Assembly (NCBI GenBank): GCA_014237715.1
Contig: JAAZZG010000002.1
Coordinates: 124,001 to 188,000 of the forward strand
Origin: Acidimicrobiales bacterium
GTDB lineage: Bacteria; Actinomycetota; Acidimicrobiia; Acidimicrobiales; MedAcidi-G1
Length of the DNA: 64,000 nucleotides
Reading direction: 5' to 3'
Shown in pieces: positions 1 to 64,000 of the stretch. Position 1 is the first letter of the stretch. Each line of letters opens with the position of its first letter. Under the pieces are notes generated by a model. That model ran no database searches and was not told the DNA's origin. It saw nothing but the letters and a program-made list of their open reading frames with translations. Both the position numbers and the translations under genes were made by a program.

Positions 1-2
1 GA

Positions 3-269
3 GTAGTGGTAGCTAATCCCATCCCTGTTACCGACGAGGCCGACCCACAGACCATCGCTGATGCCATCGCGGGTGGTCTGGCCGCAGCCGACGCTGCCGG
101 AGTACACGGTCGCGACGTAACACCCTTCCTGCTGGCGCATATCGGCCAGACCACCCGCGGTGCCAGCCTCGCGGCCAACGTGGCCCTCGTGAAGCACAAC
201 GCCGCTGTAGCCGCCGAAATCGCCGCTGCGCTGGCCGCCCTTCCGACCCTTGGCGTGGGGAGAAACTAA
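3..269 (+). CDS. psuG: Pseudouridine-5'-phosphate glycosidase, C-terminal part
   Basis: The frame is open from the window edge, so the 5' end is missing; about 89 codons of a family that is normally about 300 residues are present. The stretch TPFLLAHI followed by RGASLAANVALVKHNA matches the conserved C-terminal segment of PsuG, which splits pseudouridine 5'-phosphate into uracil and ribose 5-phosphate in the cytoplasm. A GTG at 6 is only an internal codon. The next gene begins 3 bases after the stop, so the two are probably co-transcribed. Identification rests on recalled family similarity in this C-terminal block. Confidence 0.8.
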   Translation, partial: VVVANPIPVTDEADPQTIADAIAGGLAAADAAGVHGRDVTPFLLAHIGQTTRGASLAANVALVKHNAAVAAEIAAALAALPTLGVGRN

Positions 270-272
270 GAG

Positions 273-1901
273 GTGGTCAACCGCTATCCCGAGCAGGGCA
301 CGATCATCACCGGTGGACCCGCCTATCCGCTCGCGAAAGGCGGCCTCAGGACCGTTGAGGCGGTCCGGATCGACGGTGGCCGGATTACCCACGTCGGATC
401 GCTGGCCGGTGCAAGAGCCCTCGGCGACGCTCAGGTTGTCGACCTAGACGGCCGCAGCATCCTCCCGGGCTTTGTCGACGCCCACACCCACCCTCTTATG
501 CACGGCCAGTGCGCCTCGTGGGCCGACCTGACCTCGGCGGCCAGCATCGACGAGGTGGTCAAACTGCTCGGAGAACACGCCCGAACCGAGGCCCGCTCCA
601 TAGGTCCGATTCGCGGCTTCGGCTACGACCACCACCGCCTGGCCGAGGGTCGGCACCCCACAGCCGTGGAACTGGACCTGGTGGCTGACAACCGAACGGT
701 CACCGCAATGCACGTCAGTGGCCACGGATTCTCGGTGAACAGCCACGGGCTGGCCGAGGCCGGGATCACCGCGACGACACCCACCCCACTGGGCGGCGTC
801 ATCGACCGTGACGAGGACGGACGGCCCACCGGTCGAGTATTCGACGCCGCCTGTGACCTACTCACCGGACCCAACGGGGTAAAACTCGGAAACCACGGCC
901 CCAACCTCCACCTGCCGGACGACCCGGACGACCTGGCCAGCATGCTGGACGACGCTCAGGAGGCGTTCCTGGCTACCGGAATCACCACCGTGGGCGACTG
1001 CCAGGTCACCGAACGGGAAATGCGGGCCTTCCTGGCCGCTCGGGACGCCGGGCGCCTCGCGTTGCGCGTGGTGATGTACGTCCTGTCCAGTCACGTCGAC
1101 AGCCTGGACCGCCTAGGGATCGAGTCGTGGCTGGGGAATGACCGCCTGTCGGTTGGCGGAGTCAAGCACTATGCCGACGGTGCCCTGACCGGGGGCACTG
1201 CCTACCTACCGTGCGGCTGCGGGGCCACCCACGGGCACCTGTACCACGGTCCGGGTGAACTGGAAGACCTGCTGGTCGCCTCGGCCACTGCCGGTCGTCA
1301 GACCGCCACCCACGCGCAAGGACCTGAGGCCATCCAACTGGTGCTGGACGCTCTGGGCCGGGCCCCGCTACGCCCCGACCTCCGGCACCGCATCGAGCAC
1401 TGCGGCTTCCCGTCTGCCGACCAGCTAACCGAGATGTGTCGGCTCGGAGTGGTCCCGGTCCCACAGCCAACCCAGGTCCACCTTTACGGGGAGGGTGTGC
1501 GCCGCGACCACCCCGAGGTGGCAGATGGCATGTACCCCTCAGGACGGATCGCCGCGGCCGGCCTACCCGTCGTGCTGTCCTCGGACGCCCCGGTAACTAG
1601 GCCATGCGTGATGCTGTCCTGCTGGGCAGCTGAGACGCGTCTGACCTCAGCGGGACGCGTCCTCGGTGACCAAAATCGGATCACCCGGGCACAATCCCTC
1701 ACCGGCTACACGGTGGGCGGAGCCCACGCTCTACGGCGAGACGACGTCGGGTCACTGGCCGTCGGGAACCCCGCCGACCTCGTACTCCTGGCCGACGACC
1801 CGTTCACTGTCGCCGTCGACCGTCTCCCGGACGTAGCCGTCCTAGAGACCTGGATAGACGGCCATCCCTGCTGGACCCTCGCCGAAGGCCGCACGCCGTG
1901 A
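273..1901 (+). CDS. Amidohydrolase family 3 (YtcJ-like metal-dependent hydrolase)
   Basis: A 542-residue cytoplasmic protein of the amidohydrolase superfamily. The first-strand metal motif HTH is at residues 71-73 (DAHTHP), an IEHCGF segment supplies a later metal His, and a C-terminal SSDAPV block carries the usual catalytic Asp. Length and layout fit the YtcJ/NfdA-like group (about 530-560 residues), whose members hydrolyse amides, formamides or cyclic amidic compounds; the substrate cannot be read from sequence. The GTG start at 273 follows psuG by 3 bases, suggesting translational coupling and a possible link with pyrimidine or amide salvage. The family call is firm, the function is not. 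Confidence 0.85.
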   Translation: MVNRYPEQGTIITGGPAYPLAKGGLRTVEAVRIDGGRITHVGSLAGARALGDAQVVDLDGRSILPGFVDAHTHPLMHGQCASWADLTSAASIDEVVKLLGEHARTEARSIGPIRGFGYDHHRLAEGRHPTAVELDLVADNRTVTAMHVSGHGFSVNSHGLAEAGITATTPTPLGGVIDRDEDGRPTGRVFDAACDLLTGPNGVKLGNHGPNLHLPDDPDDLASMLDDAQEAFLATGITTVGDCQVTEREMRAFLAARDAGRLALRVVMYVLSSHVDSLDRLGIESWLGNDRLSVGGVKHYADGALTGGTAYLPCGCGATHGHLYHGPGELEDLLVASATAGRQTATHAQGPEAIQLVLDALGRAPLRPDLRHRIEHCGFPSADQLTEMCRLGVVPVPQPTQVHLYGEGVRRDHPEVADGMYPSGRIAAAGLPVVLSSDAPVTRPCVMLSCWAAETRLTSAGRVLGDQNRITRAQSLTGYTVGGAHALRRDDVGSLAVGNPADLVLLADDPFTVAVDRLPDVAVLETWIDGHPCWTLAEGRTP

Positions 1902-1950
1902 AGACCGCCAGCGTAGAAAACAGCTGAAGAGGAACCAGCGGCGGAACCGG

Positions 1951-2316
1951 TCAGTCGACCAGGTTCTCCTCTGTCGTAGCAATGAAGACGGCGAGGGTGC
2001 ATCCGGTCTCGGTTCTCGAGTCGTGCCGGGTCCCTGCGGCCAGCAGCACCAGATCTCCCTGCCGGTATACGTGACCGTCGTGGTCGATCAGCTCGCCCTC
2101 CAGCATCAGGAATTGCTCGTCGCAGGTGTGCTCGTGGGGTGTGGTCCGCGTGCCCGGGTCCATGCGGTAGACGTGAAAACCGCCCCCCAGCGGGTACGAC
2201 CCGTCAAGCTGCAGGATCCACTCGCCGGGCGACGGCTCGCCGTCGACGATGAACGGGACGAACTCGGCCTCGAACCGGTTAGCTACCCGGCGTTCGGCGG
2301 AACCGATGGGGTCCAT
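1951..2316 (-). CDS. Small cupin-domain protein
   Basis: A 121-residue single-domain cupin. The first cupin motif is seen in TPHEHTCDEQFLMLEGEL (metal-binding His-x-His and Glu) and the second in a GDLVLLAAGTRHD segment. Such proteins are often metal-dependent dioxygenases, isomerases or binding proteins. It lies 35 bases downstream of the Rieske oxygenase gene on the same strand and probably belongs to its transcript, so it may act on or bind the same substrate. No signal peptide or fused domain is present. The substrate is unknown. Confidence 0.75.
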   Translation of the reverse strand: MDPIGSAERRVANRFEAEFVPFIVDGEPSPGEWILQLDGSYPLGGGFHVYRMDPGTRTTPHEHTCDEQFLMLEGELIDHDGHVYRQGDLVLLAAGTRHDSRTETGCTLAVFIATTEENLVD

Positions 2317-2351
2317 GTGCGGCCCCTACCACTCCCCGTGCCCGTCTACGG

Positions 2352-3452
2352 TCACGACTCTGCGGCCAGATCGGCGAGGTATTGCTGGGTGAAGTCCCAG
2401 CAGAGCGAGTCCCGGGCAGCGAACATCCCCCGGTCGAACGAGCGTGAGCTCACCCCCCGCTGGGTGCGTTCGCAAACCGCGTTGTCCTGGGCCATGACCA
2501 GGTTGCTGAAGTCACAGACCGCGCTGGGGTCGAAGTCGTCAGACTCAACTGCGGAGGGCTCGAACAGGTACTCGATCTCGTAGTCGGTCCGCGCCGGCCC
2601 CCGGGGGATTAACCGAGTCAGGATCACGCTGGTGCCGGTGATGTCGACGAAGAGGTTCGGATAGACGAACGCCGAGAGGTAGGACCGTTCGTCGCCTGGC
2701 GTCATGGTGGCGATCACCGGGAGTGGGGCCGTACCGTCAGCCGTGAAGCTGTTGGCCCCCTCAGCTAACCAGGCACCACCGTCATCCCGGCCCTCGTCAA
2801 TCACGTCACCCTGTTGGTGGAGGGGGATGATCTCTACCAGTTCGGGGTGGACCTGCGGGCAGTGGAGACACTCGGCATAGTTCTCCACCAGAATCTTCCA
2901 GTTGGCGGCCACCGTGCTGGTCTCCAGCCTCCCGAGCCGGAGACGGTCCAGCTGCAACCGCTCGAACGACAAAATCTCGTCGCTGCTTTCGGCCAGCCAG
3001 TCCACCAACGGCGGAGGGTCGTTGGCCAGGCTGACGAAGAGCATCCCCTGCCAGCTCTCCACCGCAACCCGATGGAGTGGGAACGCCATGCGGTCAAGCT
3101 CCTCCTTCGCCACGTTCGGGGTCGCCACGAGCTCGCCGTCCAGCGAATAGCTCCATGCGTGGTACGGGCAGGTGATCGCCGCTCCGAAGCCACTCCCGCT
3201 GGCGTCACACAACTGCGAACCCCGATGCCGGCACACGTTGTAATAGGCCTGTAGGTCTCCGTCCCGGTTGCGGAGCACGAGGACGCTCTCAGCACCGACA
3301 TCGACCACCAGGCGATCACCCACGTGAGCCAGCCGCTCGGAGCGCCCGACGTAGCACCACCGCCGGTGGAAGACGCCCTCGAGGTCGGCGTCGTAGATGG
3401 CGGGAGACCGATATTCCTCCCCTCGCAATGTGGGCTTCATCGCCGTAGACAC
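2352..3452 (-). CDS. Rieske non-heme iron oxygenase, alpha subunit (N-demethylase type)
   Basis: Catalytic subunit of a ring-hydroxylating / betaine-demethylase type oxygenase. The Rieske [2Fe-2S] ligands are Cys74-x-His76 (CRHRG) and Cys95-x2-His98 (CPYHAW). The mononuclear iron site is in ENYAECLHCPQVHPE, with a later Asp in AQDNAVCE. The longest frame reaches GTG 3533, but that lies inside the regulator palindrome. I chose GTG 3452 because GGAGGAGG stands 5 bases before it, giving 366 residues. The gene is divergent from the ABC importer. Relatives include glycine-betaine and carnitine-type monooxygenases, so an imported quaternary amine is a plausible substrate, but this is inference. No reductase partner is adjacent. 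Confidence 0.88.
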   Translation of the reverse strand: MSTAMKPTLRGEEYRSPAIYDADLEGVFHRRWCYVGRSERLAHVGDRLVVDVGAESVLVLRNRDGDLQAYYNVCRHRGSQLCDASGSGFGAAITCPYHAWSYSLDGELVATPNVAKEELDRMAFPLHRVAVESWQGMLFVSLANDPPPLVDWLAESSDEILSFERLQLDRLRLGRLETSTVAANWKILVENYAECLHCPQVHPELVEIIPLHQQGDVIDEGRDDGGAWLAEGANSFTADGTAPLPVIATMTPGDERSYLSAFVYPNLFVDITGTSVILTRLIPRGPARTDYEIEYLFEPSAVESDDFDPSAVCDFSNLVMAQDNAVCERTQRGVSSRSFDRGMFAARDSLCWDFTQQYLADLAAES

Positions 3453-3531
3453 GTATCCCTCCTCCGGAACCCCAGTAGGCCCCGCCTTGTCATAGCTTCC
3501 CCCCGGGTCCGCCTGGACTCTGACCGAAGCC

Positions 3532-3553
3532 ACTGACTGGCGAGTCAGTCAGT
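3532..3553. promoter_or_regulatory. Predicted TetR operator in the Rieske / ABC importer divergent region
   Basis: A perfect inverted repeat with 8-bp arms ACTGACTG and CAGTCAGT separated by 6 bp. It lies between the divergent Rieske oxygenase gene (start 3452) and the substrate-binding protein gene (start 3606). A closely similar site (ACTGAC, then GTCAGTCAGT) abuts the TetR gene at 7804-7821. The shared sequence and position make it a likely binding site for that TetR protein, controlling both divergent units. No binding data are visible in sequence. Confidence 0.65.
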
Positions 3554-3605
3554 GGGTGACTATAGTCCCGCGCCATCGCGAGAACTAGCACGAGGGGGCC
3601 CATCC

Positions 3606-4859
3606 ATGAAGAACCGCCAGCCTGAACGCCGACGCCCGACCACCTCTGCGAGCCGCGCTCCAGTCAGTAGGCGCCAGTTCCTCGGTGGCTCGGCTGCGGC
3701 CGCCGGCGGCCTGGTACTCGGCCCGTCGATCCTCGCCGCCTGCGGAAGCGACGGCGGTTCGGGCACGGCCCTGAAACTGGCCCGGCCCGACAAGCCGGTC
3801 ACGCTTCCCAGCGTCGGGGACGCCGTGGCCGCCGGAAAAGCCCACGAAGGCGGGACCCTGCAGATCCTCAACTACGTGGACTACCTCAACCCGGACGTGG
3901 TCGCCCGGTTTGAGGAGACCTACGGCGTCAAGACCGCCGTCACCACCTACGACACCGAGGAAGGGGCACTCAACAAGCTCCGCTCCGGTGCCTTCACGCC
4001 CGACCTCATCATCGGGATGACCGACTCCGTCCTATCCCGGCTGGTGGCTGCTGAATTGCTCCAGCCCCTCAATCACTCCTACCTGTCCAATTTCGGCAAC
4101 GTCATCGAGGGCCTCCGCGACCCCTACTACGACGTGGGTGCCCAGTACACGACTCCGTACATCATCTATTCGACGGGGATCGGCTACCGGACGGATATGG
4201 ACGTCGACACGTCCTACTTCGAGTCGGGCAACGGGTGGGACATCCTGTGGGACCCCGCCTATTCCGGTCGCCTCGGCATCCTGGACTCCTACCGCGATGT
4301 GATCGGCTCGGTGCTGCACCGCAATGGTGAGGACATCAACACCGGTGACCAGAAGGTCCTGAACGCCGCCCTGGAGGACCTCCGGGAGATGTCGGCTGCC
4401 ACAAACCCGAAGATCGACATCCTCGCCTACACCGAGGTCCCCGCTGGAACACGCGTAGTCAACCAGTGCTGGTCAGGTGACATGCTCCTCGGTGTCTGGT
4501 ACCTCCCGGAGGATGCCTCATGGACCGAACTCGGCTATTGGCAGCCCGACGAAATGGTGACCGGAAACGACGTCTTCTGCGTGGCTAGGAACGCCGAGCG
4601 TCCCGTCCTGGCCCATGAGTTCATCAATTTCTTCCTCGACGTCGACAACGCCCTGGAGAACTTCGGGTGGACGGGCTACCAGCCGGCCCTGGAGGCCCTG
4701 GACGCCCAGACGTTGATCGACTGGGAATACGTCCCGGCCAATCTGGCCAACGCCCTGATAACCCCGGCGCAGTACGCCAAGGGCAACCGAGCCGTGGCCC
4801 TGGAGCCGGACGTGGATGCCCGCTGGACCGACGTCTGGGCCAAGTTCACCGCTGGCTGA
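3606..4859 (+). CDS. ABC transporter substrate-binding lipoprotein (PotD/PotF-like)
   Basis: Extracytoplasmic solute receptor of the spermidine/putrescine family, 417 residues from ATG 3606, which follows a GAGGGGG ribosome-binding stretch. The N-terminus carries a twin-arginine motif (SRRQFLGG), a hydrophobic stretch and a lipobox LAAC, so export by Tat and lipid anchoring are predicted. A longer frame to 3552 would lose this signal arrangement. Two permease genes and an ATPase gene follow, completing a polyamine/opine-type importer. The substrate could be a polyamine or another cationic or quaternary nitrogen compound, given the divergent Rieske demethylase; that part is inference. Confidence 0.88.
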   Translation: MKNRQPERRRPTTSASRAPVSRRQFLGGSAAAAGGLVLGPSILAACGSDGGSGTALKLARPDKPVTLPSVGDAVAAGKAHEGGTLQILNYVDYLNPDVVARFEETYGVKTAVTTYDTEEGALNKLRSGAFTPDLIIGMTDSVLSRLVAAELLQPLNHSYLSNFGNVIEGLRDPYYDVGAQYTTPYIIYSTGIGYRTDMDVDTSYFESGNGWDILWDPAYSGRLGILDSYRDVIGSVLHRNGEDINTGDQKVLNAALEDLREMSAATNPKIDILAYTEVPAGTRVVNQCWSGDMLLGVWYLPEDASWTELGYWQPDEMVTGNDVFCVARNAERPVLAHEFINFFLDVDNALENFGWTGYQPALEALDAQTLIDWEYVPANLANALITPAQYAKGNRAVALEPDVDARWTDVWAKFTAG

Positions 4860-4905
4860 TCCTCGGCCCACTGTCGGGCGACCGGTTTCTCGCTGAGCAA
4901 CGACG

Positions 4906-5835
4906 GTGACCGGCGCCCCAACTTCCGTAACAACCTCCGACGGGTCACGACGGCGCGGTGACCGGGGCACCCTTTGGGGGCTGTTCGCCCTCCCAGGGAC
5001 GGTCTGGCTACTGGTGCTGTTCGTGGTGCCGTTCTACGCGCTGGTCTGCGTGGCCTTCGGAGACATTGATCCCGTCTTCCGCAACGCCGTCCCGGCCTGG
5101 AACCCTCTCGACTGGAGCTTCGGCACTGCGGGCGAAGTCCTCGGCGAGATCTTCGGGGGGAGCCTCCGGAAGGTGTTCCTACGCACCATTTCCTATGTGG
5201 TGTGTGCCGTCGTCCTCTCGTTCTTCGTCGGCTATCCGGTGGCGTACTACCTGGCTCGGCACGCTGGACGGTGGCGCGGCCTCCTCCTAGCCCTAATGGT
5301 CCTGCCGTTCTGGGTCAACTACCTGATGCGGATGCTGGCCTGGGTCAACCTGCTACAAGTTGACGGCTGGGTAACCCGGGCCTTCTCGGTGTTCGGGGTC
5401 CAGGTGAACTGGTTAGACGGCCAGCCGGTCACCGTGGTGCTGGGTCTGGTATACGGCTACGTCCCGTTCCTAGTCCTCCCCCTCTACGCCGCCCTCGAGC
5501 GACTCGACGGCCGGCTCCTTGAGGCGGCCCGTGACCTGGGGGCCGGACCTGGCCGGACGTTCCGCCTCGTGACCATCCCACTGTCGCGTCCCGGAATGCT
5601 CGGGGCCGGTGTGATCATCGCTCTGCCCATGTTCGGTGACTACTACACGAACGACATGCTGTCGCGGTCGCCGGCCACTGAGATGGTGGGGAACCAGGTC
5701 GACTTCTACCTGAACGCCACCACCCAGCCCCAGAAGGGGGCCGTCCTAGTCTTGGTGCTGTCGGCCCTTCTGGTCGTCCTCATGTCCTACTACCTGGTCA
5801 GCACTATGCGGATGCAGCGGGAAATCCGGGCATGA
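4906..5835 (+). CDS. ABC transporter permease (PotB-like)
   Basis: A 309-residue inner-membrane permease with about six hydrophobic segments, beginning with WGLFALPGTVWLLVLFVVPF. The cytoplasmic EAA loop is visible as LLEAARDLGAGPGRTFRLV, which couples to the ATPase. GTG start 46 bases after the receptor gene. It overlaps the next permease gene by 4 bases (ATGA), so the two are translated together. It forms the first half of the transmembrane channel of the polyamine/opine-type importer. Confidence 0.88.
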   Translation: MTGAPTSVTTSDGSRRRGDRGTLWGLFALPGTVWLLVLFVVPFYALVCVAFGDIDPVFRNAVPAWNPLDWSFGTAGEVLGEIFGGSLRKVFLRTISYVVCAVVLSFFVGYPVAYYLARHAGRWRGLLLALMVLPFWVNYLMRMLAWVNLLQVDGWVTRAFSVFGVQVNWLDGQPVTVVLGLVYGYVPFLVLPLYAALERLDGRLLEAARDLGAGPGRTFRLVTIPLSRPGMLGAGVIIALPMFGDYYTNDMLSRSPATEMVGNQVDFYLNATTQPQKGAVLVLVLSALLVVLMSYYLVSTMRMQREIRA

Positions 5836-6707
5836 GCTGGCGACGAGGTCGGAACCCGTGGCGGCGGCCGATCGGCCTTGCCACCTGGACGTGGGCCTAC
5901 GTGCTTTGGATGTTTCTGCCGGTAGCCATCGCCGTCTTGTTCTCGTTCAATGGCGGGCGTAGTCGTTCGGTCTGGCAGGGCTTCTCGCTGCGCTGGTGGA
6001 CCGGGGAACCTAATGCCTCGCTTCTCCACGACGAGACCCTGCACAGTGCCCTGCGCAACTCGTTGGTTCTGGCTCTCCTCACCATGCTGGTGGCAACCCC
6101 GATCGGCATCGCTCTGGCTATAGGCCTGGCCCGATGGCGGTCCCGGACGGCTAGCGGCGCCAACTGGTTGATGTTGGTCCCGCTCGTCACCCCCGAGATC
6201 GTGATGGGCGCCTCGCTGCTGTTGGTCTTCACGAACCTGTACACCGGAATCCCGCTGGGACGACCAGCCCAGCTGCTGGGCCACGTGACCTTCTCCATCT
6301 CGTACGTGGTTGTGGTGGCCCGCGGCCGGCTCCTGTCGATCGGACGGGACTACGAGGAGGCGGCTCGAGACCTGGGCGCTAGCCAGCTCCAGGCCATCCG
6401 ACTAGTTCTCCTACCGCTGCTCGCCCCGGCCATCTTCGCCGGTTTCGTGATCGTGTTCGCCATGTCGATCGACGACTTCGTAATCAGCGCCTTCCTATCC
6501 TCGGGGGCTGGGTCGGAGACGGTGCCTGTCCGGATCTACTCGGCCGTGCGGACCAGCTCTACGCCAGCGCTAAACGCCCTAGCCTCGTTCCTCGTCGCCT
6601 CCACGCTGGTTGCCCTCGCCCTTGGAGCCAGCGTCATGTCGTGGTTCCGGCGTCGTCGCGGAACTAAGGAGTCGGCGCTGGCCGACCTCACCTCAGTCGG
6701 CATCTGA
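5832..6707 (+). CDS. ABC transporter permease (PotC-like)
   Basis: A 291-residue membrane protein with about six transmembrane segments. The EAA loop appears as YEEAARDLGASQLQAIRLV. The start codon overlaps the stop of the PotB-like gene (ATGA). It is the second permease of the importer encoded from 3606. The ATPase gene lies convergently 21 bases downstream on the other strand rather than in the same operon. Confidence 0.88.
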   Translation: MSWRRGRNPWRRPIGLATWTWAYVLWMFLPVAIAVLFSFNGGRSRSVWQGFSLRWWTGEPNASLLHDETLHSALRNSLVLALLTMLVATPIGIALAIGLARWRSRTASGANWLMLVPLVTPEIVMGASLLLVFTNLYTGIPLGRPAQLLGHVTFSISYVVVVARGRLLSIGRDYEEAARDLGASQLQAIRLVLLPLLAPAIFAGFVIVFAMSIDDFVISAFLSSGAGSETVPVRIYSAVRTSSTPALNALASFLVASTLVALALGASVMSWFRRRRGTKESALADLTSVGI

Positions 6708-6728
6708 ACCCAACAGTCTGGAAATCGG

Positions 6729-7772
6729 CTAGCTGGCCAGCAAGCGGAGGGCGTCGACCGGCATCTCCGCGTGGGTAGCACCTTCGCCTGCCACCCCGCC
6801 GCTATTGGCCAACAAGGCATGAAAGGTTACGTCCCCGCTCCTGAGATGGACCTGGGTGGTGGCACCAGTGAAGACCCGCCGCTCCACTACAACAGGCAGT
6901 CCGTTGTCTGGCTCTCCTTCGACCAGCCGGACCCGCTCGGGCCGAATGACCACGCGACAGCGCCCCACTGGTCCGTCACCTGTCGCCCGAAGCACTCGGT
7001 CCCCAACCTGGACCCTCCCCCCGCCCAGATGTTCCACATCGAGGAGGTTGGCCACGCCCAGGAAATCGGCCACCGAACCGTCGATCGGCTCCTCATAGAC
7101 CTCCCGAGGGGTCCCCACCTGCACCAGACGGCCCTCGTCCATCACGGCCAAGCGGTCGCTCATCGTCAACGCCTCCTCCTGGTCGTGGGTGACGTACACA
7201 AAGGTGATTCCGATCGCCTGCTGGAGGCTGCGTAACTCCACCTGAAGGGCCTTGCGGAGTCGGGCATCCAGCGCCCCCAACGGTTCGTCGAGCAACAGGA
7301 CCCGCGGCTCCAGTATCAGGGCTCGGGCCAGGGCAACGCGCTGCTGCTGCCCTCCGGAAAGTTGGTGGGGGCGCCGGCCCTCCAAGCCACCGAGTTCGAC
7401 CAGGTCCAGCGCCCGGGCGACCCGCGTCCCCACCTCATCGGTTGAGACCTTCTGGAACCGAAGCCCGAAGGCCACGTTGCGCTCCACGGTGAGGTGGGGG
7501 AAAAGCGCGTAACTCTGGAAGACGGTGTTGACCGGGCGGTGTTCCGGCGCTAGGTCGGTCACCTCCTCACCGTCGATCCACACCGAGCCCCGGTCCGGCC
7601 GTTCGAAGCCCCCAATGATGCGCAGCGTTGTGGTCTTGCCGCATCCCGACGGCCCGAGGAGTGAGAAGAACTCCCCGGACGCTATGTCAAGGTCGATGCC
7701 CCGGACCACGGCCACGTCGTCGAACCGCTTCTCGAGGTCGGAAAGGACCACGTGGCCCGTGGCGACCGCCAT
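6729..7772 (-). CDS. ABC transporter ATP-binding protein (PotA-like)
   Basis: ATPase of the importer, 347 residues from ATG 7772. Walker A is GPSGCGKTT, the signature is LSGGQQQRVALARAL, Walker B is RVLLLDEPLGALD, and the H-loop is VTHDQEEA. A TOBE-like C-terminal domain follows, as in PotA. A longer frame runs to 7934 but would overlap the TetR gene and has no family similarity, so I reject it. It is divergent from tetR with 49 bp between them holding the operator. Having the ATPase in its own unit, opposed to the permease genes, is unusual for this family. Confidence 0.9.
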   Translation of the reverse strand: MAVATGHVVLSDLEKRFDDVAVVRGIDLDIASGEFFSLLGPSGCGKTTTLRIIGGFERPDRGSVWIDGEEVTDLAPEHRPVNTVFQSYALFPHLTVERNVAFGLRFQKVSTDEVGTRVARALDLVELGGLEGRRPHQLSGGQQQRVALARALILEPRVLLLDEPLGALDARLRKALQVELRSLQQAIGITFVYVTHDQEEALTMSDRLAVMDEGRLVQVGTPREVYEEPIDGSVADFLGVANLLDVEHLGGGRVQVGDRVLRATGDGPVGRCRVVIRPERVRLVEGEPDNGLPVVVERRVFTGATTQVHLRSGDVTFHALLANSGGVAGEGATHAEMPVDALRLLAS

Positions 7773-7803
7773 TGGCGCAGCGTACCGGCTCGGACTGCGA
7801 TGA

Positions 7804-7821
7804 ACTGACGGGTCAGTCAGT
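7804..7821. promoter_or_regulatory. Predicted TetR operator upstream of tetR and potA-like gene
   Basis: The sequence ACTGAC ... GTCAGTCAGT repeats the core of the palindrome at 3532-3553. It ends at the base before the TetR start codon at 7822 and lies 31 bp upstream of the divergent ATPase gene. This is the expected place for autoregulation. Because it abuts the ATG there is no room for a normal ribosome-binding site, so the tetR message may be leaderless or start at a later codon. Confidence 0.65.
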
Positions 7822-8430
7822 ATGGTGCAATCGGTGGAAGAGTCGCAGGGACACAAGCCGGCCGTCGAGAAGCGTCGAATCCAGATCCTTGAGGCAGCCT
7901 GCGCGGTCATGGGCAAGCAGGGGATCGCCGCCACTCGGGTGGGCGACGTGGCGAAGCACCTCGGGATCTCGACCGGTCTCGTCCACTACCACTTCGACAC
8001 CAAGGATGAACTCCTAGCCGCCGCGTTCAGGCACGCCGCCGAAAAGGAACTAGCGGCTTTACGGATTCTGGTGGAAACCGGCGGAACACCAAGAGAACTC
8101 CTCGACGTAGTGATCAACAATTTCTACCCAGCCAGCGGCTTTTCTAGCTGGCGACTATGGATCGAGGGCTGGGCGGTCGCGCTGCAGTCCGAGTCCTTCC
8201 GGCAGACGGTCATGGAGTTGGACGAGGCCTGGGTTGAGGTTCTCGCTGAAGCCCTCACAGACGGTGTCGCCTCCGGGGACTTCTCCTGTGTCAACCCCCG
8301 GGACTCAGCATGGCGACTGGCCTGCCTAATTGAGGGGTTGGCCATCCAGCAGGTAGCCCACGGCGGGGTGATCAACGATGTCGAAACGCGACGCTTGGTT
8401 GCCGACGCGGTCGAGGCCGAGATCGGCTAG
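7822..8430 (+). CDS. TetR family transcriptional regulator (BetI-like)
   Basis: A 202-residue regulator. The N-terminal helix-turn-helix is in TRVGDVAKHLGISTGLVHYH, followed by the family's FDTKDELL segment. The C-terminal ligand domain includes WRLWIEGWAVALQ, reminiscent of BetI-type regulators of choline or betaine genes. The predicted operator immediately precedes it and is repeated in front of the Rieske and importer genes. It probably represses the 1951-7772 gene set and itself. The inducing ligand is unknown; a quaternary amine is a reasonable guess. Confidence 0.85.
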   Translation: MVQSVEESQGHKPAVEKRRIQILEAACAVMGKQGIAATRVGDVAKHLGISTGLVHYHFDTKDELLAAAFRHAAEKELAALRILVETGGTPRELLDVVINNFYPASGFSSWRLWIEGWAVALQSESFRQTVMELDEAWVEVLAEALTDGVASGDFSCVNPRDSAWRLACLIEGLAIQQVAHGGVINDVETRRLVADAVEAEIG

Positions 8431-8467
8431 CCCCTCGCTCGACAGAATCCGGCCTGGTAACCGGTCA

Positions 8468-8593
8468 TCAAGCCTGGTTCTCCAGCGGACGAACGCTTCG
8501 GAGCCACAGGCCACCGACGGCGTCGAGCATGTCGGTCACCGGAGCGTCGGCAGGGAAGCGACACAGAAGGTTCGAGATCCGCCACACGATCAT
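8468..8593 (-). CDS. Small ORF (41 aa) coupled to the ThDP enzyme gene
   Basis: The ATG overlaps the stop codon of the upstream ThDP enzyme gene (ATGA at 8590-8593), the junction type seen at many real gene pairs in this window. The 41-residue product contains LLCRFPADAPVTDMLDAVGG, ends in RSVRPLENQA, and uses codons like its neighbours. No domain, signal peptide or membrane segment is recognisable. It could be a small accessory protein or a chance frame; function unknown. Confidence 0.4.
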   Translation of the reverse strand: MIVWRISNLLCRFPADAPVTDMLDAVGGLWLRSVRPLENQA

Positions 8594-10275
8594 TCCGGTC
8601 CGTCGGAGTTACGCACGCCCTGGACCGTAAGGCGGGGGGTTAGCTGCTCGGTAGCAGTCACCAGGTGCAGGAGGGCACCGGTGTCTGAGGCCAGTGCCCG
8701 CTCGAAGGCTGGTGCAAACCGGTCAGTTCGGTCGACCCGCTCGGCATGCATGCCGTAGGCACCGGCCAGGGCAACGAAGTCGGGGTTCACGAGATCGGTG
8801 GCCGAAACACGACCCGGATGGTGCAACTCCTGGTGCATGCGGATCGTCCCCCACGACGAGTTGTCCAGCACCAGGACGATGGGGCGGGCGTCGGCCTGCA
8901 AGGCGGTGCCCAGTTCCTGGATGTTCATCTGCACGTCGCCATCGCCAGCGAAGCAGACGACGATGCGGTCCGGGTCGACAATCTTGGCCGCCACGGCAGC
9001 AGGCAGGCCGTAGCCCATGGTCCCGTTCTGGGGGGCCAGTAGCCGGGCCTCGGAACCGTAGAGCATGAACTTGTTGGGCCAGACCGAGAAGTTTCCGGCC
9101 CCGTTGGTGACCACCACGTCTGACGGAAGTCGTTCGCGCAACCACGCCGTGACCTCACCCATGTCCAGGTCTCCCAGCTGGGATGGACAGTCCAGAGTGG
9201 CCTCAAAGGCGGCCCGTCGTCCGGTCCGCCATCCCGCCCAGCGCGCACGATCCGCGCCCGCCGGAACGGCTCCCGCTAGCAGGGCGGCGGCCATGGTATT
9301 CGGGCCTGCCTGAACGGTGGCCACCGGTGTCACGACCTTCCCGAACTCGTACGCCGACGGGTGCATGTGCACGATCTGCTGGTCGTTGGGGCGACCATCC
9401 GTTCCGAAGAGCGTGTAGACGGCAGTCGTCATCTCGCCGAACCGGCAGTTCAGGGCCAGCACCACGTCGGCGGTCTCCAGGGTCTCCCGCACGGCTGGCG
9501 GCATCCCTACCCCCGCCTCACCCGTATACCGGGCGTTCGTGTTGTCGAACAGGTCGTGTCGCCGGAACGAGACGACCACAGGTAGATCAGCGGCCTCGGT
9601 GAAGGCGGCCAGCGAAGTCCGCCCGACATCGGTCCATCCGCCTCCCCCGGCGAGGACCACAGGTCGCTCGGCGCCAGCCAGAACGGACTGCACCGCAGCC
9701 ACCCCATCATCTGTGGGGTCCTGCTCGGTGACCTCTACCGCCGGACCCGGTTCGGCCGTCGTCAGGTCACGCAGGACGTCCTCCGGCAGGGCAACCACGA
9801 CGGGCCCCGGCCGGCCGCTGGTGGCAATGGTGAACGCCGCGGTTACCACCTGGGGTAGGTCTGCGGCGTTGTCCACCTCGACCACCCACTTGGCCAGGTC
9901 GTCGAAGAACGACGTGTACTCGACCTCCTGAAAGGCCTCCAATCCCCGATGGGGACGCCCCACCTGGCCGACGAATAGGACCATGGGCGTCGAACCCTGG
10001 TCGGCGGTGTGCACACCGATGGATGCGTTGGTGGCCCCGGGGCCCCGGGTCACGAAACACACCCCGACCCTTCCGGTGAAACGGGCCCATGCCTCGGTCA
10101 TATAGGCAGCGCCGCCCTCCTGGCGACAAGGCACGTACCGGAGACGATCCTCCACGTCGTGGAGAGCGTCCAGGACCGCCAGGTAGCTCTCGCCGGGCAC
10201 CCCGAACGCCGTGTCGACCCCCTGGGCCAGGAGGCAGTCGACCAGCAGGGCACCGCCGGTGCGACGTCCGGTCAT
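8590..10275 (-). CDS. Thiamine diphosphate-dependent enzyme, acetolactate synthase-like
   Basis: A 561-residue ThDP enzyme with the three domains of the acetolactate synthase / benzoylformate decarboxylase superfamily. Glu53 (CRQEGGAAYM) is the cofactor-activating Glu, and the ThDP motif runs from AGDGDVQMN to LVLDNSSWG. The start overlaps the stop of the small membrane protein gene by 4 bases. Without a regulatory subunit or isoleucine-valine genes nearby, a catabolic decarboxylase or lyase is more likely than amino-acid biosynthesis. It is one of three ThDP enzymes within 25 kb. The exact substrate cannot be assigned. Confidence 0.85.
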   Translation of the reverse strand: MTGRRTGGALLVDCLLAQGVDTAFGVPGESYLAVLDALHDVEDRLRYVPCRQEGGAAYMTEAWARFTGRVGVCFVTRGPGATNASIGVHTADQGSTPMVLFVGQVGRPHRGLEAFQEVEYTSFFDDLAKWVVEVDNAADLPQVVTAAFTIATSGRPGPVVVALPEDVLRDLTTAEPGPAVEVTEQDPTDDGVAAVQSVLAGAERPVVLAGGGGWTDVGRTSLAAFTEAADLPVVVSFRRHDLFDNTNARYTGEAGVGMPPAVRETLETADVVLALNCRFGEMTTAVYTLFGTDGRPNDQQIVHMHPSAYEFGKVVTPVATVQAGPNTMAAALLAGAVPAGADRARWAGWRTGRRAAFEATLDCPSQLGDLDMGEVTAWLRERLPSDVVVTNGAGNFSVWPNKFMLYGSEARLLAPQNGTMGYGLPAAVAAKIVDPDRIVVCFAGDGDVQMNIQELGTALQADARPIVLVLDNSSWGTIRMHQELHHPGRVSATDLVNPDFVALAGAYGMHAERVDRTDRFAPAFERALASDTGALLHLVTATEQLTPRLTVQGVRNSDGPE

Positions 10276-10490
10276 CCGTCCCCGCCGGACCCGCCGCCAG
10301 GTGACCCGTCATCAGAAGGCCGGTCCCTGCTGGCCAGAAATACGACGCAGGCCGATAGGAAAAGCACCGATCCGATGGTGAACAGGACGTCGCCGATCCG
10401 GATGGACGCCACCACGAACACCAGTGCACACGCCAAGAAGAGCCACCAGCTCAACCCTTCGGCGTCCCTCCAGAACGGCTGTGATCCCAT
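10272..10490 (-). CDS. Small two-helix membrane protein
   Basis: A 72-residue protein with two hydrophobic stretches (LSWWLFLACALVFVVASI and VLFTIGSVLFLSACVVFLAS) and a Gly/Ser/Asp-rich tail. It overlaps the ThDP enzyme start by 4 bases, supporting real translation. No family is recognised. It is divergent from the SDR gene, with about 68 bp between them. Confidence 0.65.
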   Translation of the reverse strand: MGSQPFWRDAEGLSWWLFLACALVFVVASIRIGDVLFTIGSVLFLSACVVFLASRDRPSDDGSPGGGSGGDG

Positions 10491-10558
10491 GGGCCATAGC
10501 CTGCCAGTTCCGAACGTTGGGCTGCGACGCGGCGGCCGGCCACGACTACCGTCCGACC

Positions 10559-11299
10559 ATGGACTTGGGCATTGCCGGACGTACTGCGCTGATCACCGGG
10601 GCCTCTGCCGGCCTTGGTCTGGCCTCTGCGCAGGCTCTGGCCGCTGAGGGGGTACGGGTAGCATTGGTCTCGCGGTCAACCGAAAAGCTGGCCGCCGCGC
10701 TATCCACTGTTGCCGGCGAGCCGGTCTCCGTCGCTGCGGACCTGACCGACGACGAGTCGATCGACGCCATGTTGTCCGAAGTAGTGGCAACCCTCGGCCA
10801 CGTGGACATCCTGGTGGCCAACGCCGGCGGACCGCCTCCAGGCACGTTCACCTCCACTGACGACGACCTCTACCCGGCGGCCCTGCAGTTGAACCTGCTG
10901 GCCCACGTCCGGATGTGCCGGACCCTCATCCCGCCCATGCGCGAGCGAGGTTGGGGACGGGTAGTGGCCATCACTTCGGCCACGGTGCGCGAACCGTCCC
11001 CGAACCTGATGCTTTCCAACACCGCCCGGGCCGGACTGACAGCGTTTCTCAAGACCACGGCCACGGAGGTGGCCGGCGACGGGGTGACGGTCAACTCGGT
11101 CCAGCCGGGCCTGCACGCCACCAGCCGCCTGCGCGAACTCTACGACGACCTGGACGCCGTAGCCGCCGACCACCCCATGGGGCGGATCGGCGACCCGGGC
11201 GACTTTGGGCGGATCGTGGCCTTCCTGTGCTCGGAGACCGCCAACTATGTCAACGGCACCGGCCTACCGGTGGAGGGCGGTTCTCTCAAAGGGTCCTGA
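10559..11299 (+). CDS. Short-chain dehydrogenase/reductase (SDR)
   Basis: A 246-residue classical SDR. The NAD(P)-binding motif is TGASAGLGLA, with NAG at ILVANAGGPP. The family's active-site Ser and neighbouring residues lie in VAITSATVREPSPNLMLSN, where the usual YxxxK is replaced by NLMLSNTARAG, so the standard catalytic Tyr and Lys are not obvious. That fits the 3-oxoacyl-ACP reductase-like SDR group that lacks the Tyr. The start at ATG 10559 is chosen because the Rossmann fold begins there; the longer frame to 10424 has no matching sequence. Confidence 0.82.
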   Translation: MDLGIAGRTALITGASAGLGLASAQALAAEGVRVALVSRSTEKLAAALSTVAGEPVSVAADLTDDESIDAMLSEVVATLGHVDILVANAGGPPPGTFTSTDDDLYPAALQLNLLAHVRMCRTLIPPMRERGWGRVVAITSATVREPSPNLMLSNTARAGLTAFLKTTATEVAGDGVTVNSVQPGLHATSRLRELYDDLDAVAADHPMGRIGDPGDFGRIVAFLCSETANYVNGTGLPVEGGSLKGS

Positions 11300-11303
11300 C
11301 CCT
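11290..11303 (+). terminator. Possible intrinsic terminator after the SDR gene
   Basis: A short hairpin AGGGT-CCTG-ACCCT overlaps the SDR stop codon and is followed by the T-rich GTTTATTTG, one of the few T-rich tracts in this GC-rich window. The rest of the convergent gap to 11534 shows no other clear element or gene. Confidence 0.45.
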
Positions 11304-11534
11304 GTTTATTTGCAGCAGGTTCCCTCGCGAAGACGCCACCCACAGCAAACCGGAAAGCAGTATTCGGCAACCGCCGAAGATCCCCGTTGAACGTCAGCGA
11401 ACTCTTCGCTCCACCCTGCCCTTTGCCAGCCGAAAGTGGCTGAGATGATCACGATACGCAGCGTGTCCAATCCGGATCCTCGTCGGTGCGGGTGCACCTC
11501 CGCCCCGGCTGACTCGCGGCGGGACGGACCGCCG

Positions 11535-12626
11535 TCAGTCCAGGTCGGCCAGTACCTCCAGAAACCGATCGTTCTCGGCTGGCGTGCCTATCGTGACCCG
11601 GATCCCCACTCCTGGAAACGGTCGGACCACCACGCCCCGCCGCTCCAAAGCGGGAAAGACCTCGTCGGTACGCTCACCCAGAGGCAGCCACACGAAGTTG
11701 GCGTGGGCGTCGGGCACCTCCCACCCAGCGTCCCGCAGAGCCACCGCCACCCGGTCGCGTTCCGAGGTCAGCCGGTCGATCACGACCTGCACCTCATCAC
11801 GGGCGGCAATGGCGGCTAACGACCCCACCTGGGCCAGATGGTTCACGGCAAACGGGATCAGGACCTTGTCGATCTGCTCGGCCACCGACGGGTCGGCCAC
11901 GCCATACCCGGTCCGGAGGGCCGCCAAACCGTAAGCCTTGGAGAACGTCCGCAGCACCACCACGTTGGGATGATCAGGCACCAGGGCGGCGATCGGATCA
12001 CCCAGGTCCGCGGTCACGAACTCCCGGTAAGCCTCGTCGACCACAACCAGCACGTCGTCGGGCACCCGCTCCACCAGCGAACGGATCCGATCCACGTGCA
12101 GCGCGGTCCCAGTCGGATTGTTGGGGTTGGCCAGCACCACCAGCTTGGTCCGGCGCGTCACGGCCTCGGCCAACGCATCCAGATCGGCGGTGTGTCCAGC
12201 CAGCGGAACCGCCACCTCGGTGGCCGCGGTGATCGCCACATCCACCGGATAGGCCTCAAACGACGGCCACGGATAGACCACCTCGTCTCCAGGGTCGACG
12301 TAGGCCAAGAAGAGCTGCTGAAGCAGGCCGACTGACCCGCAGCCCGTAACCACCCGTCCGACGTCGACACCCAGCCACCCGGCCAGGGCATGACGGAGCT
12401 CCGCCGCCCCATGGTCGCCGTAACGGTTCACCTCGCCGACCGCCGCGGCCACCGCCTTGACCACCGATGCCACCGGCGGGTAAGGGTTCTCGTTGGATGA
12501 CAACTTGACCGCTTGGGCCTCGTCGGTCGAATCGAGGCCGTGCTCGTCGGCGGCCATGGCCACCGACTTTCCGGGCCGATACGAGGCCATGGCAGCGACG
12601 GATGCCCTCGGTCGCCCCACCGTCAT
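11535..12626 (-). CDS. Histidinol-phosphate/aromatic aminotransferase family (HisC-like)
   Basis: A PLP-dependent class I/II aminotransferase of 363 residues. The segment KLSSNENPYPP is the family's N-terminal signature, ANPNNPTG is conserved, and RTFSKAYGLAALRTG contains the PLP-binding Lys. Sequence features match HisC/Pat, which transfer amino groups to imidazole acetol phosphate or aromatic keto acids. The start overlaps the stop of the FAD oxidase gene (ATGA), and no other his gene is nearby, so it may serve a catabolic pathway here rather than histidine synthesis. Confidence 0.85.
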   Translation of the reverse strand: MTVGRPRASVAAMASYRPGKSVAMAADEHGLDSTDEAQAVKLSSNENPYPPVASVVKAVAAAVGEVNRYGDHGAAELRHALAGWLGVDVGRVVTGCGSVGLLQQLFLAYVDPGDEVVYPWPSFEAYPVDVAITAATEVAVPLAGHTADLDALAEAVTRRTKLVVLANPNNPTGTALHVDRIRSLVERVPDDVLVVVDEAYREFVTADLGDPIAALVPDHPNVVVLRTFSKAYGLAALRTGYGVADPSVAEQIDKVLIPFAVNHLAQVGSLAAIAARDEVQVVIDRLTSERDRVAVALRDAGWEVPDAHANFVWLPLGERTDEVFPALERRGVVVRPFPGVGIRVTIGTPAENDRFLEVLADLD

Positions 12627-14116
12627 GGCGTCTCCTCCTCGGTTGGCTGGTCAGCGGTCGACGGGACGGGCGCGCAGTGTGCACCCCGGCCGGGATTAAA
12701 CAGGTCGTTTGGGTCCAGCGCCGCCTTGACCCGACGCATCATGTCCAACTCCACGGGCGACTTCTGACGTCCCACACGGTCCAGCAGGTCTTGGCCCACA
12801 CCGTGTTCGGCACTCACCGTGCCGCCCATGCTCCACAGCAGCTCGTCGATGGCGTCGGTAATCGTGGCAGCCAGATCGGAATCCATTCGGCTGCCCCGCT
12901 CGAGGGCGGGTACGACGTAGAGGTGCAGGTTGCCGTCGCCTAGATGGCCGAATGAGTAGACGACGGCATGGTCGCCACACATCTCGACGGTCACCGCCTC
13001 GACGGCCCGCTGGAACTCGGCCACGCGGTCAATGGGCACCGCGGCGTCGAACTTTGCCCCCTTGGCGTCGAACAGGGTCTCGGGCGGAAGTTCGTCGCGC
13101 ATCAGCCAGAGGTTCTCCTCCTGGGCGACGGTCATGGCCACCGTGGCGTCCACCACCAGGCCGGCATCGACCGCGTCGGACAGAAACCCCTCGGCAGTGG
13201 CGTCCATCGAAGAGCTACCGGAAAACCGGGCCAGCAAGTACCAGTCCGCCACCGTCGCCAGCGGACGCAGCACACCGAACGCGCCAATGGTGCCGGCCAC
13301 TCCGGTCTCGGGGACCAGTTCAAAAGCCGTCAAGCCACCGTGGTCCCGCGCGCAGGCCATGGCAAAGAGCTCGTGCACGGCATCCAGGTCGGACAGCGCG
13401 GCGAACATCGTGCGGTGATGGTCCTGTCGGGGGTGGAGGCGTAGCACCGCCTGGGTCACGACACCCAGTGATCCCTCGCCTCCGATGAACAGGTGCTTGA
13501 GGTCGTACCCGGTGTTGTCCTTTCGCAGCGCCCGCAGCCCGTCGAACACCTCGCCGTCGGCCAGCACAACCTCGAGTCCCAGCACGCTGTCCCTGGCTGG
13601 CCCGTAACGCAGCACGTTTAAGCCACCAGCGTTGGTCGACACCGCGCCACCCACCGTGGCCGTGCCCCGGGCCCCCCAGTCCATGCCCAGCTCCAGATCT
13701 ACCGCGGCGGCCGCCTGCTGGACCTGCTCGATGGTGCAGCCCGCCTCGGCGGTAATGGTGAAGCGGGCCGGGTCGACCGAAACGATCCGGTTCATGCGGG
13801 AGGTGGACAAGAGGACCGATGGACGATCCGTGGTGGGAACTGAACCACCAGACAGCGACGTGTGGCCTCCCTGGCTGACGATGGCCACGCCGGCCGCCGC
13901 GCACAGTCGCACCACGGCCCGGACCACGTCGACTGAATCGGGTCGGGCCACCAGGAGCGGCGTCCCGGAGAACACACCCCGGTAGTCGACGGTCAGATGC
14001 AGCGCGTCGGACGGCTCCAGCCATCCCCCGGCGCCAAGGATGGCCTGTAGTTCGTCGACCAGTCGTGCTTCCGGCGAGGAGACCTCAAGCATCGGCGCAT
14101 CGTAGGACAACCCCAC
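12623..14116 (-). CDS. FAD-linked oxidase, GlcD / D-lactate dehydrogenase type
   Basis: A 497-residue flavoprotein with an N-terminal PCMH-type FAD-binding domain (VSQGGHTSLSGG, then TVGGAVSTNAGGLNVLRYG) and a C-terminal FAD-oxidase C domain (SFGHLGDGNLH, GTVSAEHGVGQ). Relatives oxidise D-2-hydroxy acids such as glycolate, D-lactate or D-2-hydroxyglutarate to 2-oxo acids. The start may be GTG 14116 or ATG 14092; neither has a strong ribosome-binding site. It is coupled to the HisC-like aminotransferase, so 2-hydroxy acid to 2-oxo acid to amino acid is a plausible two-step route. Confidence 0.87.
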   Translation of the reverse strand: MGLSYDAPMLEVSSPEARLVDELQAILGAGGWLEPSDALHLTVDYRGVFSGTPLLVARPDSVDVVRAVVRLCAAAGVAIVSQGGHTSLSGGSVPTTDRPSVLLSTSRMNRIVSVDPARFTITAEAGCTIEQVQQAAAAVDLELGMDWGARGTATVGGAVSTNAGGLNVLRYGPARDSVLGLEVVLADGEVFDGLRALRKDNTGYDLKHLFIGGEGSLGVVTQAVLRLHPRQDHHRTMFAALSDLDAVHELFAMACARDHGGLTAFELVPETGVAGTIGAFGVLRPLATVADWYLLARFSGSSSMDATAEGFLSDAVDAGLVVDATVAMTVAQEENLWLMRDELPPETLFDAKGAKFDAAVPIDRVAEFQRAVEAVTVEMCGDHAVVYSFGHLGDGNLHLYVVPALERGSRMDSDLAATITDAIDELLWSMGGTVSAEHGVGQDLLDRVGRQKSPVELDMMRRVKAALDPNDLFNPGRGAHCAPVPSTADQPTEEETP

Positions 14117-14140
14117 AAGGCCGATCCGTTGAGGGACCCG

Positions 14141-14932
14141 TCAGCCGGTGCCGTACACCGCGCCACCGTCCACCTTGATGACCGAGCCGGTGGCGAACGA
14201 CGAAGCGTCCGACGCCAGGTACAGCGCCGCACCAACGATCTCGTGCGCCTCGCCGGCCCTCCCCAGGGCGAGGCGACGGCGGAACCCCTCATGTGCGCTT
14301 TCCGGCCAGTGGGTGGAGATGTCAGTCAGGAACGGGCCGGGTTGCAGGCAGTTGACCCGCACCGTCGGCCCGTAGGCCCGGGCGAACGACTCGGTCAACG
14401 AATGTACGCCAGCCTTGGCAGCCCCGTAGATGGCCTCGACGGCCGTAGGCGCCGATGCCGAGATGGAGCTCACGTTGATGATGCTCCCGCCACCGTCGGC
14501 CACCATCCGGGTACCAAAGGCGGCCGACAGGCGAAACGTTCCCCGTAGGTTCACGGCGATCGTCTTGTCGAAGAGCTCAGGCGTGACCTCCTCTAACGAC
14601 GGGTAGAGCGGTGAGCTGCCGGCGTTGTTGACCAGCACGTCGCAACGGCCGAAGGCCTCATAGGTGGCCTCGACCAGGGCATCGCACTGGTCCCAGTCGC
14701 CGACGTGGCACACCACCGGGAGGATCCGGCGGCCGGTCGCCTCGGCCACCTCGTCAGCGAGGGCGGTGCAGTTCTCGAGCTTGCGGCTGGCCACCACCAC
14801 GTTGGCTCCGCACCGGGCGAACGCCTCCACCATGGCCCGGCCCAGTCCCCGGCTCCCTCCGGTCACCACGACCACCCGATCGGTCAGATCGACGAGTTGC
14901 TGTTCAGGGTGGCGTTTGATCAGGTCCGGCAC
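14141..14932 (-). CDS. Short-chain dehydrogenase/reductase (SDR)
   Basis: A 263-residue classical SDR. The cofactor motif is TGGSRGLGRA, followed by LVNNAGSSP. The catalytic Ser lies in INVSSISASAP, and YGAAK contains the Tyr-x3-Lys pair. I chose the GTG at 14932 because the Rossmann fold starts shortly after it; the open frame extends to 15040 but the extra residues look non-coding. It is 24 bases upstream of the FAD oxidase gene on the same strand and probably the first gene of that operon. The substrate is unknown. Confidence 0.83.
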   Translation of the reverse strand: MPDLIKRHPEQQLVDLTDRVVVVTGGSRGLGRAMVEAFARCGANVVVASRKLENCTALADEVAEATGRRILPVVCHVGDWDQCDALVEATYEAFGRCDVLVNNAGSSPLYPSLEEVTPELFDKTIAVNLRGTFRLSAAFGTRMVADGGGSIINVSSISASAPTAVEAIYGAAKAGVHSLTESFARAYGPTVRVNCLQPGPFLTDISTHWPESAHEGFRRRLALGRAGEAHEIVGAALYLASDASSFATGSVIKVDGGAVYGTG

Positions 14933-15095
14933 AGAAGCGATTCTGACAGCCCGCCTAGGGTGCGCCCATGACCGGAGCGGGTGACCACGATCGGGGGGTC
15001 CTCCCTCTACCAATCGCCATCCTGAACGGCCGCAAATCACTCAGCATGCGGTTCACCCCCGACACTCGACACCCGATGCGCGAGGATCAACAGCC

Positions 15096-15632
15096 ATGAC
15101 CGATGGATTCCGCACCCGGGGCATCAATCACCTGGCGCTGGTGTGTCGCGACATGGCTGCCACCGTGGCCTTCTACGAGGGCGTACTGGGCCTGCCGCTG
15201 GTCAAGACCATTGAGTTGGGCGGCGGTGGGGGCCAGCACTTCTTCTTCGACTGTGGCAACGGCGACTCGATTGCCTTCTTCTGGTTCGCCGATTCGCCAC
15301 CGGCCGCTCCCGGGGTGGCCTCTCCAGCCGCCATGCCCGGCGAGGGTGACTTCCGCACGGCCCACGGCTCGATGAACCACGTGGCCCTCGATGTCGACCC
15401 CGCCGACATCGACGGTTACGTCCAGCGCCTACGCGACGCGGGCGTGCCCTGCACCGAAGTCATGAACCACGACGATTCCGAATGGGGAGTGGCCGCTGAC
15501 CCCGGAGGAAGCGTGTTCGTCCGGTCGATCTACTTCATGGACCCTGACGGCATCCAACTGGAGTTCGCCGCCTGGACGCGCACCCTGGGGCCCGGCGACG
15601 TGTCTCACGCGCCGGCCGGCGGGTCTGACTGA
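15096..15632 (+). CDS. Glyoxalase/VOC superfamily protein
   Basis: A 178-residue vicinal-oxygen-chelate fold protein. The first module opens with INHLALVCRDMAATVAFYEG, the second with SMNHVALDVDPADIDGY, and the C-terminal segment IYFMDPDGIQLEFAAW carries a typical metal-ligand Glu. The family includes glyoxalase I, extradiol dioxygenases and epimerases. GAGG precedes the ATG. The gene is divergent from the SDR gene and converges on xsc. Function is not specified by sequence. Confidence 0.82.
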   Translation: MTDGFRTRGINHLALVCRDMAATVAFYEGVLGLPLVKTIELGGGGGQHFFFDCGNGDSIAFFWFADSPPAAPGVASPAAMPGEGDFRTAHGSMNHVALDVDPADIDGYVQRLRDAGVPCTEVMNHDDSEWGVAADPGGSVFVRSIYFMDPDGIQLEFAAWTRTLGPGDVSHAPAGGSD

Positions 15633-15668
15633 CGCCTTCGCCGGCGGTCCGGCACCACGGATAGAGGC

Positions 15669-17435
15669 TTAGACGAAGTCGGCGTACTTCTCGAGGTGGC
15701 GCACTGGGGTGGACAGTGCATCCTTGCGGAATGGGTCCCCCAGTTCCTTGGTGCACATGACCTCGATAACCGTGGTCTTGCCGTCGTTCATCTGGGCGTC
15801 GATAGCGGCTGTCAGTGCGGGACCGACGTCCTCCAACTGGTTCACCCTGACGCCCTCGGCACCCATGGCCCGGGCGATCTCGGCGTAGTTCTCCTCGCCG
15901 TCCAGTTCGCCGGCCACGAACCGGTGGCCGTAGAAGTCGACCTGATTCTTCTTCTCGGCACCCCACTGGCGGTTGTGAAAGACCACCGCGGTGACCGGAA
16001 TGTCGTGGCGCACTGCGGTCATCGTCTCGACCATACTCATGGCCCACGCGCCGTCACCGGCGTACGAGACGGCTGGTCGATCCGGAGCAGCGGCCTTGGC
16101 GCCGATGATGGTCGGCAGGGCGTAACCGCAGTTGCCCCAGCTCATGGCGGCGAAGAAGGAACGGGGCTCCTCGAAGCGCAGGTAACTGTTGGCAACCGAG
16201 TTGATGTTGCCGATGTCAGTGGACACCATGACCCGGGCCGGCATGGCCTTCTCCAGCTCGCGTAGGACCTGGCGGGGGTGCATCCAGTTGTCCTTCTCCT
16301 GGACGGCCTCCTTGATCATGTCGATGCTGAAGTCGTCGGTCTCGTGCGTCCAGTCGTCCAGCTCGGCTTCCCAGTCAGCCTTCTCGTCGGCCATGAGCTG
16401 GGCCCGCTCGACCGTCGTAGCGTCGCAGGCCAGGGTTCGATCAGCCAGTCGGTGGGTGAGAGCAACGGCAGCCGCACCGGCGTCGCCGCAGATCCCGACA
16501 GAGATCTTCTTGACCAGACCGAGCATCTTGTGGTCGGCATCGACCTGGATGATCTTGGCGTCCTTGGGCCAATAGTCCATGTCGTGCTGGGGCAGGGTGC
16601 CGAACGGGCCGAGGCGGGTTCCCAGCGCCAGGACGACGTCGGCCTGGGCGATCAACTTCATGGCAGCCTTGGAGCCCTGGTAGCCCAGCGGGCCGCACCA
16701 CTGCGGATGGCTGGCCGGGAACGAGTCGTTGTGCAGGTAACTGTTCACCACCGGGCAGCCCAGGCGCTCTGCCAGAGCAACGGCCTCGGCCATGGCGTCG
16801 CCCATGACCACGCCGCCGCCCGACACCATCACCGGGAACTTCGCAGCAGCGAGCATGTCGGCTGCAGCGTTCAGGCTGTCGTCGCCTCCGGGGCCACGAT
16901 CGAGCACCATTGGCTTAGCGATCTCCACGTCGATGTCGCCGTAGAAGCGGTCGCGGGGGATGTTCAGCTGGGTGGGACCGATCTCAGACATGGCCCGGTC
17001 GAAGCAGCGGGCGGTGATCTCGGCCATACGATTCTCATTGGCAATGTGACCCTGGTACTTGACGAACTCCTGGAACATCGGGAGTTGGTTGGCCTCCTGG
17101 AAGCCTCCTAGGCCCTGGCCCATGGTCCCGGTCTCCGGGGTGATCATGACCACCGGGCTGTGGGCCCAAAAGGCCGCAGCGATGGCCGTCACGCAATTGG
17201 AGACGCCGGGGCCATTTTGGCCGATGACCACCCCGTGGCGACCGCTGACCCGGGCATAGCCGTCGGCCATGTGGGCAGCACCCTGCTCGTGTACGACAGG
17301 CACCAGACGGATGCCGGCCGGAGCGAAGATGTCCATGGCGTCCATGAACGCCGAGCCCATGATTCCGAACGTGGTGGTGACGTCATTGGCCACCATCGTC
17401 TCGACGAAGGCCTCGCTGGGGGTCATGCGGGTCAT
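15669..17435 (-). CDS. xsc: Sulfoacetaldehyde acetyltransferase
   Basis: A ThDP enzyme that converts sulfoacetaldehyde and phosphate to sulfite and acetyl phosphate, the desulfonation step of taurine and related C2-sulfonate degradation. From ATG 17435 (GGAG 9 bases before it) the product is 588 residues, the normal Xsc length. Xsc hallmarks include MTPSEAFVETMVAN, PVVHEQGAAHMADGYARVSG with Glu50, TPETGTMGQGLGGFQEANQL and FHNRQWGAEKKNQVDFYGH. The usual partner phosphotransacetylase (pta) and a taurine or isethionate dehydrogenase are not in this window. The longer frame to 17486 lacks family similarity. Confidence 0.92.
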   Translation of the reverse strand: MTRMTPSEAFVETMVANDVTTTFGIMGSAFMDAMDIFAPAGIRLVPVVHEQGAAHMADGYARVSGRHGVVIGQNGPGVSNCVTAIAAAFWAHSPVVMITPETGTMGQGLGGFQEANQLPMFQEFVKYQGHIANENRMAEITARCFDRAMSEIGPTQLNIPRDRFYGDIDVEIAKPMVLDRGPGGDDSLNAAADMLAAAKFPVMVSGGGVVMGDAMAEAVALAERLGCPVVNSYLHNDSFPASHPQWCGPLGYQGSKAAMKLIAQADVVLALGTRLGPFGTLPQHDMDYWPKDAKIIQVDADHKMLGLVKKISVGICGDAGAAAVALTHRLADRTLACDATTVERAQLMADEKADWEAELDDWTHETDDFSIDMIKEAVQEKDNWMHPRQVLRELEKAMPARVMVSTDIGNINSVANSYLRFEEPRSFFAAMSWGNCGYALPTIIGAKAAAPDRPAVSYAGDGAWAMSMVETMTAVRHDIPVTAVVFHNRQWGAEKKNQVDFYGHRFVAGELDGEENYAEIARAMGAEGVRVNQLEDVGPALTAAIDAQMNDGKTTVIEVMCTKELGDPFRKDALSTPVRHLEKYADFV

Positions 17436-17590
17436 CGGTGCACTCCTACCGGGTGTGGGTTCGATCAGGCACGCCACCGGGAGCAACTCTCGAGCGCGTG
17501 GAAGTGAGAGCCTATAACGGATCCGTGAGACTGTCTAGAGCCGTCGCGACTGGGCGTCCCGGATGATCCGAGCTCTCGGCCATTCGGGCC

Positions 17591-18775
17591 TCAGTCGGTC
17601 AGGTGGCTGCCCAGTCCCAGGAGCAGTTCCAGGCAGACCTCGAGGTCGGACACCTCGACGAACTCGTCGGGTCGATGGGCCACAGCGATGTCACCGGGTC
17701 CCCACACCACCGAGGGGATCCCGGCCGCCTGGTAGAGACCGGCCTCGGTCCCGTAGGCCACCACCCCGACCGGTGGATCACCACCCAGCAGGGACCGCAT
17801 GAGGTCCAGGGCCGGGGACGACTCCTCCCATTCAAGGCCGTCGATCTCACACACCGCCTCGGTCTCGATGGCGGCTTCAGGGTGCACGGCGCGCATCTCG
17901 GCCAATAGCCCCGACTCAAGTGCAGCTATCCGGTCCTTCACGAACCGGGCATCGCTGCCCTGCACGGGGCGCATCTCCCAGTCGAACGAACAGCCCCCGG
18001 CCACTGTGCAGCGAGCCAGCCCACCGTTGATGACGCCGACGTTCGTGGTGGTGTGCATCGGCTCGAACCGACTGCCGGCCGGCGCCCGCTCGACCAGTTC
18101 TTCCTCGAGGCCCAGCAGACCGGCGATCCAACGGGTGGCGTGGTGCACGGCACTGACCGCCTCGGCCGGGCGGGAACTGTGTCCGTTCATTCCGGTGACC
18201 GTGGTGGTGTACTCATAACAGCCCTTGTGGGCCCCGACCACTTTCAGGCCGGTCGGCTCGCCGACGATGGCCACGGCGGGCCGGGGCGCGTCGGCCAACG
18301 AATCGATGAGGATCGGAGCGCCGTGGAAGCCGTCCTCCTCGTCGAAGGTGAGGGCCACGTGGACGGGCCGAACCAGATCGAGCGCCGCCCATCGGGGGAC
18401 CAGGGCCAGCACGCAGGCCAAGAATCCCTTCATGTCGGCCGTGCCCCGCCCGTAGATGCGGTCGCCACGGCGGGTGGCAGTGAAAGGCGGCGAGGTCCAG
18501 TCACCAGGGTCGACGGGGACCACATCACTGTGGCCGGCCAACATGATCCCGCCGTCGACGACCGGTCCGATGGTGGCGAAGAGGTTGGCCTTCGTCCTGG
18601 TCTCATCATGCGAGAGCAGAATCTCGGAGCAGTACGGCCGGAGCAGGTCCTCCACGTGGGCTATCAGGTCGACGTTCGGGGTGAGGGCGACCGACGGGAA
18701 GGCGATCAGGCCGTCGAGGATGGCCAGCATCTGATCGACTGGTGACCCGTCGGTGGTCGGCGCAGGCACGGTCAC
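17591..18775 (-). CDS. M20 family deacetylase (ArgE-like), ectoine-cluster candidate
   Basis: A zinc amidohydrolase of the acetylornithine deacetylase / DapE family, 394 residues. Metal ligands are seen in AGHSDVVP (His, Asp), then GTADMKGF, the catalytic Glu pair DEED, and EPTG. GTG 18775 overlaps the stop of the ectoine hydrolase gene by 4 bases (GTGA), which fixes the start and shows coupling; the frame open to 19063 is a shadow. Next to DoeA it probably deacetylates N-acetyl-2,4-diaminobutyrate, the step normally done by DoeB, which belongs to a different family. That role is inference. Confidence 0.87.
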   Translation of the reverse strand: MTVPAPTTDGSPVDQMLAILDGLIAFPSVALTPNVDLIAHVEDLLRPYCSEILLSHDETRTKANLFATIGPVVDGGIMLAGHSDVVPVDPGDWTSPPFTATRRGDRIYGRGTADMKGFLACVLALVPRWAALDLVRPVHVALTFDEEDGFHGAPILIDSLADAPRPAVAIVGEPTGLKVVGAHKGCYEYTTTVTGMNGHSSRPAEAVSAVHHATRWIAGLLGLEEELVERAPAGSRFEPMHTTTNVGVINGGLARCTVAGGCSFDWEMRPVQGSDARFVKDRIAALESGLLAEMRAVHPEAAIETEAVCEIDGLEWEESSPALDLMRSLLGGDPPVGVVAYGTEAGLYQAAGIPSVVWGPGDIAVAHRPDEFVEVSDLEVCLELLLGLGSHLTD

Positions 18776-19956
18776 CCCTTCACGTGGATGCCGCGAGACA
18801 CGTCGGCCAGTGGCTCGCCGGGACCGTTCTCGACGACCACGAAGCTCTCGGTGATCTCCAGGCCCCAGGTGTCCATCCAGAGGCCGGGCATGAAGTGGAA
18901 GGTCATGCCCGGCTCCAGCACCGACTCGTCGGTATCTCGCAGCGAGATGGTCCGCTCCCCCCAGTCCGGCGGGTAGCTGATACCAATGGGGTAACCACAG
19001 CGGCCCTCTTTGTGGAAGCCAGCGTCTTCCATCACCGAGAAAAAGGCTCGGGCCATGTCGCACGCCCGGCTACCGGCCCGGGCCGCGCCCAACCCTGCGT
19101 CGAGGCCGTCAAGCACGGCCTTTTCGGCCCGGCGCATCTCGTCGGGCGGGGAGCCTAGGAACGACGTCCGGCACAGCGGTAATTGGTAGCGACGGTGAGC
19201 ACCAGCGATCTCGAAAAATGACCCCTCGCCGCTCTTTAACGGCTTGTCATCCCAGGTCAAGTGGGGGGCCGAGGCTTCGGCTCCAGTTGGCATCATGGGT
19301 ACGAAGGCCGGGTAGTCGCCTCCGAACTCCTCGGTGCCCGATACGCCGGTGGCGTAGATCTCGGCCACGAGGTCGCACTTTCGCATGCCCGGTTCGATGA
19401 TGTCGCGGATCCGGGCGTGCATGCGTTCCACGATCCGGGCGCCCCGCCGCATGTACACGAGTTCCTGGTCGGACTTGACCCCGCGCTGCCAGTTGACGAG
19501 CGCCGTGGCGTCCACAACATCGGCGTCGGGCAACCTGGCACACAGGTTCTGGTGAGCGGCCGCCGAGTAGTAGTAGTTGTCGAGTTCAACGCCGACCCGG
19601 GCCGAACCATGACCCATCCCGTCCAAGAGGTCAGCTAACTGGCCGAAAGCGTGCTTCTCGGTCGACATGACATGGTCGTCGGAGTAGTCAAGTATCCGAG
19701 ACTCATCCATGTAGACGGTGAGGCGGGCGCCATTGGCGTCCATACGTCGTCCCCACCACCACGGCTCGCCGTCGTGAGTGACCACCACGGCCTGCGGGGT
19801 ATAGAACGACCACCCGTCGTAGCCGGTCAGCCACGACATGTTTGACGGGTCGGCGGCCACAAGAACCTCGATGCCGCGAGCCTCCATAGCTCTACGCACC
19901 TTCGCCAGGCGCTGTGCGTACTCCTCACGGCTAAATGGAAGCTCAACATCTGGCAT
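18772..19956 (-). CDS. doeA: Ectoine hydrolase (M24 peptidase family)
   Basis: A 394-residue creatinase/aminopeptidase-P fold protein closely matching ectoine hydrolases. Features: PFSREEYAQRLAKVR, VAADPSNMSWLTGYDGWSFY, LVNWQRGVKS, PGMRKCDLVAEIYATG, SAPHLTWDDKPLKSGEG and YPIGISYPPDWGERTISLRD. The canonical M24 Asp-Asp metal site is not seen, as FFEIAGAHRRYQLPLCRT stands in its place, which fits the ectoine hydrolase subgroup. It opens the ectoine ring to N-acetyl-2,4-diaminobutyrate in the cytoplasm. It overlaps the M20 deacetylase gene. Transporter and later doe genes are not adjacent. Confidence 0.88.
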   Translation of the reverse strand: MPDVELPFSREEYAQRLAKVRRAMEARGIEVLVAADPSNMSWLTGYDGWSFYTPQAVVVTHDGEPWWWGRRMDANGARLTVYMDESRILDYSDDHVMSTEKHAFGQLADLLDGMGHGSARVGVELDNYYYSAAAHQNLCARLPDADVVDATALVNWQRGVKSDQELVYMRRGARIVERMHARIRDIIEPGMRKCDLVAEIYATGVSGTEEFGGDYPAFVPMMPTGAEASAPHLTWDDKPLKSGEGSFFEIAGAHRRYQLPLCRTSFLGSPPDEMRRAEKAVLDGLDAGLGAARAGSRACDMARAFFSVMEDAGFHKEGRCGYPIGISYPPDWGERTISLRDTDESVLEPGMTFHFMPGLWMDTWGLEITESFVVVENGPGEPLADVSRGIHVKG

Positions 19957-20016
19957 GGTTTCCCTCTCCTCTCGGGTGTCGGCCCGGCTCGGTCATTGGG
20001 CTGAGGTTCGCGAAGG

Positions 20017-20406
20017 CTAGATCGGACGCGTGCCCACCGAGGGTGGGTCATCCGGTGGCAGAACGAGAACAACCATGGCCGTCCAGAGGCTGCGGCTAAT
20101 CGGGGCGAAAGCCAACGGTGCCACCAGCGAAGTAGCGACCGTGGGTACCAGGACCTCGAGGACCTCCGGGTCGGGCCATGCCACGACGAACGCAACGACC
20201 AACACGATCAGGATCGCCACAGTGGACAGGACGGTGTTAACAGCCACCGCGCCGATCCAGTGACCGTGAGTGCGCTCAAAGACGAGCCCACAACTGGGGC
20301 ACGCCTTACGGATCCGCAACCAGCCCCGACGGGACGGACGGCGGAATAAGCCCCGTCCCCCACAGCCCGGGCAGGCTGCCACGATCCCCCTGAACAGAAC
20401 CCGCAT
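20017..20406 (-). CDS. DUF983 family membrane protein
   Basis: A 129-residue protein with two CxxC-type pairs (ACPGCGGRGLF and ACPSCGLVFERTHGHW), suggesting zinc binding, followed by two hydrophobic segments (VNTVLSTVAILIVLVVAFVV and VATSLVAPLAFAPI). This is the DUF983 pattern; function is unknown. ATG 20406 is preceded by GGAG at 8 bases, so I prefer it to ATG 20424 and to the much longer open frame. It is divergent from the PhyH gene at 20498, with 91 bp between. Confidence 0.75.
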   Translation of the reverse strand: MRVLFRGIVAACPGCGGRGLFRRPSRRGWLRIRKACPSCGLVFERTHGHWIGAVAVNTVLSTVAILIVLVVAFVVAWPDPEVLEVLVPTVATSLVAPLAFAPISRSLWTAMVVLVLPPDDPPSVGTRPI

Positions 20407-20497
20407 CCGACCTGCTCCGTCCATTATCCGAACATACTGGCGACCCGACCTCACCCACCGGTGTGGAACACCGGAGGCTGGACTACCGTCCGCGGCC

Positions 20498-21325
20498 GTG
20501 CCGATACTCACCGACGAGCAGGTCTCCCGGTACCGGAGCGACGGCTGGCTCGCCCCGATCGACGTACTTACGACCGCCGAGGCCTCTGCTGCCCTAGCCG
20601 CCCTCGAAGAGGCCGAGGCCCGATACCCCGAGGACCTGCATGGTGACCACCGCAACAACGCTCACCTAGTCCTGCCGTTCTTGGCCGACCTGGCCCTCCA
20701 TCCGACAATCCTGGGCTGCGCTGCATCACTCGTGGACCGGCCCGCCGCCCTGCTCAATTCAGTGCTGTTCATCAAGGACCCGGATGCCACGGCCTACGTA
20801 AGTTGGCACCAGGACTCCACCTACATGGGGATCGAGGGGGCCGACATGGTCACCGCCTGGCTGGCTCTGACTCCCAGCACGTCGGAAAACGGCTGCGTGG
20901 CCATGGCCCCGGCCACCCATCTAGACGGCATCCGCCCCCACGAGGACCGGTACGGGCCGGACAACATCCTCACCCGAGGTCAGCACGTGAGCGGGTTCGA
21001 CCCCGACACGGCTGTCGACGTGGTGCTCCAGCCCGGCCAGATGTCGCTCCACCATCCGCACCTGATCCACGGGTCACGGCCCAACGGATCCGATACCCGA
21101 CGGGTGGGCGTGGCCTTCCAGTCCTACATCGGCGTCGACGCCCGCCCGGAACGAGGTAAGCACCACGTGCTGGTCGTCGGCAACGACCCCGTGGACCCGG
21201 CGTTCCTCGTCGTGCCCCGACCAGAAACCGAGATGACTGACGACGGCCGAGCAGTCCGGGCGTCGGCCAACGCCGCCCTGTCCGATGTGTTGTACCACGG
21301 CGCTACCGAGCGACGCTCCTACTGA
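20498..21325 (+). CDS. Phytanoyl-CoA dioxygenase (PhyH) family protein 1
   Basis: An Fe(II)/2-oxoglutarate-dependent oxygenase of 275 residues from GTG 20498. The facial triad His104-x-Asp106 is in SWHQDSTYM and the distal His in HHPHLIHGSRPN, with a following Arg for 2-oxoglutarate. Relatives hydroxylate small molecules including ectoine, phytanoyl-CoA and amine compounds. The intact Asp makes a halogenase unlikely. The longer frame to 20270 has no PhyH similarity. Its position between the ectoine pair and the MttB cluster suggests hydroxylation of an osmolyte, but it does not show the ectoine hydroxylase signature I would expect. Confidence 0.82.
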   Translation: MPILTDEQVSRYRSDGWLAPIDVLTTAEASAALAALEEAEARYPEDLHGDHRNNAHLVLPFLADLALHPTILGCAASLVDRPAALLNSVLFIKDPDATAYVSWHQDSTYMGIEGADMVTAWLALTPSTSENGCVAMAPATHLDGIRPHEDRYGPDNILTRGQHVSGFDPDTAVDVVLQPGQMSLHHPHLIHGSRPNGSDTRRVGVAFQSYIGVDARPERGKHHVLVVGNDPVDPAFLVVPRPETEMTDDGRAVRASANAALSDVLYHGATERRSY

Positions 21326-21447
21326 CGCCGTTCCTCCCGGTCAGCCCACCAGCACCTCGGCCTGCCACATGAATTCGAACACGTGACACCCACCCCGGCG
21401 ATGACAAGGGCAGGGTGAAACTCAAGGTTCAGTTTCGGTATGGATGC

Positions 21448-22989
21448 TCAATACCAAGCGTCATCTTCGGAACCCTTGCGTTCGGCCATGAACGCCTGCA
21501 ACTCGGAATCCGTGCCCGGATCGATCTCCGGCGGCTCGTAGTTGGCCAGCATGCGCTTCCAGAGGACGTTGGCCCGCTGCTGCATGTCCCGCCCCCCATC
21601 CTCGGCCCACTGCTCGAAGGAGTTGGTGTCGAGGAGCACCGAGTTGTAGTTGGCCTCCTCGAAGTGGGCCAGGGTGTGGGCAGTCCCCAGATGGGCCGTT
21701 CCCGGCCCAGCCTCCCGATAACCCTCGACGGCCAACGAGTCGTCGTCGACCACTAGACCCCCCATGCGTCGGATGAGCATCCCCAGGTGGTCGGCATCCA
21801 TCACGAACTTCTCGTAACCGGTGACCAGCCCGCCCTCCAGCCAGCCAGCGGCCTGGTGCACGAAGTTGGCCCCAGCGTAGATGGACGCCCCCATGGCGTC
21901 GGCCGACTCCATCATCGCCTGGGCGTCGGCCACCTTGGACGCCGTGTAGTGGCCACCGCAACGCAGCGGCAGTCCCAGCCGGCGCGACAGTTGGCCCATG
22001 GCGTAGGTAGCCAGTACCGCCTCGGGCGTCCCGAACGTCGGTGCTCCGCTGCGCAGGTCCATGGTGGTCAAAAAGCTGCCGTACACCACCGGCGAACCGG
22101 GGCGCACCAGTTGGGCCAGAGCGATGCCGACCATGGTCTCAGCGTGAGCCTGGGCGATGAGCGCCGGCTGGGTGACCGGACCCATGGCGCCCCCGATGAT
22201 GAACGGTGAAATCACGTTGGCCTGGTTGGCCCGGGCATAGGTCTTGAGCGCCCCGGTCATCACGTTGTCGAACACCAGCGGCGAATTGACATTGATGTTC
22301 CCCTGGACAGCGCAGTCCCGTTCGAGGCGGTCGGCTCCGAAGGCGATGCGGGCCATGGCGACAGAGTCCTCGGCCCGCTCCGGCGCCGTCACCGCACCCA
22401 TGAACGGCTTGGTCGACCACCGCAGGTGGGCGTACACCATGTCCAGGTGCCGCTTATTGACAGGCACGTCCACCGGCTCGCACACCGTGCCACCTGAGTG
22501 CTGCAGCCACGGCGACACATAGGCCAGCTTCACTAGGTTCTCGAAGTCGGCCAGCGTGGCGTAGCGCCGGCCGTCGTCGAGGTCCGACACGAACGGTGAT
22601 CCGTAAGCCGGCGAGAAGACGACGTGGTCGCCACCGACGGTGACCGTATGGCGTTCATCGCGCCCGTGCATGGCGAACTCGGCCGGCGCCGTGGTGCACA
22701 GGCTCCGGGCCAGGCCTGGATCGAACCGCACCCGCTCCCCCTCGACGCGGGCACCCACCGCCCGGAACAGTTCGACAGCCTCCTCGTCCCCCCGGATTTC
22801 GATGCCGATCTCATCAAGGATCCAGTCGGCGTGGGCCTCGAGGCGGTCCAGCGACCCCTCATCGAGCAGGTCGTAGGTGGGGATACGCCGGCGAGGTTGC
22901 AGCACCTCGGCGACCGGTCCAGTCGCCCGTGCAGCAGTGCGCGCACCCCGGCCTCCTCGACGGCGCTCACCAATCATCGACAGCCCCAC
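21448..22989 (-). CDS. MttB-family (COG5598) methyltransferase homologue, non-pyrrolysine
   Basis: A 513-residue TIM-barrel protein of the trimethylamine methyltransferase superfamily. Family segments include GIEIRGDEEAVELF near the N-terminus, FSPAYGSPFVSDLDDGRR, the central QGNINVNSPLVFDNVMTGAL and LPLRCGGHYTASKVADAQAM. The frame is continuous with no in-frame TAG, so pyrrolysine is not used; relatives of this kind demethylate glycine betaine, proline betaine or carnitine. No corrinoid protein gene lies nearby. The start may be GTG 22989 or ATG 22977. It is the last gene of the minus-strand run beginning at 29808, separated by 117 bp that hold three TCAGAC repeats. Confidence 0.85.
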   Translation of the reverse strand: MGLSMIGERRRGGRGARTAARATGPVAEVLQPRRRIPTYDLLDEGSLDRLEAHADWILDEIGIEIRGDEEAVELFRAVGARVEGERVRFDPGLARSLCTTAPAEFAMHGRDERHTVTVGGDHVVFSPAYGSPFVSDLDDGRRYATLADFENLVKLAYVSPWLQHSGGTVCEPVDVPVNKRHLDMVYAHLRWSTKPFMGAVTAPERAEDSVAMARIAFGADRLERDCAVQGNINVNSPLVFDNVMTGALKTYARANQANVISPFIIGGAMGPVTQPALIAQAHAETMVGIALAQLVRPGSPVVYGSFLTTMDLRSGAPTFGTPEAVLATYAMGQLSRRLGLPLRCGGHYTASKVADAQAMMESADAMGASIYAGANFVHQAAGWLEGGLVTGYEKFVMDADHLGMLIRRMGGLVVDDDSLAVEGYREAGPGTAHLGTAHTLAHFEEANYNSVLLDTNSFEQWAEDGGRDMQQRANVLWKRMLANYEPPEIDPGTDSELQAFMAERKGSEDDAWY

Positions 22990-22992
22990 ATC

Positions 22993-23028
22993 TCAGACGA
23001 CCCCACTTCAGACGATCGCTTCAGACAG
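22993..23028. repeat. Three TCAGAC direct repeats upstream of the MttB homologue
   Basis: TCAGACGA at 22993, TCAGACGA at 23008 and TCAGACAG at 23021, spaced 15 and 13 bp, lie just upstream of the MttB-like gene in its 117-bp leader. They could be regulator contact sites giving that gene its own control, or chance repeats. Confidence 0.35.
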
Positions 23029-23106
23029 TTTCGGCAAGGTAGCCGCTTCGGAGACTCCGGGTTCACGATCGGAGCCGGTCGTCAGATACCACCGGTCGAC
23101 GTACCG

Positions 23107-23982
23107 TCACCCTCGCCCCGGATCTACCCCCGAGGCCTCCTGCTGGGTGAAGAACGACGCTCCCATCGGCGGTTCAGGCAGATCCATCTCGAAGTCCCCG
23201 GTCCGGACCCGACCGGGGTCCGAACCCCGTACGAACAATCCCTGATGGGCCGTGGGCACCGGACTGGGGCCATACGGCACGGCATCGCCCGCCCCGTAGA
23301 CACAGATGAACAGGGTCCGGGACCGATCCGACCGGTTGGGGGCCGAGGCGTGGGCCAACCGGGTGTGCATCAGACACACCGAACCCGCCGGGCCTGTGCA
23401 CGATACGGCAGCATCACGCATCGCAGCGACGGCGTCTGGACAGACGGCGCCCGTGAAAACCCCGTCGTGCCACAGCGAGTGAATCGGGCCGTTGTGCGAA
23501 CCAGGAACCACTTCCAAGGGGCCGTTCTCCACAGTCACCTCGTCGACCATCAGCAGGGCGGTCATCAGGTCAGCGTTGGAGTGCGGGGTGAACGGGAAGT
23601 CCTGGTGCCACTGCACCTCGGTGGCCGCCCCCGGGAGCTTGGTGTTGACCTTGGTGTGGTGGAGCCGGACGTCGGGACCGATCAAGTCAGCCACCATGTC
23701 GACCATGGCGCTGTTGGCCATGACCTCGCGGTGGGCGGCTGAAACCTCCGTGGGCGCCGAGACCCGCCGCAACGCCGGCCGGTCCTTCGAATGACCCGGC
23801 TGCACGTCGAACCGGGGGCGCCCGTCGATCGTCTCCCCGTAGGGCCCGTTGTGGGCCCGACTCTCCTCAACCCAGCGGTCCATGTCGGCGCGCAGTGCTG
23901 CCAGTTGATCCGGCGTGACTGCGTTGGGAACCGTCAAGACTCCATCGCGCCGGAACGTCCCGACCTGTTCGTCGGTCAGCAC
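23107..23982 (-). CDS. Phytanoyl-CoA dioxygenase (PhyH) family protein 2
   Basis: A 291-residue Fe(II)/2-oxoglutarate oxygenase. His126-x-Asp128 is in QWHQDFPF, and the distal His is in MHTRLAHASAPNRSD with a nearby Arg. Preserved metal ligands argue for hydroxylase rather than halogenase activity. It starts 10 bases after the DUF1028 gene, so it belongs to the catabolic operon 23107-28809. A hydroxylated N-alkyl group breaks down to an aldehyde, so this enzyme could contribute to dealkylation; the substrate is not known. Confidence 0.83.
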   Translation of the reverse strand: MLTDEQVGTFRRDGVLTVPNAVTPDQLAALRADMDRWVEESRAHNGPYGETIDGRPRFDVQPGHSKDRPALRRVSAPTEVSAAHREVMANSAMVDMVADLIGPDVRLHHTKVNTKLPGAATEVQWHQDFPFTPHSNADLMTALLMVDEVTVENGPLEVVPGSHNGPIHSLWHDGVFTGAVCPDAVAAMRDAAVSCTGPAGSVCLMHTRLAHASAPNRSDRSRTLFICVYGAGDAVPYGPSPVPTAHQGLFVRGSDPGRVRTGDFEMDLPEPPMGASFFTQQEASGVDPGRG

Positions 23983-23992
23983 CGGTATCGAC

Positions 23993-24670
23993 TCACCGGT
24001 CGCCGGCCACGCCGTAGCTGGGCGCCACCCCCGGATCTATGGCCCGGTCCAAGTAGGGCTGCATCTGGGGTTCGTAATCGGTCCACAGACGGCGCAGCAC
24101 GACCACTGGGTCGTCTTCGTTCCAATCGCAACGCAGGTCGACCAGTGCGAAGGGTTGCTCGTGGTGGACGAGGAGGGCTGCCGAGCGCACCGGACCCTCC
24201 TCTCCACCAGCGGCTAGCCCGGCCTCCAGGCCAAGTAGCAGGCGGTCGGCCAGGTGGGCGCCAGGGTCGGCCTCGAAGCCGGCCACCATGGCGGCCGGAA
24301 CCTCCGGTGTCGACAGCAGATTGCCCGCTGCGATGCAGTGGTCACCCTCCACGACGCGGTTGGTGCCCAAGATGTGGGCCCCGGTGAAGTGCCCGGTCCG
24401 ACCGGCCATGTCGACCACCGCCAGTTGTCGGTATTCGGCGTTGGCTCGACCGTCCATGACGGTGGCCACCGCCTCGGCGGCCGTTTTACCGGACTGTAGG
24501 CACTCGAACACACGGGTGGCCAGAGTCGGGTCGGTGATGTTCTGGGTAGCCACGGCGCCCACGCCGGCTCTGGCATGGGGGCAACGCGACCCCACACAGA
24601 TGGACGAGGTAGTGATAGCCACCCCGGCCATACCGGTCCTGGCACAGTGTCCGGTGATGGAGAAGGTCAT
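23993..24670 (-). CDS. DUF1028 family protein
   Basis: A 225-residue protein of the DUF1028 family, an Ntn-hydrolase-like fold whose members are often found beside amidases, RidA and amine-catabolic genes. The N-terminal MTFSITGHCARTGMAGVAIT and the segment GVGAVATQNITDP are typical. GGGAG stands before the ATG. It lies 21 bases after the Rieske gene and 10 before the PhyH gene. An amide hydrolase or maturation role is possible but unproven. Confidence 0.83.
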   Translation of the reverse strand: MTFSITGHCARTGMAGVAITTSSICVGSRCPHARAGVGAVATQNITDPTLATRVFECLQSGKTAAEAVATVMDGRANAEYRQLAVVDMAGRTGHFTGAHILGTNRVVEGDHCIAAGNLLSTPEVPAAMVAGFEADPGAHLADRLLLGLEAGLAAGGEEGPVRSAALLVHHEQPFALVDLRCDWNEDDPVVVLRRLWTDYEPQMQPYLDRAIDPGVAPSYGVAGDR

Positions 24671-24691
24671 GGTGGGCTCCCGGGTCGGGGG

Positions 24692-25855
24692 TCAGTCGGT
24701 GGACGTCAAGCGGTCGGCCAGATAGCCCATGAAGTGGTGGAGTTCATGCTCGAGCCAACTCAGCGGACCGGGTGTGGCCAGTGGCGAGCGGGATCCGACG
24801 TGGATGCCCTCCACCACCTTGCGGTCTTCCTCGCAGACCGCGGTGAAGAAGTCGACCATCTCGGTGATCCACGCTTCGGGTTCGACCAGCGAGGCGTGCA
24901 CTTCGGGCGCTAGGGCAATCCCAAACCGCAGCTCGACCTGACCGGTTCCCCGGGGTCGTAGCGATAGGTACCAGAGGTGGTCGGGGGCGAGGATGTACAT
25001 GTGGGCGGGGAACACCGTCGGCATGAACGTGGTGCTCCGCCACGCCCCCTCCAGTCGGTCGTTGTCCGGATGGGCGCGCCCATACATGGCGTTCTCGTCC
25101 TTCTCGAACATCTGGTACGTGAACGCTCCGTGGCTCTCGTCGGGGAACACCACCGAGTCCATAGGCATCCAGGTTCCGAGCGTGACCCGGTGGGTGACAG
25201 GCAGGTGGTAGCCCTCCATGAAGTTCTCGGTGAGGAACTTCCAGTTGCCGTCCCACACCTCGTCCACCCGGTGGATCGGCACGTAGTCGGCTACCCCGTA
25301 GGGCGCCACGAAGCCTTCGATGGGAGCCAGCAGACTGGCCACCGACGGAGCGTCGTCGTCCAGAGTGCAGTAGATCCACCCCTCCCAGAGTTCGGTGCGG
25401 ATCTCGGGCAGACAGATGTCCACCCGGTCGAATCCGTCGGTGCGCTCCATGTGGTTTGTCCCCACTAGTTGCCCACCTAGGTCGTATGTCCACGAATGGT
25501 ACGGGCAGGTAATCCGGCGGGAATTCCCGTCGCCGGCCACCAAGGTCATCATCCGGTGCCGGCACACGTTGGAAAACGTCCGGACCTGACCATCACCGTC
25601 GCGGACGCAGAACACCGGCTGGTCGGCGATCGACCAGACCAGGTGGTCGCCCACCTCGGGGATCTCGGCGGCCAGCCCGGGCGACACCCAGTCCCGCCCG
25701 AAGGCCCGCTCTTGTTCGAGGGCCAACACCGCGTCGGAGTGGTACATGGCCGGTGGCATGTTGGTAGCCGCCGACAGCGGCCCGTCGGCCACGGTGCGTA
25801 GACCAGACAACAGGGCGCCGGTCTCAGGCTGGGGGGTCGTCACGTGGAGATCCAT
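24692..25855 (-). CDS. Rieske non-heme iron oxygenase, alpha subunit 2
   Basis: A 387-residue oxygenase from ATG 25855. Rieske ligands are Cys98-x-His100 (CRHRM) and Cys117-x2-His120 (CPYHSW). The catalytic iron site is in ENFMEGYHLPVTHRVT, with a later Asp. It is clearly different from the Rieske protein at 2352. Betaine and carnitine demethylases belong to this superfamily, which agrees with the MttB homologue and RidA in the same operon. The frame open to 25987 runs into the RidA gene and is rejected. No ferredoxin reductase gene is nearby, so electron supply must come from elsewhere. Confidence 0.87.
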   Translation of the reverse strand: MDLHVTTPQPETGALLSGLRTVADGPLSAATNMPPAMYHSDAVLALEQERAFGRDWVSPGLAAEIPEVGDHLVWSIADQPVFCVRDGDGQVRTFSNVCRHRMMTLVAGDGNSRRITCPYHSWTYDLGGQLVGTNHMERTDGFDRVDICLPEIRTELWEGWIYCTLDDDAPSVASLLAPIEGFVAPYGVADYVPIHRVDEVWDGNWKFLTENFMEGYHLPVTHRVTLGTWMPMDSVVFPDESHGAFTYQMFEKDENAMYGRAHPDNDRLEGAWRSTTFMPTVFPAHMYILAPDHLWYLSLRPRGTGQVELRFGIALAPEVHASLVEPEAWITEMVDFFTAVCEEDRKVVEGIHVGSRSPLATPGPLSWLEHELHHFMGYLADRLTSTD

Positions 25856-25881
25856 TCGGTCAGGCAGGTCAATCGAATCGG

Positions 25882-26295
25882 TCAGTCGGGGATCACCGCG
25901 GTGACCTCGATCTCCACCACCCACTCGGGGCGAGCCAAGGCGGACACGATGATTCCCGTCGAGCACGGGTGGACGCCCTGGAGCCACCTTCCCATCTCCT
26001 GATAGACGGCCTCCCGGTATCGGATGTCAGTCAGGTAGACGACGATCCGGCAGATGTGGGACATCTCCGAGCCAGCCTCGGCCAGCAGCATGGCGATGTT
26101 CTCCATGGTCTTGGCCGTCTGGGCTCCGGCGTCGCCAGTGTGCAACGACTCCCGGGTGTCGAGGTCCTGGGCGACCTGGCCCCGCAGGAAGACCATGGTG
26201 CCGCGGGCCACCACACCCTGGCTGAGGTCGTTATCGAGGTTCTGCTCGGGGTACGTCTCCTTCGTGTTGAAGGGGCGGATGCGCTGATGGGTCAT
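25882..26295 (-). CDS. RidA/YjgF family enamine/imine deaminase
   Basis: A 137-residue Rid protein from ATG 26295 (MTHQRIRPFNTKETYPEQN). The segments VVARGTMVFLRGQVAQDL, CRIVVYLTDIRYREAVYQEM and ALARPEWVVEIEVTAVIP follow the family pattern, including the conserved Arg before the VYLTD strand. Rid proteins hydrolyse reactive imine or enamine intermediates, which fits an operon of amine-oxidising enzymes. The extended frame to 26517 is antisense to the preceding gene's end and is not supported. Confidence 0.87.
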   Translation of the reverse strand: MTHQRIRPFNTKETYPEQNLDNDLSQGVVARGTMVFLRGQVAQDLDTRESLHTGDAGAQTAKTMENIAMLLAEAGSEMSHICRIVVYLTDIRYREAVYQEMGRWLQGVHPCSTGIIVSALARPEWVVEIEVTAVIPD

Positions 26296-26353
26296 GGCGT
26301 CGGACGCTTTCTCATAACTGACGGCGTGGATGGCGGCGTTCGGGTGGAGCAGA

Positions 26354-27607
26354 TCATGCCCCAGCGGTGGCCTGGGCCGTAGCCCCCGCCCCCTCCTCGA
26401 AGGGAGTGGATCCCCCGCGGCCGCCCTTGGCCGAAAAGCCCTTACCGAGGGCCAATTGGGCCAGGCGCTCCACGTAAAGGTCGTCCCTGAAGTGGAGGGT
26501 AAAGGTCCGGGCGTCACGCATCATCTGGCCCAGCGGGTACCGCTCGTGGCAGGCCCGGGCGCCTACCAGGTCGAAACCTTGGTAGGGGATGGTCAGTACC
26601 GCGTCCTTGGCCAGGTGCATAGTGCGCACCGCATCGGCCTCGCACTCGTCGGGATCGTCGCCCCGGTCCAGCCGGGCCGCTGTGGCGTACAGACAGGATC
26701 GGGCGGCGAATAGTTGGGCGTCCATCTGGCCTAGCTTCACCCGTACAGCCTCCGACCCAGCCAGGTCGGGGCGCCCGCCGATGTAGTCAGTCAGGAAGTC
26801 GAAAGCTCCCTGGGCCGAACCCAGGTGGTTGGCGGCGTATGCACAGGAGAAGGTGCGTTGGTCCTCGGTGACCCACCCGCCAGGGGTGCCCACCACGTGG
26901 CTGTCGGGCACGAACACGTCGTCGAACTTCACGCCACAGGAGATGGTGGATCGCATGCCCAACATCTGCCAGTCGTCCAACAACTCGACGCCCTCCCAGT
27001 CCACCTCCACCACCGCGAACACCATCCGACCCGCATACGGCGTGTCACCCTCCACGGCACACCACACCATCAGGTACTTGGCGGCAGCGGCGACCGAGGC
27101 GAATCCCTTGCGGGCCGTCAGTCGGTAACCGCCGTCGACTTGGGTCAACTCGGACTCGAGGACCTCAGCGCCGTTCTCGTACAGGTGCGCCTCCGAGCCC
27201 AACGAGGCACAGAAGGCCCCATCAGCGATGTCGGGAAGGAACCGGTCGCGCTGCTCAGGCGTGGAGTGGAAGGCGATGATGCCCGCCGCATGGTTGTGCA
27301 CCTGGAGCAACTGGGCAGTGTTGGTCTCCCACCGGGCCATTCGCTCCAGCACCTTGTACCAAGGGCTGAACCGACCGGGCAGCCACCAACCAGCGCCGCC
27401 GTACTCGGTGGGGAGGCAGAGGGCGTGTAGACCAGCAGCCTTGGCCTCGGCAAAGTTCTCGTGCGGAAACTCAACGGCTTCGTCTAGGGCGCGAGCGCGC
27501 TCCCGCCAGACCGGGCCCAGGGCATCCACCCGAGCTAGGACCTCGCCGGTTTCCGGGGACTCGGGCCATGGGTCGGTGGTGGACTTCTCTTCGGTAGCGG
27601 TACTCAT
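26354..27607 (-). CDS. Acyl-CoA dehydrogenase-family flavoprotein
   Basis: A 417-residue member of the acyl-CoA dehydrogenase fold. The N-terminal helical domain precedes a GGAGWW loop, the mid beta-domain covers SLGSEAHLYENGAEV to DDWQMLGMRSTISCGVKFDDVFVP, and the C-terminal helical bundle contains DLVGARACHERYPLGQMMRDA. The layout resembles both dehydrogenases and the DszC/HpaH-like flavin monooxygenases, so it need not act on a CoA ester. It starts 11 bases after the M20 gene, whose stop overlaps an AAGGGAG ribosome-binding site. Confidence 0.83.
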   Translation of the reverse strand: MSTATEEKSTTDPWPESPETGEVLARVDALGPVWRERARALDEAVEFPHENFAEAKAAGLHALCLPTEYGGAGWWLPGRFSPWYKVLERMARWETNTAQLLQVHNHAAGIIAFHSTPEQRDRFLPDIADGAFCASLGSEAHLYENGAEVLESELTQVDGGYRLTARKGFASVAAAAKYLMVWCAVEGDTPYAGRMVFAVVEVDWEGVELLDDWQMLGMRSTISCGVKFDDVFVPDSHVVGTPGGWVTEDQRTFSCAYAANHLGSAQGAFDFLTDYIGGRPDLAGSEAVRVKLGQMDAQLFAARSCLYATAARLDRGDDPDECEADAVRTMHLAKDAVLTIPYQGFDLVGARACHERYPLGQMMRDARTFTLHFRDDLYVERLAQLALGKGFSAKGGRGGSTPFEEGAGATAQATAGA

Positions 27608-27618
27608 GGGGGTCTCCC

Positions 27619-28809
27619 TTAACTGAGATGGTCAACTAGGCCGGTCCCTGCAACAGCCGGGCCGTCATCGGAACAGAAACTGTGGATGGTTCGACGCAGC
27701 ACGTCACCGCACCGCTCAAGTTGGTCGGGGGCCACCGTCTCGTTGGGACGGTGGGCGTCTGCGATGTCGCCGGGTCCGACGATGACCGACGGCACGCCCA
27801 ACCGGTCGGCGTAAAGGCCGGCCTCGGTACCAAACGCCACAGGGCCCGGTGCGCCGCAACCCACCAGGTCGGCCATGGCGACGACCGGGGCCAGCGAGGG
27901 ATCGGTGTCCAGGCCCGGGTAGCCGATGAACAACTCGGAGGTGGCATGTCCGCCCACGGCCGACAGTCGCCGATCGGCGTCGGCTACCGCGTCCAGCACA
28001 CCGGCCAGCACCTCGTCGGGGTCGGTGTCGGCCCGATGGCGCACCTCGAACTCGAGCGTGCACGACGGGGCCAACACGTTGACCGCCACCCCACCGTGGA
28101 TCGACCCCACGTTGGCGCTGATGCCGCGATCGGAATCGTTCAGGCCTTGGACCAGCGCAGCCAGAGCAGCGCCCTCGTGCACAGCGGTCGGTTCAGTCCC
28201 GGCCCGGCTGGAATGGCCGGAAGCCGCAGTGAGATCGATCCGGTGGGCGACCTTGCCAGCGTGGGCGTTGCATAGGCGCATCCCCGTGGGCTCGCCCACC
28301 ACCACGACCTCAGGGGCACATGTCCCGGCACCCGTAGACCCGGTGGCCAGCACGTCGAGCAGACCCCGGACGCCGACGCAGCCGATCTCCTCGTCGTAAC
28401 TGAGGCCCAGGTGGACCGGGGCCCGGAGGGCGTCAACGTCGGTCTCCTCAAGCAGCACGAGAGTGGCGGCCAAGAAGCCCTTCATGTCGGCGGTGCCGCG
28501 GGCGGCCAGTCGTCCGTCCACCTCGGTCAGGACATAGGGATCGGTCTCCCAACCAGTCCCGGCGGGAACCACGTCGGTATGACCCGACAACAGGATCCCG
28601 CCCGGTGCATCCGGACCGAAGCGGAGGTGCAAGTTGGCCCGCCCCGCCTCACCGGATACCACGTCGACCGCTGCGCCGACCCTCCGGGCCCTATCCGCGT
28701 AGTGGTCGATCAGGTCGACGTTGGGAGAGCAACTCTCGGTGGGGTACGCCACTAACTCGCCCAGCAGGTCCGCCACAGCAGAGATCGAAGGGATGGAGAT
28801 CGAAGGCAC
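27619..28809 (-). CDS. M20 family deacylase (ArgE/DapE-like) 2
   Basis: A 396-residue zinc amidohydrolase. Ligand motifs: LSGHTDVVP (His, Asp), GTADMKGF, YDEEIGC (catalytic Glu pair), GEPTG, and a C-terminal DAHRPNE His. It is related to but distinct from the M20 enzyme beside doeA. Family members remove N-acyl groups from amino acids such as acetylornithine. It is the first enzyme gene of the seven-gene run ending with the MttB homologue, and suggests that the substrate or an intermediate carries an N-acyl group. Confidence 0.86.
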   Translation of the reverse strand: MPSISIPSISAVADLLGELVAYPTESCSPNVDLIDHYADRARRVGAAVDVVSGEAGRANLHLRFGPDAPGGILLSGHTDVVPAGTGWETDPYVLTEVDGRLAARGTADMKGFLAATLVLLEETDVDALRAPVHLGLSYDEEIGCVGVRGLLDVLATGSTGAGTCAPEVVVVGEPTGMRLCNAHAGKVAHRIDLTAASGHSSRAGTEPTAVHEGAALAALVQGLNDSDRGISANVGSIHGGVAVNVLAPSCTLEFEVRHRADTDPDEVLAGVLDAVADADRRLSAVGGHATSELFIGYPGLDTDPSLAPVVAMADLVGCGAPGPVAFGTEAGLYADRLGVPSVIVGPGDIADAHRPNETVAPDQLERCGDVLRRTIHSFCSDDGPAVAGTGLVDHLS

Positions 28810-28890
28810 CCCCAGATGCTGGTGTACGTCGAGCCATCCGTCAAAGGGATGCTATCGATCTACTGGATTTGTATTGCCTATCTAGGGAGG

Positions 28891-29808
28891 TCAGTCTTCC
28901 AATTGTCGGGGGAATCGCAGCGACGACCTAGCGAACTCCGTGAAGGCATCCAGCACGGCCGGACCACGATCCGCGCTCCGGCAGGCCAAGCCGAGGCCCA
29001 ACGGCGGTACGTCGGTCCTCAACGGGACATAGGCCACCCGGGAACCGTCCTGGGCCTCGTCCCGCGCCGGGACGTGGTTGCCCAGCGACCACCCGAACCC
29101 GTTGCCGACCAGCGAACGCACCAACGAGAGGTCGGTCACCGTCATGGCCGGACGCATCGACACCCCGGCAGCCAGGAACAGCGACGTGTAGTACTCGCGG
29201 CTGGTCGAGAGGTCCAGCATCACGAACGGGTCGTCGACCAGTTGATCGAGGCCCACCGCTACCTCAATGGCCAGTCGGTGGTCAGCGGCCACCAGCACGT
29301 GGGGTGCTGAATCGGCCAGCTGGACGAAGCGGATACCGGAGCCCAGCCCCAGGTCGTAGGTCAACGCCGCATGGAGCGCACCGGACGCCACCGCCTCCAA
29401 CAACTCGGCCTGGGCCCCGGTCCGAATCTCCACATCCACCCCCGGATGCCGGTCACGAAATCGACGGACCAGAGACGGCACCACGATGGGCGCAGCGGTG
29501 GTCAGGGAACCCAGCACCAGCCGCCCCGCCGAGCCGTCTGACGAGGCCGACATACGCTCTTCGAGTTCGGCCGCCCGGGCTAGCAGCTCCCGGGCCTCCA
29601 CCAATAGCGCCTCGCCCTCCGCCAACAGGCCGAGGCCACGACCCCGGTGCCGCACGAACAGTGTCACCCCGAGAGCCTTCTCCAGCTCCTGCAGCGAGGT
29701 CGACATGGCGGGCTGGGACAGCCCGATGGCCCGGGCCGCCCCGGTCACCGAACCATGCTCGGCAAGGGCCACGAAGTGCTCCAACTCACGCAACGTCACC
29801 TTCCGCAT
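28891..29808 (-). CDS. LysR family transcriptional regulator
   Basis: A 305-residue regulator. The N-terminal winged helix-turn-helix includes LRELEHFVALAEHGSVTGAA and LSQPAMSTSLQELEKALG; the remainder is the substrate-binding type effector domain. It sits 41 bp from the divergent PhyH-hydrolase-ThDP-LLM operon and 81 bp upstream of the M20 operon on its own strand, so it could control either or both. Divergent placement favours control of the 29850 operon. Confidence 0.87.
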   Translation of the reverse strand: MRKVTLRELEHFVALAEHGSVTGAARAIGLSQPAMSTSLQELEKALGVTLFVRHRGRGLGLLAEGEALLVEARELLARAAELEERMSASSDGSAGRLVLGSLTTAAPIVVPSLVRRFRDRHPGVDVEIRTGAQAELLEAVASGALHAALTYDLGLGSGIRFVQLADSAPHVLVAADHRLAIEVAVGLDQLVDDPFVMLDLSTSREYYTSLFLAAGVSMRPAMTVTDLSLVRSLVGNGFGWSLGNHVPARDEAQDGSRVAYVPLRTDVPPLGLGLACRSADRGPAVLDAFTEFARSSLRFPRQLED

Positions 29809-29849
29809 CCCCCAAGCATCGCGGAGATGGGGCGACGTATCCTCCCCGG

Positions 29850-30683
29850 GTGACCGACCACGCGACCGCGCCTCCTATCTCCGACGAGTTGGCCGACGCG
29901 TTCGCCGCCGACGGAGCCGTGCACCTTGAGGGGCTGTTCGCCGACTGGGTCGACGAGTTGGCCGCCGGAGTAGCCCGCAACGAGGCTGAACCCAGCGAGT
30001 TCTTCGACGACAACGGCACCGCTGGTGACGCCGGACGCTTCTGGGACGACTACTGCAACTGGTCTCGCATCCCCGAGTTCGAGCGGTTCGCTTTCGATTC
30101 GGGCATTGCCGACGTGGCCGCCGGGCTGATGCGCTCCGAGACCGTGCAGTTGTTCCACGAGCACGTGCTGGTCAAGGAGCCGGGTGCGCCCCGTCCGACC
30201 CCCTGGCATTGCGACGCTCCCTACTACTTCGTGGACGGCCTACAGACGGTCAGCATCTGGATCCCACTGGACCCTGTGCCGACGAAGTCCACCCTCCGTC
30301 TGATCCGCGGGTCCCACCTATGGGACGAGGCCGTCCATCCGGTGAGCTGGACCACCATGACCGGCTTTTACGGCGACGACCACACGACCCATAGCGGAGG
30401 CTTCCAGCCGGCACCAGATCCCGACGCCGAACCCGACCGGTTCGAGGTCATGGAGTGGGCGTGCGAGCCGGGCGACGCCGTGGCCTTCCACTACCGGACC
30501 GTCCACGGCGCCCGAGGGTCGGCGAACCTCCGGCGGGCGTTCTCGCTGCGCATGGTCGGAGACGACGCCCGCTACGTGCAGCGCCGGGGCACCACCTCGC
30601 CGCCGTTCGACGGCCACGACATGGTTGACGGTCAGCGCCTCCGCGAAGACTGGTTCCCCATGCTGCCCCTCGGATTCGGGTGA
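29850..30683 (+). CDS. Phytanoyl-CoA dioxygenase (PhyH) family protein 3
   Basis: A 277-residue Fe(II)/2-oxoglutarate oxygenase from GTG 29850, 41 bp from the divergent LysR start. His120-x-Asp122 is in PWHCDAPYYF and the distal His in FHYRTVHGARGS. The frame open from 29304 is antisense to the LysR gene and is rejected upstream of 29850. It is followed by three genes joined by 4-base or shorter overlaps, so it performs the first or a linked step in that pathway. The substrate is unknown. Confidence 0.83.
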   Translation: MTDHATAPPISDELADAFAADGAVHLEGLFADWVDELAAGVARNEAEPSEFFDDNGTAGDAGRFWDDYCNWSRIPEFERFAFDSGIADVAAGLMRSETVQLFHEHVLVKEPGAPRPTPWHCDAPYYFVDGLQTVSIWIPLDPVPTKSTLRLIRGSHLWDEAVHPVSWTTMTGFYGDDHTTHSGGFQPAPDPDAEPDRFEVMEWACEPGDAVAFHYRTVHGARGSANLRRAFSLRMVGDDARYVQRRGTTSPPFDGHDMVDGQRLREDWFPMLPLGFG

Positions 30684-31444
30684 TCGCTACCAGCCCGCCG
30701 CTGGTCCTCATCCACGGGATCGGGCTGGACCGGACCATCTGGGACGGGATGCTCCCGGCGCTCGAGGCTGATCGTCAGGTGGTGTCCTACGATCTCCCGG
30801 GCCACGGTGTCGCCCCGGACCCACTCGTCGAGCCCACGCTGCGGGCCTTCGCCGACCATGCCATCACGGTCATGGATGACCACGGCATCGACCGGGCCGT
30901 GCTGGTCGGATTCTCTCTGGGCGGCATGGTCAACCGTCGGGTGGGCATGGACCACCCGGACCGGGTGGCCGGTCTGGTGGTCATCGCGTCGCCGCATAAG
31001 CGGAGCCCCGAGGCTCAACGCCTGGTCGAGGAGCGGGCCACCGCCACTGCGCGGTGGGGCATGGCGTCCACCATCGACGTCACCCTGGACCGTTGGTTCA
31101 CTCCGGAGTTCCGTGACGATCAGCCAGAGGTGGTGGCCGACGTCCGTCGACGTGTCCTGGCCACCGACAGCGAAGCCCTCGCCCGGGCCCGTCATGTGCT
31201 GGCTACTGGCGTCGACGAGCTGGTCCGACCAAATTCTCTACCTGACCTGCCTCTACTCGTTATGACTGGGGACCACGACTCAGGCAGTACCCCCGACATG
31301 GCCCGGGCCATCGCCTCCGAGGCCTCTTCCGGGGAGGTCGTCATCGTCCCCGGGGTCCGCCACCTTGGTTTGCTGGAGGCACCCGACCGGTTCGCCGATC
31401 CCCTTGTGCGCTTCCTCGCCAGATCGGGAAGACTCCCCGGCTGA
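30680..31444 (+). CDS. Alpha/beta hydrolase
   Basis: A 254-residue alpha/beta hydrolase. The oxyanion segment LIHGIG and the nucleophile elbow GFSLGG with Ser79 are clear, followed by an acid Asp in VMTGDHDSG and the His in PGVRHLG. It resembles 3-oxoadipate enol-lactonase type enzymes. GTG 30680 overlaps the PhyH stop by 4 bases. It likely hydrolyses an ester, lactone or C-C bond intermediate of the operon's pathway. Confidence 0.84.
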   Translation: MIATSPPLVLIHGIGLDRTIWDGMLPALEADRQVVSYDLPGHGVAPDPLVEPTLRAFADHAITVMDDHGIDRAVLVGFSLGGMVNRRVGMDHPDRVAGLVVIASPHKRSPEAQRLVEERATATARWGMASTIDVTLDRWFTPEFRDDQPEVVADVRRRVLATDSEALARARHVLATGVDELVRPNSLPDLPLLVMTGDHDSGSTPDMARAIASEASSGEVVIVPGVRHLGLLEAPDRFADPLVRFLARSGRLPG

Positions 31445-33201
31445 TGGCGACAGACCGGCAACGACGTACCGAACCGCAGGCCATGTCCGGTGGCCTTGCC
31501 ACGGTCGAGGCCCTGCAGGTCGAGGGGGTCCGCCACGTATTTGGACTGATCGGCTCGGCTGCCATGGAGTTGTTCGACGGGCTCCACGACGCCGACGACA
31601 TCACCTATATCGGTGTCCACGACGAGCGCACCGGCACGCACATGGCTGACGGGTACGCCCGGGCCTCCGGCCGGGCCGGGGTAGTCCTAGCCGGGCAGAA
31701 CGGCCCCGGTGCCACCAACTTGGTCACCGGGGTGGCCCAGGCCGCGGCAGCCTTCTCGCCGGTGGTGTCCCTGGCCGGTGCACTGGCCACCGGCCACGTA
31801 TACCGCGACGCCTTCCAAGAGGTCGATCAGGACGCCCTGTTCCGCCCCATCACGAAGCGGACCTGGACCGTCCCGTCTACCGAACGGATCCCCGAAATGA
31901 TTCGCGAGGCGTTCCGGGTGGCGTTGTCCCCCCAGCGAGGGCCCGTCCACCTGAACCTGCCCCGCGACGTGCTGGCCGGCACCGCCAATTTCGACCCGCC
32001 GTGGGACCCGGCGGCTGCCCGGGTGGTCGACCTGCCAGCCGGTGCCGACGGGCCGGTGCAGCGGGCTGCTGCCCTGTTGACCACAGCTGAGCGGCCGGTC
32101 ATCGTGGCTGGCGCCGGGATCAAGAATGGGGGTCGATTCGCCGAGGTGATTGACCTGGCCGAGAAGCTGGACGCCCCTATCGCCACCTCGCCCGGCCACG
32201 GAGATGCGATCCCCGCCGACCACCGGCTGTGCGCCGGGCAGATGGGTCCCCGTGGCAATCCGGTGGCGTCCCGTCTGGTATGCGAGGCCGACGTCATCCT
32301 CGCCCTGGGTACCCGGCTCGGGTTCAACTCAACCTTCTATTCGTGGGACAACGTCAACCGGGACGCTGCGATCATCCAGGTGGAAATCGAGCCCACGGCC
32401 ATCGGCCGGTTCTTCCCCGTCGAGGTCGGCATCCACGGCGATGCCCCGACGGTGGCCGGGCAGTTGGCCGGGCAGTTGGCCGCCGCCCTAGCCCCCGGCA
32501 GGGGGGACGGGACCACAGACGCCAAGTGGGCCCGGACTTTCGCCGCTGACCGGGCCGCCCACCGAGTCCGGCGTGAGGAGCAGGCATCCGGCGCCTACCC
32601 AATCCAGCCCTCGGGCCTGTTCCGCGAGCTGCGAGCCGTACTGCCCCGTAACGCCATGATCACCTTGGATGCCGGGACGCTGTGCCTACAGGCCACCGAC
32701 GCCCTCGACCACTTCGAGCCTCCCTGCCTGTTCAGCCCGCTGGACTTCGGCCTCGTAGGCTTCTCTTTCGCCTGCGGCCTTGGCGTAAAGCTGGCCCGTC
32801 CCGACCGCCCGGTGATCAGCCTGATGGGTGATGGCGGATTCGGTATGACGCTGTCGGAGCTGTCCACGGCGGTCAGCCATGACATCCCTACTGTCACCGT
32901 GGTCATGGACAACGGCTGCTGGGGCGCCGAAAAGGCCTACCAACGCGACTTCTTCGACGGCCGATACATCGGCGCAGACGTGCACAGCCCCCCATTCGAC
33001 CGGGTCGCCGAGCTCTACGGGGCCGTCGGTCTACGAGCCGAACGTATTGACGAGGTGGGCGAGGCCGTCCGGGCTGGGCTCGAGTCGGGTCGCCCCGCCG
33101 TGGTCGTCGTCGAGGTGGACGGCGATGCGCTCTACAGCTTCCGACGCGACTCGTTCGCCCATCGGACCCCCACCGACCCCAACTCGGAGAAACTTTCATG
33201 A
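31444..33201 (+). CDS. Thiamine diphosphate-dependent enzyme, Xsc/acetolactate-synthase-like
   Basis: A 585-residue ThDP enzyme. The cofactor-activating Glu61 is in GVHDERTGTHMADG, and the ThDP motif runs from LMGDGGFGM to VMDNGCWGAEKAYQRDFFDG. The last segment resembles the sulfoacetaldehyde acetyltransferase at 15669 (WGAEKKNQ), but the N-terminal Xsc signature (HEQGAAHM) is altered to HDERTGTHM, so I do not call it Xsc. It is coupled to the hydrolase (TGATG) and the LLM gene (ATGA). It may cleave or join 2-oxo acids; the substrate is unknown. Confidence 0.85.
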   Translation: MATDRQRRTEPQAMSGGLATVEALQVEGVRHVFGLIGSAAMELFDGLHDADDITYIGVHDERTGTHMADGYARASGRAGVVLAGQNGPGATNLVTGVAQAAAAFSPVVSLAGALATGHVYRDAFQEVDQDALFRPITKRTWTVPSTERIPEMIREAFRVALSPQRGPVHLNLPRDVLAGTANFDPPWDPAAARVVDLPAGADGPVQRAAALLTTAERPVIVAGAGIKNGGRFAEVIDLAEKLDAPIATSPGHGDAIPADHRLCAGQMGPRGNPVASRLVCEADVILALGTRLGFNSTFYSWDNVNRDAAIIQVEIEPTAIGRFFPVEVGIHGDAPTVAGQLAGQLAAALAPGRGDGTTDAKWARTFAADRAAHRVRREEQASGAYPIQPSGLFRELRAVLPRNAMITLDAGTLCLQATDALDHFEPPCLFSPLDFGLVGFSFACGLGVKLARPDRPVISLMGDGGFGMTLSELSTAVSHDIPTVTVVMDNGCWGAEKAYQRDFFDGRYIGADVHSPPFDRVAELYGAVGLRAERIDEVGEAVRAGLESGRPAVVVVEVDGDALYSFRRDSFAHRTPTDPNSEKLS

Positions 33202-34235
33202 AGTTCCAACTGGCCATCAACTTGGAGCGGCTCGACGACTCGCTCGCCATGGACGACGTGGCCCGCCACACCCTCGAGATGGTCCAGATGGCCGAGGCCG
33301 GAGGATTCACCACTGCATGGGCCGCTGAGCACCACGCCCTTGAGATGACCATCGCCCCCAACCCGCTGCAGATTCTGACGTGGTGGGCCGGCCATACCAG
33401 CCGGATCCGCCTGGGTACCGCGGTAGCCGTGGCCGCCTACTGGAACCCCATCAAGCTGGCCGGCGAAGCGGCGTTCCTGGACCTGGTGAGTGACGGCCGC
33501 CTCGAGTTCGGCATCGGATCGGGGGCCTACCAGCGCGAGTTCGACCGGATCCACCCCGGCCTTAAGCAGTCCGATGCTTGGCGCTACATGCAGGAGATGC
33601 TGCCCGTCCTCAAAGAGTTGTGGGCTGGCGACTACGCCCACGACGGTGAGTTCTGGTCGTTCCCGACGTCGACATCGGTACCCAAGCCAGTCCAGCAGCC
33701 CCACCCTCCGATCTGGGTGGCCGCCCGGTCACCCATCACGTTCGACTACGCAGTGGCCAACGGGTGCAATGTCATGTCGTGGCCCATCGCCCGACCGTTT
33801 GCCGAGGCCGAGCTCTACAAGGAGCAGTTGGACGCCTCGATCGCCGCCAGCCCCGAAGCACCCCGGCCCACGTGGGCGCTGATGCGCCACACCGCGGTGT
33901 ACGACTCGGCCGATCAGTGGATGGTGCCCGTGGAGGCCGCCCAACAGCAGCTCAGCCAGTTCGAGAACCTGTTCAAGAACCTGGGCGACGTGCAAGACGG
34001 ATTCCCGGCAACCATCCCCATGGACCAGGTGACCAACGCTGCGGACTACGAACCGACCACGTTGAGCGAGAATCTCCTATTCGGCACCCCCGACGAGGTG
34101 ATCGCCAAACTCCGGCGCTACGAAGTGCTCGGCGTGGACGAGTTCATCTACTACGCCAGCCTTGGCCTGGGGCTCGACGAGCAGAAGCGGTCCATGGAGC
34201 TGTTCTGCGACGAGGTCATCCCTGCCTTCAGCTGA
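33198..34235 (+). CDS. LLM class flavin-dependent oxidoreductase
   Basis: A 345-residue luciferase-like monooxygenase (TIM barrel). Typical segments are FTTAWAAEHHALEMTIAPNP, IRLGTAVAVAAYWNPIKLAG and EFGIGSGAYQREFD. Members use FMN or F420 to oxidise organosulfur, amine or alkane compounds. Its ATG overlaps the ThDP enzyme stop, placing it as the last gene of the 29850 operon. Sulfonate cleavage is one possibility given the nearby xsc, but this is a guess. Confidence 0.86.
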   Translation: MKFQLAINLERLDDSLAMDDVARHTLEMVQMAEAGGFTTAWAAEHHALEMTIAPNPLQILTWWAGHTSRIRLGTAVAVAAYWNPIKLAGEAAFLDLVSDGRLEFGIGSGAYQREFDRIHPGLKQSDAWRYMQEMLPVLKELWAGDYAHDGEFWSFPTSTSVPKPVQQPHPPIWVAARSPITFDYAVANGCNVMSWPIARPFAEAELYKEQLDASIAASPEAPRPTWALMRHTAVYDSADQWMVPVEAAQQQLSQFENLFKNLGDVQDGFPATIPMDQVTNAADYEPTTLSENLLFGTPDEVIAKLRRYEVLGVDEFIYYASLGLGLDEQKRSMELFCDEVIPAFS

Positions 34236-34238
34236 TCC

Positions 34239-34257
34239 CCGGGTCCCCGTGACCCGG
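34239..34257. terminator. Perfect hairpin between convergent genes
   Basis: CCGGGTC - CCCGT - GACCCGG forms a perfect 7-bp stem with a 5-base loop in the 32-bp gap between the LLM gene and the selenoprotein gene. The convergent placement suggests a bidirectional terminator, although no T-tract follows. Confidence 0.5.
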
Positions 34258-34267
34258 CACCGACCGG

Positions 34268-34819
34268 TCAGTCCTCAGGGATCCACGACTCCATCGACAC
34301 GCCGAGGCCGTCCACGATCCGGTTGGCGTAGGCGTAGTAGGCCACCACCTCACAGATGTCGAGCACGTCGCGATCACTGAAGCCGACGGACCGCAGGGCC
34401 TCCACGTCGGCCTCCACCATGTCGCCGGGATGGGCGGTCAACTTTTCCGCGTAGGCCAGCATCGCCACGCGCTGGTCCGACAGGCCGGCGGTGCGCCAGT
34501 CGTCCTCGATGGCGGCCAGCAGGTCGTCGTCCTTCAGGAGTCGGCGCAGACCGCGCCCGTGGTGAATCGTTCAGTAGTGGCAGTCGTTGTACCGACTGAC
34601 CACCAGGGCCACCAGCTCGCGTTCGACCTTTCGCAGCGTCTTCGTGCCGGCCATGGCCGACCGGTAGACGGCGAGGTGCCCGGCCAGAGCGTTCGGGTTC
34701 AGGGAGTGGATTTGCATGACGTTGTCCACCCGGCCATGGGCGTCATCGACAACCTGGCCGTAGAGGTCAGCCAGCGGGCCCTCCCACTCGTCCTCACGGA
34801 TGGTTTGGATCCAAGCCAC
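34268..34819 (-). CDS. AhpD-like selenoprotein with CxxU redox motif (TGA at 34571-34573 read as selenocysteine)
   Basis: A peroxidase-related / carboxymuconolactone-decarboxylase fold protein. Two open segments in the same frame (82 and 100 codons) are separated only by one TGA. Reading it as Sec83 gives a 183-residue protein of normal length with Cys80-His-Tyr-Sec83-x2-His-His, exactly where cysteine homologues have a CHYCxxHH type motif. The flanks ELVALVVSRYNDCHY and LSDQRV...LAYAEKLTAHP are both family-typical, so the frame is conserved on both sides. A SECIS-like hairpin follows the TGA. Such CxxC proteins act as thiol peroxidases or reductases; Sec would raise reactivity. It starts 3 bases after the SRPBCC gene. 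The chief alternative, a nonsense mutation, is unlikely given motif position and hairpin. Confidence 0.9.
34543..34557 (-). promoter_or_regulatory. Bacterial SECIS-like hairpin for Sec insertion
   Basis: On the coding strand GGCGC-GGTCT-GCGCC forms a perfect 5-bp stem with loop GGUCU. The loop begins 18 nt after the TGA, the same distance and loop sequence as I recall for the E. coli fdhF element recognised by SelB. It lies within the coding region, as bacterial SECIS elements do. Confidence 0.85.
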
Positions 34820-34822
34820 TGG

Positions 34823-35326
34823 TCAGTCCTCCCCGGCACCCGGGCGGCCCTGGCCGGGGGCGACGGTCCGGGCCAGGATGCCCAAGGTGGCCCGTAGGTT
34901 GGTCTCGCTGACCACCGGGAAGATGGCGTCGACGGCCGCCTCCCAGTCTGGGTGGACGTCGGTCCAGTCGTAGGTGGAGGTGACCAGGGTGCCCCCGTCG
35001 ATTGGCTCCAGGTCGTAGCCGTATACGTGGCCGATGGGGGGCTGCAGGTTGGCACTCTCGATGCCCCAGGCGATGGCCCGGTCGACCTCGAAGCGGGTGA
35101 TGACCACCTCAACCTCGTACTCGCCGAGGGGGAAGTCCTGTAGCGACTCGCGGTCCATCTGTACGGTGAATCGGTCGCCGACTGCGGACACTGGGTCGCC
35201 GCCGGCCGACATGAGCATCCCCGAGGCGTCGATCGACACGTGCCCGGCCGGGCTGGCTAGCACCTCGAAGATGGTCCCTGACGATGCGCAGATCGCCCGT
35301 TGAACACAGATCCGTCGTTCGCCCAT
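34823..35326 (-). CDS. SRPBCC/polyketide-cyclase-like protein
   Basis: A 167-residue protein with the START-like SRPBCC fold pattern: ASSGTIFEVLASPAGHVSID at the N-terminus and a C-terminal helix VVSETNLRATLGILART, with GGTLVTSTYDWTDV between. Members bind hydrophobic ligands in a deep cavity. ATG 35326 is preferred; GTG 35344 would add six residues. It is 3 bases upstream of the selenoprotein gene, so the two are co-transcribed and possibly act on the same lipid or oxidised compound. Function is unknown. Confidence 0.78.
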   Translation of the reverse strand: MGERRICVQRAICASSGTIFEVLASPAGHVSIDASGMLMSAGGDPVSAVGDRFTVQMDRESLQDFPLGEYEVEVVITRFEVDRAIAWGIESANLQPPIGHVYGYDLEPIDGGTLVTSTYDWTDVHPDWEAAVDAIFPVVSETNLRATLGILARTVAPGQGRPGAGED

Positions 35327-35455
35327 GTCCCAAAGTATGCCCACTCAGTCCTGTCCTGGAGAATCCGGCAGGCGTTTGACCCCCTGCCATCGTCTATGGG
35401 AGCCTCGAATCGTCCACCCCAATGGCGGGGTGGACGGAACAGAGGGGTACAAACC

Positions 35456-36058
35456 ATGACTTGGAACTTTGAGGGGAACTATTACGAGAACTGCTCGTGT
35501 TCAGCGGTCTGTCCGTGCACTAGTTCCAATATGCAAGCCCCGGCTACCAGCGACCGGTGCAACGCCGTATTCGCGTTCGACCTCACGTCGGGTGACGTCA
35601 ATGGCACAGACGTGTCCGGCTGCAAGATGATGCTCATGGTCGACAGCCCGGCAGTCATGGCGAGTGGCGACTGGAAGGCAGGCCTGGTCATCGACTCGGG
35701 CGCGTCCGACGACCAGGTAGAGGCCATCGGCGCCGTCATGAGCGGTGACCTCGGCGGCCCCCCGGCCGCCCTCGGCCCACTGATCAGCGATTTCGTAGGC
35801 ATTGAGCGCCATCCGATCTCGTTCACCGTGGACGGCGATGACCAAACGGTGACCGTTGGTGACTCAGTCTCATTCACCGTCCAGCAGGAGTTCAGCACCG
35901 CCGGAGACCCCGTCCAGCTCACCGGCATCGACACCCACCCAGCCGGCCCCGTGCTGAACGTGTTTCGCGTATCGGCTTCGTCGGTGTCGATCATGGGCAT
36001 GGAGTTCGGTGGAGCGGGCCTGAGTTGCTTCTCCAACCCCTTCTCTTGGGAGGGCTGA
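35456..36058 (+). CDS. DUF1326 family protein
   Basis: A 200-residue protein with the DUF1326 opening WNFEGNYYENCSCSAVCPCT, where the cysteine cluster CSCxxxCPC may bind metal. No signal peptide is present. GAGGGG lies 10 bases before ATG 35456; the frame open from 35300 is not supported. The gene is immediately followed by a DUF2182 membrane protein, a recurring pair in bacteria, often in metal or chemotaxis-unrelated gene sets. Function is unknown. Confidence 0.85.
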   Translation: MTWNFEGNYYENCSCSAVCPCTSSNMQAPATSDRCNAVFAFDLTSGDVNGTDVSGCKMMLMVDSPAVMASGDWKAGLVIDSGASDDQVEAIGAVMSGDLGGPPAALGPLISDFVGIERHPISFTVDGDDQTVTVGDSVSFTVQQEFSTAGDPVQLTGIDTHPAGPVLNVFRVSASSVSIMGMEFGGAGLSCFSNPFSWEG

Positions 36059-36870
36059 ACCCCACGCCGACTGGGTCGGCGGATAACTCTCCTGGGGACG
36101 ATTCCAGGAGGTCAGCCACCACCATCCACCTGTTGGGCACGGCCTGCTGGGTCGCGACCATCGGGTGGGCCGTCCAAATGGACATGGGCCTTTGGGGCAT
36201 GCCCGGCACGATGGGCATGTCGTTCGGTTCGTTCCTCGTGATGTGGACCCTGATGATGGCCGCCATGATGCTGTCGTCGATGGCGCCGCTGGCTCTCCTT
36301 TACAGCCGCACCATCACCACCCACCGAGGGCCCCGCCTAACCGCGTTCGGCAGCGGCTACATCATGGCGTGGGGGGCCACCGGCGTGGCGGCCTTCATCG
36401 CCGCCGACTTCTTCGCCGAGATAGCCGCCGACCGGCCGACCGCCGCCCAGTGGGTGGCGGTCGCCTGCTTCATGGCAGCCGGTTTCTACCAGTTGACTCC
36501 ACTGAAGATGCGATGTCTGGAACACTGCCGGAGCCCGCTGGCCCACCTGATGCACTACATCGGGTTCAAAGGTCCAGCGCGCGACATGCGGGCCGGCGCC
36601 CATCATGGAATGTTCTGCCTCGGGTGCTGCTGGGCGCTGATGGTCCTGATGGTGGCCTTCGGAGTGATGAATGTGGCCGCCATGGTCGGCCTAGCCCTGG
36701 TCATCGCCGTGGAGAAGCACTGGCGACACGGTGAACGGTTCGCCCGCACCGTCGGGGTCGTGGCAGTGGGCTGGGCACTGTTGATCGTGGTCGACCCCAG
36801 CTTCGCCCCAGGCCTTGACCCCGACGCCATCATGCAGATGGATATGCCAACGGGTGATATGGGCAGCTGA
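36025..36870 (+). CDS. DUF2182 family membrane protein
   Basis: A 281-residue protein with about six hydrophobic segments, rich in Met, His and Cys. Notable stretches are MWTLMMAAMMLSSMAPLALL, a CLEHCRSPLAHLMHY loop and GAHHGMFCLGCCWALM, which look like metal-binding membrane sites. The TTG at 36025 overlaps the DUF1326 gene; the true start may be later since the first 30 residues show no family similarity. It pairs with DUF1326, suggesting a shared metal-related role, possibly copper. That role is inferred. Confidence 0.8.
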   Translation: MLLQPLLLGGLNPTPTGSADNSPGDDSRRSATTIHLLGTACWVATIGWAVQMDMGLWGMPGTMGMSFGSFLVMWTLMMAAMMLSSMAPLALLYSRTITTHRGPRLTAFGSGYIMAWGATGVAAFIAADFFAEIAADRPTAAQWVAVACFMAAGFYQLTPLKMRCLEHCRSPLAHLMHYIGFKGPARDMRAGAHHGMFCLGCCWALMVLMVAFGVMNVAAMVGLALVIAVEKHWRHGERFARTVGVVAVGWALLIVVDPSFAPGLDPDAIMQMDMPTGDMGS

Positions 36871-36874
36871 CCGG

Positions 36875-37615
36875 TCAGAGGGCGGTCGGCGTCAGGCTGA
36901 CCAACGCCTCGTGTCGGACAGTCGCCACGGAGCCGCCGTCGACCGAGACATTGACATCGACCACGGCGCGGATCCCCCGCCGGGTCTCGAACCGGTCCAC
37001 CACCTTCGCCTCAACCAGCGCCGTGGCCCCGACCAGGGCCGTTGCATGGTGGACGATCCGGCTAGAGGTGTGGATCCACGGTCCTTCCACCAGGTGGCGG
37101 ATCATCACCCCGTTGGCCAACGACGACCACAGACACGGATGCACGATCCCCGCGGTCGCATACAGGGCTAGGTCGTCTCCAGCCCGTCGGGCGTAATCAA
37201 CCCGGCCGTCGACCAGAGATTCGACATGTGCCGGCAACGGCTCGCCGTCCCGTCGACTCCAATCGTCGACGGCGTCGGCTTCCGGCCGGGCGACCAACCG
37301 GGCCCGGAGCTCCCCGCCCACCAGGGCCCGAACCTCGACCGACCCGTCGGCAGTCACCACGGGCACGCAGTCCACCGGGTCATCGGCCAGCACCGGGGCC
37401 AGGAAGGCCACGGTGGACGATCCATTGGCCAGCCAGGCCATCCCCCACGCCTCGACGATCGGCCGAGTCAGGTAGGCGTGCACGGTGGTCCCGGCCACGA
37501 TCGCCGCCGGAAAACCGGCTGCCCTCGCCCCACCGTCGGTATGAATCGGGTTGTCAGCGTGCTCGGGCAGGTTCCGGGCCGTCACCGACCAGGTACGTGG
37601 CGTGGATGCCGTCAT
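36875..37615 (-). CDS. Hot-dog fold (MaoC-like) protein
   Basis: A 246-residue protein. The N-terminal part NLPEHADNPIHTDGGARAAG and FPAAIVAGTTVHAYLTRPIV corresponds to a MaoC-like hydratase core with the NPIH Asn/His region. The remaining part includes GPWIHTSSRIVHHATALVGA, another thioesterase-like element. It could be an enoyl-CoA hydratase-like or thioesterase-like enzyme. It is convergent with DUF2182 (4 bp apart) and divergent from the FAD oxidoreductase. No substrate is evident. Confidence 0.75.
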   Translation of the reverse strand: MTASTPRTWSVTARNLPEHADNPIHTDGGARAAGFPAAIVAGTTVHAYLTRPIVEAWGMAWLANGSSTVAFLAPVLADDPVDCVPVVTADGSVEVRALVGGELRARLVARPEADAVDDWSRRDGEPLPAHVESLVDGRVDYARRAGDDLALYATAGIVHPCLWSSLANGVMIRHLVEGPWIHTSSRIVHHATALVGATALVEAKVVDRFETRRGIRAVVDVNVSVDGGSVATVRHEALVSLTPTAL

Positions 37616-37685
37616 AAGGCCCGGAACCTACCCTCGGGAGACCTCCGGTTTCCCACAACGAACTAGGTTCCGACCGACCTGAGCG

Positions 37686-37700
37686 CCGCCCTCAGGGCGG
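37686..37700 (+). promoter_or_regulatory. Leader hairpin before the FAD oxidoreductase gene
   Basis: CCGCCC - TCA - GGGCGG forms a perfect 6-bp stem 10 bases before the AGGAGG ribosome-binding site of the gene starting at 37722. It may affect translation or be a remnant terminator; no known riboswitch family is recognised. Confidence 0.35.
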
Positions 37701-37721
37701 TACGGATCCAAGGAGGAAGCG

Positions 37722-39047
37722 GTGACCCACGAGACAGCGCCGGCCCACGATTTCGAGGCCGTCATCATCGGCGCCGGCGTGCTCGGCGGCGCCATCGCCG
37801 TCGAGCTGGCCCGCCGCGGCCTACGAACCCTAAACGTCGACAAGGCCCCCACGGCGGGTGCCGGGTCGACGAGTAACTCGTGCGCCATTGTTCGCTTCAG
37901 CTACTCGACGGTTCCCGGCGTGTCCCTGGCCTGGGAGGCCATGCACTACTGGACCGACTGGCCCGACTACATCGCCGCCGACGACGAACTCGGGCTCATC
38001 ACCTTCAACCGGTGCGGCCAGTTCAACCTGCTGGTAGGCGGGGACGACCACTCGGCAACCGTCCGGACGCTGTGGGAACAATTGGGCATCCCCTTCGAGG
38101 AGTGGACGCTCGACGACCTCGCCCAGCGGATGCCGGTGCTCGATCACGGCCTCTACGGTCCGCCCAAACGACCTGATGACCCCCACTTCTGGGACGACGC
38201 GCACGGCACCGTCACCGGGGCGTTGTTCTCGCCGGACTCCGGGTACGTCAGCGATCCCCAGTTGTCGTGCCACAACCTGCAACGGGCCGCCGAGGCAGCG
38301 GGCGGCGAGTTCTGGTTCAACGCCGAGGTCACCTCCGTGGATCGGGCCGAGAATCGGGTCTCCGGCGTGACGCTGGCCGACGGTCGCCGGGTAGTGGCCC
38401 CGATTGTCGTCAACGTGGCCGGCCCCCACAGCGCGGTCGTAAACCGAATGGCCGGCGTTCACGACTCGATGAACATCAAGACCCGGGCGTTGCGCCACGA
38501 GGTCCACCACGTACCAGCGCCGCAGGACTTTGACTTCATGGCCGACGGCATGGTGGGCGCCGACGACGACACCGGCTTCTACTTCCGGCCCGAGACGGGC
38601 AATAACGTGTTGATCGGCAGCGTCGATCCGACGTGTGACCCCCGGGAGTTCGTTGACCCCGACGACTACGACACCAGCCTCAGCCAAGAACAGTGGGAGG
38701 CCCAGGTGCTGAGGGCCAACCGCCGCATGCCCAGCCTCGGGGTGCCCCATGAGAAGCGGGGCGTGGTCGACCTCTACGACGTGTCCGATGACTGGCTACC
38801 CATTTACGACCGCACCGACCTAAACGGTTTCTACGTGGCCATCGGCTCCAGCGGGAACCAGTACAAGAACGCCGGGGCCGTCGGTCAGCTCATGTCCGAG
38901 CTGATCGCCGCTGTCGAATCCGGGCACGACCACGACGCCTCACCGGTGGTCATGACCGGCCGTTACACCGGATGGGAGATCGACATCGGCTTCTACAGTC
39001 GCAATCGGGAGATCAATGCCGATTCGTCCATGTCGGTCCACGGCTGA
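37722..39047 (+). CDS. FAD-dependent amine oxidoreductase (DAO / sarcosine oxidase beta-like)
   Basis: A 441-residue DAO-superfamily flavoprotein. The FAD-binding motif is VIIGAGVLGGAIAVELARRG, followed by a Gly/Ser segment AGSTSNSCAIVRFSYST. The C-terminal part contains YDVSDDWLPIYDRTDLNGFYVAIGSSGNQ, the second FAD contact. The closest types are sarcosine oxidase beta and related N-methyl amino acid dehydrogenases. A strong AGGAGG stands before GTG 37722. It fits the N-demethylation theme of the region. No alpha, gamma or delta subunit genes accompany it, so it likely works alone. Confidence 0.85.
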   Translation: MTHETAPAHDFEAVIIGAGVLGGAIAVELARRGLRTLNVDKAPTAGAGSTSNSCAIVRFSYSTVPGVSLAWEAMHYWTDWPDYIAADDELGLITFNRCGQFNLLVGGDDHSATVRTLWEQLGIPFEEWTLDDLAQRMPVLDHGLYGPPKRPDDPHFWDDAHGTVTGALFSPDSGYVSDPQLSCHNLQRAAEAAGGEFWFNAEVTSVDRAENRVSGVTLADGRRVVAPIVVNVAGPHSAVVNRMAGVHDSMNIKTRALRHEVHHVPAPQDFDFMADGMVGADDDTGFYFRPETGNNVLIGSVDPTCDPREFVDPDDYDTSLSQEQWEAQVLRANRRMPSLGVPHEKRGVVDLYDVSDDWLPIYDRTDLNGFYVAIGSSGNQYKNAGAVGQLMSELIAAVESGHDHDASPVVMTGRYTGWEIDIGFYSRNREINADSSMSVHG

Positions 39048-39108
39048 CAGCTGGGGTCGACATGACCACAGAGGCCGACGCATCGCTACTGACCACCAGA
39101 CGCGACGA

Positions 39109-39131
39109 AGGCCCGGTTCTGGACCGGGCCT
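39109..39131. terminator. Bidirectional hairpin between FAD oxidoreductase and tRNA-Met genes
   Basis: AGGCCCGGT - TCTGG - ACCGGGCCT gives a perfect 9-bp stem with 5-base loop. It lies downstream of both the plus-strand oxidoreductase (stop 39047) and the minus-strand tRNA (3' end 39139), as expected of a shared terminator. Confidence 0.7.
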
Positions 39132-39138
39132 CCTCGTT

Positions 39139-39215
<77 letters not shown>

Positions 39216-39262
39216 GAGGGGAGGGTAACGGCGCCCCACTATCGCTCCTACCCGACGGTCGA

Positions 39263-40078
39263 TCAGCGAACTGTCAGATAGCCAGCGGCTTCGGCTGCGG
39301 TCAGGCGGTCGGTGATCACCCTGTAGTCCGTTGTCGACCGGGGCCGGTAGCCGTAGAGGTGCAGCGCTTCCCGGACCGACAAGTCGAGGTCGGCGACCGC
39401 TTCGGCGACCGCTGTGTTCAGCCGATCGCGTAGGCCAACATTGGCCCAACCGGTGACTAGCGGGGGCGCCGGCGTGGGATCGGTCCAAGCCAGGACCCGT
39501 AGTTCATCGACAGCGGGTTCATGGTCTAGGCCCAGCCGCCAGCACACCTCGTCGATGCTTGCCAGGTCAGCCCGGCCCTCGGCCGTCGCCCGCATGGACC
39601 CCCGGTGCGAACCCGTCTCCACCACCTCGCCGAAGAACCGAGCGTCGGCCGTCAACGGTGCGATCTCAGCCACCAGTGCACCATGGCCCGACTGCGAATG
39701 CCGATCGTTGACGGCCACTGGTCGCCCTCGAAGGTCGGCCAACGAGCCGGCCGGGTCGTCGTTACGGCACACCAGCACCGACCGGTAATCGCCGGGCCGA
39801 CAGCCGTCCACCGCATGGTCCAGGACCCCGAGTACCTCGACTCTCCCAGCGAAGGCTCCGACCACCTGAGAGCCGCATGTCTCGCCGACCAGCAGGTCGG
39901 GGTGCGACCAGAGGTCCTCCGCAGCCGCTGGCCGCCAGAGCGTCGACGGTGCCTCCAGGCCAGCTGCCCGGATCCGGGTGGCGATGGCTCGCCACAGGGC
40001 ATCCACCTCAGTGCATACCTCGGGCCAGTCGTACATGGGGAGCCCGGCAACAGAGCCAGGTTCCAGGCCGGTCACCAC
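39263..40078 (-). CDS. PhnD-like phosphate/phosphonate-type substrate-binding protein, no signal peptide
   Basis: A 271-residue periplasmic-binding-protein fold of the PhnD type. GETCGSQVV and DYRSVLVCRNDD correspond to the early strands, DLRGRPVAVNDRHSQSGHGA to the ligand loop, and GSHRGSMRATAEGRADLASID to the typical switch segment. Unlike true transport receptors it begins directly with the fold and has no signal peptide or lipobox, and no permease or ATPase gene adjoins. GTG 40078 overlaps the upstream unknown gene by 7 bases. It may be a cytosolic sensor or enzyme-like binding protein. Confidence 0.75.
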   Translation of the reverse strand: MVTGLEPGSVAGLPMYDWPEVCTEVDALWRAIATRIRAAGLEAPSTLWRPAAAEDLWSHPDLLVGETCGSQVVGAFAGRVEVLGVLDHAVDGCRPGDYRSVLVCRNDDPAGSLADLRGRPVAVNDRHSQSGHGALVAEIAPLTADARFFGEVVETGSHRGSMRATAEGRADLASIDEVCWRLGLDHEPAVDELRVLAWTDPTPAPPLVTGWANVGLRDRLNTAVAEAVADLDLSVREALHLYGYRPRSTTDYRVITDRLTAAEAAGYLTVR

Positions 40079-40728
40079 TGCCGGACCGCCGTCCAGGTTG
40101 GCTCGCCGTTGGGCACGGGCCCGTAGTCCCAGTACTTAGTCTGGTGCAGCACGACCTCGTCGGACGATCCAACACCACCGGGTAGCCGCCCATTGTGGAT
40201 ACGTACGTCGCGGTACAGCGTGGGCGACATCCGCACCGCACCCTTGTGGACCCCGCTGCCCCTCCAGCCCTCGGCATCGGACGGCGCCGAGTGCAGGACC
40301 AGGTTGGCCCAGAACCCGTCGTGCATCTCGATCGTCGAGTAGCTGGCGATCCCCGGGTGGTTGCGGAACTCGGCCGTGAGTTGGGCGTCCAGGTCGTCGA
40401 TCGGGTCGGCCTCCGAACCGAGTCCACCCTCGGACGCCAGTCGGCGACTCCCGAAGAACCCCACCACCTCGAGGTCGAGCCCATCGACCAGCCGATCCAG
40501 GTCGCACGGCACCAGCCGCCGCTTCAGGCCGTGCACCCACCAGATGATCGGCTCGTACGGTACGACATCGGCCGTCCCGTCTACCCACAGTCGGGCCAGC
40601 GCCCGGACATCCTGAAGCATGTAGGCCAGTAGCCCACGGTCCGCCGTATAAAGGCCGATATCGGTGCACGGGTGATCGTCGATCACCTCGTCAGGACCGA
40701 TGACCAGCGGTTCCGAGTCGACGTCCAC
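40072..40728 (-). CDS. Protein of unknown function coupled to PhnD-like gene
   Basis: A 218-residue soluble protein that I do not recognise. It has an acidic N-terminus, an aromatic segment (PIIWWVHGLKRRLVPCDL) and His/Trp-rich parts (SYSTIEMHDGFWANLVLH, LHQTKYWDYGP). No membrane segment or signal peptide. It overlaps the PhnD-like gene by 7 bases, so the products probably work together. GTG 40728 is the start by longest frame; it may start slightly upstream. Confidence 0.6.
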   Translation of the reverse strand: MDVDSEPLVIGPDEVIDDHPCTDIGLYTADRGLLAYMLQDVRALARLWVDGTADVVPYEPIIWWVHGLKRRLVPCDLDRLVDGLDLEVVGFFGSRRLASEGGLGSEADPIDDLDAQLTAEFRNHPGIASYSTIEMHDGFWANLVLHSAPSDAEGWRGSGVHKGAVRMSPTLYRDVRIHNGRLPGGVGSSDEVVLHQTKYWDYGPVPNGEPTWTAVRQW

Positions 40729-40777
40729 GACCGCGGAGTCTACGAACAGTGGTCCGAGCCACGGAAAGTTCTTCTCC

Positions 40778-40936
40778 TCAGTCGTCCGTCGCTACCTCGG
40801 CATCAAAACCGAGAAGCGCTCGTCCAGCGCACTCGAGATCGACCGCCTCCACCGCCTCCTCCACAGACACGGCATCGACCCCGACGAGGACTGATGCTCG
40901 AGCCACCGCCTCGTTCCGAGTCGTCGATCGGGTCAT
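40778..40936 (-). CDS. Possible small ORF (52 aa) between iclR and the unknown gene
   Basis: ATG 40936 lies 9 bases after the IclR stop. The 52 codons include NEAVARASVLVGVDAVSVEE and end GRALLGFDAEVATDD, with codon use like its neighbours. No domain is recognised. It fills an otherwise empty 217-bp gap on the same strand. An overlapping plus-strand frame (40700-40894) competes, so confidence is low. Confidence 0.3.
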   Translation of the reverse strand: MTRSTTRNEAVARASVLVGVDAVSVEEAVEAVDLECAGRALLGFDAEVATDD

Positions 40937-40945
40937 CCCGACCAA

Positions 40946-41662
40946 CTAGTCCGCCAGCAGTCTGCCGACCCTCTCAGCGGTCTCGCGAACGAGGCGTTCT
41001 ATCTCGGTGGTGTCGGCGTCACCGGGGAACCGCCAGCCGGGGCCGTAGACCGTCACCGACGCCACGGCCTCGCCGTCCGGATCACACACTGGCGCCGCCA
41101 CTCCGGTGATCTCCTCGGAGAACTCGCCCAGCGTCCACGCCACGCCACGCCGGCGCACCTCGCCAACCCGTTGGCGAAGGCCCACCAGCGTGGTCACAGT
41201 CGCCTCGGTGAACCCGGCCAGGCCGTCAGCCGCGTAGGTCGCAACCCGCTCGTCAGTCCATGACCCCATGAAGGCCTGACCCGCCGCGATGGTGTGCAGC
41301 GGGAACCGTTGACCCGTCCAGTCGGTCACCTGCACCGGCCCGGGTGCCGCCACCTGGGTCACGTAGAGCCCCTCGCCACCATCCATCACCGACAGGGCCG
41401 CCGACTCGCCCAGCCGCCCGGCCAGCTCCCGCAGGTATGGCTCGGCCAGGTCGCGTAGCGTCCCCACCGGCGCCCCCGCTGCGGCCAACGCCCGCAGGCC
41501 CGGCCCGATCACGTACCGCCCGGCCTCGTCCACCCGTTCCACGATCCCGAGTTCGTCGAGGCTGGACAGGATCCGTGAGCACGTCGACTTGGCCAACCCG
41601 GTCGTCCGAGCCACCTCGGAGACGCCCACCGAGTAGCTCTGGCCCGCCAGGGCCCGTAGCAC
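40946..41662 (-). CDS. IclR family transcriptional regulator
   Basis: A 238-residue IclR regulator by standard start rules. The wHTH covers VSEVARTTGLAKSTCSRILS and the effector domain includes FPLHTIAAGQAFMGSW and RRRGVAWTLGEFSEEITGVA. Codons upstream of GTG 41662 still read IQTIERTFS, the usual IclR opening, but contain no ATG, GTG or TTG before a TAG at 41699, so the true start may be a rare ATC codon near 41680 or 41689. It is divergent from the dehydrogenase-MttB pair, with a palindrome between them that it probably binds. Confidence 0.86.
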   Translation of the reverse strand: MLRALAGQSYSVGVSEVARTTGLAKSTCSRILSSLDELGIVERVDEAGRYVIGPGLRALAAAGAPVGTLRDLAEPYLRELAGRLGESAALSVMDGGEGLYVTQVAAPGPVQVTDWTGQRFPLHTIAAGQAFMGSWTDERVATYAADGLAGFTEATVTTLVGLRQRVGEVRRRGVAWTLGEFSEEITGVAAPVCDPDGEAVASVTVYGPGWRFPGDADTTEIERLVRETAERVGRLLAD

Positions 41663-41715
41663 GCTGAACGTTCGCTCGATCGTCTGGATTCCGGTAGTCT
41701 AGGGCACCACTCACC

Positions 41716-41737
41716 GGAACGTTCCACTCAATGGAAC
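41716..41737. promoter_or_regulatory. Predicted IclR operator (overlapping GGAAC/GTTCC palindromes)
   Basis: GGAACGTTCC (41716-41725) is a perfect 10-bp palindrome, and GTTCCA-CTCAA-TGGAAC (41721-41737) a second perfect inverted repeat sharing one arm. They lie between the divergent IclR gene and the dehydrogenase gene at 41787. GTTCC/GGAAC half-sites are typical of IclR-family operators. Confidence 0.65.
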
Positions 41738-41786
41738 AGTCTCTAGGCGGCCACCCCTGAGAGGTCGCCCCGAAAGGCAGGCCACC

Positions 41787-44249
41787 ATGCGCAACGACGC
41801 GCAGTGCGTGATCATCGGGGGCGGCGCCATGGGCGTCGGGCTCCTCTACCACCTGGCCCACGAGGGCTGGACCGACACCCTCCTCATCGAGAAGGGCGAG
41901 CTCACGTCGGGCTCCACCTGGCACGCCGCGGGCCTCGTCCCGCACTTCATCGGCAGCCTCAACATGGCCAAGGTCCACGCCTACGGCGCCGAGCTGTACA
42001 CCACGCTCGAAGCCGAGACCGGCATGTCCACCGGCTGGCACGGTTGCGGCGCGATCCGCCTCGCCGTTAACCACGAACAGGCCGAGTGGTACCGCTACGT
42101 CGGCGCCATGCTCGATTCGATCGGCATCGAGTCACACCTCGTCGGTCACGACGAAATCCGCGCCATGGCCCCCCTCATGGAGTCCATCGACGACGTGGTC
42201 CTGGGATTCCACACCCCCCACGATGGCTGGTCCGACCCCACCGGGTCCACCAACGCCATGGCCGTCGGCGCCCGCCAACTCGGCGCCCAGATCGCCCGCC
42301 ACACGCTCGTCACGGACGTCACCCAACTGCCAAACGGCCGCTGGCAGATCACGGCCCAAATTGGAGACGGGAACGCCAGCGAACAGCAGCAGATCACCTG
42401 CGACCACGTCGTCAACGCGGCCGGCCATTACGCCCCCCAGCTGGGCGCCATGTCCGGCATCGACGTCCCCATTGTCTCGATGATCCACCAGTACCTCATA
42501 ACCGAACCGCTTGACGCCATGAAGGCATGCGACGTTGAGATGCCCGTCATCAGAGACCCCCGCTCGTCGTGCTACTACCGCCGCGAGATCGACAGCCTGC
42601 TCATCGGCCCGTACGAGACCCGCGACTCCATCACCTACGGCGTTGACGGCATCGACTGGAACCTTCACTTCCACCTGACCCCACCCGACCTCGAGCAGCT
42701 CGCCCCGTGGCTGGAGATCTCCACCGAACGCTTCCCGGTGTTCGCCGAAGCAGGTATCAAACAGGTGGTCAGCGGCCCCATCACCCACACCCCCGACGGC
42801 GGTTACCTCATGGGCCCCGTCGCCGGTGCACGCAACTACTGGATGTGCGCCGGCGCCTCCATCGGCATCACCCAGGGACCGGGCGCCGGGAAGTACCTCG
42901 CCCAGTGGATGGTCCACGGCCAGACCGAGATCAACGTCCGCGAAATGGACCCCCGCCGCTTCGGCCCGTGGTCCGACCAGCAGTACACGATCGACAAGTC
43001 CGTAGACGAATACCACGAGATGTACCAGGTGCGGATGCCCGGCGAGTACCGCTCGGCGGGCCGCCCCATGAAACGCACGCCCATCGCCGATCGGCTCGAC
43101 GCCCTAGGTGCCCAGTGGCAGGACGTCTGGGGTTGGGAACGTCCCCGCTACTACGGCGAACCCGAGAACTACTCGTGGCGGCGCTCCAACGCCCATGACA
43201 TCGTCGGCGCCGAATGCCGTGGCGTGCGCGACCGGGTGGGCATCGCCGACCTGACCGCCTTCGCCAAGTTCGGCGTGGTCGGCCCTGACGCCGCCGCCCT
43301 CCTCGGCCGCCTCTCGGCCAACCGGCTCCCAACCCGCCACAGCGGCATCCGCCTCATCCACATGCTGACCGAGCACGGCGGCATCGAGTGCGAGATGACC
43401 GTCACCCGTATGTCCGACGATCGCTTCTACCTCAACTCGGCCATCGCCGGCTCCACCCACGACCTCGACTGGCTGCAGCAGCACGTGCTCCCCGACGAGG
43501 ACGTCACCATCGAGGACTGGACCGACCAGATGGGCATCCTCGCCGTGACCGGCCCCCTGGCCCGCGACGTGCTGGCCGCCTGCACCGACGCCGACCTGTC
43601 ATCGGACGCCTGGCCGTGGCTGACCTGTCAGCAGGTCGAGATCGGCGGGGTGGACTGCATCGCCCTGCGGGTCAGCTACGTCGGCGAGCTGGGTTGGGAG
43701 ATCCACCATCCCATCGACCAGATGCCCCGGTTGTACGACACCCTGGTGGCCGCCGGACAGCCCCACGGCATGGTCCACTTCGGCTCATCGGCCATGAACG
43801 TCATGCGAATGGAGAAGGCCTACAAGGCGTGGGGCGGCGAACTCACCACCGAGATCACCCCCATCGAGGCCCGCCTCGAACGCTTCGTCGACCTCGACTC
43901 GGGCCGCAACTTCCTCGGACGCGATGCCACCCTGGCCCGCCGCAAACAGGAAAGCGACGCCGGCCTGGACATGGTCCTCGTGTACTGCGAGGTCGACACC
44001 ACCGACTCGGACTGTCGGGGCAACGAACCCTGCTACGACCCGGTCGGCGACGGCTCACGCTGTATGGGGATCACCACCGGCGGCGCCTGGGGCCACACCG
44101 TCGACCGATCACTGGCCTTCGCCTACGTCGACCCGACCTTCGAATCACCCGGCTCGACATTCGAAGTCACCCTTTTCGGGCAACGCCACACCGCCACCGT
44201 GCTGGACGGTCCGGCCCACGATCCGACCAACGAGAGGCTGCGAGCATGA
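41787..44249 (+). CDS. Dimethylglycine/sarcosine dehydrogenase-like protein (FAD + GcvT domains)
   Basis: An 820-residue two-domain enzyme. Residues 1-380 form the DAO FAD domain (CVIIGGGAMGVGLLYHLA), with His46 in SGSTWHAAGL as the likely covalent FAD attachment site. The C-terminal half is a folate-binding aminomethyltransferase (GcvT) domain, with segments such as GVRDRVGIADLTAFAKFGVV and RVSYVGELGWEIH. These enzymes oxidise N-methyl groups of dimethylglycine or sarcosine and pass formaldehyde to tetrahydrofolate. It overlaps the MttB homologue by 4 bases. Probably controlled by the divergent IclR protein. Confidence 0.88.
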   Translation: MRNDAQCVIIGGGAMGVGLLYHLAHEGWTDTLLIEKGELTSGSTWHAAGLVPHFIGSLNMAKVHAYGAELYTTLEAETGMSTGWHGCGAIRLAVNHEQAEWYRYVGAMLDSIGIESHLVGHDEIRAMAPLMESIDDVVLGFHTPHDGWSDPTGSTNAMAVGARQLGAQIARHTLVTDVTQLPNGRWQITAQIGDGNASEQQQITCDHVVNAAGHYAPQLGAMSGIDVPIVSMIHQYLITEPLDAMKACDVEMPVIRDPRSSCYYRREIDSLLIGPYETRDSITYGVDGIDWNLHFHLTPPDLEQLAPWLEISTERFPVFAEAGIKQVVSGPITHTPDGGYLMGPVAGARNYWMCAGASIGITQGPGAGKYLAQWMVHGQTEINVREMDPRRFGPWSDQQYTIDKSVDEYHEMYQVRMPGEYRSAGRPMKRTPIADRLDALGAQWQDVWGWERPRYYGEPENYSWRRSNAHDIVGAECRGVRDRVGIADLTAFAKFGVVGPDAAALLGRLSANRLPTRHSGIRLIHMLTEHGGIECEMTVTRMSDDRFYLNSAIAGSTHDLDWLQQHVLPDEDVTIEDWTDQMGILAVTGPLARDVLAACTDADLSSDAWPWLTCQQVEIGGVDCIALRVSYVGELGWEIHHPIDQMPRLYDTLVAAGQPHGMVHFGSSAMNVMRMEKAYKAWGGELTTEITPIEARLERFVDLDSGRNFLGRDATLARRKQESDAGLDMVLVYCEVDTTDSDCRGNEPCYDPVGDGSRCMGITTGGAWGHTVDRSLAFAYVDPTFESPGSTFEVTLFGQRHTATVLDGPAHDPTNERLRA

Positions 44250-45832
44250 GCGCCACCACCCCTACTCCCGGGAAGCGTGCCGGCCGGTCAGGGGGCCGGG
44301 CCGCACGAGTCGCCGCACGGGCCGCCGGACTGCCCGACGACGAGAAGGCCGTCCACCCCGGTCAGTCCGGTGGCGCCTTCAAGCCGCTGACCGATTCGGA
44401 GTGCCGCACCGTCTACGAGACGGCGCTGACCATGCTCGAGGAGTTCGGCATGGGCACCCCCATCCCCGAGTTCATCGAGGTCGTGGTCCCAGCCGGCGGC
44501 TGGCTGGACGATGACGAGCGCCTCCACTTCCCCCGATCCCTCGTCGAGGATGCCGTCGACATGGCGGCCAAGGAGTTCACCTGGCACGGTTTTGACGACG
44601 ACCGCTCCATCGTGGTCGGCGGCGACCGCGTCCACTTCGGCACCGCTGGCGCCGCCGTCTCGGTCTGGGACCACGAGACCCGCAAGCACCGCCCGTCCGA
44701 CCTCCAGGACGTGTTTGACGTAGCCCGCCTCGTTGACACCCTCGAACACGTCCACTTCCACGTCCGGACCCTGGTAGCCCGAGACATGATCGAGTCACGT
44801 GACCTCGACGTGAACACCGCCTACGCGGTGGCCATGGGCACCACCAAGCCAGTGGGTACATCGTTCTTCCAGCCCGAACACGTAGTCGAGGTAGTCGACA
44901 TGTTCGATGAAATGCTGGGTGGGCGACCCGGGGCCTTCGCCGAGCGTCCGTTCTGCGTGGCCAACAACACATTCGTCGTGCCGCCGCTTCGCTATGCCGA
45001 GGACGCCGTGCGTTCCATGGTTGCCCAGGTCCGAACCGGCATGCCCATCAACCTTCTGTCGGCCGGGCAGGCCGGCGCCACGTCGCCCGCCGCGCTGGCC
45101 GGGTCGCTCGCCCAGGCTCTCGCCGAATGCCTGTCGGCGCTTACGTGCGTGAACCTGCTCAACCCGGGCCATCCATGCGTGATGGGCCTGTGGCCGTTCG
45201 TGTCCGACCTCCGCACCGGCGCCATGACCGGTGGCTCCGGCGAGGAGGCGGTTCTCAACGCGGCCGCAGCCCAGATGGCCAACTGGCTGGGCCTTCCCTC
45301 CGGCGTGGCCGCCGGGATGGCCGACTCAAAGGTTCCCGACAACCAGGCTGGTCACGAGAAGGGTCTGACCGTGGCCCTCGCCGGGCACGCAGGTGCCAAC
45401 CTCGTCTACGAATCAGCGGGGATGCTGGCCAGCCTTCTGGCCTGCTCGTACGAGGCCCTGGTCATCGACAACGACATGCTGGGCGCCGTCAACCGGACCG
45501 TCCGCGGCATCGAGGTCACCCCCGACACCCTCTCGATCGAGACCATCAAGTCAGTCATATTCGGCGCCGGCCACTTCCTCGGCCAGGACCAGACCCTGTC
45601 GCTGATGCAGAGCGAGTACATCTACCCGGAGGTCGGCGACCGACTGAGCCCAGCCGACTGGTTCGACGCCGGAGCCACCTCAGTTGACGAACGGGCTCGG
45701 ATCCGGGTGCACGAGATACTCGGTTCACACTTCCCGTCGCACGTGTCGCCCGACTTGGACGCCCGGGTCCGCGACCGGTTCGACATCCGGCTGCCGGCCG
45801 GAGCGCTCACCACGTCGGCCCGCTGGGGCTGA
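44246..45832 (+). CDS. MttB-family (COG5598) methyltransferase homologue 2, non-pyrrolysine
   Basis: A 528-residue MttB-superfamily protein from ATG 44246, which overlaps the dehydrogenase stop (ATGA). After a basic Gly/Arg-rich N-terminal 40 residues, family segments appear: ALTMLEEFGMGTPIPEFIEV, HFGTAGAAVSVWDHETRKHR, AVAMGTTKPVGTSFFQPEHV and GLPSGVAAGMADSKVPDNQAG. No in-frame TAG exists. No corrinoid protein gene adjoins. Translational coupling to a GcvT-containing dehydrogenase suggests its methyl group may go to folate, but that is hypothetical. A longer frame running back to 43388 is a shadow of the dehydrogenase gene. Confidence 0.86.
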   Translation: MSATTPTPGKRAGRSGGRAARVAARAAGLPDDEKAVHPGQSGGAFKPLTDSECRTVYETALTMLEEFGMGTPIPEFIEVVVPAGGWLDDDERLHFPRSLVEDAVDMAAKEFTWHGFDDDRSIVVGGDRVHFGTAGAAVSVWDHETRKHRPSDLQDVFDVARLVDTLEHVHFHVRTLVARDMIESRDLDVNTAYAVAMGTTKPVGTSFFQPEHVVEVVDMFDEMLGGRPGAFAERPFCVANNTFVVPPLRYAEDAVRSMVAQVRTGMPINLLSAGQAGATSPAALAGSLAQALAECLSALTCVNLLNPGHPCVMGLWPFVSDLRTGAMTGGSGEEAVLNAAAAQMANWLGLPSGVAAGMADSKVPDNQAGHEKGLTVALAGHAGANLVYESAGMLASLLACSYEALVIDNDMLGAVNRTVRGIEVTPDTLSIETIKSVIFGAGHFLGQDQTLSLMQSEYIYPEVGDRLSPADWFDAGATSVDERARIRVHEILGSHFPSHVSPDLDARVRDRFDIRLPAGALTTSARWG

Positions 45833-45869
45833 GGCGATCGGTGGCGACTCGCTCCGGACCTCAGTCAAG

Positions 45870-46775
45870 TCAGCCCGCCGAATCAGCCAGGTGCCCGGCT
45901 GGGCCATCCGGATCCACCAGCCCGGCCAACGACGCCCATCGCACCGTGGCATCCGGCGTGCCAGCAGCGCCCGGGGCCACCTGGTACCGATCGAACCGGA
46001 CCACCAACTCCGCAACCGTCAGACCGAACACCGAGTAGTTCGACGCCTCGGGCTCCAGGCCCCGACCGTCCGGCCACAGGCCCATCTCCCCCAGTCGGGC
46101 CACCAGGTCCTGACGGGCGAAGAATCCGATCGTCTCCAGCCATGGACTCCCCGGCACAAACAGGTCCCCGAGACTCACTTCGACACCCGTCTGCAGGTCG
46201 ACCAGCACCGAATCCACCCGATCATCCACGCCGGCCGCGCCCGACCACTCAATCCGGAACTCGTACACCACGCTGACCAACCGGTCGTCCAGGAGGTAGA
46301 CCTTGCCCGACCCCCGGAGCGAGCCGCCACCGTTCGCCTCACCTGACTCCTCACCAGACCGTTCGGACATGGCCGCTACGAACTCAGCCCGCATCGCTTC
46401 GGTCGGACGCCGGAGCGCCACGTTCACCGGGTGATCCAACCCCAGGCCATCCAGTTGCGGGTGGCTCAGGTCGTAGGACCCCGCTCCACCGACCGTCCCG
46501 GCCATCGAATCCACGTACACCGAGCCGTGCGCCGTCCCCGGAGCAAACCCTCCGTCATCGGATCCGGGGATCGTTCCCTCGGGCAGCGAACTGGTCGGTT
46601 TGGCCTCCGGCTCCTCGACAACCGGCGCCTCGGTCGGTTCCGGCGTATGCCCGATGCCGTTGGCCACCATCTCGCGACCGTCAGCCGCTGCACAACCGAC
46701 CAGCAACAGCGTCCCCATCAACACGGCCGACACGCCGGTCCAGATGCAGACCCTCCCGCAGGTCATCGCGTCCAC
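45870..46775 (-). CDS. Lipoprotein with RsiV/DUF3298-like C-terminal domain
   Basis: A 301-residue exported lipoprotein: a short N-terminus, hydrophobic stretch and lipobox LLVGC, followed by a Pro/Glu-rich linker. The C-terminal part (DDRLVSVVYEFRIEW, TGVEVSLGDLFVPGSPWLET) resembles DUF3298 domains of RsiV-type proteins. It should be anchored outside the cytoplasmic membrane. Function unknown. Converges with the MttB gene. Confidence 0.72.
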   Translation of the reverse strand: MDAMTCGRVCIWTGVSAVLMGTLLLVGCAAADGREMVANGIGHTPEPTEAPVVEEPEAKPTSSLPEGTIPGSDDGGFAPGTAHGSVYVDSMAGTVGGAGSYDLSHPQLDGLGLDHPVNVALRRPTEAMRAEFVAAMSERSGEESGEANGGGSLRGSGKVYLLDDRLVSVVYEFRIEWSGAAGVDDRVDSVLVDLQTGVEVSLGDLFVPGSPWLETIGFFARQDLVARLGEMGLWPDGRGLEPEASNYSVFGLTVAELVVRFDRYQVAPGAAGTPDATVRWASLAGLVDPDGPAGHLADSAG

Positions 46776-46935
46776 CGTCGCCGCGCCCCGACGGCAGTCC
46801 CCGGACCGACCCGATCAGTCGGCTCAGACAGCGTTAGGGGGCAACGGGAGATCACGGATGGGAGGGTAGTCAGGCGGCCGCCGGACAACTTGAACGAGCC
46901 CCTACCGGGAACCCGCTCGTCGCTAGCATCGACCC

Positions 46936-47436
46936 ATGGCCATCCGTCGGAACTCCAAACGAGTCAAATCCCGTCGGGGTCGGCGACCCGTCGCCCAGAC
47001 CGTGGCCAACGGACCCGGCACCGACCAGACCCTCCTCGATCTGGTCAACGGTCTCCGCGAGATCGCCGAACGCGTCGACGTCCTGGAGCACCGGTTCGAC
47101 GCCCTGGGCACCTCGGCCGCCATCGACCCCGACGGCGAGGACGTCATGGACCTCCGACTCCACGTGGCCCGGCTGTTCGCCGAGGTATCCCGGGTCACCG
47201 TCGGTCTCGAGGCCCGTATCGCCGAGGTGGCCGGCCATGCCGGCGTGGCAATAGCCGGCGACCCGGTCAGTGCCACCCTGTCTACGGTGGGCCTGCCCAT
47301 CCCCACTCCGGCATTGGCCGGCGACGAGACCTTCGAGGACCTCACCGCCGACTCCCCGGCTCGGGCCCGGGGCGCCAACTCCCCCTCAGACACGTCCACA
47401 GCCCGCCGCACCAGCGGCTGGCAACCCGCCGACTGA
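46936..47436 (+). CDS. Hypothetical protein with basic N-terminus and coiled-coil segment
   Basis: A 166-residue protein I do not recognise. Residues 1-20 are strongly basic (KRVKSRRGRRP), residues 30-60 contain a heptad-like helix (LDLVNGLREIAERVDVLEHR) and the tail is low-complexity. Two longer overlapping frames have Arg/Pro-rich shadow-like composition, so I prefer this one. It converges with the UPF0182 gene, leaving a 95-bp gap that shows only a weak CCCAC-CCA-GTGGG hairpin. Confidence 0.55.
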   Translation: MAIRRNSKRVKSRRGRRPVAQTVANGPGTDQTLLDLVNGLREIAERVDVLEHRFDALGTSAAIDPDGEDVMDLRLHVARLFAEVSRVTVGLEARIAEVAGHAGVAIAGDPVSATLSTVGLPIPTPALAGDETFEDLTADSPARARGANSPSDTSTARRTSGWQPAD

Positions 47437-47531
47437 CCCCGGCAGAACTCGGTCAGATCTCACCGGTTGACCTACCCACCCAGTGGGGATGAGTCGGCCG
47501 GGATGAACTAGCGAGACGGGCCCGATCCGAA

Positions 47532-50495
47532 CTAGCCGGCCAAGTCCTCCACCAGATCCTGCATCCGGGCCTGAATGCGCCCGAACTCGGCCCAGTCGGC
47601 CGGATCCTCCGACATCGCAGCCGCCGACGCCGCCTGCAGGCGAGCCAACTCGGCCACCAGATCAGCCAGGTTGTCAGGCGCCGGTGATCCCGTCCCGATG
47701 CTGCCGTCCGACGAGGACCCGCTCCCCGAAGCAGCATCGTCCGACGAGCCTGTTCCCGTGGTACCGGTGGCGGTGGCGGTGGCGGTGTCGGCGCCAGCCC
47801 CAGTCGAGATGCCCCGAAACAGATCGCCTAGCGATGCGCCGGTCAGCTCCTCGAGAGCCTCCTGCAACGAATCGGCCATCACAACCTGCTCGCCGACGGC
47901 CACGATGACCCGTTCCAGTTCCGGCACCGTGCTATCGCCCTCGGCCTGCACGTACAGCGGCCTGACGTAGAGGATCGAATCTTCGATGGGTACCAGCAAC
48001 AGCTCGCCGAACAGCACCGACGACCCACGCTGGCTCAAGAGGGTCTGGAGACTGGCCACCGCCTCGTCGTTCCGTATCCGTTCCTCGGCCAGCGCCGGGC
48101 CGTCAAAGTTCGACGACGGCGGCCGGTAGACGACCAGCTCGCCCAGTCGATCCCCGTCGCTGCGACCCACTAGGTAGGCAGCCAACTCTTTGCGGGCATC
48201 GTCCTCGTCCAACGGCACGTACGCCCGCATGATCACGAACTCAGCGTCTTCGGACGACCCCTGGATGTAAGCCCCGTCACCGGTGGCGCCATCGCCCTCC
48301 GGCAGCGACACCATGGTCCGGTACGGCGCCATCCTCCGGTGGCGGGTCCCGACCTGAAACCCCTGCTCATCGACCAGCATCACGTTGGCCGCACCCTCTC
48401 CGGTCCGGCCGGGATCCTGAGAGACCGCCCACTCGGACGCCCGCTGGTAGAAGTTCTCGGTGTCGTCGACGTGGTAGGCGCCCCAGATCTCGGACTGCAG
48501 TCGGAACAGGTCCTCGGCATACCGCAGGTGGGCCACCAAGCTCGCCGGCATCTCCGAGAGCGGCGTGAAGAGTCCGTCGAAGGCCGACGAGAACGCCGCC
48601 ACCATCGGGTCGGTCTCATCGACCACGTACAACACGACCTCGCCGGTGAACGCATCCACCGTGGCCTTCACCGAGTTCCGGACGTAGTTAAGGCCGTGGC
48701 GCAGCCCACTCGACTTCGGCAGCTCGCCCACCGACGCCGGCTGCGAATATGGGTAGCGGTCAGTCGTCGTGTACCCGTCAACCACGTAGTAGATCCGACC
48801 ATCGATCAGCACCGGGTACGGGTCGGCATCAAAGTGCAGGAAGGGCGCCAGCTTCTCGACCCGGCTCCGGATGTCACGTACGTAAAACACACGTGACTCG
48901 TCGGTGATGAAGTTCGAGATCAGTGGCTCCAGCTGGCCGAACCTCAGAGCGAACGCCAGACGCCGCACCATCGAACCCATGCCCACGCCACCGTCGCCGC
49001 CAATGTCGGCATACCGGACAGCCTGCGTCTCCTGGTTCTCATCGGTGAAATCGACCTCGTCGCGGGTTGCACCGACCACCGCGTAGCCACCCAGACCCTC
49101 GCCCATGTACAGCTGCGGCCGGTCCAGGACCACGTCCACCGTCGGGTCGATCGAGACCGGCAAGTCGCCGACCAGAAAGTCCGGATCGCCCGAACCCTTG
49201 ACTCGGCTCACCGGCGCCATGGCCACGCCGTAGCCGTGCGTAAACGCCACGTGCTGATTTTCCCACGAGCGGGTCTCGTTCAACTCCAGCTCACGGGTAC
49301 CGAGCAGCACCTGGGTGGTCTCGCCGTCGATCGTGTAGCGATCGGTGTCCATCTCGTCGGCGAAGGTGTAGAACTCGCGCTCTCCCTGAAGCCGGTCGAA
49401 GGTCCCCTGAACCACGAGGGGATCCAGCGTCCGGATGTTTCGCACCGTGCCCGGATTGGCCCGCAGGTCGGCCGCCGTAACCCGGTTATCGAAGTCGGTG
49501 AGCTGCACCTCGATCATGGCGTCTAGGCCGTAGGCCGCGCGGGTCGCCGTGATGTTGCGCTCGATGTACAGCGCTTCCTTCTCAGACTCAGCAGGCTCCA
49601 CCCGGAGGTTCTGGATGACCGCCGGATAGATGTTGCCCATGATCAGGGCCACGAAGGCCCACAAGCCGACGGCCAGCGTGGGCAGCACCCAACCGCGCCG
49701 CCTGATGTTCACGATGAGCAACGCCACGGCGAACAGCGAGATGAGGATCAGCAGGTTGATGGCCGGCAGTTGGGCCTTCACGTCGGTGTAGGTCGCACCG
49801 GCCACCGCGCCGCGGTCCGACGTGGTCAACTCGAACCGGGCCAACCAGTAGTCGCCGGCCCGCACCAGGGCGACGAGGCCCAGCAGCACCGACAGGTGGG
49901 CCTTGACCGCCGGTTGCACCCGCTCACCGATCGTCTGGAGTCGGATCCCACCGTTGATGTAATGAAACAGCGTCGTGACGACCAGCGTCACGATCAGCGT
50001 GGCGAACACCCACCCGACCACGAACGACAAGAACGGCAGACGGAACACGTAGAAGCCGATGTCGCGCCCGAACTGGGCGTCGACCACGCCGAAGTCCACC
50101 CCGTTGGTGAACAGCAGCCACTCCTCCCACCGGTCGCTCACCCCGAACCCGGCGATCAGTGCAAATAGGCCCGACAGCACGAAACGCACCAACCAACGAC
50201 GGCGACCGACGATCAGGTGGTAGTTCCGCAGAAGGTCCTCTTCCGGACCTGGCGGACGGATGGGCGGTGCGAGGCGGTCAGCGACCGTGAGGTTGGTGAA
50301 CAGGATCCCGAAGAACAGGGCGGTAAACAGGGCCACCAGCACCACCTGGGCGCCGAATACCGACACGAACACCCCCTCGTGTCCAAGGGCGTCGAACCAG
50401 AGGTAGTCGGTCCAGAAGCCGGCGATTCCCCGCAGCGACAGCATGAGGACGAAGAACGCCGACACCACCACGCCAGCGATCATCCGGATCTTCAT
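47532..50495 (-). CDS. UPF0182 family large membrane protein
   Basis: A 987-residue membrane protein of a family typical of actinobacteria. The N-terminal 330 residues hold about seven transmembrane segments, beginning IAGVVVSAFFVLMLSLRGIA; the rest is a large extracytoplasmic domain with DYLWFDALGHEGVF, YGLDAMIEVQ and FLVGDLPVSID segments. A Gly/Thr/Ser/Asp-rich low-complexity stretch occurs near the C-terminus. ATG 50495 is preceded by GGAGG, so the frame to 50567 is not used. Function is unknown. Confidence 0.88.
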   Translation of the reverse strand: MKIRMIAGVVVSAFFVLMLSLRGIAGFWTDYLWFDALGHEGVFVSVFGAQVVLVALFTALFFGILFTNLTVADRLAPPIRPPGPEEDLLRNYHLIVGRRRWLVRFVLSGLFALIAGFGVSDRWEEWLLFTNGVDFGVVDAQFGRDIGFYVFRLPFLSFVVGWVFATLIVTLVVTTLFHYINGGIRLQTIGERVQPAVKAHLSVLLGLVALVRAGDYWLARFELTTSDRGAVAGATYTDVKAQLPAINLLILISLFAVALLIVNIRRRGWVLPTLAVGLWAFVALIMGNIYPAVIQNLRVEPAESEKEALYIERNITATRAAYGLDAMIEVQLTDFDNRVTAADLRANPGTVRNIRTLDPLVVQGTFDRLQGEREFYTFADEMDTDRYTIDGETTQVLLGTRELELNETRSWENQHVAFTHGYGVAMAPVSRVKGSGDPDFLVGDLPVSIDPTVDVVLDRPQLYMGEGLGGYAVVGATRDEVDFTDENQETQAVRYADIGGDGGVGMGSMVRRLAFALRFGQLEPLISNFITDESRVFYVRDIRSRVEKLAPFLHFDADPYPVLIDGRIYYVVDGYTTTDRYPYSQPASVGELPKSSGLRHGLNYVRNSVKATVDAFTGEVVLYVVDETDPMVAAFSSAFDGLFTPLSEMPASLVAHLRYAEDLFRLQSEIWGAYHVDDTENFYQRASEWAVSQDPGRTGEGAANVMLVDEQGFQVGTRHRRMAPYRTMVSLPEGDGATGDGAYIQGSSEDAEFVIMRAYVPLDEDDARKELAAYLVGRSDGDRLGELVVYRPPSSNFDGPALAEERIRNDEAVASLQTLLSQRGSSVLFGELLLVPIEDSILYVRPLYVQAEGDSTVPELERVIVAVGEQVVMADSLQEALEELTGASLGDLFRGISTGAGADTATATATGTTGTGSSDDAASGSGSSSDGSIGTGSPAPDNLADLVAELARLQAASAAAMSEDPADWAEFGRIQARMQDLVEDLAG

Positions 50496-50593
50496 GGATC
50501 CTCCAGATCGGCGACGGATCCGGGGGAAGGGACGTGGACCTGGCGGTGGAGCGTCTTCTGGGCGCATGGACGAAGCCTACGGGCGGTGACCCG

Positions 50594-51658
50594 TCAGCCA
50601 GTCGGGAGTCGGAGATCCTGAGTCTGGCCGCCGTGTCGAGCCAGCGCGGCCAACGCGTCGTCGAGCGTGGCCACCCCTTCGACCGGCATGTCCCCGGCGT
50701 GCTGTCGAGCCTGGTCGGCCTCAGACGTCGGCACCAGGAACAGGTCCATTCCCCCGTCGCGGGCCGCCACCACCTTCTGGACGATTCCGCCAATCGAACC
50801 GACCACGCCAGTCGGGTCAATGGTGCCCGTGGTAGCCACCTGCAGCCCACCGGTCAACTCACCGGGCGTGACCAGGTCCAAGATCGACAGTGTGAGGGCC
50901 AGCCCGGCCGAGTTTCCGCCCACCCTGCCAGTGTTGACCAGCACATCGATCGGCAGATCCTCGACGTCTTCCCACCGGGTCTGGGGCACCACGCCCATGA
51001 ACCCCACCGTCTGGTCGTCATCACGGGACCCCAACACGACCGATACCGTTCGTGATGCCCCGCCCCGCACCGGCTCCACCTCGAGATCGATGACGTCGCC
51101 CGGACCACGGTCCCGGATGGCCTCCACGAGGTCCATGGCCATCAGCACCGGTGCTCCGTCCACGGTCAAAATCACGTCGTCGGTGGTCAGCAGACCGGTC
51201 GACGGTCCGACTACCTCGGCCAGCCCCACGCCGGTGGCCCGAAATGGATCCACCCCGAGATACCGCAGCGCCACGGCGACCGCCGTGGACTTCGAGACAC
51301 GCATCAACTGCATATTGAACGTCCGGTTCTCGTCCCGGGACCGACCGCCGAGAACCCGGTCCTCTTCGATCAGCGTCAACGACGGCTTCATCCGGGCTTC
51401 GAGCCACTCCCAGCCGTTGACCGTGGCGTCTTGGCGGACCGTCGTGAAGTGGATCTCGCCGGTGGCGTTGAACCGCTGACCCGTGGTGATCATCACCTTG
51501 GTACTCAGCGGCTGTACCGACCCGGGCCGGAACACGAAGTAGGGGACCCGCACAAACGTGGCCAGCAGCACGGCGGCCACGAGTAGCAGGAAGATGGTTC
51601 CCCGGAGTGGGTGGGACGGCGGAGACGGCGGGCCGTCCGCCAGTAGGTTCTCCTCCAT
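50594..51658 (-). CDS. PDZ / Lon-like protease (YlbL family)
   Basis: A 354-residue membrane-anchored protease. One N-terminal transmembrane segment (IFLLLVAAVLLATFV) is followed by a PDZ domain around residues 140-200 (LTTDDVILTVDGAPV) and a C-terminal Lon (S16) protease domain with the Ser-Lys dyad Ser250 (GGNSAGLAL) and Lys295 (GGIVQKVVAA). It probably degrades proteins on the outer face of the membrane. It lies 98 bp upstream of the UPF0182 gene. Confidence 0.86.
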   Translation of the reverse strand: MEENLLADGPPSPPSHPLRGTIFLLLVAAVLLATFVRVPYFVFRPGSVQPLSTKVMITTGQRFNATGEIHFTTVRQDATVNGWEWLEARMKPSLTLIEEDRVLGGRSRDENRTFNMQLMRVSKSTAVAVALRYLGVDPFRATGVGLAEVVGPSTGLLTTDDVILTVDGAPVLMAMDLVEAIRDRGPGDVIDLEVEPVRGGASRTVSVVLGSRDDDQTVGFMGVVPQTRWEDVEDLPIDVLVNTGRVGGNSAGLALTLSILDLVTPGELTGGLQVATTGTIDPTGVVGSIGGIVQKVVAARDGGMDLFLVPTSEADQARQHAGDMPVEGVATLDDALAALARHGGQTQDLRLPTG

Positions 51659-51730
51659 GGACGCTCAGCCTGCCATGGTGTCGACCAGCAACCGCATCGG
51701 GTCCAAGGGCCAGCACGTCGACAAACCCCA

Positions 51731-52009
51731 ATGAACCGCCGATCCTTGCTGAACCGATCCCTGCCGCCCACCGGCGACCTGGAATACGCCGTGGACCGAC
51801 CGTGGAGCCCCGGGGCACGTCTCGGTATCTGGTTCCATCCGCCCCGTCGAGTGGCGACCGGCCGTCGGGCGCGGATCCGCTGGTGGCACCGCGTCCGCTC
51901 AGTCGTCCTACTGACCTTCTTCGTCGTGGTTGGAGGCATCGCTCTGGCCACCGTCATCGGTGTGGGGATCTTCCTTTCAGGTTTCCTCATCGAGCGGGCC
52001 ATCGGCTGA
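51731..52009 (+). CDS. Small membrane protein with one transmembrane segment
   Basis: A 92-residue protein with basic residues (RRVATGRRARIRWWHRVR) before a single long hydrophobic stretch VLLTFFVVVGGIALATVIGV, suggesting an inner-membrane anchor with a cytoplasmic N-terminus. No family recognised. It is divergent from the YlbL gene and 12 bases upstream of the HEAT-repeat gene. Confidence 0.6.
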   Translation: MNRRSLLNRSLPPTGDLEYAVDRPWSPGARLGIWFHPPRRVATGRRARIRWWHRVRSVVLLTFFVVVGGIALATVIGVGIFLSGFLIERAIG

Positions 52010-52021
52010 GAAGCCGCCCCG

Positions 52022-52813
52022 GTGACCAACCCCAACGCGAACAACGAATCGGACCCCGGCGTGTATCCCGGCGAGGATTCTGCGCCGCCCGGCAATCGGC
52101 ACCTCCATCCCGATCCACCTCCCACGGCCGACGTGGCCGAGCGTCGCCGACATGCCGTGCTAGCTGGGCACACCGGCGATGTCGACACGGCCCGCTCCCT
52201 TCGCCTCGACCCCGCGCCGGTGGTGCGCGCCGCCGCCCTCGGCGCCCTGGCCCGCTCCGGCGGACTCACCGATGACGAGTTGGCCGGCGGGCTCACCGAC
52301 ACCAACGCTGCGGTTCGCAGACGCGCTCTGGAGATCCTCGGTGCCCCCGAAGAATCAGTTGGCGAGTCGGCGGGCACCCCATCTGGGTCGTTGGCCGATC
52401 TGCTGGCCGGCCTACTGGCTGACCTGCTGAGCGATCACGACCCCACGGTGGTAGAGGTGGCCTGCTGGGCGGCCGGCGAACACCCCGGCAGCGCCGACGT
52501 CCTGGTCAAACCTCTGGTGGCGGTGGCCGGCACCGGATCGGGCCCCGAAGCCGAACGATCCGGCCATCCCGACCACCTGTGCCGGGAGGCAGCGGTGGCC
52601 GCCCTCGGTGCCCTCGGTCACGAAGCTGGACGGGCATCGGTCCTGGCCGGACTCACCCAGAAGGCCACCATCCGCCGCCGGGCGGTACTGGCCCTGGCCG
52701 CTTTCGAAGGCGACGACGTCGAAGCCGCTCTAGCTGAGGCGCTGAACGACCGGGACTGGCAGGTCCGCCAGGCTGCCGAGGACCTCCTAGGCGTGGATCC
52801 CGCTCCCGGCTAG
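52022..52813 (+). CDS. HEAT-repeat protein
   Basis: A 263-residue protein with repeated helical pairs: VVRAAALGALARSGGL, AVRRRALEILG, CREAAVAALGALGHEAG, TIRRRAVLALAAFEGDDV and WQVRQAAEDLLG. This is a HEAT or PBS-lyase-like repeat scaffold for protein interactions. The N-terminal 60 residues look disordered. It converges with the MreB-like gene, overlapping its end by 4 bases. Specific role unknown. Confidence 0.8.
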   Translation: MTNPNANNESDPGVYPGEDSAPPGNRHLHPDPPPTADVAERRRHAVLAGHTGDVDTARSLRLDPAPVVRAAALGALARSGGLTDDELAGGLTDTNAAVRRRALEILGAPEESVGESAGTPSGSLADLLAGLLADLLSDHDPTVVEVACWAAGEHPGSADVLVKPLVAVAGTGSGPEAERSGHPDHLCREAAVAALGALGHEAGRASVLAGLTQKATIRRRAVLALAAFEGDDVEAALAEALNDRDWQVRQAAEDLLGVDPAPG

Positions 52814-53814
52814 CGCCGGCCTTCCATGAACATCACCCGCATGGCCTCGAACGACTCGATGCAGTGGCCGGCGCCCAGAACGACACATTCCATGGGCGTC
52901 TCGACCTTCACCACCGGTACGCCCGCATCCTCGGCGATCCGGACGTCAAGTCCCCGTAGCAGGCTGCCCCCGCCCACCAGGCAGATCCCGTGGGCCAACA
53001 AGTCCTGAGCCAACTCCGGTGGAGCCTGGGCCAGGCACTGAATCACCGACTCGACCATGGCGGCCACCGGCTCCTCGATGGCCCGACGGATCTCCAGCGG
53101 GGTTAGCACCACCGTCTTGGGGAGGCCACTCATGAGCTCCCGTCCCTTGACCTCCGCCCGGCCCTCCTCGGGCGTTGGCGCTGCCGAACCGATCGTCCAC
53201 TTGATCTCCTCGGCGGTGCGTTCGCCGATGGCCAGTCCATACTCCCTACGCACGTACGCCTGGATAGCGGCATCGATGTCAAACGATCCGACCCGCACCG
53301 CCTCGAGGGCCACCACCCCACCCAGTGAGAGCAACGCGGATTCCGACGTGCCGCCCCCGATATCGACGACCATGTTCCCGACCGGTTCGGAGATCGGTAG
53401 GTTCGCGCCGATCGCCGCGGCCAACGGCTGCTCGATCAACTGGGCGTCGGTGGCGCCGGCCCGACGCGCTGCGTCGGTGACCGCACGCCGCTCCACAGCG
53501 GTGATGGCCGACGGAACGCAGATCAGGACCTTCGGCCGGTTAAACCGGCTCACCCCAACCCGTTCCAACAGCCGGCGAACCATCCGCTGGGTTACCTCGA
53601 AGTCGGTGATGGCCCCCTTACGGAGTGGCCGCTTGGCCACCACGTGCTCCGGTGTGCGGCCGATCATGTGCCATGCCTCGTCGCCCATGGCCAGGACCTC
53701 GCCCGTGCGCTCGTTGATGGCGATCACCGACGGCTCAGCCAGCACCACCCCCTCACCTCGGGCATAGACGAGAGTGTTGGCCGTGCCCAGGTCGATGGCC
53801 AGGTCCCGTGCCAC
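52810..53814 (-). CDS. mreB: Actin-like rod-shape protein (MreB family)
   Basis: A 334-residue actin-like ATPase. Phosphate-binding motifs LAIDLGTANTLVYARGEG and MVVDIGGGTSESALLS, and the adenosine motif GICLVGGGSLLRG, are intact. I start it at GTG 53814, 4 bases after the upstream gene stop and following GAGGGG; the longer frame to 54057 is antisense-like and unrelated. MreB organises wall synthesis in rods. The usual partners mreC, mreD, mrdA and rodA are absent here, so the orphan setting is notable. Confidence 0.85.
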   Translation of the reverse strand: MARDLAIDLGTANTLVYARGEGVVLAEPSVIAINERTGEVLAMGDEAWHMIGRTPEHVVAKRPLRKGAITDFEVTQRMVRRLLERVGVSRFNRPKVLICVPSAITAVERRAVTDAARRAGATDAQLIEQPLAAAIGANLPISEPVGNMVVDIGGGTSESALLSLGGVVALEAVRVGSFDIDAAIQAYVRREYGLAIGERTAEEIKWTIGSAAPTPEEGRAEVKGRELMSGLPKTVVLTPLEIRRAIEEPVAAMVESVIQCLAQAPPELAQDLLAHGICLVGGGSLLRGLDVRIAEDAGVPVVKVETPMECVVLGAGHCIESFEAMRVMFMEGRR

Positions 53815-53818
53815 GAGG

Positions 53819-54085
53819 TCAGCGCCCCTCTGATCCGGTGTCGGAACCGGATCCGGGCTCTTCGGACGAAACGTCTCCGAGCACACGGATACCGCCGATC
53901 CCCACGGCGCCCGGTCCGCGGGCGGGCCCTCCACCGCCGGGTCCGTGTCGGAGGGCCCGCAGATTGGCACGGGCCTGGTTCGGATCCTCAACGACCTTCT
54001 TCGGACGACTGAACAGCCAGACGACCGCCGAGAGCACGACAGCCAGACCGGCCCCACCAGCCAGGAACAGGACTGCCGGATTCAC
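53819..54085 (-). CDS. Small single-pass membrane protein
   Basis: An 88-residue protein from GTG 54085, which overlaps the MoaE stop codon by 4 bases. The N-terminal hydrophobic segment PAVLFLAGGAGLAVVLSAVV is followed by a basic KK and a Gly-rich tail. No family recognised. It sits directly upstream of the MreB-like gene (4-bp gap), so it might localise or regulate MreB; that is speculation. Confidence 0.6.
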   Translation of the reverse strand: MNPAVLFLAGGAGLAVVLSAVVWLFSRPKKVVEDPNQARANLRALRHGPGGGGPARGPGAVGIGGIRVLGDVSSEEPGSGSDTGSEGR

Positions 54086-54651
54086 ACAGCCCCCTGGGAC
54101 CTGTCCTGCGGAGCCGAACCCGGCACCTCGACCACGTGCTGGGCATCCACACCCCAGTGCTCGCCACCAGCCCAAGCCTCGCTCTTCCAGATCGGCACAG
54201 TTTCCTTGAGCGTGTCGATGCACCACCGGCCGGCGTCGAACGCGGTGTCTCGGTGAGGCGATGACACGGCCACCACCACAGCCGCCTCGCCAATGGCCAA
54301 CGGTCCCGTCCGGTGGATCAGGGCGATGCGACCCAGTTCAGGCCAGCGGTTCCGAGCCTCGCCGGCCAGTCGCCCTAGCCTCGGCACCACCTGGGACTCG
54401 TACGCCTCGTATCCCAGTGCGGTGACCTCCGGGCGCCCCTCGGCATGGTTCCGGGCGTCGCCGCGGAACACCACGACGGCCCCACAGTCGGGTCGCCCGA
54501 TCCAGCCGGTCACCTCGTCAACGGGTAGCGGACCGTCCGTCAACGCCACCCAGGTCTCGTCGTTCGGACCGTCCACAAGATCGGGGACAGTACCCGTACC
54601 GGCCCCGGCGGGACGGCCATCAGAAGGGGTCTCACCGGCCATCGGTCGCAT
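54082..54651 (-). CDS. moaE: Molybdopterin synthase catalytic subunit
   Basis: A 189-residue protein with the MoaE core. Conserved parts are GAVVVFRGDARNH, LGYEAYESQV, IALIHRTGPLAIGEAAVVVAV, SPHRDTAFDA and LKETVPIWKSEAW, which holds the catalytic Lys residues 149 and 156. The first 30 residues are extra. It inserts sulfur into precursor Z together with MoaD; moaD is not next to it. It overlaps the epimerase gene by 20 bases on the same strand. Confidence 0.88.
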   Translation of the reverse strand: MRPMAGETPSDGRPAGAGTGTVPDLVDGPNDETWVALTDGPLPVDEVTGWIGRPDCGAVVVFRGDARNHAEGRPEVTALGYEAYESQVVPRLGRLAGEARNRWPELGRIALIHRTGPLAIGEAAVVVAVSSPHRDTAFDAGRWCIDTLKETVPIWKSEAWAGGEHWGVDAQHVVEVPGSAPQDRSQGAV

Positions 54652-55702
54652 CGTAGGGTGCCCGACCCGACCCCCGGGGGCGGCGGACCAGACGCACCAT
54701 CAACCGGCCCAGAACGAGCACCAGAACCCCAGCTACGGCCAATGAGACCTGCTGTCGGGCTTGGGCGTCCATGCGGTCCAGCAGACCCGGTTCGTGGCCG
54801 GCCACGTAGGCCTCCTCGTTGGAATGGGTGGGCACCCAGCCGAGGTCTCGGAGGCGGTCGTTGGCCACCACCCACGGGTGTACCGAGTAGGGGAACACCC
54901 CAGGGGGCGCCGGAGACAGCCTGGCCTTCCACAAAGCCCGGGTCACCAGGGCGGCCACCGGGCCGGGCAGGCGCAACCGGGGACCGGGACCACCGAGCTC
55001 GGCCATGACCTCCACGCCGATCCATCCGTCGGGCGCCACGTTCAACGGTCCGTCGTAACGGGCCTGCACGGCACACACCGCGGCGGACGCTAGGTCGTCG
55101 GAATGGAGAAACTGCCCCAACGGCTCGCCCTCGTCGCTCCGGATAGACGCCGCGGCGCCGACGACGGTGGCCAGGCCACCCGGGCGCTCCTCGGCGACGG
55201 TCACCGCGGCACGCAGCACGGTCAACGCACGATCGTCGGACTCGGCGGCCCACGCTCCGGCCAGCTCCTCCATCCGGGCCCTATGCACGGCAAAGGCGAA
55301 GTCCGGGCACGGTCGTACCGGAGCGTCCTCGGTCAGCGGCACCGGGTTGTCAGGCCACGCTCCGTAGACCATGGCCGATGAGCGGACGACGAGATGGGTC
55401 ACCCCGGCGTCGGACGCCGCAGCCAGTAACCGTTCCATGACCGCCTGGCGGTCGCGGCCCCCGTCGGTGCCCTGGTCACCGGCGGTCACTCCGGCCGCCA
55501 GGTGAACCACCACCTCGACGTCGGCCAACTGTGCACGCAGGTCAGTGACCGCCAGGTCGACCGTGCGTAATTCTATTTCTGACGCTGGCGCGGTGCTTGA
55601 CCGTCGATCCAAGCCGATGACCTCGTGCCCGGCCTCGGCCAGGCCTACACAGATCTCCCGGCCGACCGCACCGGTCGATCCGGTGACCACGACCCGGCTC
55701 AT
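54632..55702 (-). CDS. NAD-dependent epimerase/dehydratase with C-terminal membrane anchor
   Basis: A 356-residue protein. The N-terminal Rossmann fold carries VVVTGSTGAVGREICVGL, and a mid-part SSAMVYGAWPDN carries a typical Tyr. The catalytic YxxxK is not clearly visible. Residues about 318-338 form a hydrophobic stretch (VSLAVAGVLVLVLGRLMVRL), unusual for this family and suggesting membrane attachment. It could act on a nucleotide sugar or lipid precursor. Confidence 0.8.
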   Translation of the reverse strand: MSRVVVTGSTGAVGREICVGLAEAGHEVIGLDRRSSTAPASEIELRTVDLAVTDLRAQLADVEVVVHLAAGVTAGDQGTDGGRDRQAVMERLLAAASDAGVTHLVVRSSAMVYGAWPDNPVPLTEDAPVRPCPDFAFAVHRARMEELAGAWAAESDDRALTVLRAAVTVAEERPGGLATVVGAAASIRSDEGEPLGQFLHSDDLASAAVCAVQARYDGPLNVAPDGWIGVEVMAELGGPGPRLRLPGPVAALVTRALWKARLSPAPPGVFPYSVHPWVVANDRLRDLGWVPTHSNEEAYVAGHEPGLLDRMDAQARQQVSLAVAGVLVLVLGRLMVRLVRRPRGSGRAPYDATDGR

Positions 55703-55792
55703 CGGGAGCAGCCGGTACTCACAGGGAGCGGCGAGTCCGCCGAGTGGCGGATCGCGGGTACTCGGGGGAAGTCACTCCCATAGAGTGCCCTC

Positions 55793-57112
55793 GTGAGCCC
55801 CGAGGATCCACCAGAGAATCCTTTCGCCGCCTTCACGCGGGCGCTCGGCAGCATGTTCCCCGGAATGGATACGGGCATGCCTCCAGGTACGGGCCTTCCC
55901 GGAACAGGCCAGGCCGGCGCCGATCCGGCCCGCCAAATCGCCATGGCCATCGCGTCGGAAGGAGCCAGCGAGCCGAACGTCGACCCGGTGGTCCGCATGG
56001 AGTACGAATCCCTACTGCGGGTCGCTGAACTCCAAGTGGCGTCCTGCACCGGCCTCACCGTGGCTCGCTCGGGCGCACTGTCGATCCGACCGGTGACTCG
56101 AACCGTCTGGGCATCATCGTCGGTCGACGCCTACCGGCCGTATCTGTCCAAGATGGCCCAGTTGCCCACCGATCTGGCTGGCGATCTCGGCGACAGATCG
56201 GGTCTTGAGATAGACGGTGAGCCGATCGACCCCGATGATCCCCGCGGCGAGCAGACCCTCCAGTGGCTGTCGGGCCTCATGGCAGCCATGGCGCCGATGA
56301 TGGCCGGGATGACCACCGGCACGATGGTCGGTCGCCTCGCCCTTCGCAGCCTGGGGACCTACGACCTCCCCATCCCCCGCCCGACCGGCGGACCCGACGC
56401 CGACACCCTGCTCATCGTGTCCCCCAACGTCGAGGCGTTCAGCGCCGACTGGAGCCTTCCCGCGGACGACCTCCGGCTTTGGATCTGTCTCCACGAGGTC
56501 GCCCACCATGCGGTGCTCGGCGTCCCCCACGTCCGCCATGCCATCGGAGACCTCCTGGCCCGTCACGCCGGGGCGTTTCGAACTGACCCCGCCGAGTTAG
56601 GCGACCGACTGGGCCTGAGACTCGACGATCTCCCGGGCCTCAACCCCACGAATCCCGATCCGGCCGCCGGAGCCGACGCACTGGCCCATCTCCAGGACGC
56701 GCTGGACCCCGAAGCCGTGCTGGGCGCCGTGCGATCTCCCGAACAGGAAGCGCTGCTGCCCCGCCTTGAGGCCCTGGTGGCTGTGGTGGTCGGCGTAGTC
56801 GACCACGTAATGGACACCGTTGGCACCGGACTCATCGGCTCGTACGGCCAGGTGACCGAGGCGCTGCGCCGCCGCCGGGTGACCACGTCCGACGCCGACC
56901 GTTTCGTGGAACGCATCCTCGGCCTCAACCTCACCCAGGAACAGGTCGACCGTGGATCGGCCTTCGTGACCGGTGTCGTGGAGCGGGCGGGCGAAGATGG
57001 ACTGGCCCTGCTCTGGACCGAGGCTCGTAACCTCCCCACCCCCTCGGAGGTGGACGCCCCTGGGCTGTGGCTGGCCCGCCTCGAGCTTCCCGATCCGCCG
57101 TCGGACGACTGA
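55793..57112 (+). CDS. Zinc-dependent metalloprotease, DUF2342 family
   Basis: A 439-residue protein with the zinc site His234-Glu-x2-His238 in ICLHEVAHHAVLG. The family (DUF2342, also listed as F420-biosynthesis-associated) is typical of actinobacteria. The N-terminal part contains ESLLRVAELQVASCTGL and a Met/Gly-rich stretch (MAAMAPMMAGMTTGTMVG). No signal peptide. The GTG start at 55793 is divergent from the epimerase gene. Physiological substrate unknown. Confidence 0.86.
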   Translation: MSPEDPPENPFAAFTRALGSMFPGMDTGMPPGTGLPGTGQAGADPARQIAMAIASEGASEPNVDPVVRMEYESLLRVAELQVASCTGLTVARSGALSIRPVTRTVWASSSVDAYRPYLSKMAQLPTDLAGDLGDRSGLEIDGEPIDPDDPRGEQTLQWLSGLMAAMAPMMAGMTTGTMVGRLALRSLGTYDLPIPRPTGGPDADTLLIVSPNVEAFSADWSLPADDLRLWICLHEVAHHAVLGVPHVRHAIGDLLARHAGAFRTDPAELGDRLGLRLDDLPGLNPTNPDPAAGADALAHLQDALDPEAVLGAVRSPEQEALLPRLEALVAVVVGVVDHVMDTVGTGLIGSYGQVTEALRRRRVTTSDADRFVERILGLNLTQEQVDRGSAFVTGVVERAGEDGLALLWTEARNLPTPSEVDAPGLWLARLELPDPPSDD

Positions 57113-57130
57113 CCGGTCGGGATCCGACGC

Positions 57131-58435
57131 TCAGCCCCCGCCGGGGTCGCCGCGCCGCCAGAAGCCGAACTGACCATCGGGCCGGTCCGGTTCGTCCGGG
57201 GTCTCGATGCGTGGAATCGGCGGTGCCGCCAAACCAAACCAAGTCAGCGCCGCAGCGAACAACGCCGCAATGAACAGGTAACCGACCTCAATTGACAGCG
57301 GGAGGAACACCGCGAGGAACGCCCCGACGGCCCATGCCAGCTGGAAACGGCCCTCGAACTTGGCAAACGACCGGCCGTGGTTGGTGCCAGGTGCATCCCG
57401 CTGGACCAACGAGTCAAAGGCCAACTTGGCCGTCCCGCTACACATGGCCACCGTGCCGCCGACCAGAACGGCCCCCCAGAGCCCTCCCAGCCACACGGCA
57501 AGTCCCGACAACGTCACCCCAACGAAGAGCACGCCGCGGATGATCCGTTCCTCCAGAAGACGAGTTCGCAGGACCGGTGAGAACTGGGCGGCGGCGAAGG
57601 CTCCTAGCCCGACCGAGGCGAGCACCAGGCCGAAGTGCCAAGCCGGTGCGGGTGCGGCAGCCAGCACGGACTCACCTCGGACCAACCCCGAACCGGCGCC
57701 AGCCGGCCGACCGACCGACTCGATCGACACACCGCCACCACCACCCCGGAACTCGAAAGCCAGCAAGAACGAGGTGAAGCCGACCACGGCCCGTAGTAGC
57801 CCTATGGCCAACGACGCTGTGAGGATCCCCCGCTGGCGAAGCACGGCCCGTTCGCCGGCCGACACCGGTGCGTCGGCCACCAGCACCTTGGGCACCTGGA
57901 CAGCGGCCACCATTGTCAGGCCATAACCGATAACCGCCACCACGGCCGGCGACGACGAGCTGAACAACAGGGCGATGCCCCCGATTCCCGCGCCCACCAT
58001 CGAACAGACCGCGCTCAACATGGCCAGTTTGGCGTTGGCCTCGACCAACTCGATGTCGTTGCGGACCAGCGACGGCACCACAGCGCTCTTAGCGATGGAG
58101 TACGTCTTCTGCATCACCAGCAGGCCGAAGGCCAACGGAAACAACAACAGCCCGTCGATGTGTTCGATCATCTGCCAGGCGATCAGCATCCGGGCCAGGA
58201 TCGACGTGATGATCATGCCCCGACGACCACCCTTCACCCGGTCAACCAACGGGCCGAGGAGTGGGGTGACCACCGCGAACGGTGCGATGGTCAACAACAG
58301 GTAGAGGGCGACCCGCCACCGGGCCGCATCGGGGTCGATGGAAAAGAAGATCGATCCTGCGAGGGCCACGGCCAACATGGCGTCGGACATGGCGCCCAGG
58401 CCGTGGGTACGGCCGAATCGGGTGAATGGACTCAT
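57131..58435 (-). CDS. Major facilitator superfamily transporter
   Basis: A 434-residue membrane protein with about twelve hydrophobic segments. The A-motif-like loop GPLVDRVKGGRRGMI is present between TM2 and TM3. ATG 58435 gives the natural start (MSPFTRFGRTHGLGAMSDAM), 13 bases after surE; the frame open to 58558 runs over surE. Substrate unknown. It likely shares a transcript with surE. Confidence 0.83.
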   Translation of the reverse strand: MSPFTRFGRTHGLGAMSDAMLAVALAGSIFFSIDPDAARWRVALYLLLTIAPFAVVTPLLGPLVDRVKGGRRGMIITSILARMLIAWQMIEHIDGLLLFPLAFGLLVMQKTYSIAKSAVVPSLVRNDIELVEANAKLAMLSAVCSMVGAGIGGIALLFSSSSPAVVAVIGYGLTMVAAVQVPKVLVADAPVSAGERAVLRQRGILTASLAIGLLRAVVGFTSFLLAFEFRGGGGGVSIESVGRPAGAGSGLVRGESVLAAAPAPAWHFGLVLASVGLGAFAAAQFSPVLRTRLLEERIIRGVLFVGVTLSGLAVWLGGLWGAVLVGGTVAMCSGTAKLAFDSLVQRDAPGTNHGRSFAKFEGRFQLAWAVGAFLAVFLPLSIEVGYLFIAALFAAALTWFGLAAPPIPRIETPDEPDRPDGQFGFWRRGDPGGG

Positions 58436-58448
58436 GGGATGCCCGGGC

Positions 58449-59276
58449 TCATCGCGGCCTATCCTCACCGCCGATGTCCCGCTCCCACTCAGCGAACGGC
58501 AGGTCCAGGCCAAGCGCGGCCGCCGGGGAGATAGGCGTGACGGCGGCCCAACCCGCACGGATCAGGGCGGTGTCGCTGTCGTCGGGCATCGGTTCCTCGT
58601 TGGCCACCAGATCGAGGTCCAGCCCCGTATCGTCACGGCCGGTGATCACCGTCCGTACGCCACCGACAGGGGCCAGTTCGGCGAATCGGACTCCCCGGAG
58701 GTCAGCCAGCGGAATGTCCGGGGTGTTCACATTGAGCACGGTCCGGGCCGGTGCATCAACGAGCCACGGCAGGACCACCCGGGCCACCCTGGCGGCGGTC
58801 TCCCAGTGGACGTCGCCCGGCGCCCCCGTCGCACCCATTCCACCGGTGACCATGACATCCGCGCTCACCGCCATACCGGATAGGCCGAACCGTTCACCAG
58901 CCAGCACGGCACCGATTGTCCCTGAGAAAAGGGTGGACCGGCCGGTGTTCGGCCCACGGTTGATGCCGGCCACCACCAGCCCGGGCGGCGGACCGAAGCC
59001 ACCCAGGTCGGCCAGCATCGAGATGAGGGCCGGCGGAGCGCCGACCGAGTAGCCAATCAACGCGCCGCCGTCGGGACCAGCCATACCGGGTATCTCCACT
59101 CGCTCGACCGAGACGCGATCGGGATCATCGAGTGGACCTAGGCAGGCCGAGGCACCACTCCAGTCGGTGGACGGGGCAGCGACCACCGGTTCGTGGCCAG
59201 CACCAGCTACCGCCGCGGCGAGCGCATGCAGACCCGGTGAGAAGATGCCGTCGTCGTTAGTGACCAGTACACGCAC
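58449..59276 (-). CDS. surE: 5'-nucleotidase / survival protein SurE
   Basis: A 275-residue SurE-fold phosphatase. Metal ligands Asp8 and Asp9 are in the N-terminal VLVTNDDGIFSPG, and SGINxGxN-like VVAGINRGPNTGRSTLFSGT is conserved. It dephosphorylates nucleoside monophosphates in the cytoplasm. It precedes the MFS transporter with 13 bases between. Confidence 0.88.
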   Translation of the reverse strand: MRVLVTNDDGIFSPGLHALAAAVAGAGHEPVVAAPSTDWSGASACLGPLDDPDRVSVERVEIPGMAGPDGGALIGYSVGAPPALISMLADLGGFGPPPGLVVAGINRGPNTGRSTLFSGTIGAVLAGERFGLSGMAVSADVMVTGGMGATGAPGDVHWETAARVARVVLPWLVDAPARTVLNVNTPDIPLADLRGVRFAELAPVGGVRTVITGRDDTGLDLDLVANEEPMPDDSDTALIRAGWAAVTPISPAAALGLDLPFAEWERDIGGEDRPR

Positions 59277-59365
59277 GGTGCGACCCTAGGAGCGGTTCAT
59301 GATGGGCAGACCCACTCTTGAGCGACCGGCTCCTGAACCACCCGTTCCCGGGCGACCCGAGCCGG

Positions 59366-60034
59366 TCAAACCCGGGTGTCGTCAGCCTCGTCGTGGTAGT
59401 CGAGGCGGTCCACTGGCATGACCACCGCGGTCACCACGTTCACGCTGTGGGCGGTGATCCGCTTCAGGAACCGGTACAGCAGTGCACGGGGCACGGCATG
59501 CGACGCCGGGTCGGTGGCGTGCACCAGGTCGGTCACTAGGGCGTCAAACTCGCGACGCATCTCGTCCCCCCGGGAAATGAACGCCCGGGCACGCTCCTCG
59601 TCACGCACGGTCAAAATCTCGCCCATGAGAGCGATACGAGAGGAGATCTCGTCACGGAAGCCCAGGATCAGTCCGAGGTCGGCGGCATCGGCGAACGAAA
59701 CGCCCTCCTCGGCCAGGTCGAAAACGTTTTTGTTGTAGTCGCCGATCCGCTCTAGATCCTTGATCATGTTCATGAATACGAGCATCTCGGTGGCATCGCC
59801 GCCGGCATGGACCGAGAAGTGAACGACCAACTCACGGCGGATCTCCATCTCCGTGATGTTGATCTGGCGATCGGTCCGCCGGACCTCGTCAGCCACCGAC
59901 GACACCGACCCTCCGGTGATGGCGTTCATGGCTAGGTCGAACGTATGGCGGGCGTCGTTCACCATCCGCTGGACCTGGGCCTCGATGTGATCGATACCGC
60001 TGTCATCGGTGCGGCGGAAGAAGCTCATAACCAT
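59366..60034 (-). CDS. PhoU domain protein
   Basis: A 222-residue all-helical protein of the PhoU type, with ADEVRRTDRQINITEMEIRR and FMNMIKDLERIGDYNKNVFD as the metal-coordinating helix pattern. AGGAG precedes ATG 60034. It lies downstream of a Na/phosphate cotransporter gene, a frequent pairing, and probably regulates it. Confidence 0.83.
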   Translation of the reverse strand: MVMSFFRRTDDSGIDHIEAQVQRMVNDARHTFDLAMNAITGGSVSSVADEVRRTDRQINITEMEIRRELVVHFSVHAGGDATEMLVFMNMIKDLERIGDYNKNVFDLAEEGVSFADAADLGLILGFRDEISSRIALMGEILTVRDEERARAFISRGDEMRREFDALVTDLVHATDPASHAVPRALLYRFLKRITAHSVNVVTAVVMPVDRLDYHDEADDTRV

Positions 60035-60149
60035 GGAAGGGACTCCTGACGGGTTAGCTGCAACGGTACCAGCGGGGTTTGACCGGACTTCAGGCCACGG
60101 CCGGATCCCCCTCGAGATTGCGGACTGACCGTCGAGCGGACGCGCGCAC

Positions 60150-61340
60150 TCATCGGAGGAGAAGCACGCCAAGGAAGGGGACGACCACGAACATGCCTAG
60201 GGCATAGACAATGGCCGTGCTTCGTCGCTCCGCGGCGATGTCGGACATGCCGGTGGCCAGACGCAACGGCAGGTTCCGTAGAAAACGGATCGGGTAGAAG
60301 AGCAGGATCCCGCTGAGGTTGAACAGCGTGTGCACGATGGCCACGGTGACCGCGGCGGGATTTCCGGTGGCCAGCGAGGCCAGCAATGCGGTCACCGTGG
60401 TGCCGACGTTGGCTCCCAAGGTGACCGGATAGATGTTCTCCAACGTCAGGACGCCCGACGCGGCGAGTGGAACCAGTACAGAGGTCGTGATGGACGACGA
60501 CTGCACGGCAATGGTGATGACCATGCCCAGCACGATGGCGACGATTCCCGAGCCGGCCCCGAGGGCCCGGTTAATGGCGGCCTCCACCCGGTCGGCGACC
60601 AGTAGCCGCATGTTCTTCGTGATGTAGCCCAGCGCCACGAAGATGCAGGCCAGACCGATAACGATCATCAGCCCGCCCTTCCAGTTTCCGTGGGCACCCA
60701 GGTCGACGAGGACGTCCTTGACCAGGCCGGCCGGCTTCTTGACCGCAGCCTTCAGCGGGCTGTCGAACGCCGCCCCGGAACTGCCCAGCACGCGCTCGGT
60801 GATCCATTCCGCCGTCTCGGACAGGTAGCCGGTGGCCAGCTCGATGGGCAGGAAGATGGCCACCGCGAGGATGTTGAAGAAATCGTGCACTGTGGCCGCC
60901 GCAAAGGCCCGCCGGAACTCCTGGTCGCGTCGAACATGGCCGAGCGAGGCCATCGTGTTGGTGACCGTGGTCCCCAGGTTGGCACCCATGATCATTGGCA
61001 CGGCCTCGTCGGGAGCCACCACCCCAGACGCCACCAACCCGACGATCACCGACGTCGACACCGACGACGACTGGACCAATACGGTGGCCAACAGACCGAC
61101 GAAAAGACCGCCGAGGGGATTGGATACCCCCTCGAACAGGCCGTCCACAAAGCCCTTGCCCATGATCTTGAAGCCGCCGCTGAGCAGCTCGACCCCAGTC
61201 AGGAAAAGGTACAGCAGCGCCAGGACAAGGAAGCCCCGCAAGAGGGTCGCCATGTCGCGTTGCTGGTCTGACAATGGCCGCAACGAGGGCGGGCCCTTCG
61301 ACGGGGAACCGTGGTTCTGGGAAGACGTGTCAGGAGCCAC
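60150..61340 (-). CDS. Na+/phosphate cotransporter (NptA/PNaS family)
   Basis: A 396-residue membrane protein with two inverted repeats. Each carries the family's QSSS motif, in ATVLVQSSSVSTSVIVGL and TIAVQSSSITTSVLVPL, and the following GANLGTTVTN and GANVGTTVTA segments. It imports phosphate with sodium, in keeping with a marine setting. The GTG start at 61340 or ATG 61253 are both possible. Partner is the PhoU protein downstream. Confidence 0.88.
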   Translation of the reverse strand: MAPDTSSQNHGSPSKGPPSLRPLSDQQRDMATLLRGFLVLALLYLFLTGVELLSGGFKIMGKGFVDGLFEGVSNPLGGLFVGLLATVLVQSSSVSTSVIVGLVASGVVAPDEAVPMIMGANLGTTVTNTMASLGHVRRDQEFRRAFAAATVHDFFNILAVAIFLPIELATGYLSETAEWITERVLGSSGAAFDSPLKAAVKKPAGLVKDVLVDLGAHGNWKGGLMIVIGLACIFVALGYITKNMRLLVADRVEAAINRALGAGSGIVAIVLGMVITIAVQSSSITTSVLVPLAASGVLTLENIYPVTLGANVGTTVTALLASLATGNPAAVTVAIVHTLFNLSGILLFYPIRFLRNLPLRLATGMSDIAAERRSTAIVYALGMFVVVPFLGVLLLR

Positions 61341-61506
61341 CGGGGCCGAACCCTAGAAGACCGGCCCGGCCATCGCGCCCTTTACGGGGGTTTTCGGTCC
61401 GATGTGAGAGAACTCTCCCTGCAGGGACACCTGCACGGGCGGAGCGACCACTCTCCGGGTCGCCCCCACGGAGAGCACGTAAGCAGAAAGCAGAGCACCG
61501 AGAACC

Positions 61507-61833
61507 ATGAGCACCCAGTTATTGGAGTTCAATCCCATCAGTCCCCTAGCCGCCTCACCCACGGCAGAAGGAGCGGCGTCGGCCTGGATGGCGCGCGGCG
61601 CCTGCGCCCAGAGCGACCCGAACGTTTTCTTCCCCCACGACGGTGTGGGCGTGGAGATCGCCAAGGCGATCTGCTCCGACTGCCGGGCAACCAGCCCCTG
61701 TCTGGAGTATGCGCTGGCCCATCGAATCGAGCACGGGGTCTGGGGTGGCTGCTCGGAGCGCCAGCGTCGACGCATCCTCCGGGACCGTCGGGCGGCCGCC
61801 CGTTCGAACGGCCTGGTGGCCGTGGCGGCCTGA
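61507..61833 (+). CDS. WhiB family Fe-S transcriptional regulator 1
   Basis: A 108-residue Wbl protein. The four Fe-S ligands are Cys33, Cys56, Cys59 and Cys65 (ICSDCRATSPCLEYA), followed by the GVWGG turn and a basic DNA-binding tail RQRRRILRDRRAA. It binds the primary sigma factor in actinobacteria. It is divergent from the phosphate transporter gene, with 166 bp between. Confidence 0.92.
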   Translation: MSTQLLEFNPISPLAASPTAEGAASAWMARGACAQSDPNVFFPHDGVGVEIAKAICSDCRATSPCLEYALAHRIEHGVWGGCSERQRRRILRDRRAAARSNGLVAVAA

Positions 61834-61932
61834 TTCTTGTTTTGATCCCGGTGGGCTGCCGTGAGGCAGCATCCGGCCGGTTACGGGGCGTTCCCCCTCT
61901 CGCCCCGGTGCAGGGCCTCCCTGCGGCAGCGA

Positions 61933-61955
61933 CCCCGACGATCCAATCGTCGGGG
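61933..61955 (+). terminator. Strong intrinsic terminator after WhiB gene
   Basis: CCCCGACGAT - CCA - ATCGTCGGGG is a perfect 10-bp stem with 3-base loop, followed by TTTCTGTCGTTTT. It lies 100 bases downstream of the plus-strand WhiB gene and before the convergent gene ending at 62016. Confidence 0.88.
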
Positions 61956-62015
61956 TTTCTGTCGTTTTGGCCACAGCTGGTGGACCAGAACGGAGTCGGT
62001 GGCAGAAATCGAAGC

Positions 62016-62303
62016 TCAGGCTGAGGCCTGGCTCTCCTCCTCCTCGTAGCCGAGGTCCCAGGAAATGAGCACGTTCTCGCGCTCGGCGTCTCGGTTGATT
62101 CGTTCCCGGTTACGTCGGAACTGCGGATCGTGGGGCGGCAGCAGCATCAGCCGGGCCTGCACACGATCACGGAACAACTCGATCATCTGCGGATCGCCGA
62201 AACTGGACCGGACCTCCCAGTGGGGGGCTGACGGACCGAGGTAGACGACGTTCACGTCGCCGACCGGCGGCTGGGGTGGAAGATCGTCGGGGAAGGTGCT
62301 CAT
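62016..62303 (-). CDS. Conserved actinobacterial hypothetical protein
   Basis: A 95-residue soluble protein. The central part HWEVRSSFGDPQMIELFRDR and an acidic C-terminus (DLGYEEEESQASA) are visible. No signal peptide or membrane segment. It is on the same strand as the tatA gene, 71 bp downstream of it. Function is not known. Confidence 0.65.
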   Translation of the reverse strand: MSTFPDDLPPQPPVGDVNVVYLGPSAPHWEVRSSFGDPQMIELFRDRVQARLMLLPPHDPQFRRNRERINRDAERENVLISWDLGYEEEESQASA

Positions 62304-62374
62304 GGGCGGGGAGTGTACCGGTGGCCCGCCGGGGCTTGGCTGGGGTCGAAAGGTCGGAGCGCCACGTGGGGCGT

Positions 62375-62575
62375 CTACTCCTGGTCCTTCTCCTGTTGGG
62401 CCTTCGACTGGTCGTCGGCTTCCGCCTGGCCCTCGGCCAGCCCCCGTTGGAGCTCCTTCTGGGCCTTGCCGAGGTTGCGGGCCAGCTTCGGTATCTGGTT
62501 CCCACCGAATAGGACTAGGGCGATGACCGCCACGATGATCAGTTCCTGGGTCCCCAAGAATGCAAGCGTGTTCAT
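62375..62575 (-). CDS. tatA: Sec-independent protein translocase TatA
   Basis: A 66-residue protein with the TatA layout: hydrophobic helix QELIIVAVIALVLFGGNQIP, the FGxxKLP-like turn, an amphipathic helix KLARNLGKAQKELQRG and a charged tail. It forms the Tat channel with TatC, which is not present here. A Tat-type signal exists on the importer receptor at 3606. Confidence 0.88.
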   Translation of the reverse strand: MNTLAFLGTQELIIVAVIALVLFGGNQIPKLARNLGKAQKELQRGLAEGQAEADDQSKAQQEKDQE

Positions 62576-62655
62576 GGAGCGACTCTACCTACTGGCCCGG
62601 TCACCCGATTGCCCGGTCTCTCTGACGCTCGATGCCGGCCCCGGGGGGACGATCC

Positions 62656-62940
62656 TCAGACAGCCTCGGCGGTCCGGGCAGCAGCCTGCCGTTCAAGGGC
62701 CCGCTGGCGACGGATGCGACGACGTTCACGCTCGCTCATACCACCCCAGATGCCAAACTTCTCGCCGTTGGCCAGCGCATACTCCAGGCAGTCCTCCTGA
62801 ACGATGCAGCCCCGGCACACCTCCTTGGCTTCCCGCGTGCTCGCCCCACGCTCGGGAAAGAACAGGTCGGGATCCACGCCGAGACAGTTCGACGAATCCT
62901 TCCAATCGGTATCCAGGTCGGGTTTTGCGATGATCCCCAT
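62656..62940 (-). CDS. WhiB family Fe-S transcriptional regulator 2
   Basis: A 94-residue Wbl protein from ATG 62940. Ligands are Cys19, Cys42, Cys45 and Cys51 (EVCRGCIVQEDCLEYAL), followed by FGIWGGMSERERRRIRR. The frame to 63090 adds residues not seen in Wbl proteins. The promoter at 63040-63069 lies upstream, implying a leader of about 90 bases. Very common in actinobacterial cores. Confidence 0.9.
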   Translation of the reverse strand: MGIIAKPDLDTDWKDSSNCLGVDPDLFFPERGASTREAKEVCRGCIVQEDCLEYALANGEKFGIWGGMSERERRRIRRQRALERQAAARTAEAV

Positions 62941-63039
62941 GTTGTTGATCCGCCTTTCACCGGTCGATCGACCGGTCGTTCCGGTCGCCGGGGCCAGTCT
63001 CGGTCCCCCCAGAACCCCCGGAAGGGTTCCGTCCATGGA

Positions 63040-63069
63040 ATTACACCACTGTGATTCCCTGAATTGCAA
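63040..63069 (-). promoter_or_regulatory. Predicted sigma70-type promoter with overlapping dyad for the WhiB gene
   Basis: On the minus strand TTGCAA (63064-63069) and TGTAAT (63040-63045) are separated by 18 bp, a good -35/-10 pair pointing at the gene starting at 62940. A 22-bp imperfect palindrome with arms GGAAT(T/C)ACA covers 63037-63058, so a repressor or co-regulator could bind there. This is the main content of the 303-bp gap 62941-63243; no gene is seen in it. Confidence 0.6.
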
Positions 63070-63243
63070 GGGAAATCTGGGATTTTCCAATCAATTCAAC
63101 GTCGGGAGCGAACCGTCCGACGCTGTTCCACAAGGTCCCCAGCACGTCCCCGACCAGCAAGCACCAGTCGACCAGCCCGTAACGTCATCGGTACCACCCG
63201 CCGCGCCTCATCGGACGCGCCCCACACAGACCCGGAAGTGACC

Positions 63244-64000
63244 ATGCCCATCAACCCAGACGCCGTTGGATCAGTCGGCGAACCGACCGAGATCTCCTGG
63301 ACCTCCAAGCAGAGCCTGTTGTACTCCCTCGGTATCGGTGCCGGCGTGGCCGACCCGACCGGCTTCGAACTGGAGTTCACGACCGAGAACTCCGATGGGG
63401 TTCGCCAGCGGGCCTTTCCAACCCAGGGTGTGGTCATGGGCGGAGGCGGCACCCCCGACTTCGGCAGCTTCAACCCGGTCTTCCTGCTACACGCTGAACA
63501 GTCCATCACCTGTCACCGGGAGATTCCCGCCGAGGGCACCGGCATCGCCACTGGGAAGATCGGCCCGATCTGGGACAAAGGCAAGGCGGCGCTCGTCTAC
63601 CTCGAGACCGACGTGACCGACTCCGCCGGCAAACCACTGTGGTCGACCAGCGCAGGGCTCTTTCTGGGCGGTGAGGGCGGCTGGGGCGGGGACCGTGGTC
63701 CGTCAGCCGACTGGGCGGCGCCGGACCGTGACGCCGACCATGTCGTCTCCTACGCCACCCGGGCCGACCAGGCCCTGCTGTACCGCCTCAGCGGCGACCG
63801 CAACCCGCTGCACTCCGACCCGACGTTCGCCTCGGCCGCCGGCTTCGACAATCCGATTCTCCACGGCCTGTGCACCTACGGATTCACCGGCAGGGCCCTA
63901 CTCCACGCGACGTGTGGTTCGGACCCTGCCCGATTCGGCGGCATGGGCGGCCGATTCAAGTCGCCGGTCATGCCCGGCGAGGTACTCGACGTCCATGCAT
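63244..64000 (+). CDS. MaoC-like dehydratase, 5' part
   Basis: An open frame of at least 252 codons that runs off the window; ATG 63244 or GTG 63238 starts it. The N-terminal half is a first hot-dog domain (TSKQSLLYSLGIGAGVADP), and residues from about 160 contain the hydratase-2 motif LLYRLSGDRNPLHSDP followed by ASAAGFDNPILHGLCTYG, with Asp and His catalytic residues. This is the double hot-dog arrangement of (R)-specific enoyl-CoA hydratases. It is divergent from the WhiB gene. Confidence 0.87.
   Translation, partial: MPINPDAVGSVGEPTEISWTSKQSLLYSLGIGAGVADPTGFELEFTTENSDGVRQRAFPTQGVVMGGGGTPDFGSFNPVFLLHAEQSITCHREIPAEGTGIATGKIGPIWDKGKAALVYLETDVTDSAGKPLWSTSAGLFLGGEGGWGGDRGPSADWAAPDRDADHVVSYATRADQALLYRLSGDRNPLHSDPTFASAAGFDNPILHGLCTYGFTGRALLHATCGSDPARFGGMGGRFKSPVMPGEVLDVHA

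Follow-up and report, generated by a model that had tools for sequence, protein, structure and literature searches.

The 64,000-nt window analysed here (the whole stretch of DNA) contains, on its minus strand between positions 34268 and 34819, two same-frame segments separated by one TGA codon, and the locus raises the question of whether this is a broken AhpD-like gene or an intact one. We consider it very probable that the apparently broken gene is intact and encodes an AhpD-like selenoprotein, one of its stop codons being read as selenocysteine. Loci, genomes and contigs are cited by their L, G and C numbers where they have to be told apart.

The divided reading frame and conservation of its TGA

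34268..34819, minus strand: coding sequence of the predicted AhpD-like selenoprotein, 183 residues plus stop (TIGR01926, Pfam CMD, alignment, AhpD-like fold)
34571..34573, minus strand: predicted selenocysteine UGA codon, Sec83, second CxxC position (TGA position shared by relatives, Cys in distant homologues)

Reading the minus strand from 34819 to 34268 gives a GTG start codon at 34819, a final TGA stop at 34268-34270 and a single in-frame TGA at codon 83, within the motif N-D-C80-H-Y-U83-T-I-H-H87. Two claims of the sequence-only reading are thereby confirmed: one TGA splits two same-frame segments, and (by translation and by 43 further orthologous loci) it falls at the second cysteine of the CxxC motif, giving Cys80-His-Tyr-Sec83. 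The list of open reading frames (minimum 70 aa) includes only the 82-aa first half in the frame of the AhpD-like gene; genes of this type are cut in two by ORF finders and can therefore be overlooked in annotations. A scan of the window for frames divided by a TGA and coding-like in codon use to either side of it gave 222 candidates with at least 45 codons per side. When these were scored against the codon use of eight genes of the window (including the upstream neighbour), TGA 34571-34573 ranked second, behind the stop between the upstream neighbour and the AhpD-like gene. This upstream stop (TGA, window 34823-34825) shares the frame of the selenoprotein gene, so that a blind read-through of TGA would fuse both genes.

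The search of 298 genomes gave 75 matches with at least 57% identity spanning codon 83, distributed in 74 genomes (own included), and all 75 have one TGA inside (the G099 match carries a TAG in addition). A fragment in G143 (71%, residues 131-182 only) was excluded from the 75 matches, and three genomes with more distant one-TGA matches were excluded from the 74 (G208, 41%; G063, 39%; G072, 33%). In the window's family f1, 45 of the 48 genomes have a match of at least 57% covering codon 83; no such match was found in G014, G041 and G045. Placement of the TGA at codon 83 was confirmed in the fetched loci, and for the other genomes of the 298-genome set the count refers to one TGA somewhere inside the match. 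All 43 further orthologous loci that were read (29 from the 298-genome search and 14 from named records, some genomes being represented twice) carry the TGA in the second CxxC position, and C-x-Y-U-x-x-H-H is present in 44/44 loci when the window's own locus is included (30 from the search, 14 named records). The titles of the 14 records name Acidimicrobiaceae/Acidimicrobiales (9), Candidatus Microthrix (2), Actinomycetota (1), "bacterium" (1) and Planctomycetaceae (1). The last one, L052 (Planctomycetaceae bacterium RS383), has motif surroundings identical to those of Acidimicrobiaceae RS454 (L053), and its contig is therefore probably misbinned.

Beyond these genomes, a phylum sample (396 genomes) added four genomes with matches of 58-66% identity, all of them CHYU, and more distant one-TGA forms (34-47%) alongside stop-free forms (32-38%). 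Position 83 is Cys in L063-L066 and L072, five aligned out of 18 distant loci, as well as in the structures 3c1l and 2pfx, which is the residue that an alignment with homologues had been expected to reveal at the TGA. The median dN/dS was 0.18 before the TGA and 0.255 after it (calculated from the 520 pairs before and 560 pairs after it whose dS lies between 0 and 2), values that indicate purifying selection on both sides.

A pseudogene or a sequencing error, in which the TGA would have replaced a normal Cys codon through nonsense mutation or faulty base calling, agrees with the 82-aa half that stands alone in the ORF list. This explanation was rejected, as the TGA is conserved across other genomes (75/75 close matches, and the same TGA in the 14 named records); the purifying selection on both sides and the synonymous codons frozen at the hairpin described below also argue against it, and we regard it as extremely improbable.

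The hairpin behind the TGA and the selenocysteine machinery

34543..34557, minus strand: SECIS-type hairpin, 5-bp stem GGCGC/GCGCC, loop GGUCU (34548-34552), 13 nt after the UGA

The GGUCU-loop hairpin noticed 13 nt behind the TGA in the sequence-only reading has stood up to comparison: its loop and stem are conserved, and it lies within the constraints given for bacterial SECIS elements in the accessible text of a published review (PMC13188914), namely a loop of 3-9 nt, a stem of 4-16 bp, two G at the start of the loop, a UGA-to-loop distance of 16-37 nt and an energy of at most -7.5 kcal/mol. The corresponding values in the window are a 5-nt loop, a 5-bp stem, GG, 18 nt and -9.9 kcal/mol (36-nt stretch). 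The GGUCU loop is invariant and the 5-bp stem is fully paired in 36/36 distinct sequences (distinct 72-nt stretches among the 44 loci; the Cys form L063 is outside the 44). Covariation in the hairpin is a thin signal: one two-sided change (L062) and six one-sided changes among 34 distinct rows, equalled in 8 of 500 shuffles.

The most informative variation was found in the codons. Of the conserved residues whose codons are 4- or 6-fold degenerate (46 in all), the least codon variation is shown by the four at +5 to +8 after the TGA (CGG CGC GGT CTG). The hairpin Gly is encoded by GGT in 36/36 sequences, compared with 59/414 Gly codons pooled elsewhere in these genes, and random synonymous recoding produces the stem and loop in 1.9% of cases; these sequences and genomes are related, so that P values overstate independence and the hairpin and codon numbers do not come from independent sequences. 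At the level of sequence, this codon-level freezing is the strongest sign of a SECIS element, whose constraint on the RNA becomes visible as frozen synonymous codons.

Folding energies were less distinctive. The z-scores of hairpin stability were modest (-1.02, -0.40 and -1.36 in three stretches), and a 66-nt folding around the UGA gave a different lowest-energy structure. The hairpin is part of the lowest-energy fold in 35/36 sequences at 36 nt, 31 at 48 nt, 22 at 60 nt and 24 at 72 nt, and the 15 nt of the hairpin, taken alone, attain -7.5 kcal/mol in 30/36. Given the alternative lowest-energy folds at 66 nt and in the longer stretches of relatives, stability was not taken as proof. An Rfam search of 34200-34900 (E<=10) detected no SECIS family, its only match being an L31 leader on the other strand (E=5.3). 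Five distant TGA forms in the phylum (L085-L089) have neither a GGUCU hairpin nor an RRGLRR peptide, and perhaps form a separate Sec branch that uses a SECIS of another kind.

The host genome (2.33 Mb, 75 contigs, 92.6% complete) encodes the complete set of genes that had been predicted for this lineage: selA, selB, selD and tRNA-Sec(UCA). A lack of selB and tRNA-Sec, named in the sequence-only reading as evidence against a selenoprotein, is therefore not seen. The tRNA-Sec is located at C22:227315-227406 (Rfam 67.5 bits; ARAGORN anticodon TCA), away from the selA-selB locus, in which ARAGORN identified tRNA-Pro only. Adjoining each other at L007:4855-8019 are selA (TIGR00474, 396.7 bits) and selB (TIGR00475, 282.5 bits), and selD is on C11 (352 bits; 358.2 bits with its own TGA read through). 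The in-frame TGA of SelD (L018:1486-2529, G000 C11; motif GAGUGC) makes it probably a Sec-containing selenophosphate synthetase. Across the 298 genomes, selB (E<=1e-60) was present in 72/74 TGA genomes versus 117/224 others (Fisher P 9e-15, kinship ignored); this threshold assigns selB to 189/298 genomes and the family's own cut-off to 175/298. The TGA genomes in which selB was not found at E<=1e-60 were G026 and G036, both 85% complete.

Genome-wide recoding of TGA to an ordinary amino acid (e.g. Trp), which would also place a TGA within a conserved frame, was rejected because TGA serves as stop in the same genes (31/36 orthologous CDSs use it as their own stop), and it has next to no probability in view of the neighbouring gene 33198-34235, which stops at TGA, the redox Cys position occupied by the inside TGA, and the presence of tRNA-Sec, selA, selB and selD in the genome.

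With the TGA read as selenocysteine, translation would start at the GTG at 34819; on reaching the UGA at 34571-34573, the ribosome would find a hairpin just behind it recruiting SelB with Sec-tRNA(Sec), selenocysteine would be inserted in place of termination, and synthesis would stop at the second TGA.

Family, predicted activity and neighbourhood

The full-length translation belongs to TIGR01926 (peroxidase-related, AhpD-like; 149.8 bits, cut-off 81.8), the match running from residue 3 to residue 175 (profile positions 2-174 out of 178), so that both sides of the TGA are covered; Pfam CMD was matched with 43.6 bits (cut-off 23). The predicted fold (mean pLDDT 93.9; model from a 31-sequence alignment of the window and loci) has as its best PDB matches 6k40, 3c1l, 2pfx, 2oyo and 2prr, all AhpD or peroxidase-related proteins, with a TM of up to 0.88 by query length and 27-34% identity. 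The proton relay described for the AhpD protein PA0269 (2o4d) in the accessible part of its report (Glu36, Cys48, Tyr50, Cys51, His55; PMC3141380) has its counterparts, at the same spacing, in Glu68, Cys80, Tyr82, Sec83 and His87 of the window protein; PA0269, 3c1l and 2pfx have Cys where the window protein has Sec. In the 31-sequence alignment (U written as C), columns 80, 82, 83 and 87 are invariant, and Glu68 is conserved in at least 90%.

The model depicts an all-helical oxidoreductase of the AhpD type with a Cys80-His-Tyr-Sec83 pair. The sequence-only reading had proposed a thiol peroxidase or reductase of high activity, a level of activity that remains putative. From the conserved AhpD active-site residues we infer a peroxidase or disulfide-reductase role, the most economical reading being a selenolate/thiol pair that would reduce peroxides or recycle a peroxiredoxin. 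Most likely, the Sec83 selenolate would attack a hydroperoxide or the disulfide of an oxidised partner (e.g. peroxiredoxin), and a selenenylsulfide with Cys80 would then form and be reduced by a cellular thiol system.

The main functional rival is a selenoprotein with another task, either a redox sensor or a reductive dehalogenase like Bmp8, an AhpD-fold debrominase whose chemistry is reductive dehalogenation. The Bmp8 fold is similar (TM 0.76-0.80 by query length), the luciferase-like monooxygenase and the TPP enzyme among the window neighbours hint at catabolism, not peroxide stress, and in other lineages aconitase X is encoded downstream, on the other strand. However, identity to Bmp8 is 14-15%, versus 27-34% to the peroxidase-related AhpD proteins, the five AhpD relay positions are retained, and the neighbours vary between lineages. 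We consider this alternative unlikely, and the peroxidase or disulfide-reductase role is preferred.

34823..35344, minus strand: upstream gene, 173 residues, perhaps SRPBCC/polyketide-cyclase-like (PF10604 Polyketide_cyc2, E=0.0088)
L028-L034, L036-L038, L040, L043-L045, L048, L056, L058 and L059, opposite strand: aconitase X loci

The pairing with an SRPBCC protein suggested by the sequence-only reading is weak. The two genes are adjacent in the window, and matches to the upstream neighbour are beside the gene in 11/44 loci, all close relatives (L016, L020-L023, L025, L027, L049-L051, L054). Its adjacency was thus seen only in part of the genus: the neighbour was found beside the gene in none of L028-L048 and L056-L062, seven of the loci without it being from the same genus (L028, L029, L031-L033, L037, L048), and the SRPBCC-like match (16.8 bits against Polyketide_cyc2) is under the cut-off of 27.4. 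Co-transcription of both genes is possible, the link being weak. Genes for DUF1326 and PpoB2 ("copper chaperone") proteins are adjacent in the window (35300-36870, plus strand). Aconitase X (large and swivel parts) was found downstream of the gene within about 1 kb in the 18 loci given above (Pfam check on two), and was not detected in L016 and L020-L027. Clustering of the neighbours in 39/44 loci (after removal of five duplicates; flanks no longer than 1.5-3 kb) gave three ORF clusters present in 39/39 loci, which include the AhpD gene frames and whose examples overlap the gene or its opposite strand; among the 14 largest clusters listed, and with these short flanks, no separate neighbour was common to all 39 loci.

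Five AhpC-TSA matches were found in the genome, two of them with an inside TGA: L090 (G000 C44, peroxiredoxin-like; TPGU) and L091 (G000 C33; UGC), the matches beginning at 1501. A relay in which both steps use selenium is therefore conceivable. A joint and quite speculative reading, to which we give little probability, would combine a peroxide relay of this kind, in which the peroxiredoxin-type TPGU protein (L090) would be reduced by the CHYU protein, with a SECIS hairpin that seems to dictate R-R-G-L-R after the active site, so that an RNA need, and not an enzyme need, would have shaped part of the active-site helix.

Relation to known AhpD-like selenoproteins

The claim that AhpD-like CxxU proteins were already known as a selenoprotein family of marine metagenomes agrees with the accessible text of two reports: the Sargasso Sea study of 2005, with 27 AhpD-like CxxU sequences (COG2128) and, for its new families, SECIS-like hairpins following the UGA (PMC1088965), and the GOS study of 2008, with 299 sequences under "AhpD-like 1" (PMC2398784). 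Reviews of 2022 and 2026 list "AhpD-like protein, CxxU" with the same example accession (PMC9312934, PMC13188914), the latter placing the family under TIGR01926. As the family is present in this literature from 2005 to 2026, so far as its text was accessible, the window protein belongs to a known kind. A literature search of limited reach on selenoproteins or selenocysteine in Acidimicrobi- found no report.

A second AhpD-type selenoprotein candidate was observed in the same genome (L017:946-2001, G000 C11; CFYUT), assigned to NF041238 with 342.9 bits (cut-off 175) and likewise having a GGUCU-loop hairpin behind its TGA. NF041238, an AhpD-related (seleno)protein family that corresponds to "hypothetical protein 1" of the Sargasso Sea according to the accessible text of the 2026 review (PMC13188914), shares the AhpD-like domain and CxxU with the window protein, but is another family of 352 residues, against which the window protein scores 54.8 bits, below the cut-off of 175.

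Through the present locus, a selenoprotein family first known from metagenomic reads can be assigned to a defined actinobacterial lineage that has Sec machinery, and the small, confidently modelled protein would lend itself to measuring a Sec/Cys swap. The published AhpD-like CxxU proteins (COG2128/TIGR01926) and the window protein share the same family model and the Cys-x-x-Sec motif, and in a comparison based on the accessible text descriptions no difference in kind was found. What the window protein adds to them is a documented host lineage, the Sec machinery of that lineage and a nearly invariant GGUCU hairpin, encoded by R/G-R-G-L-R.
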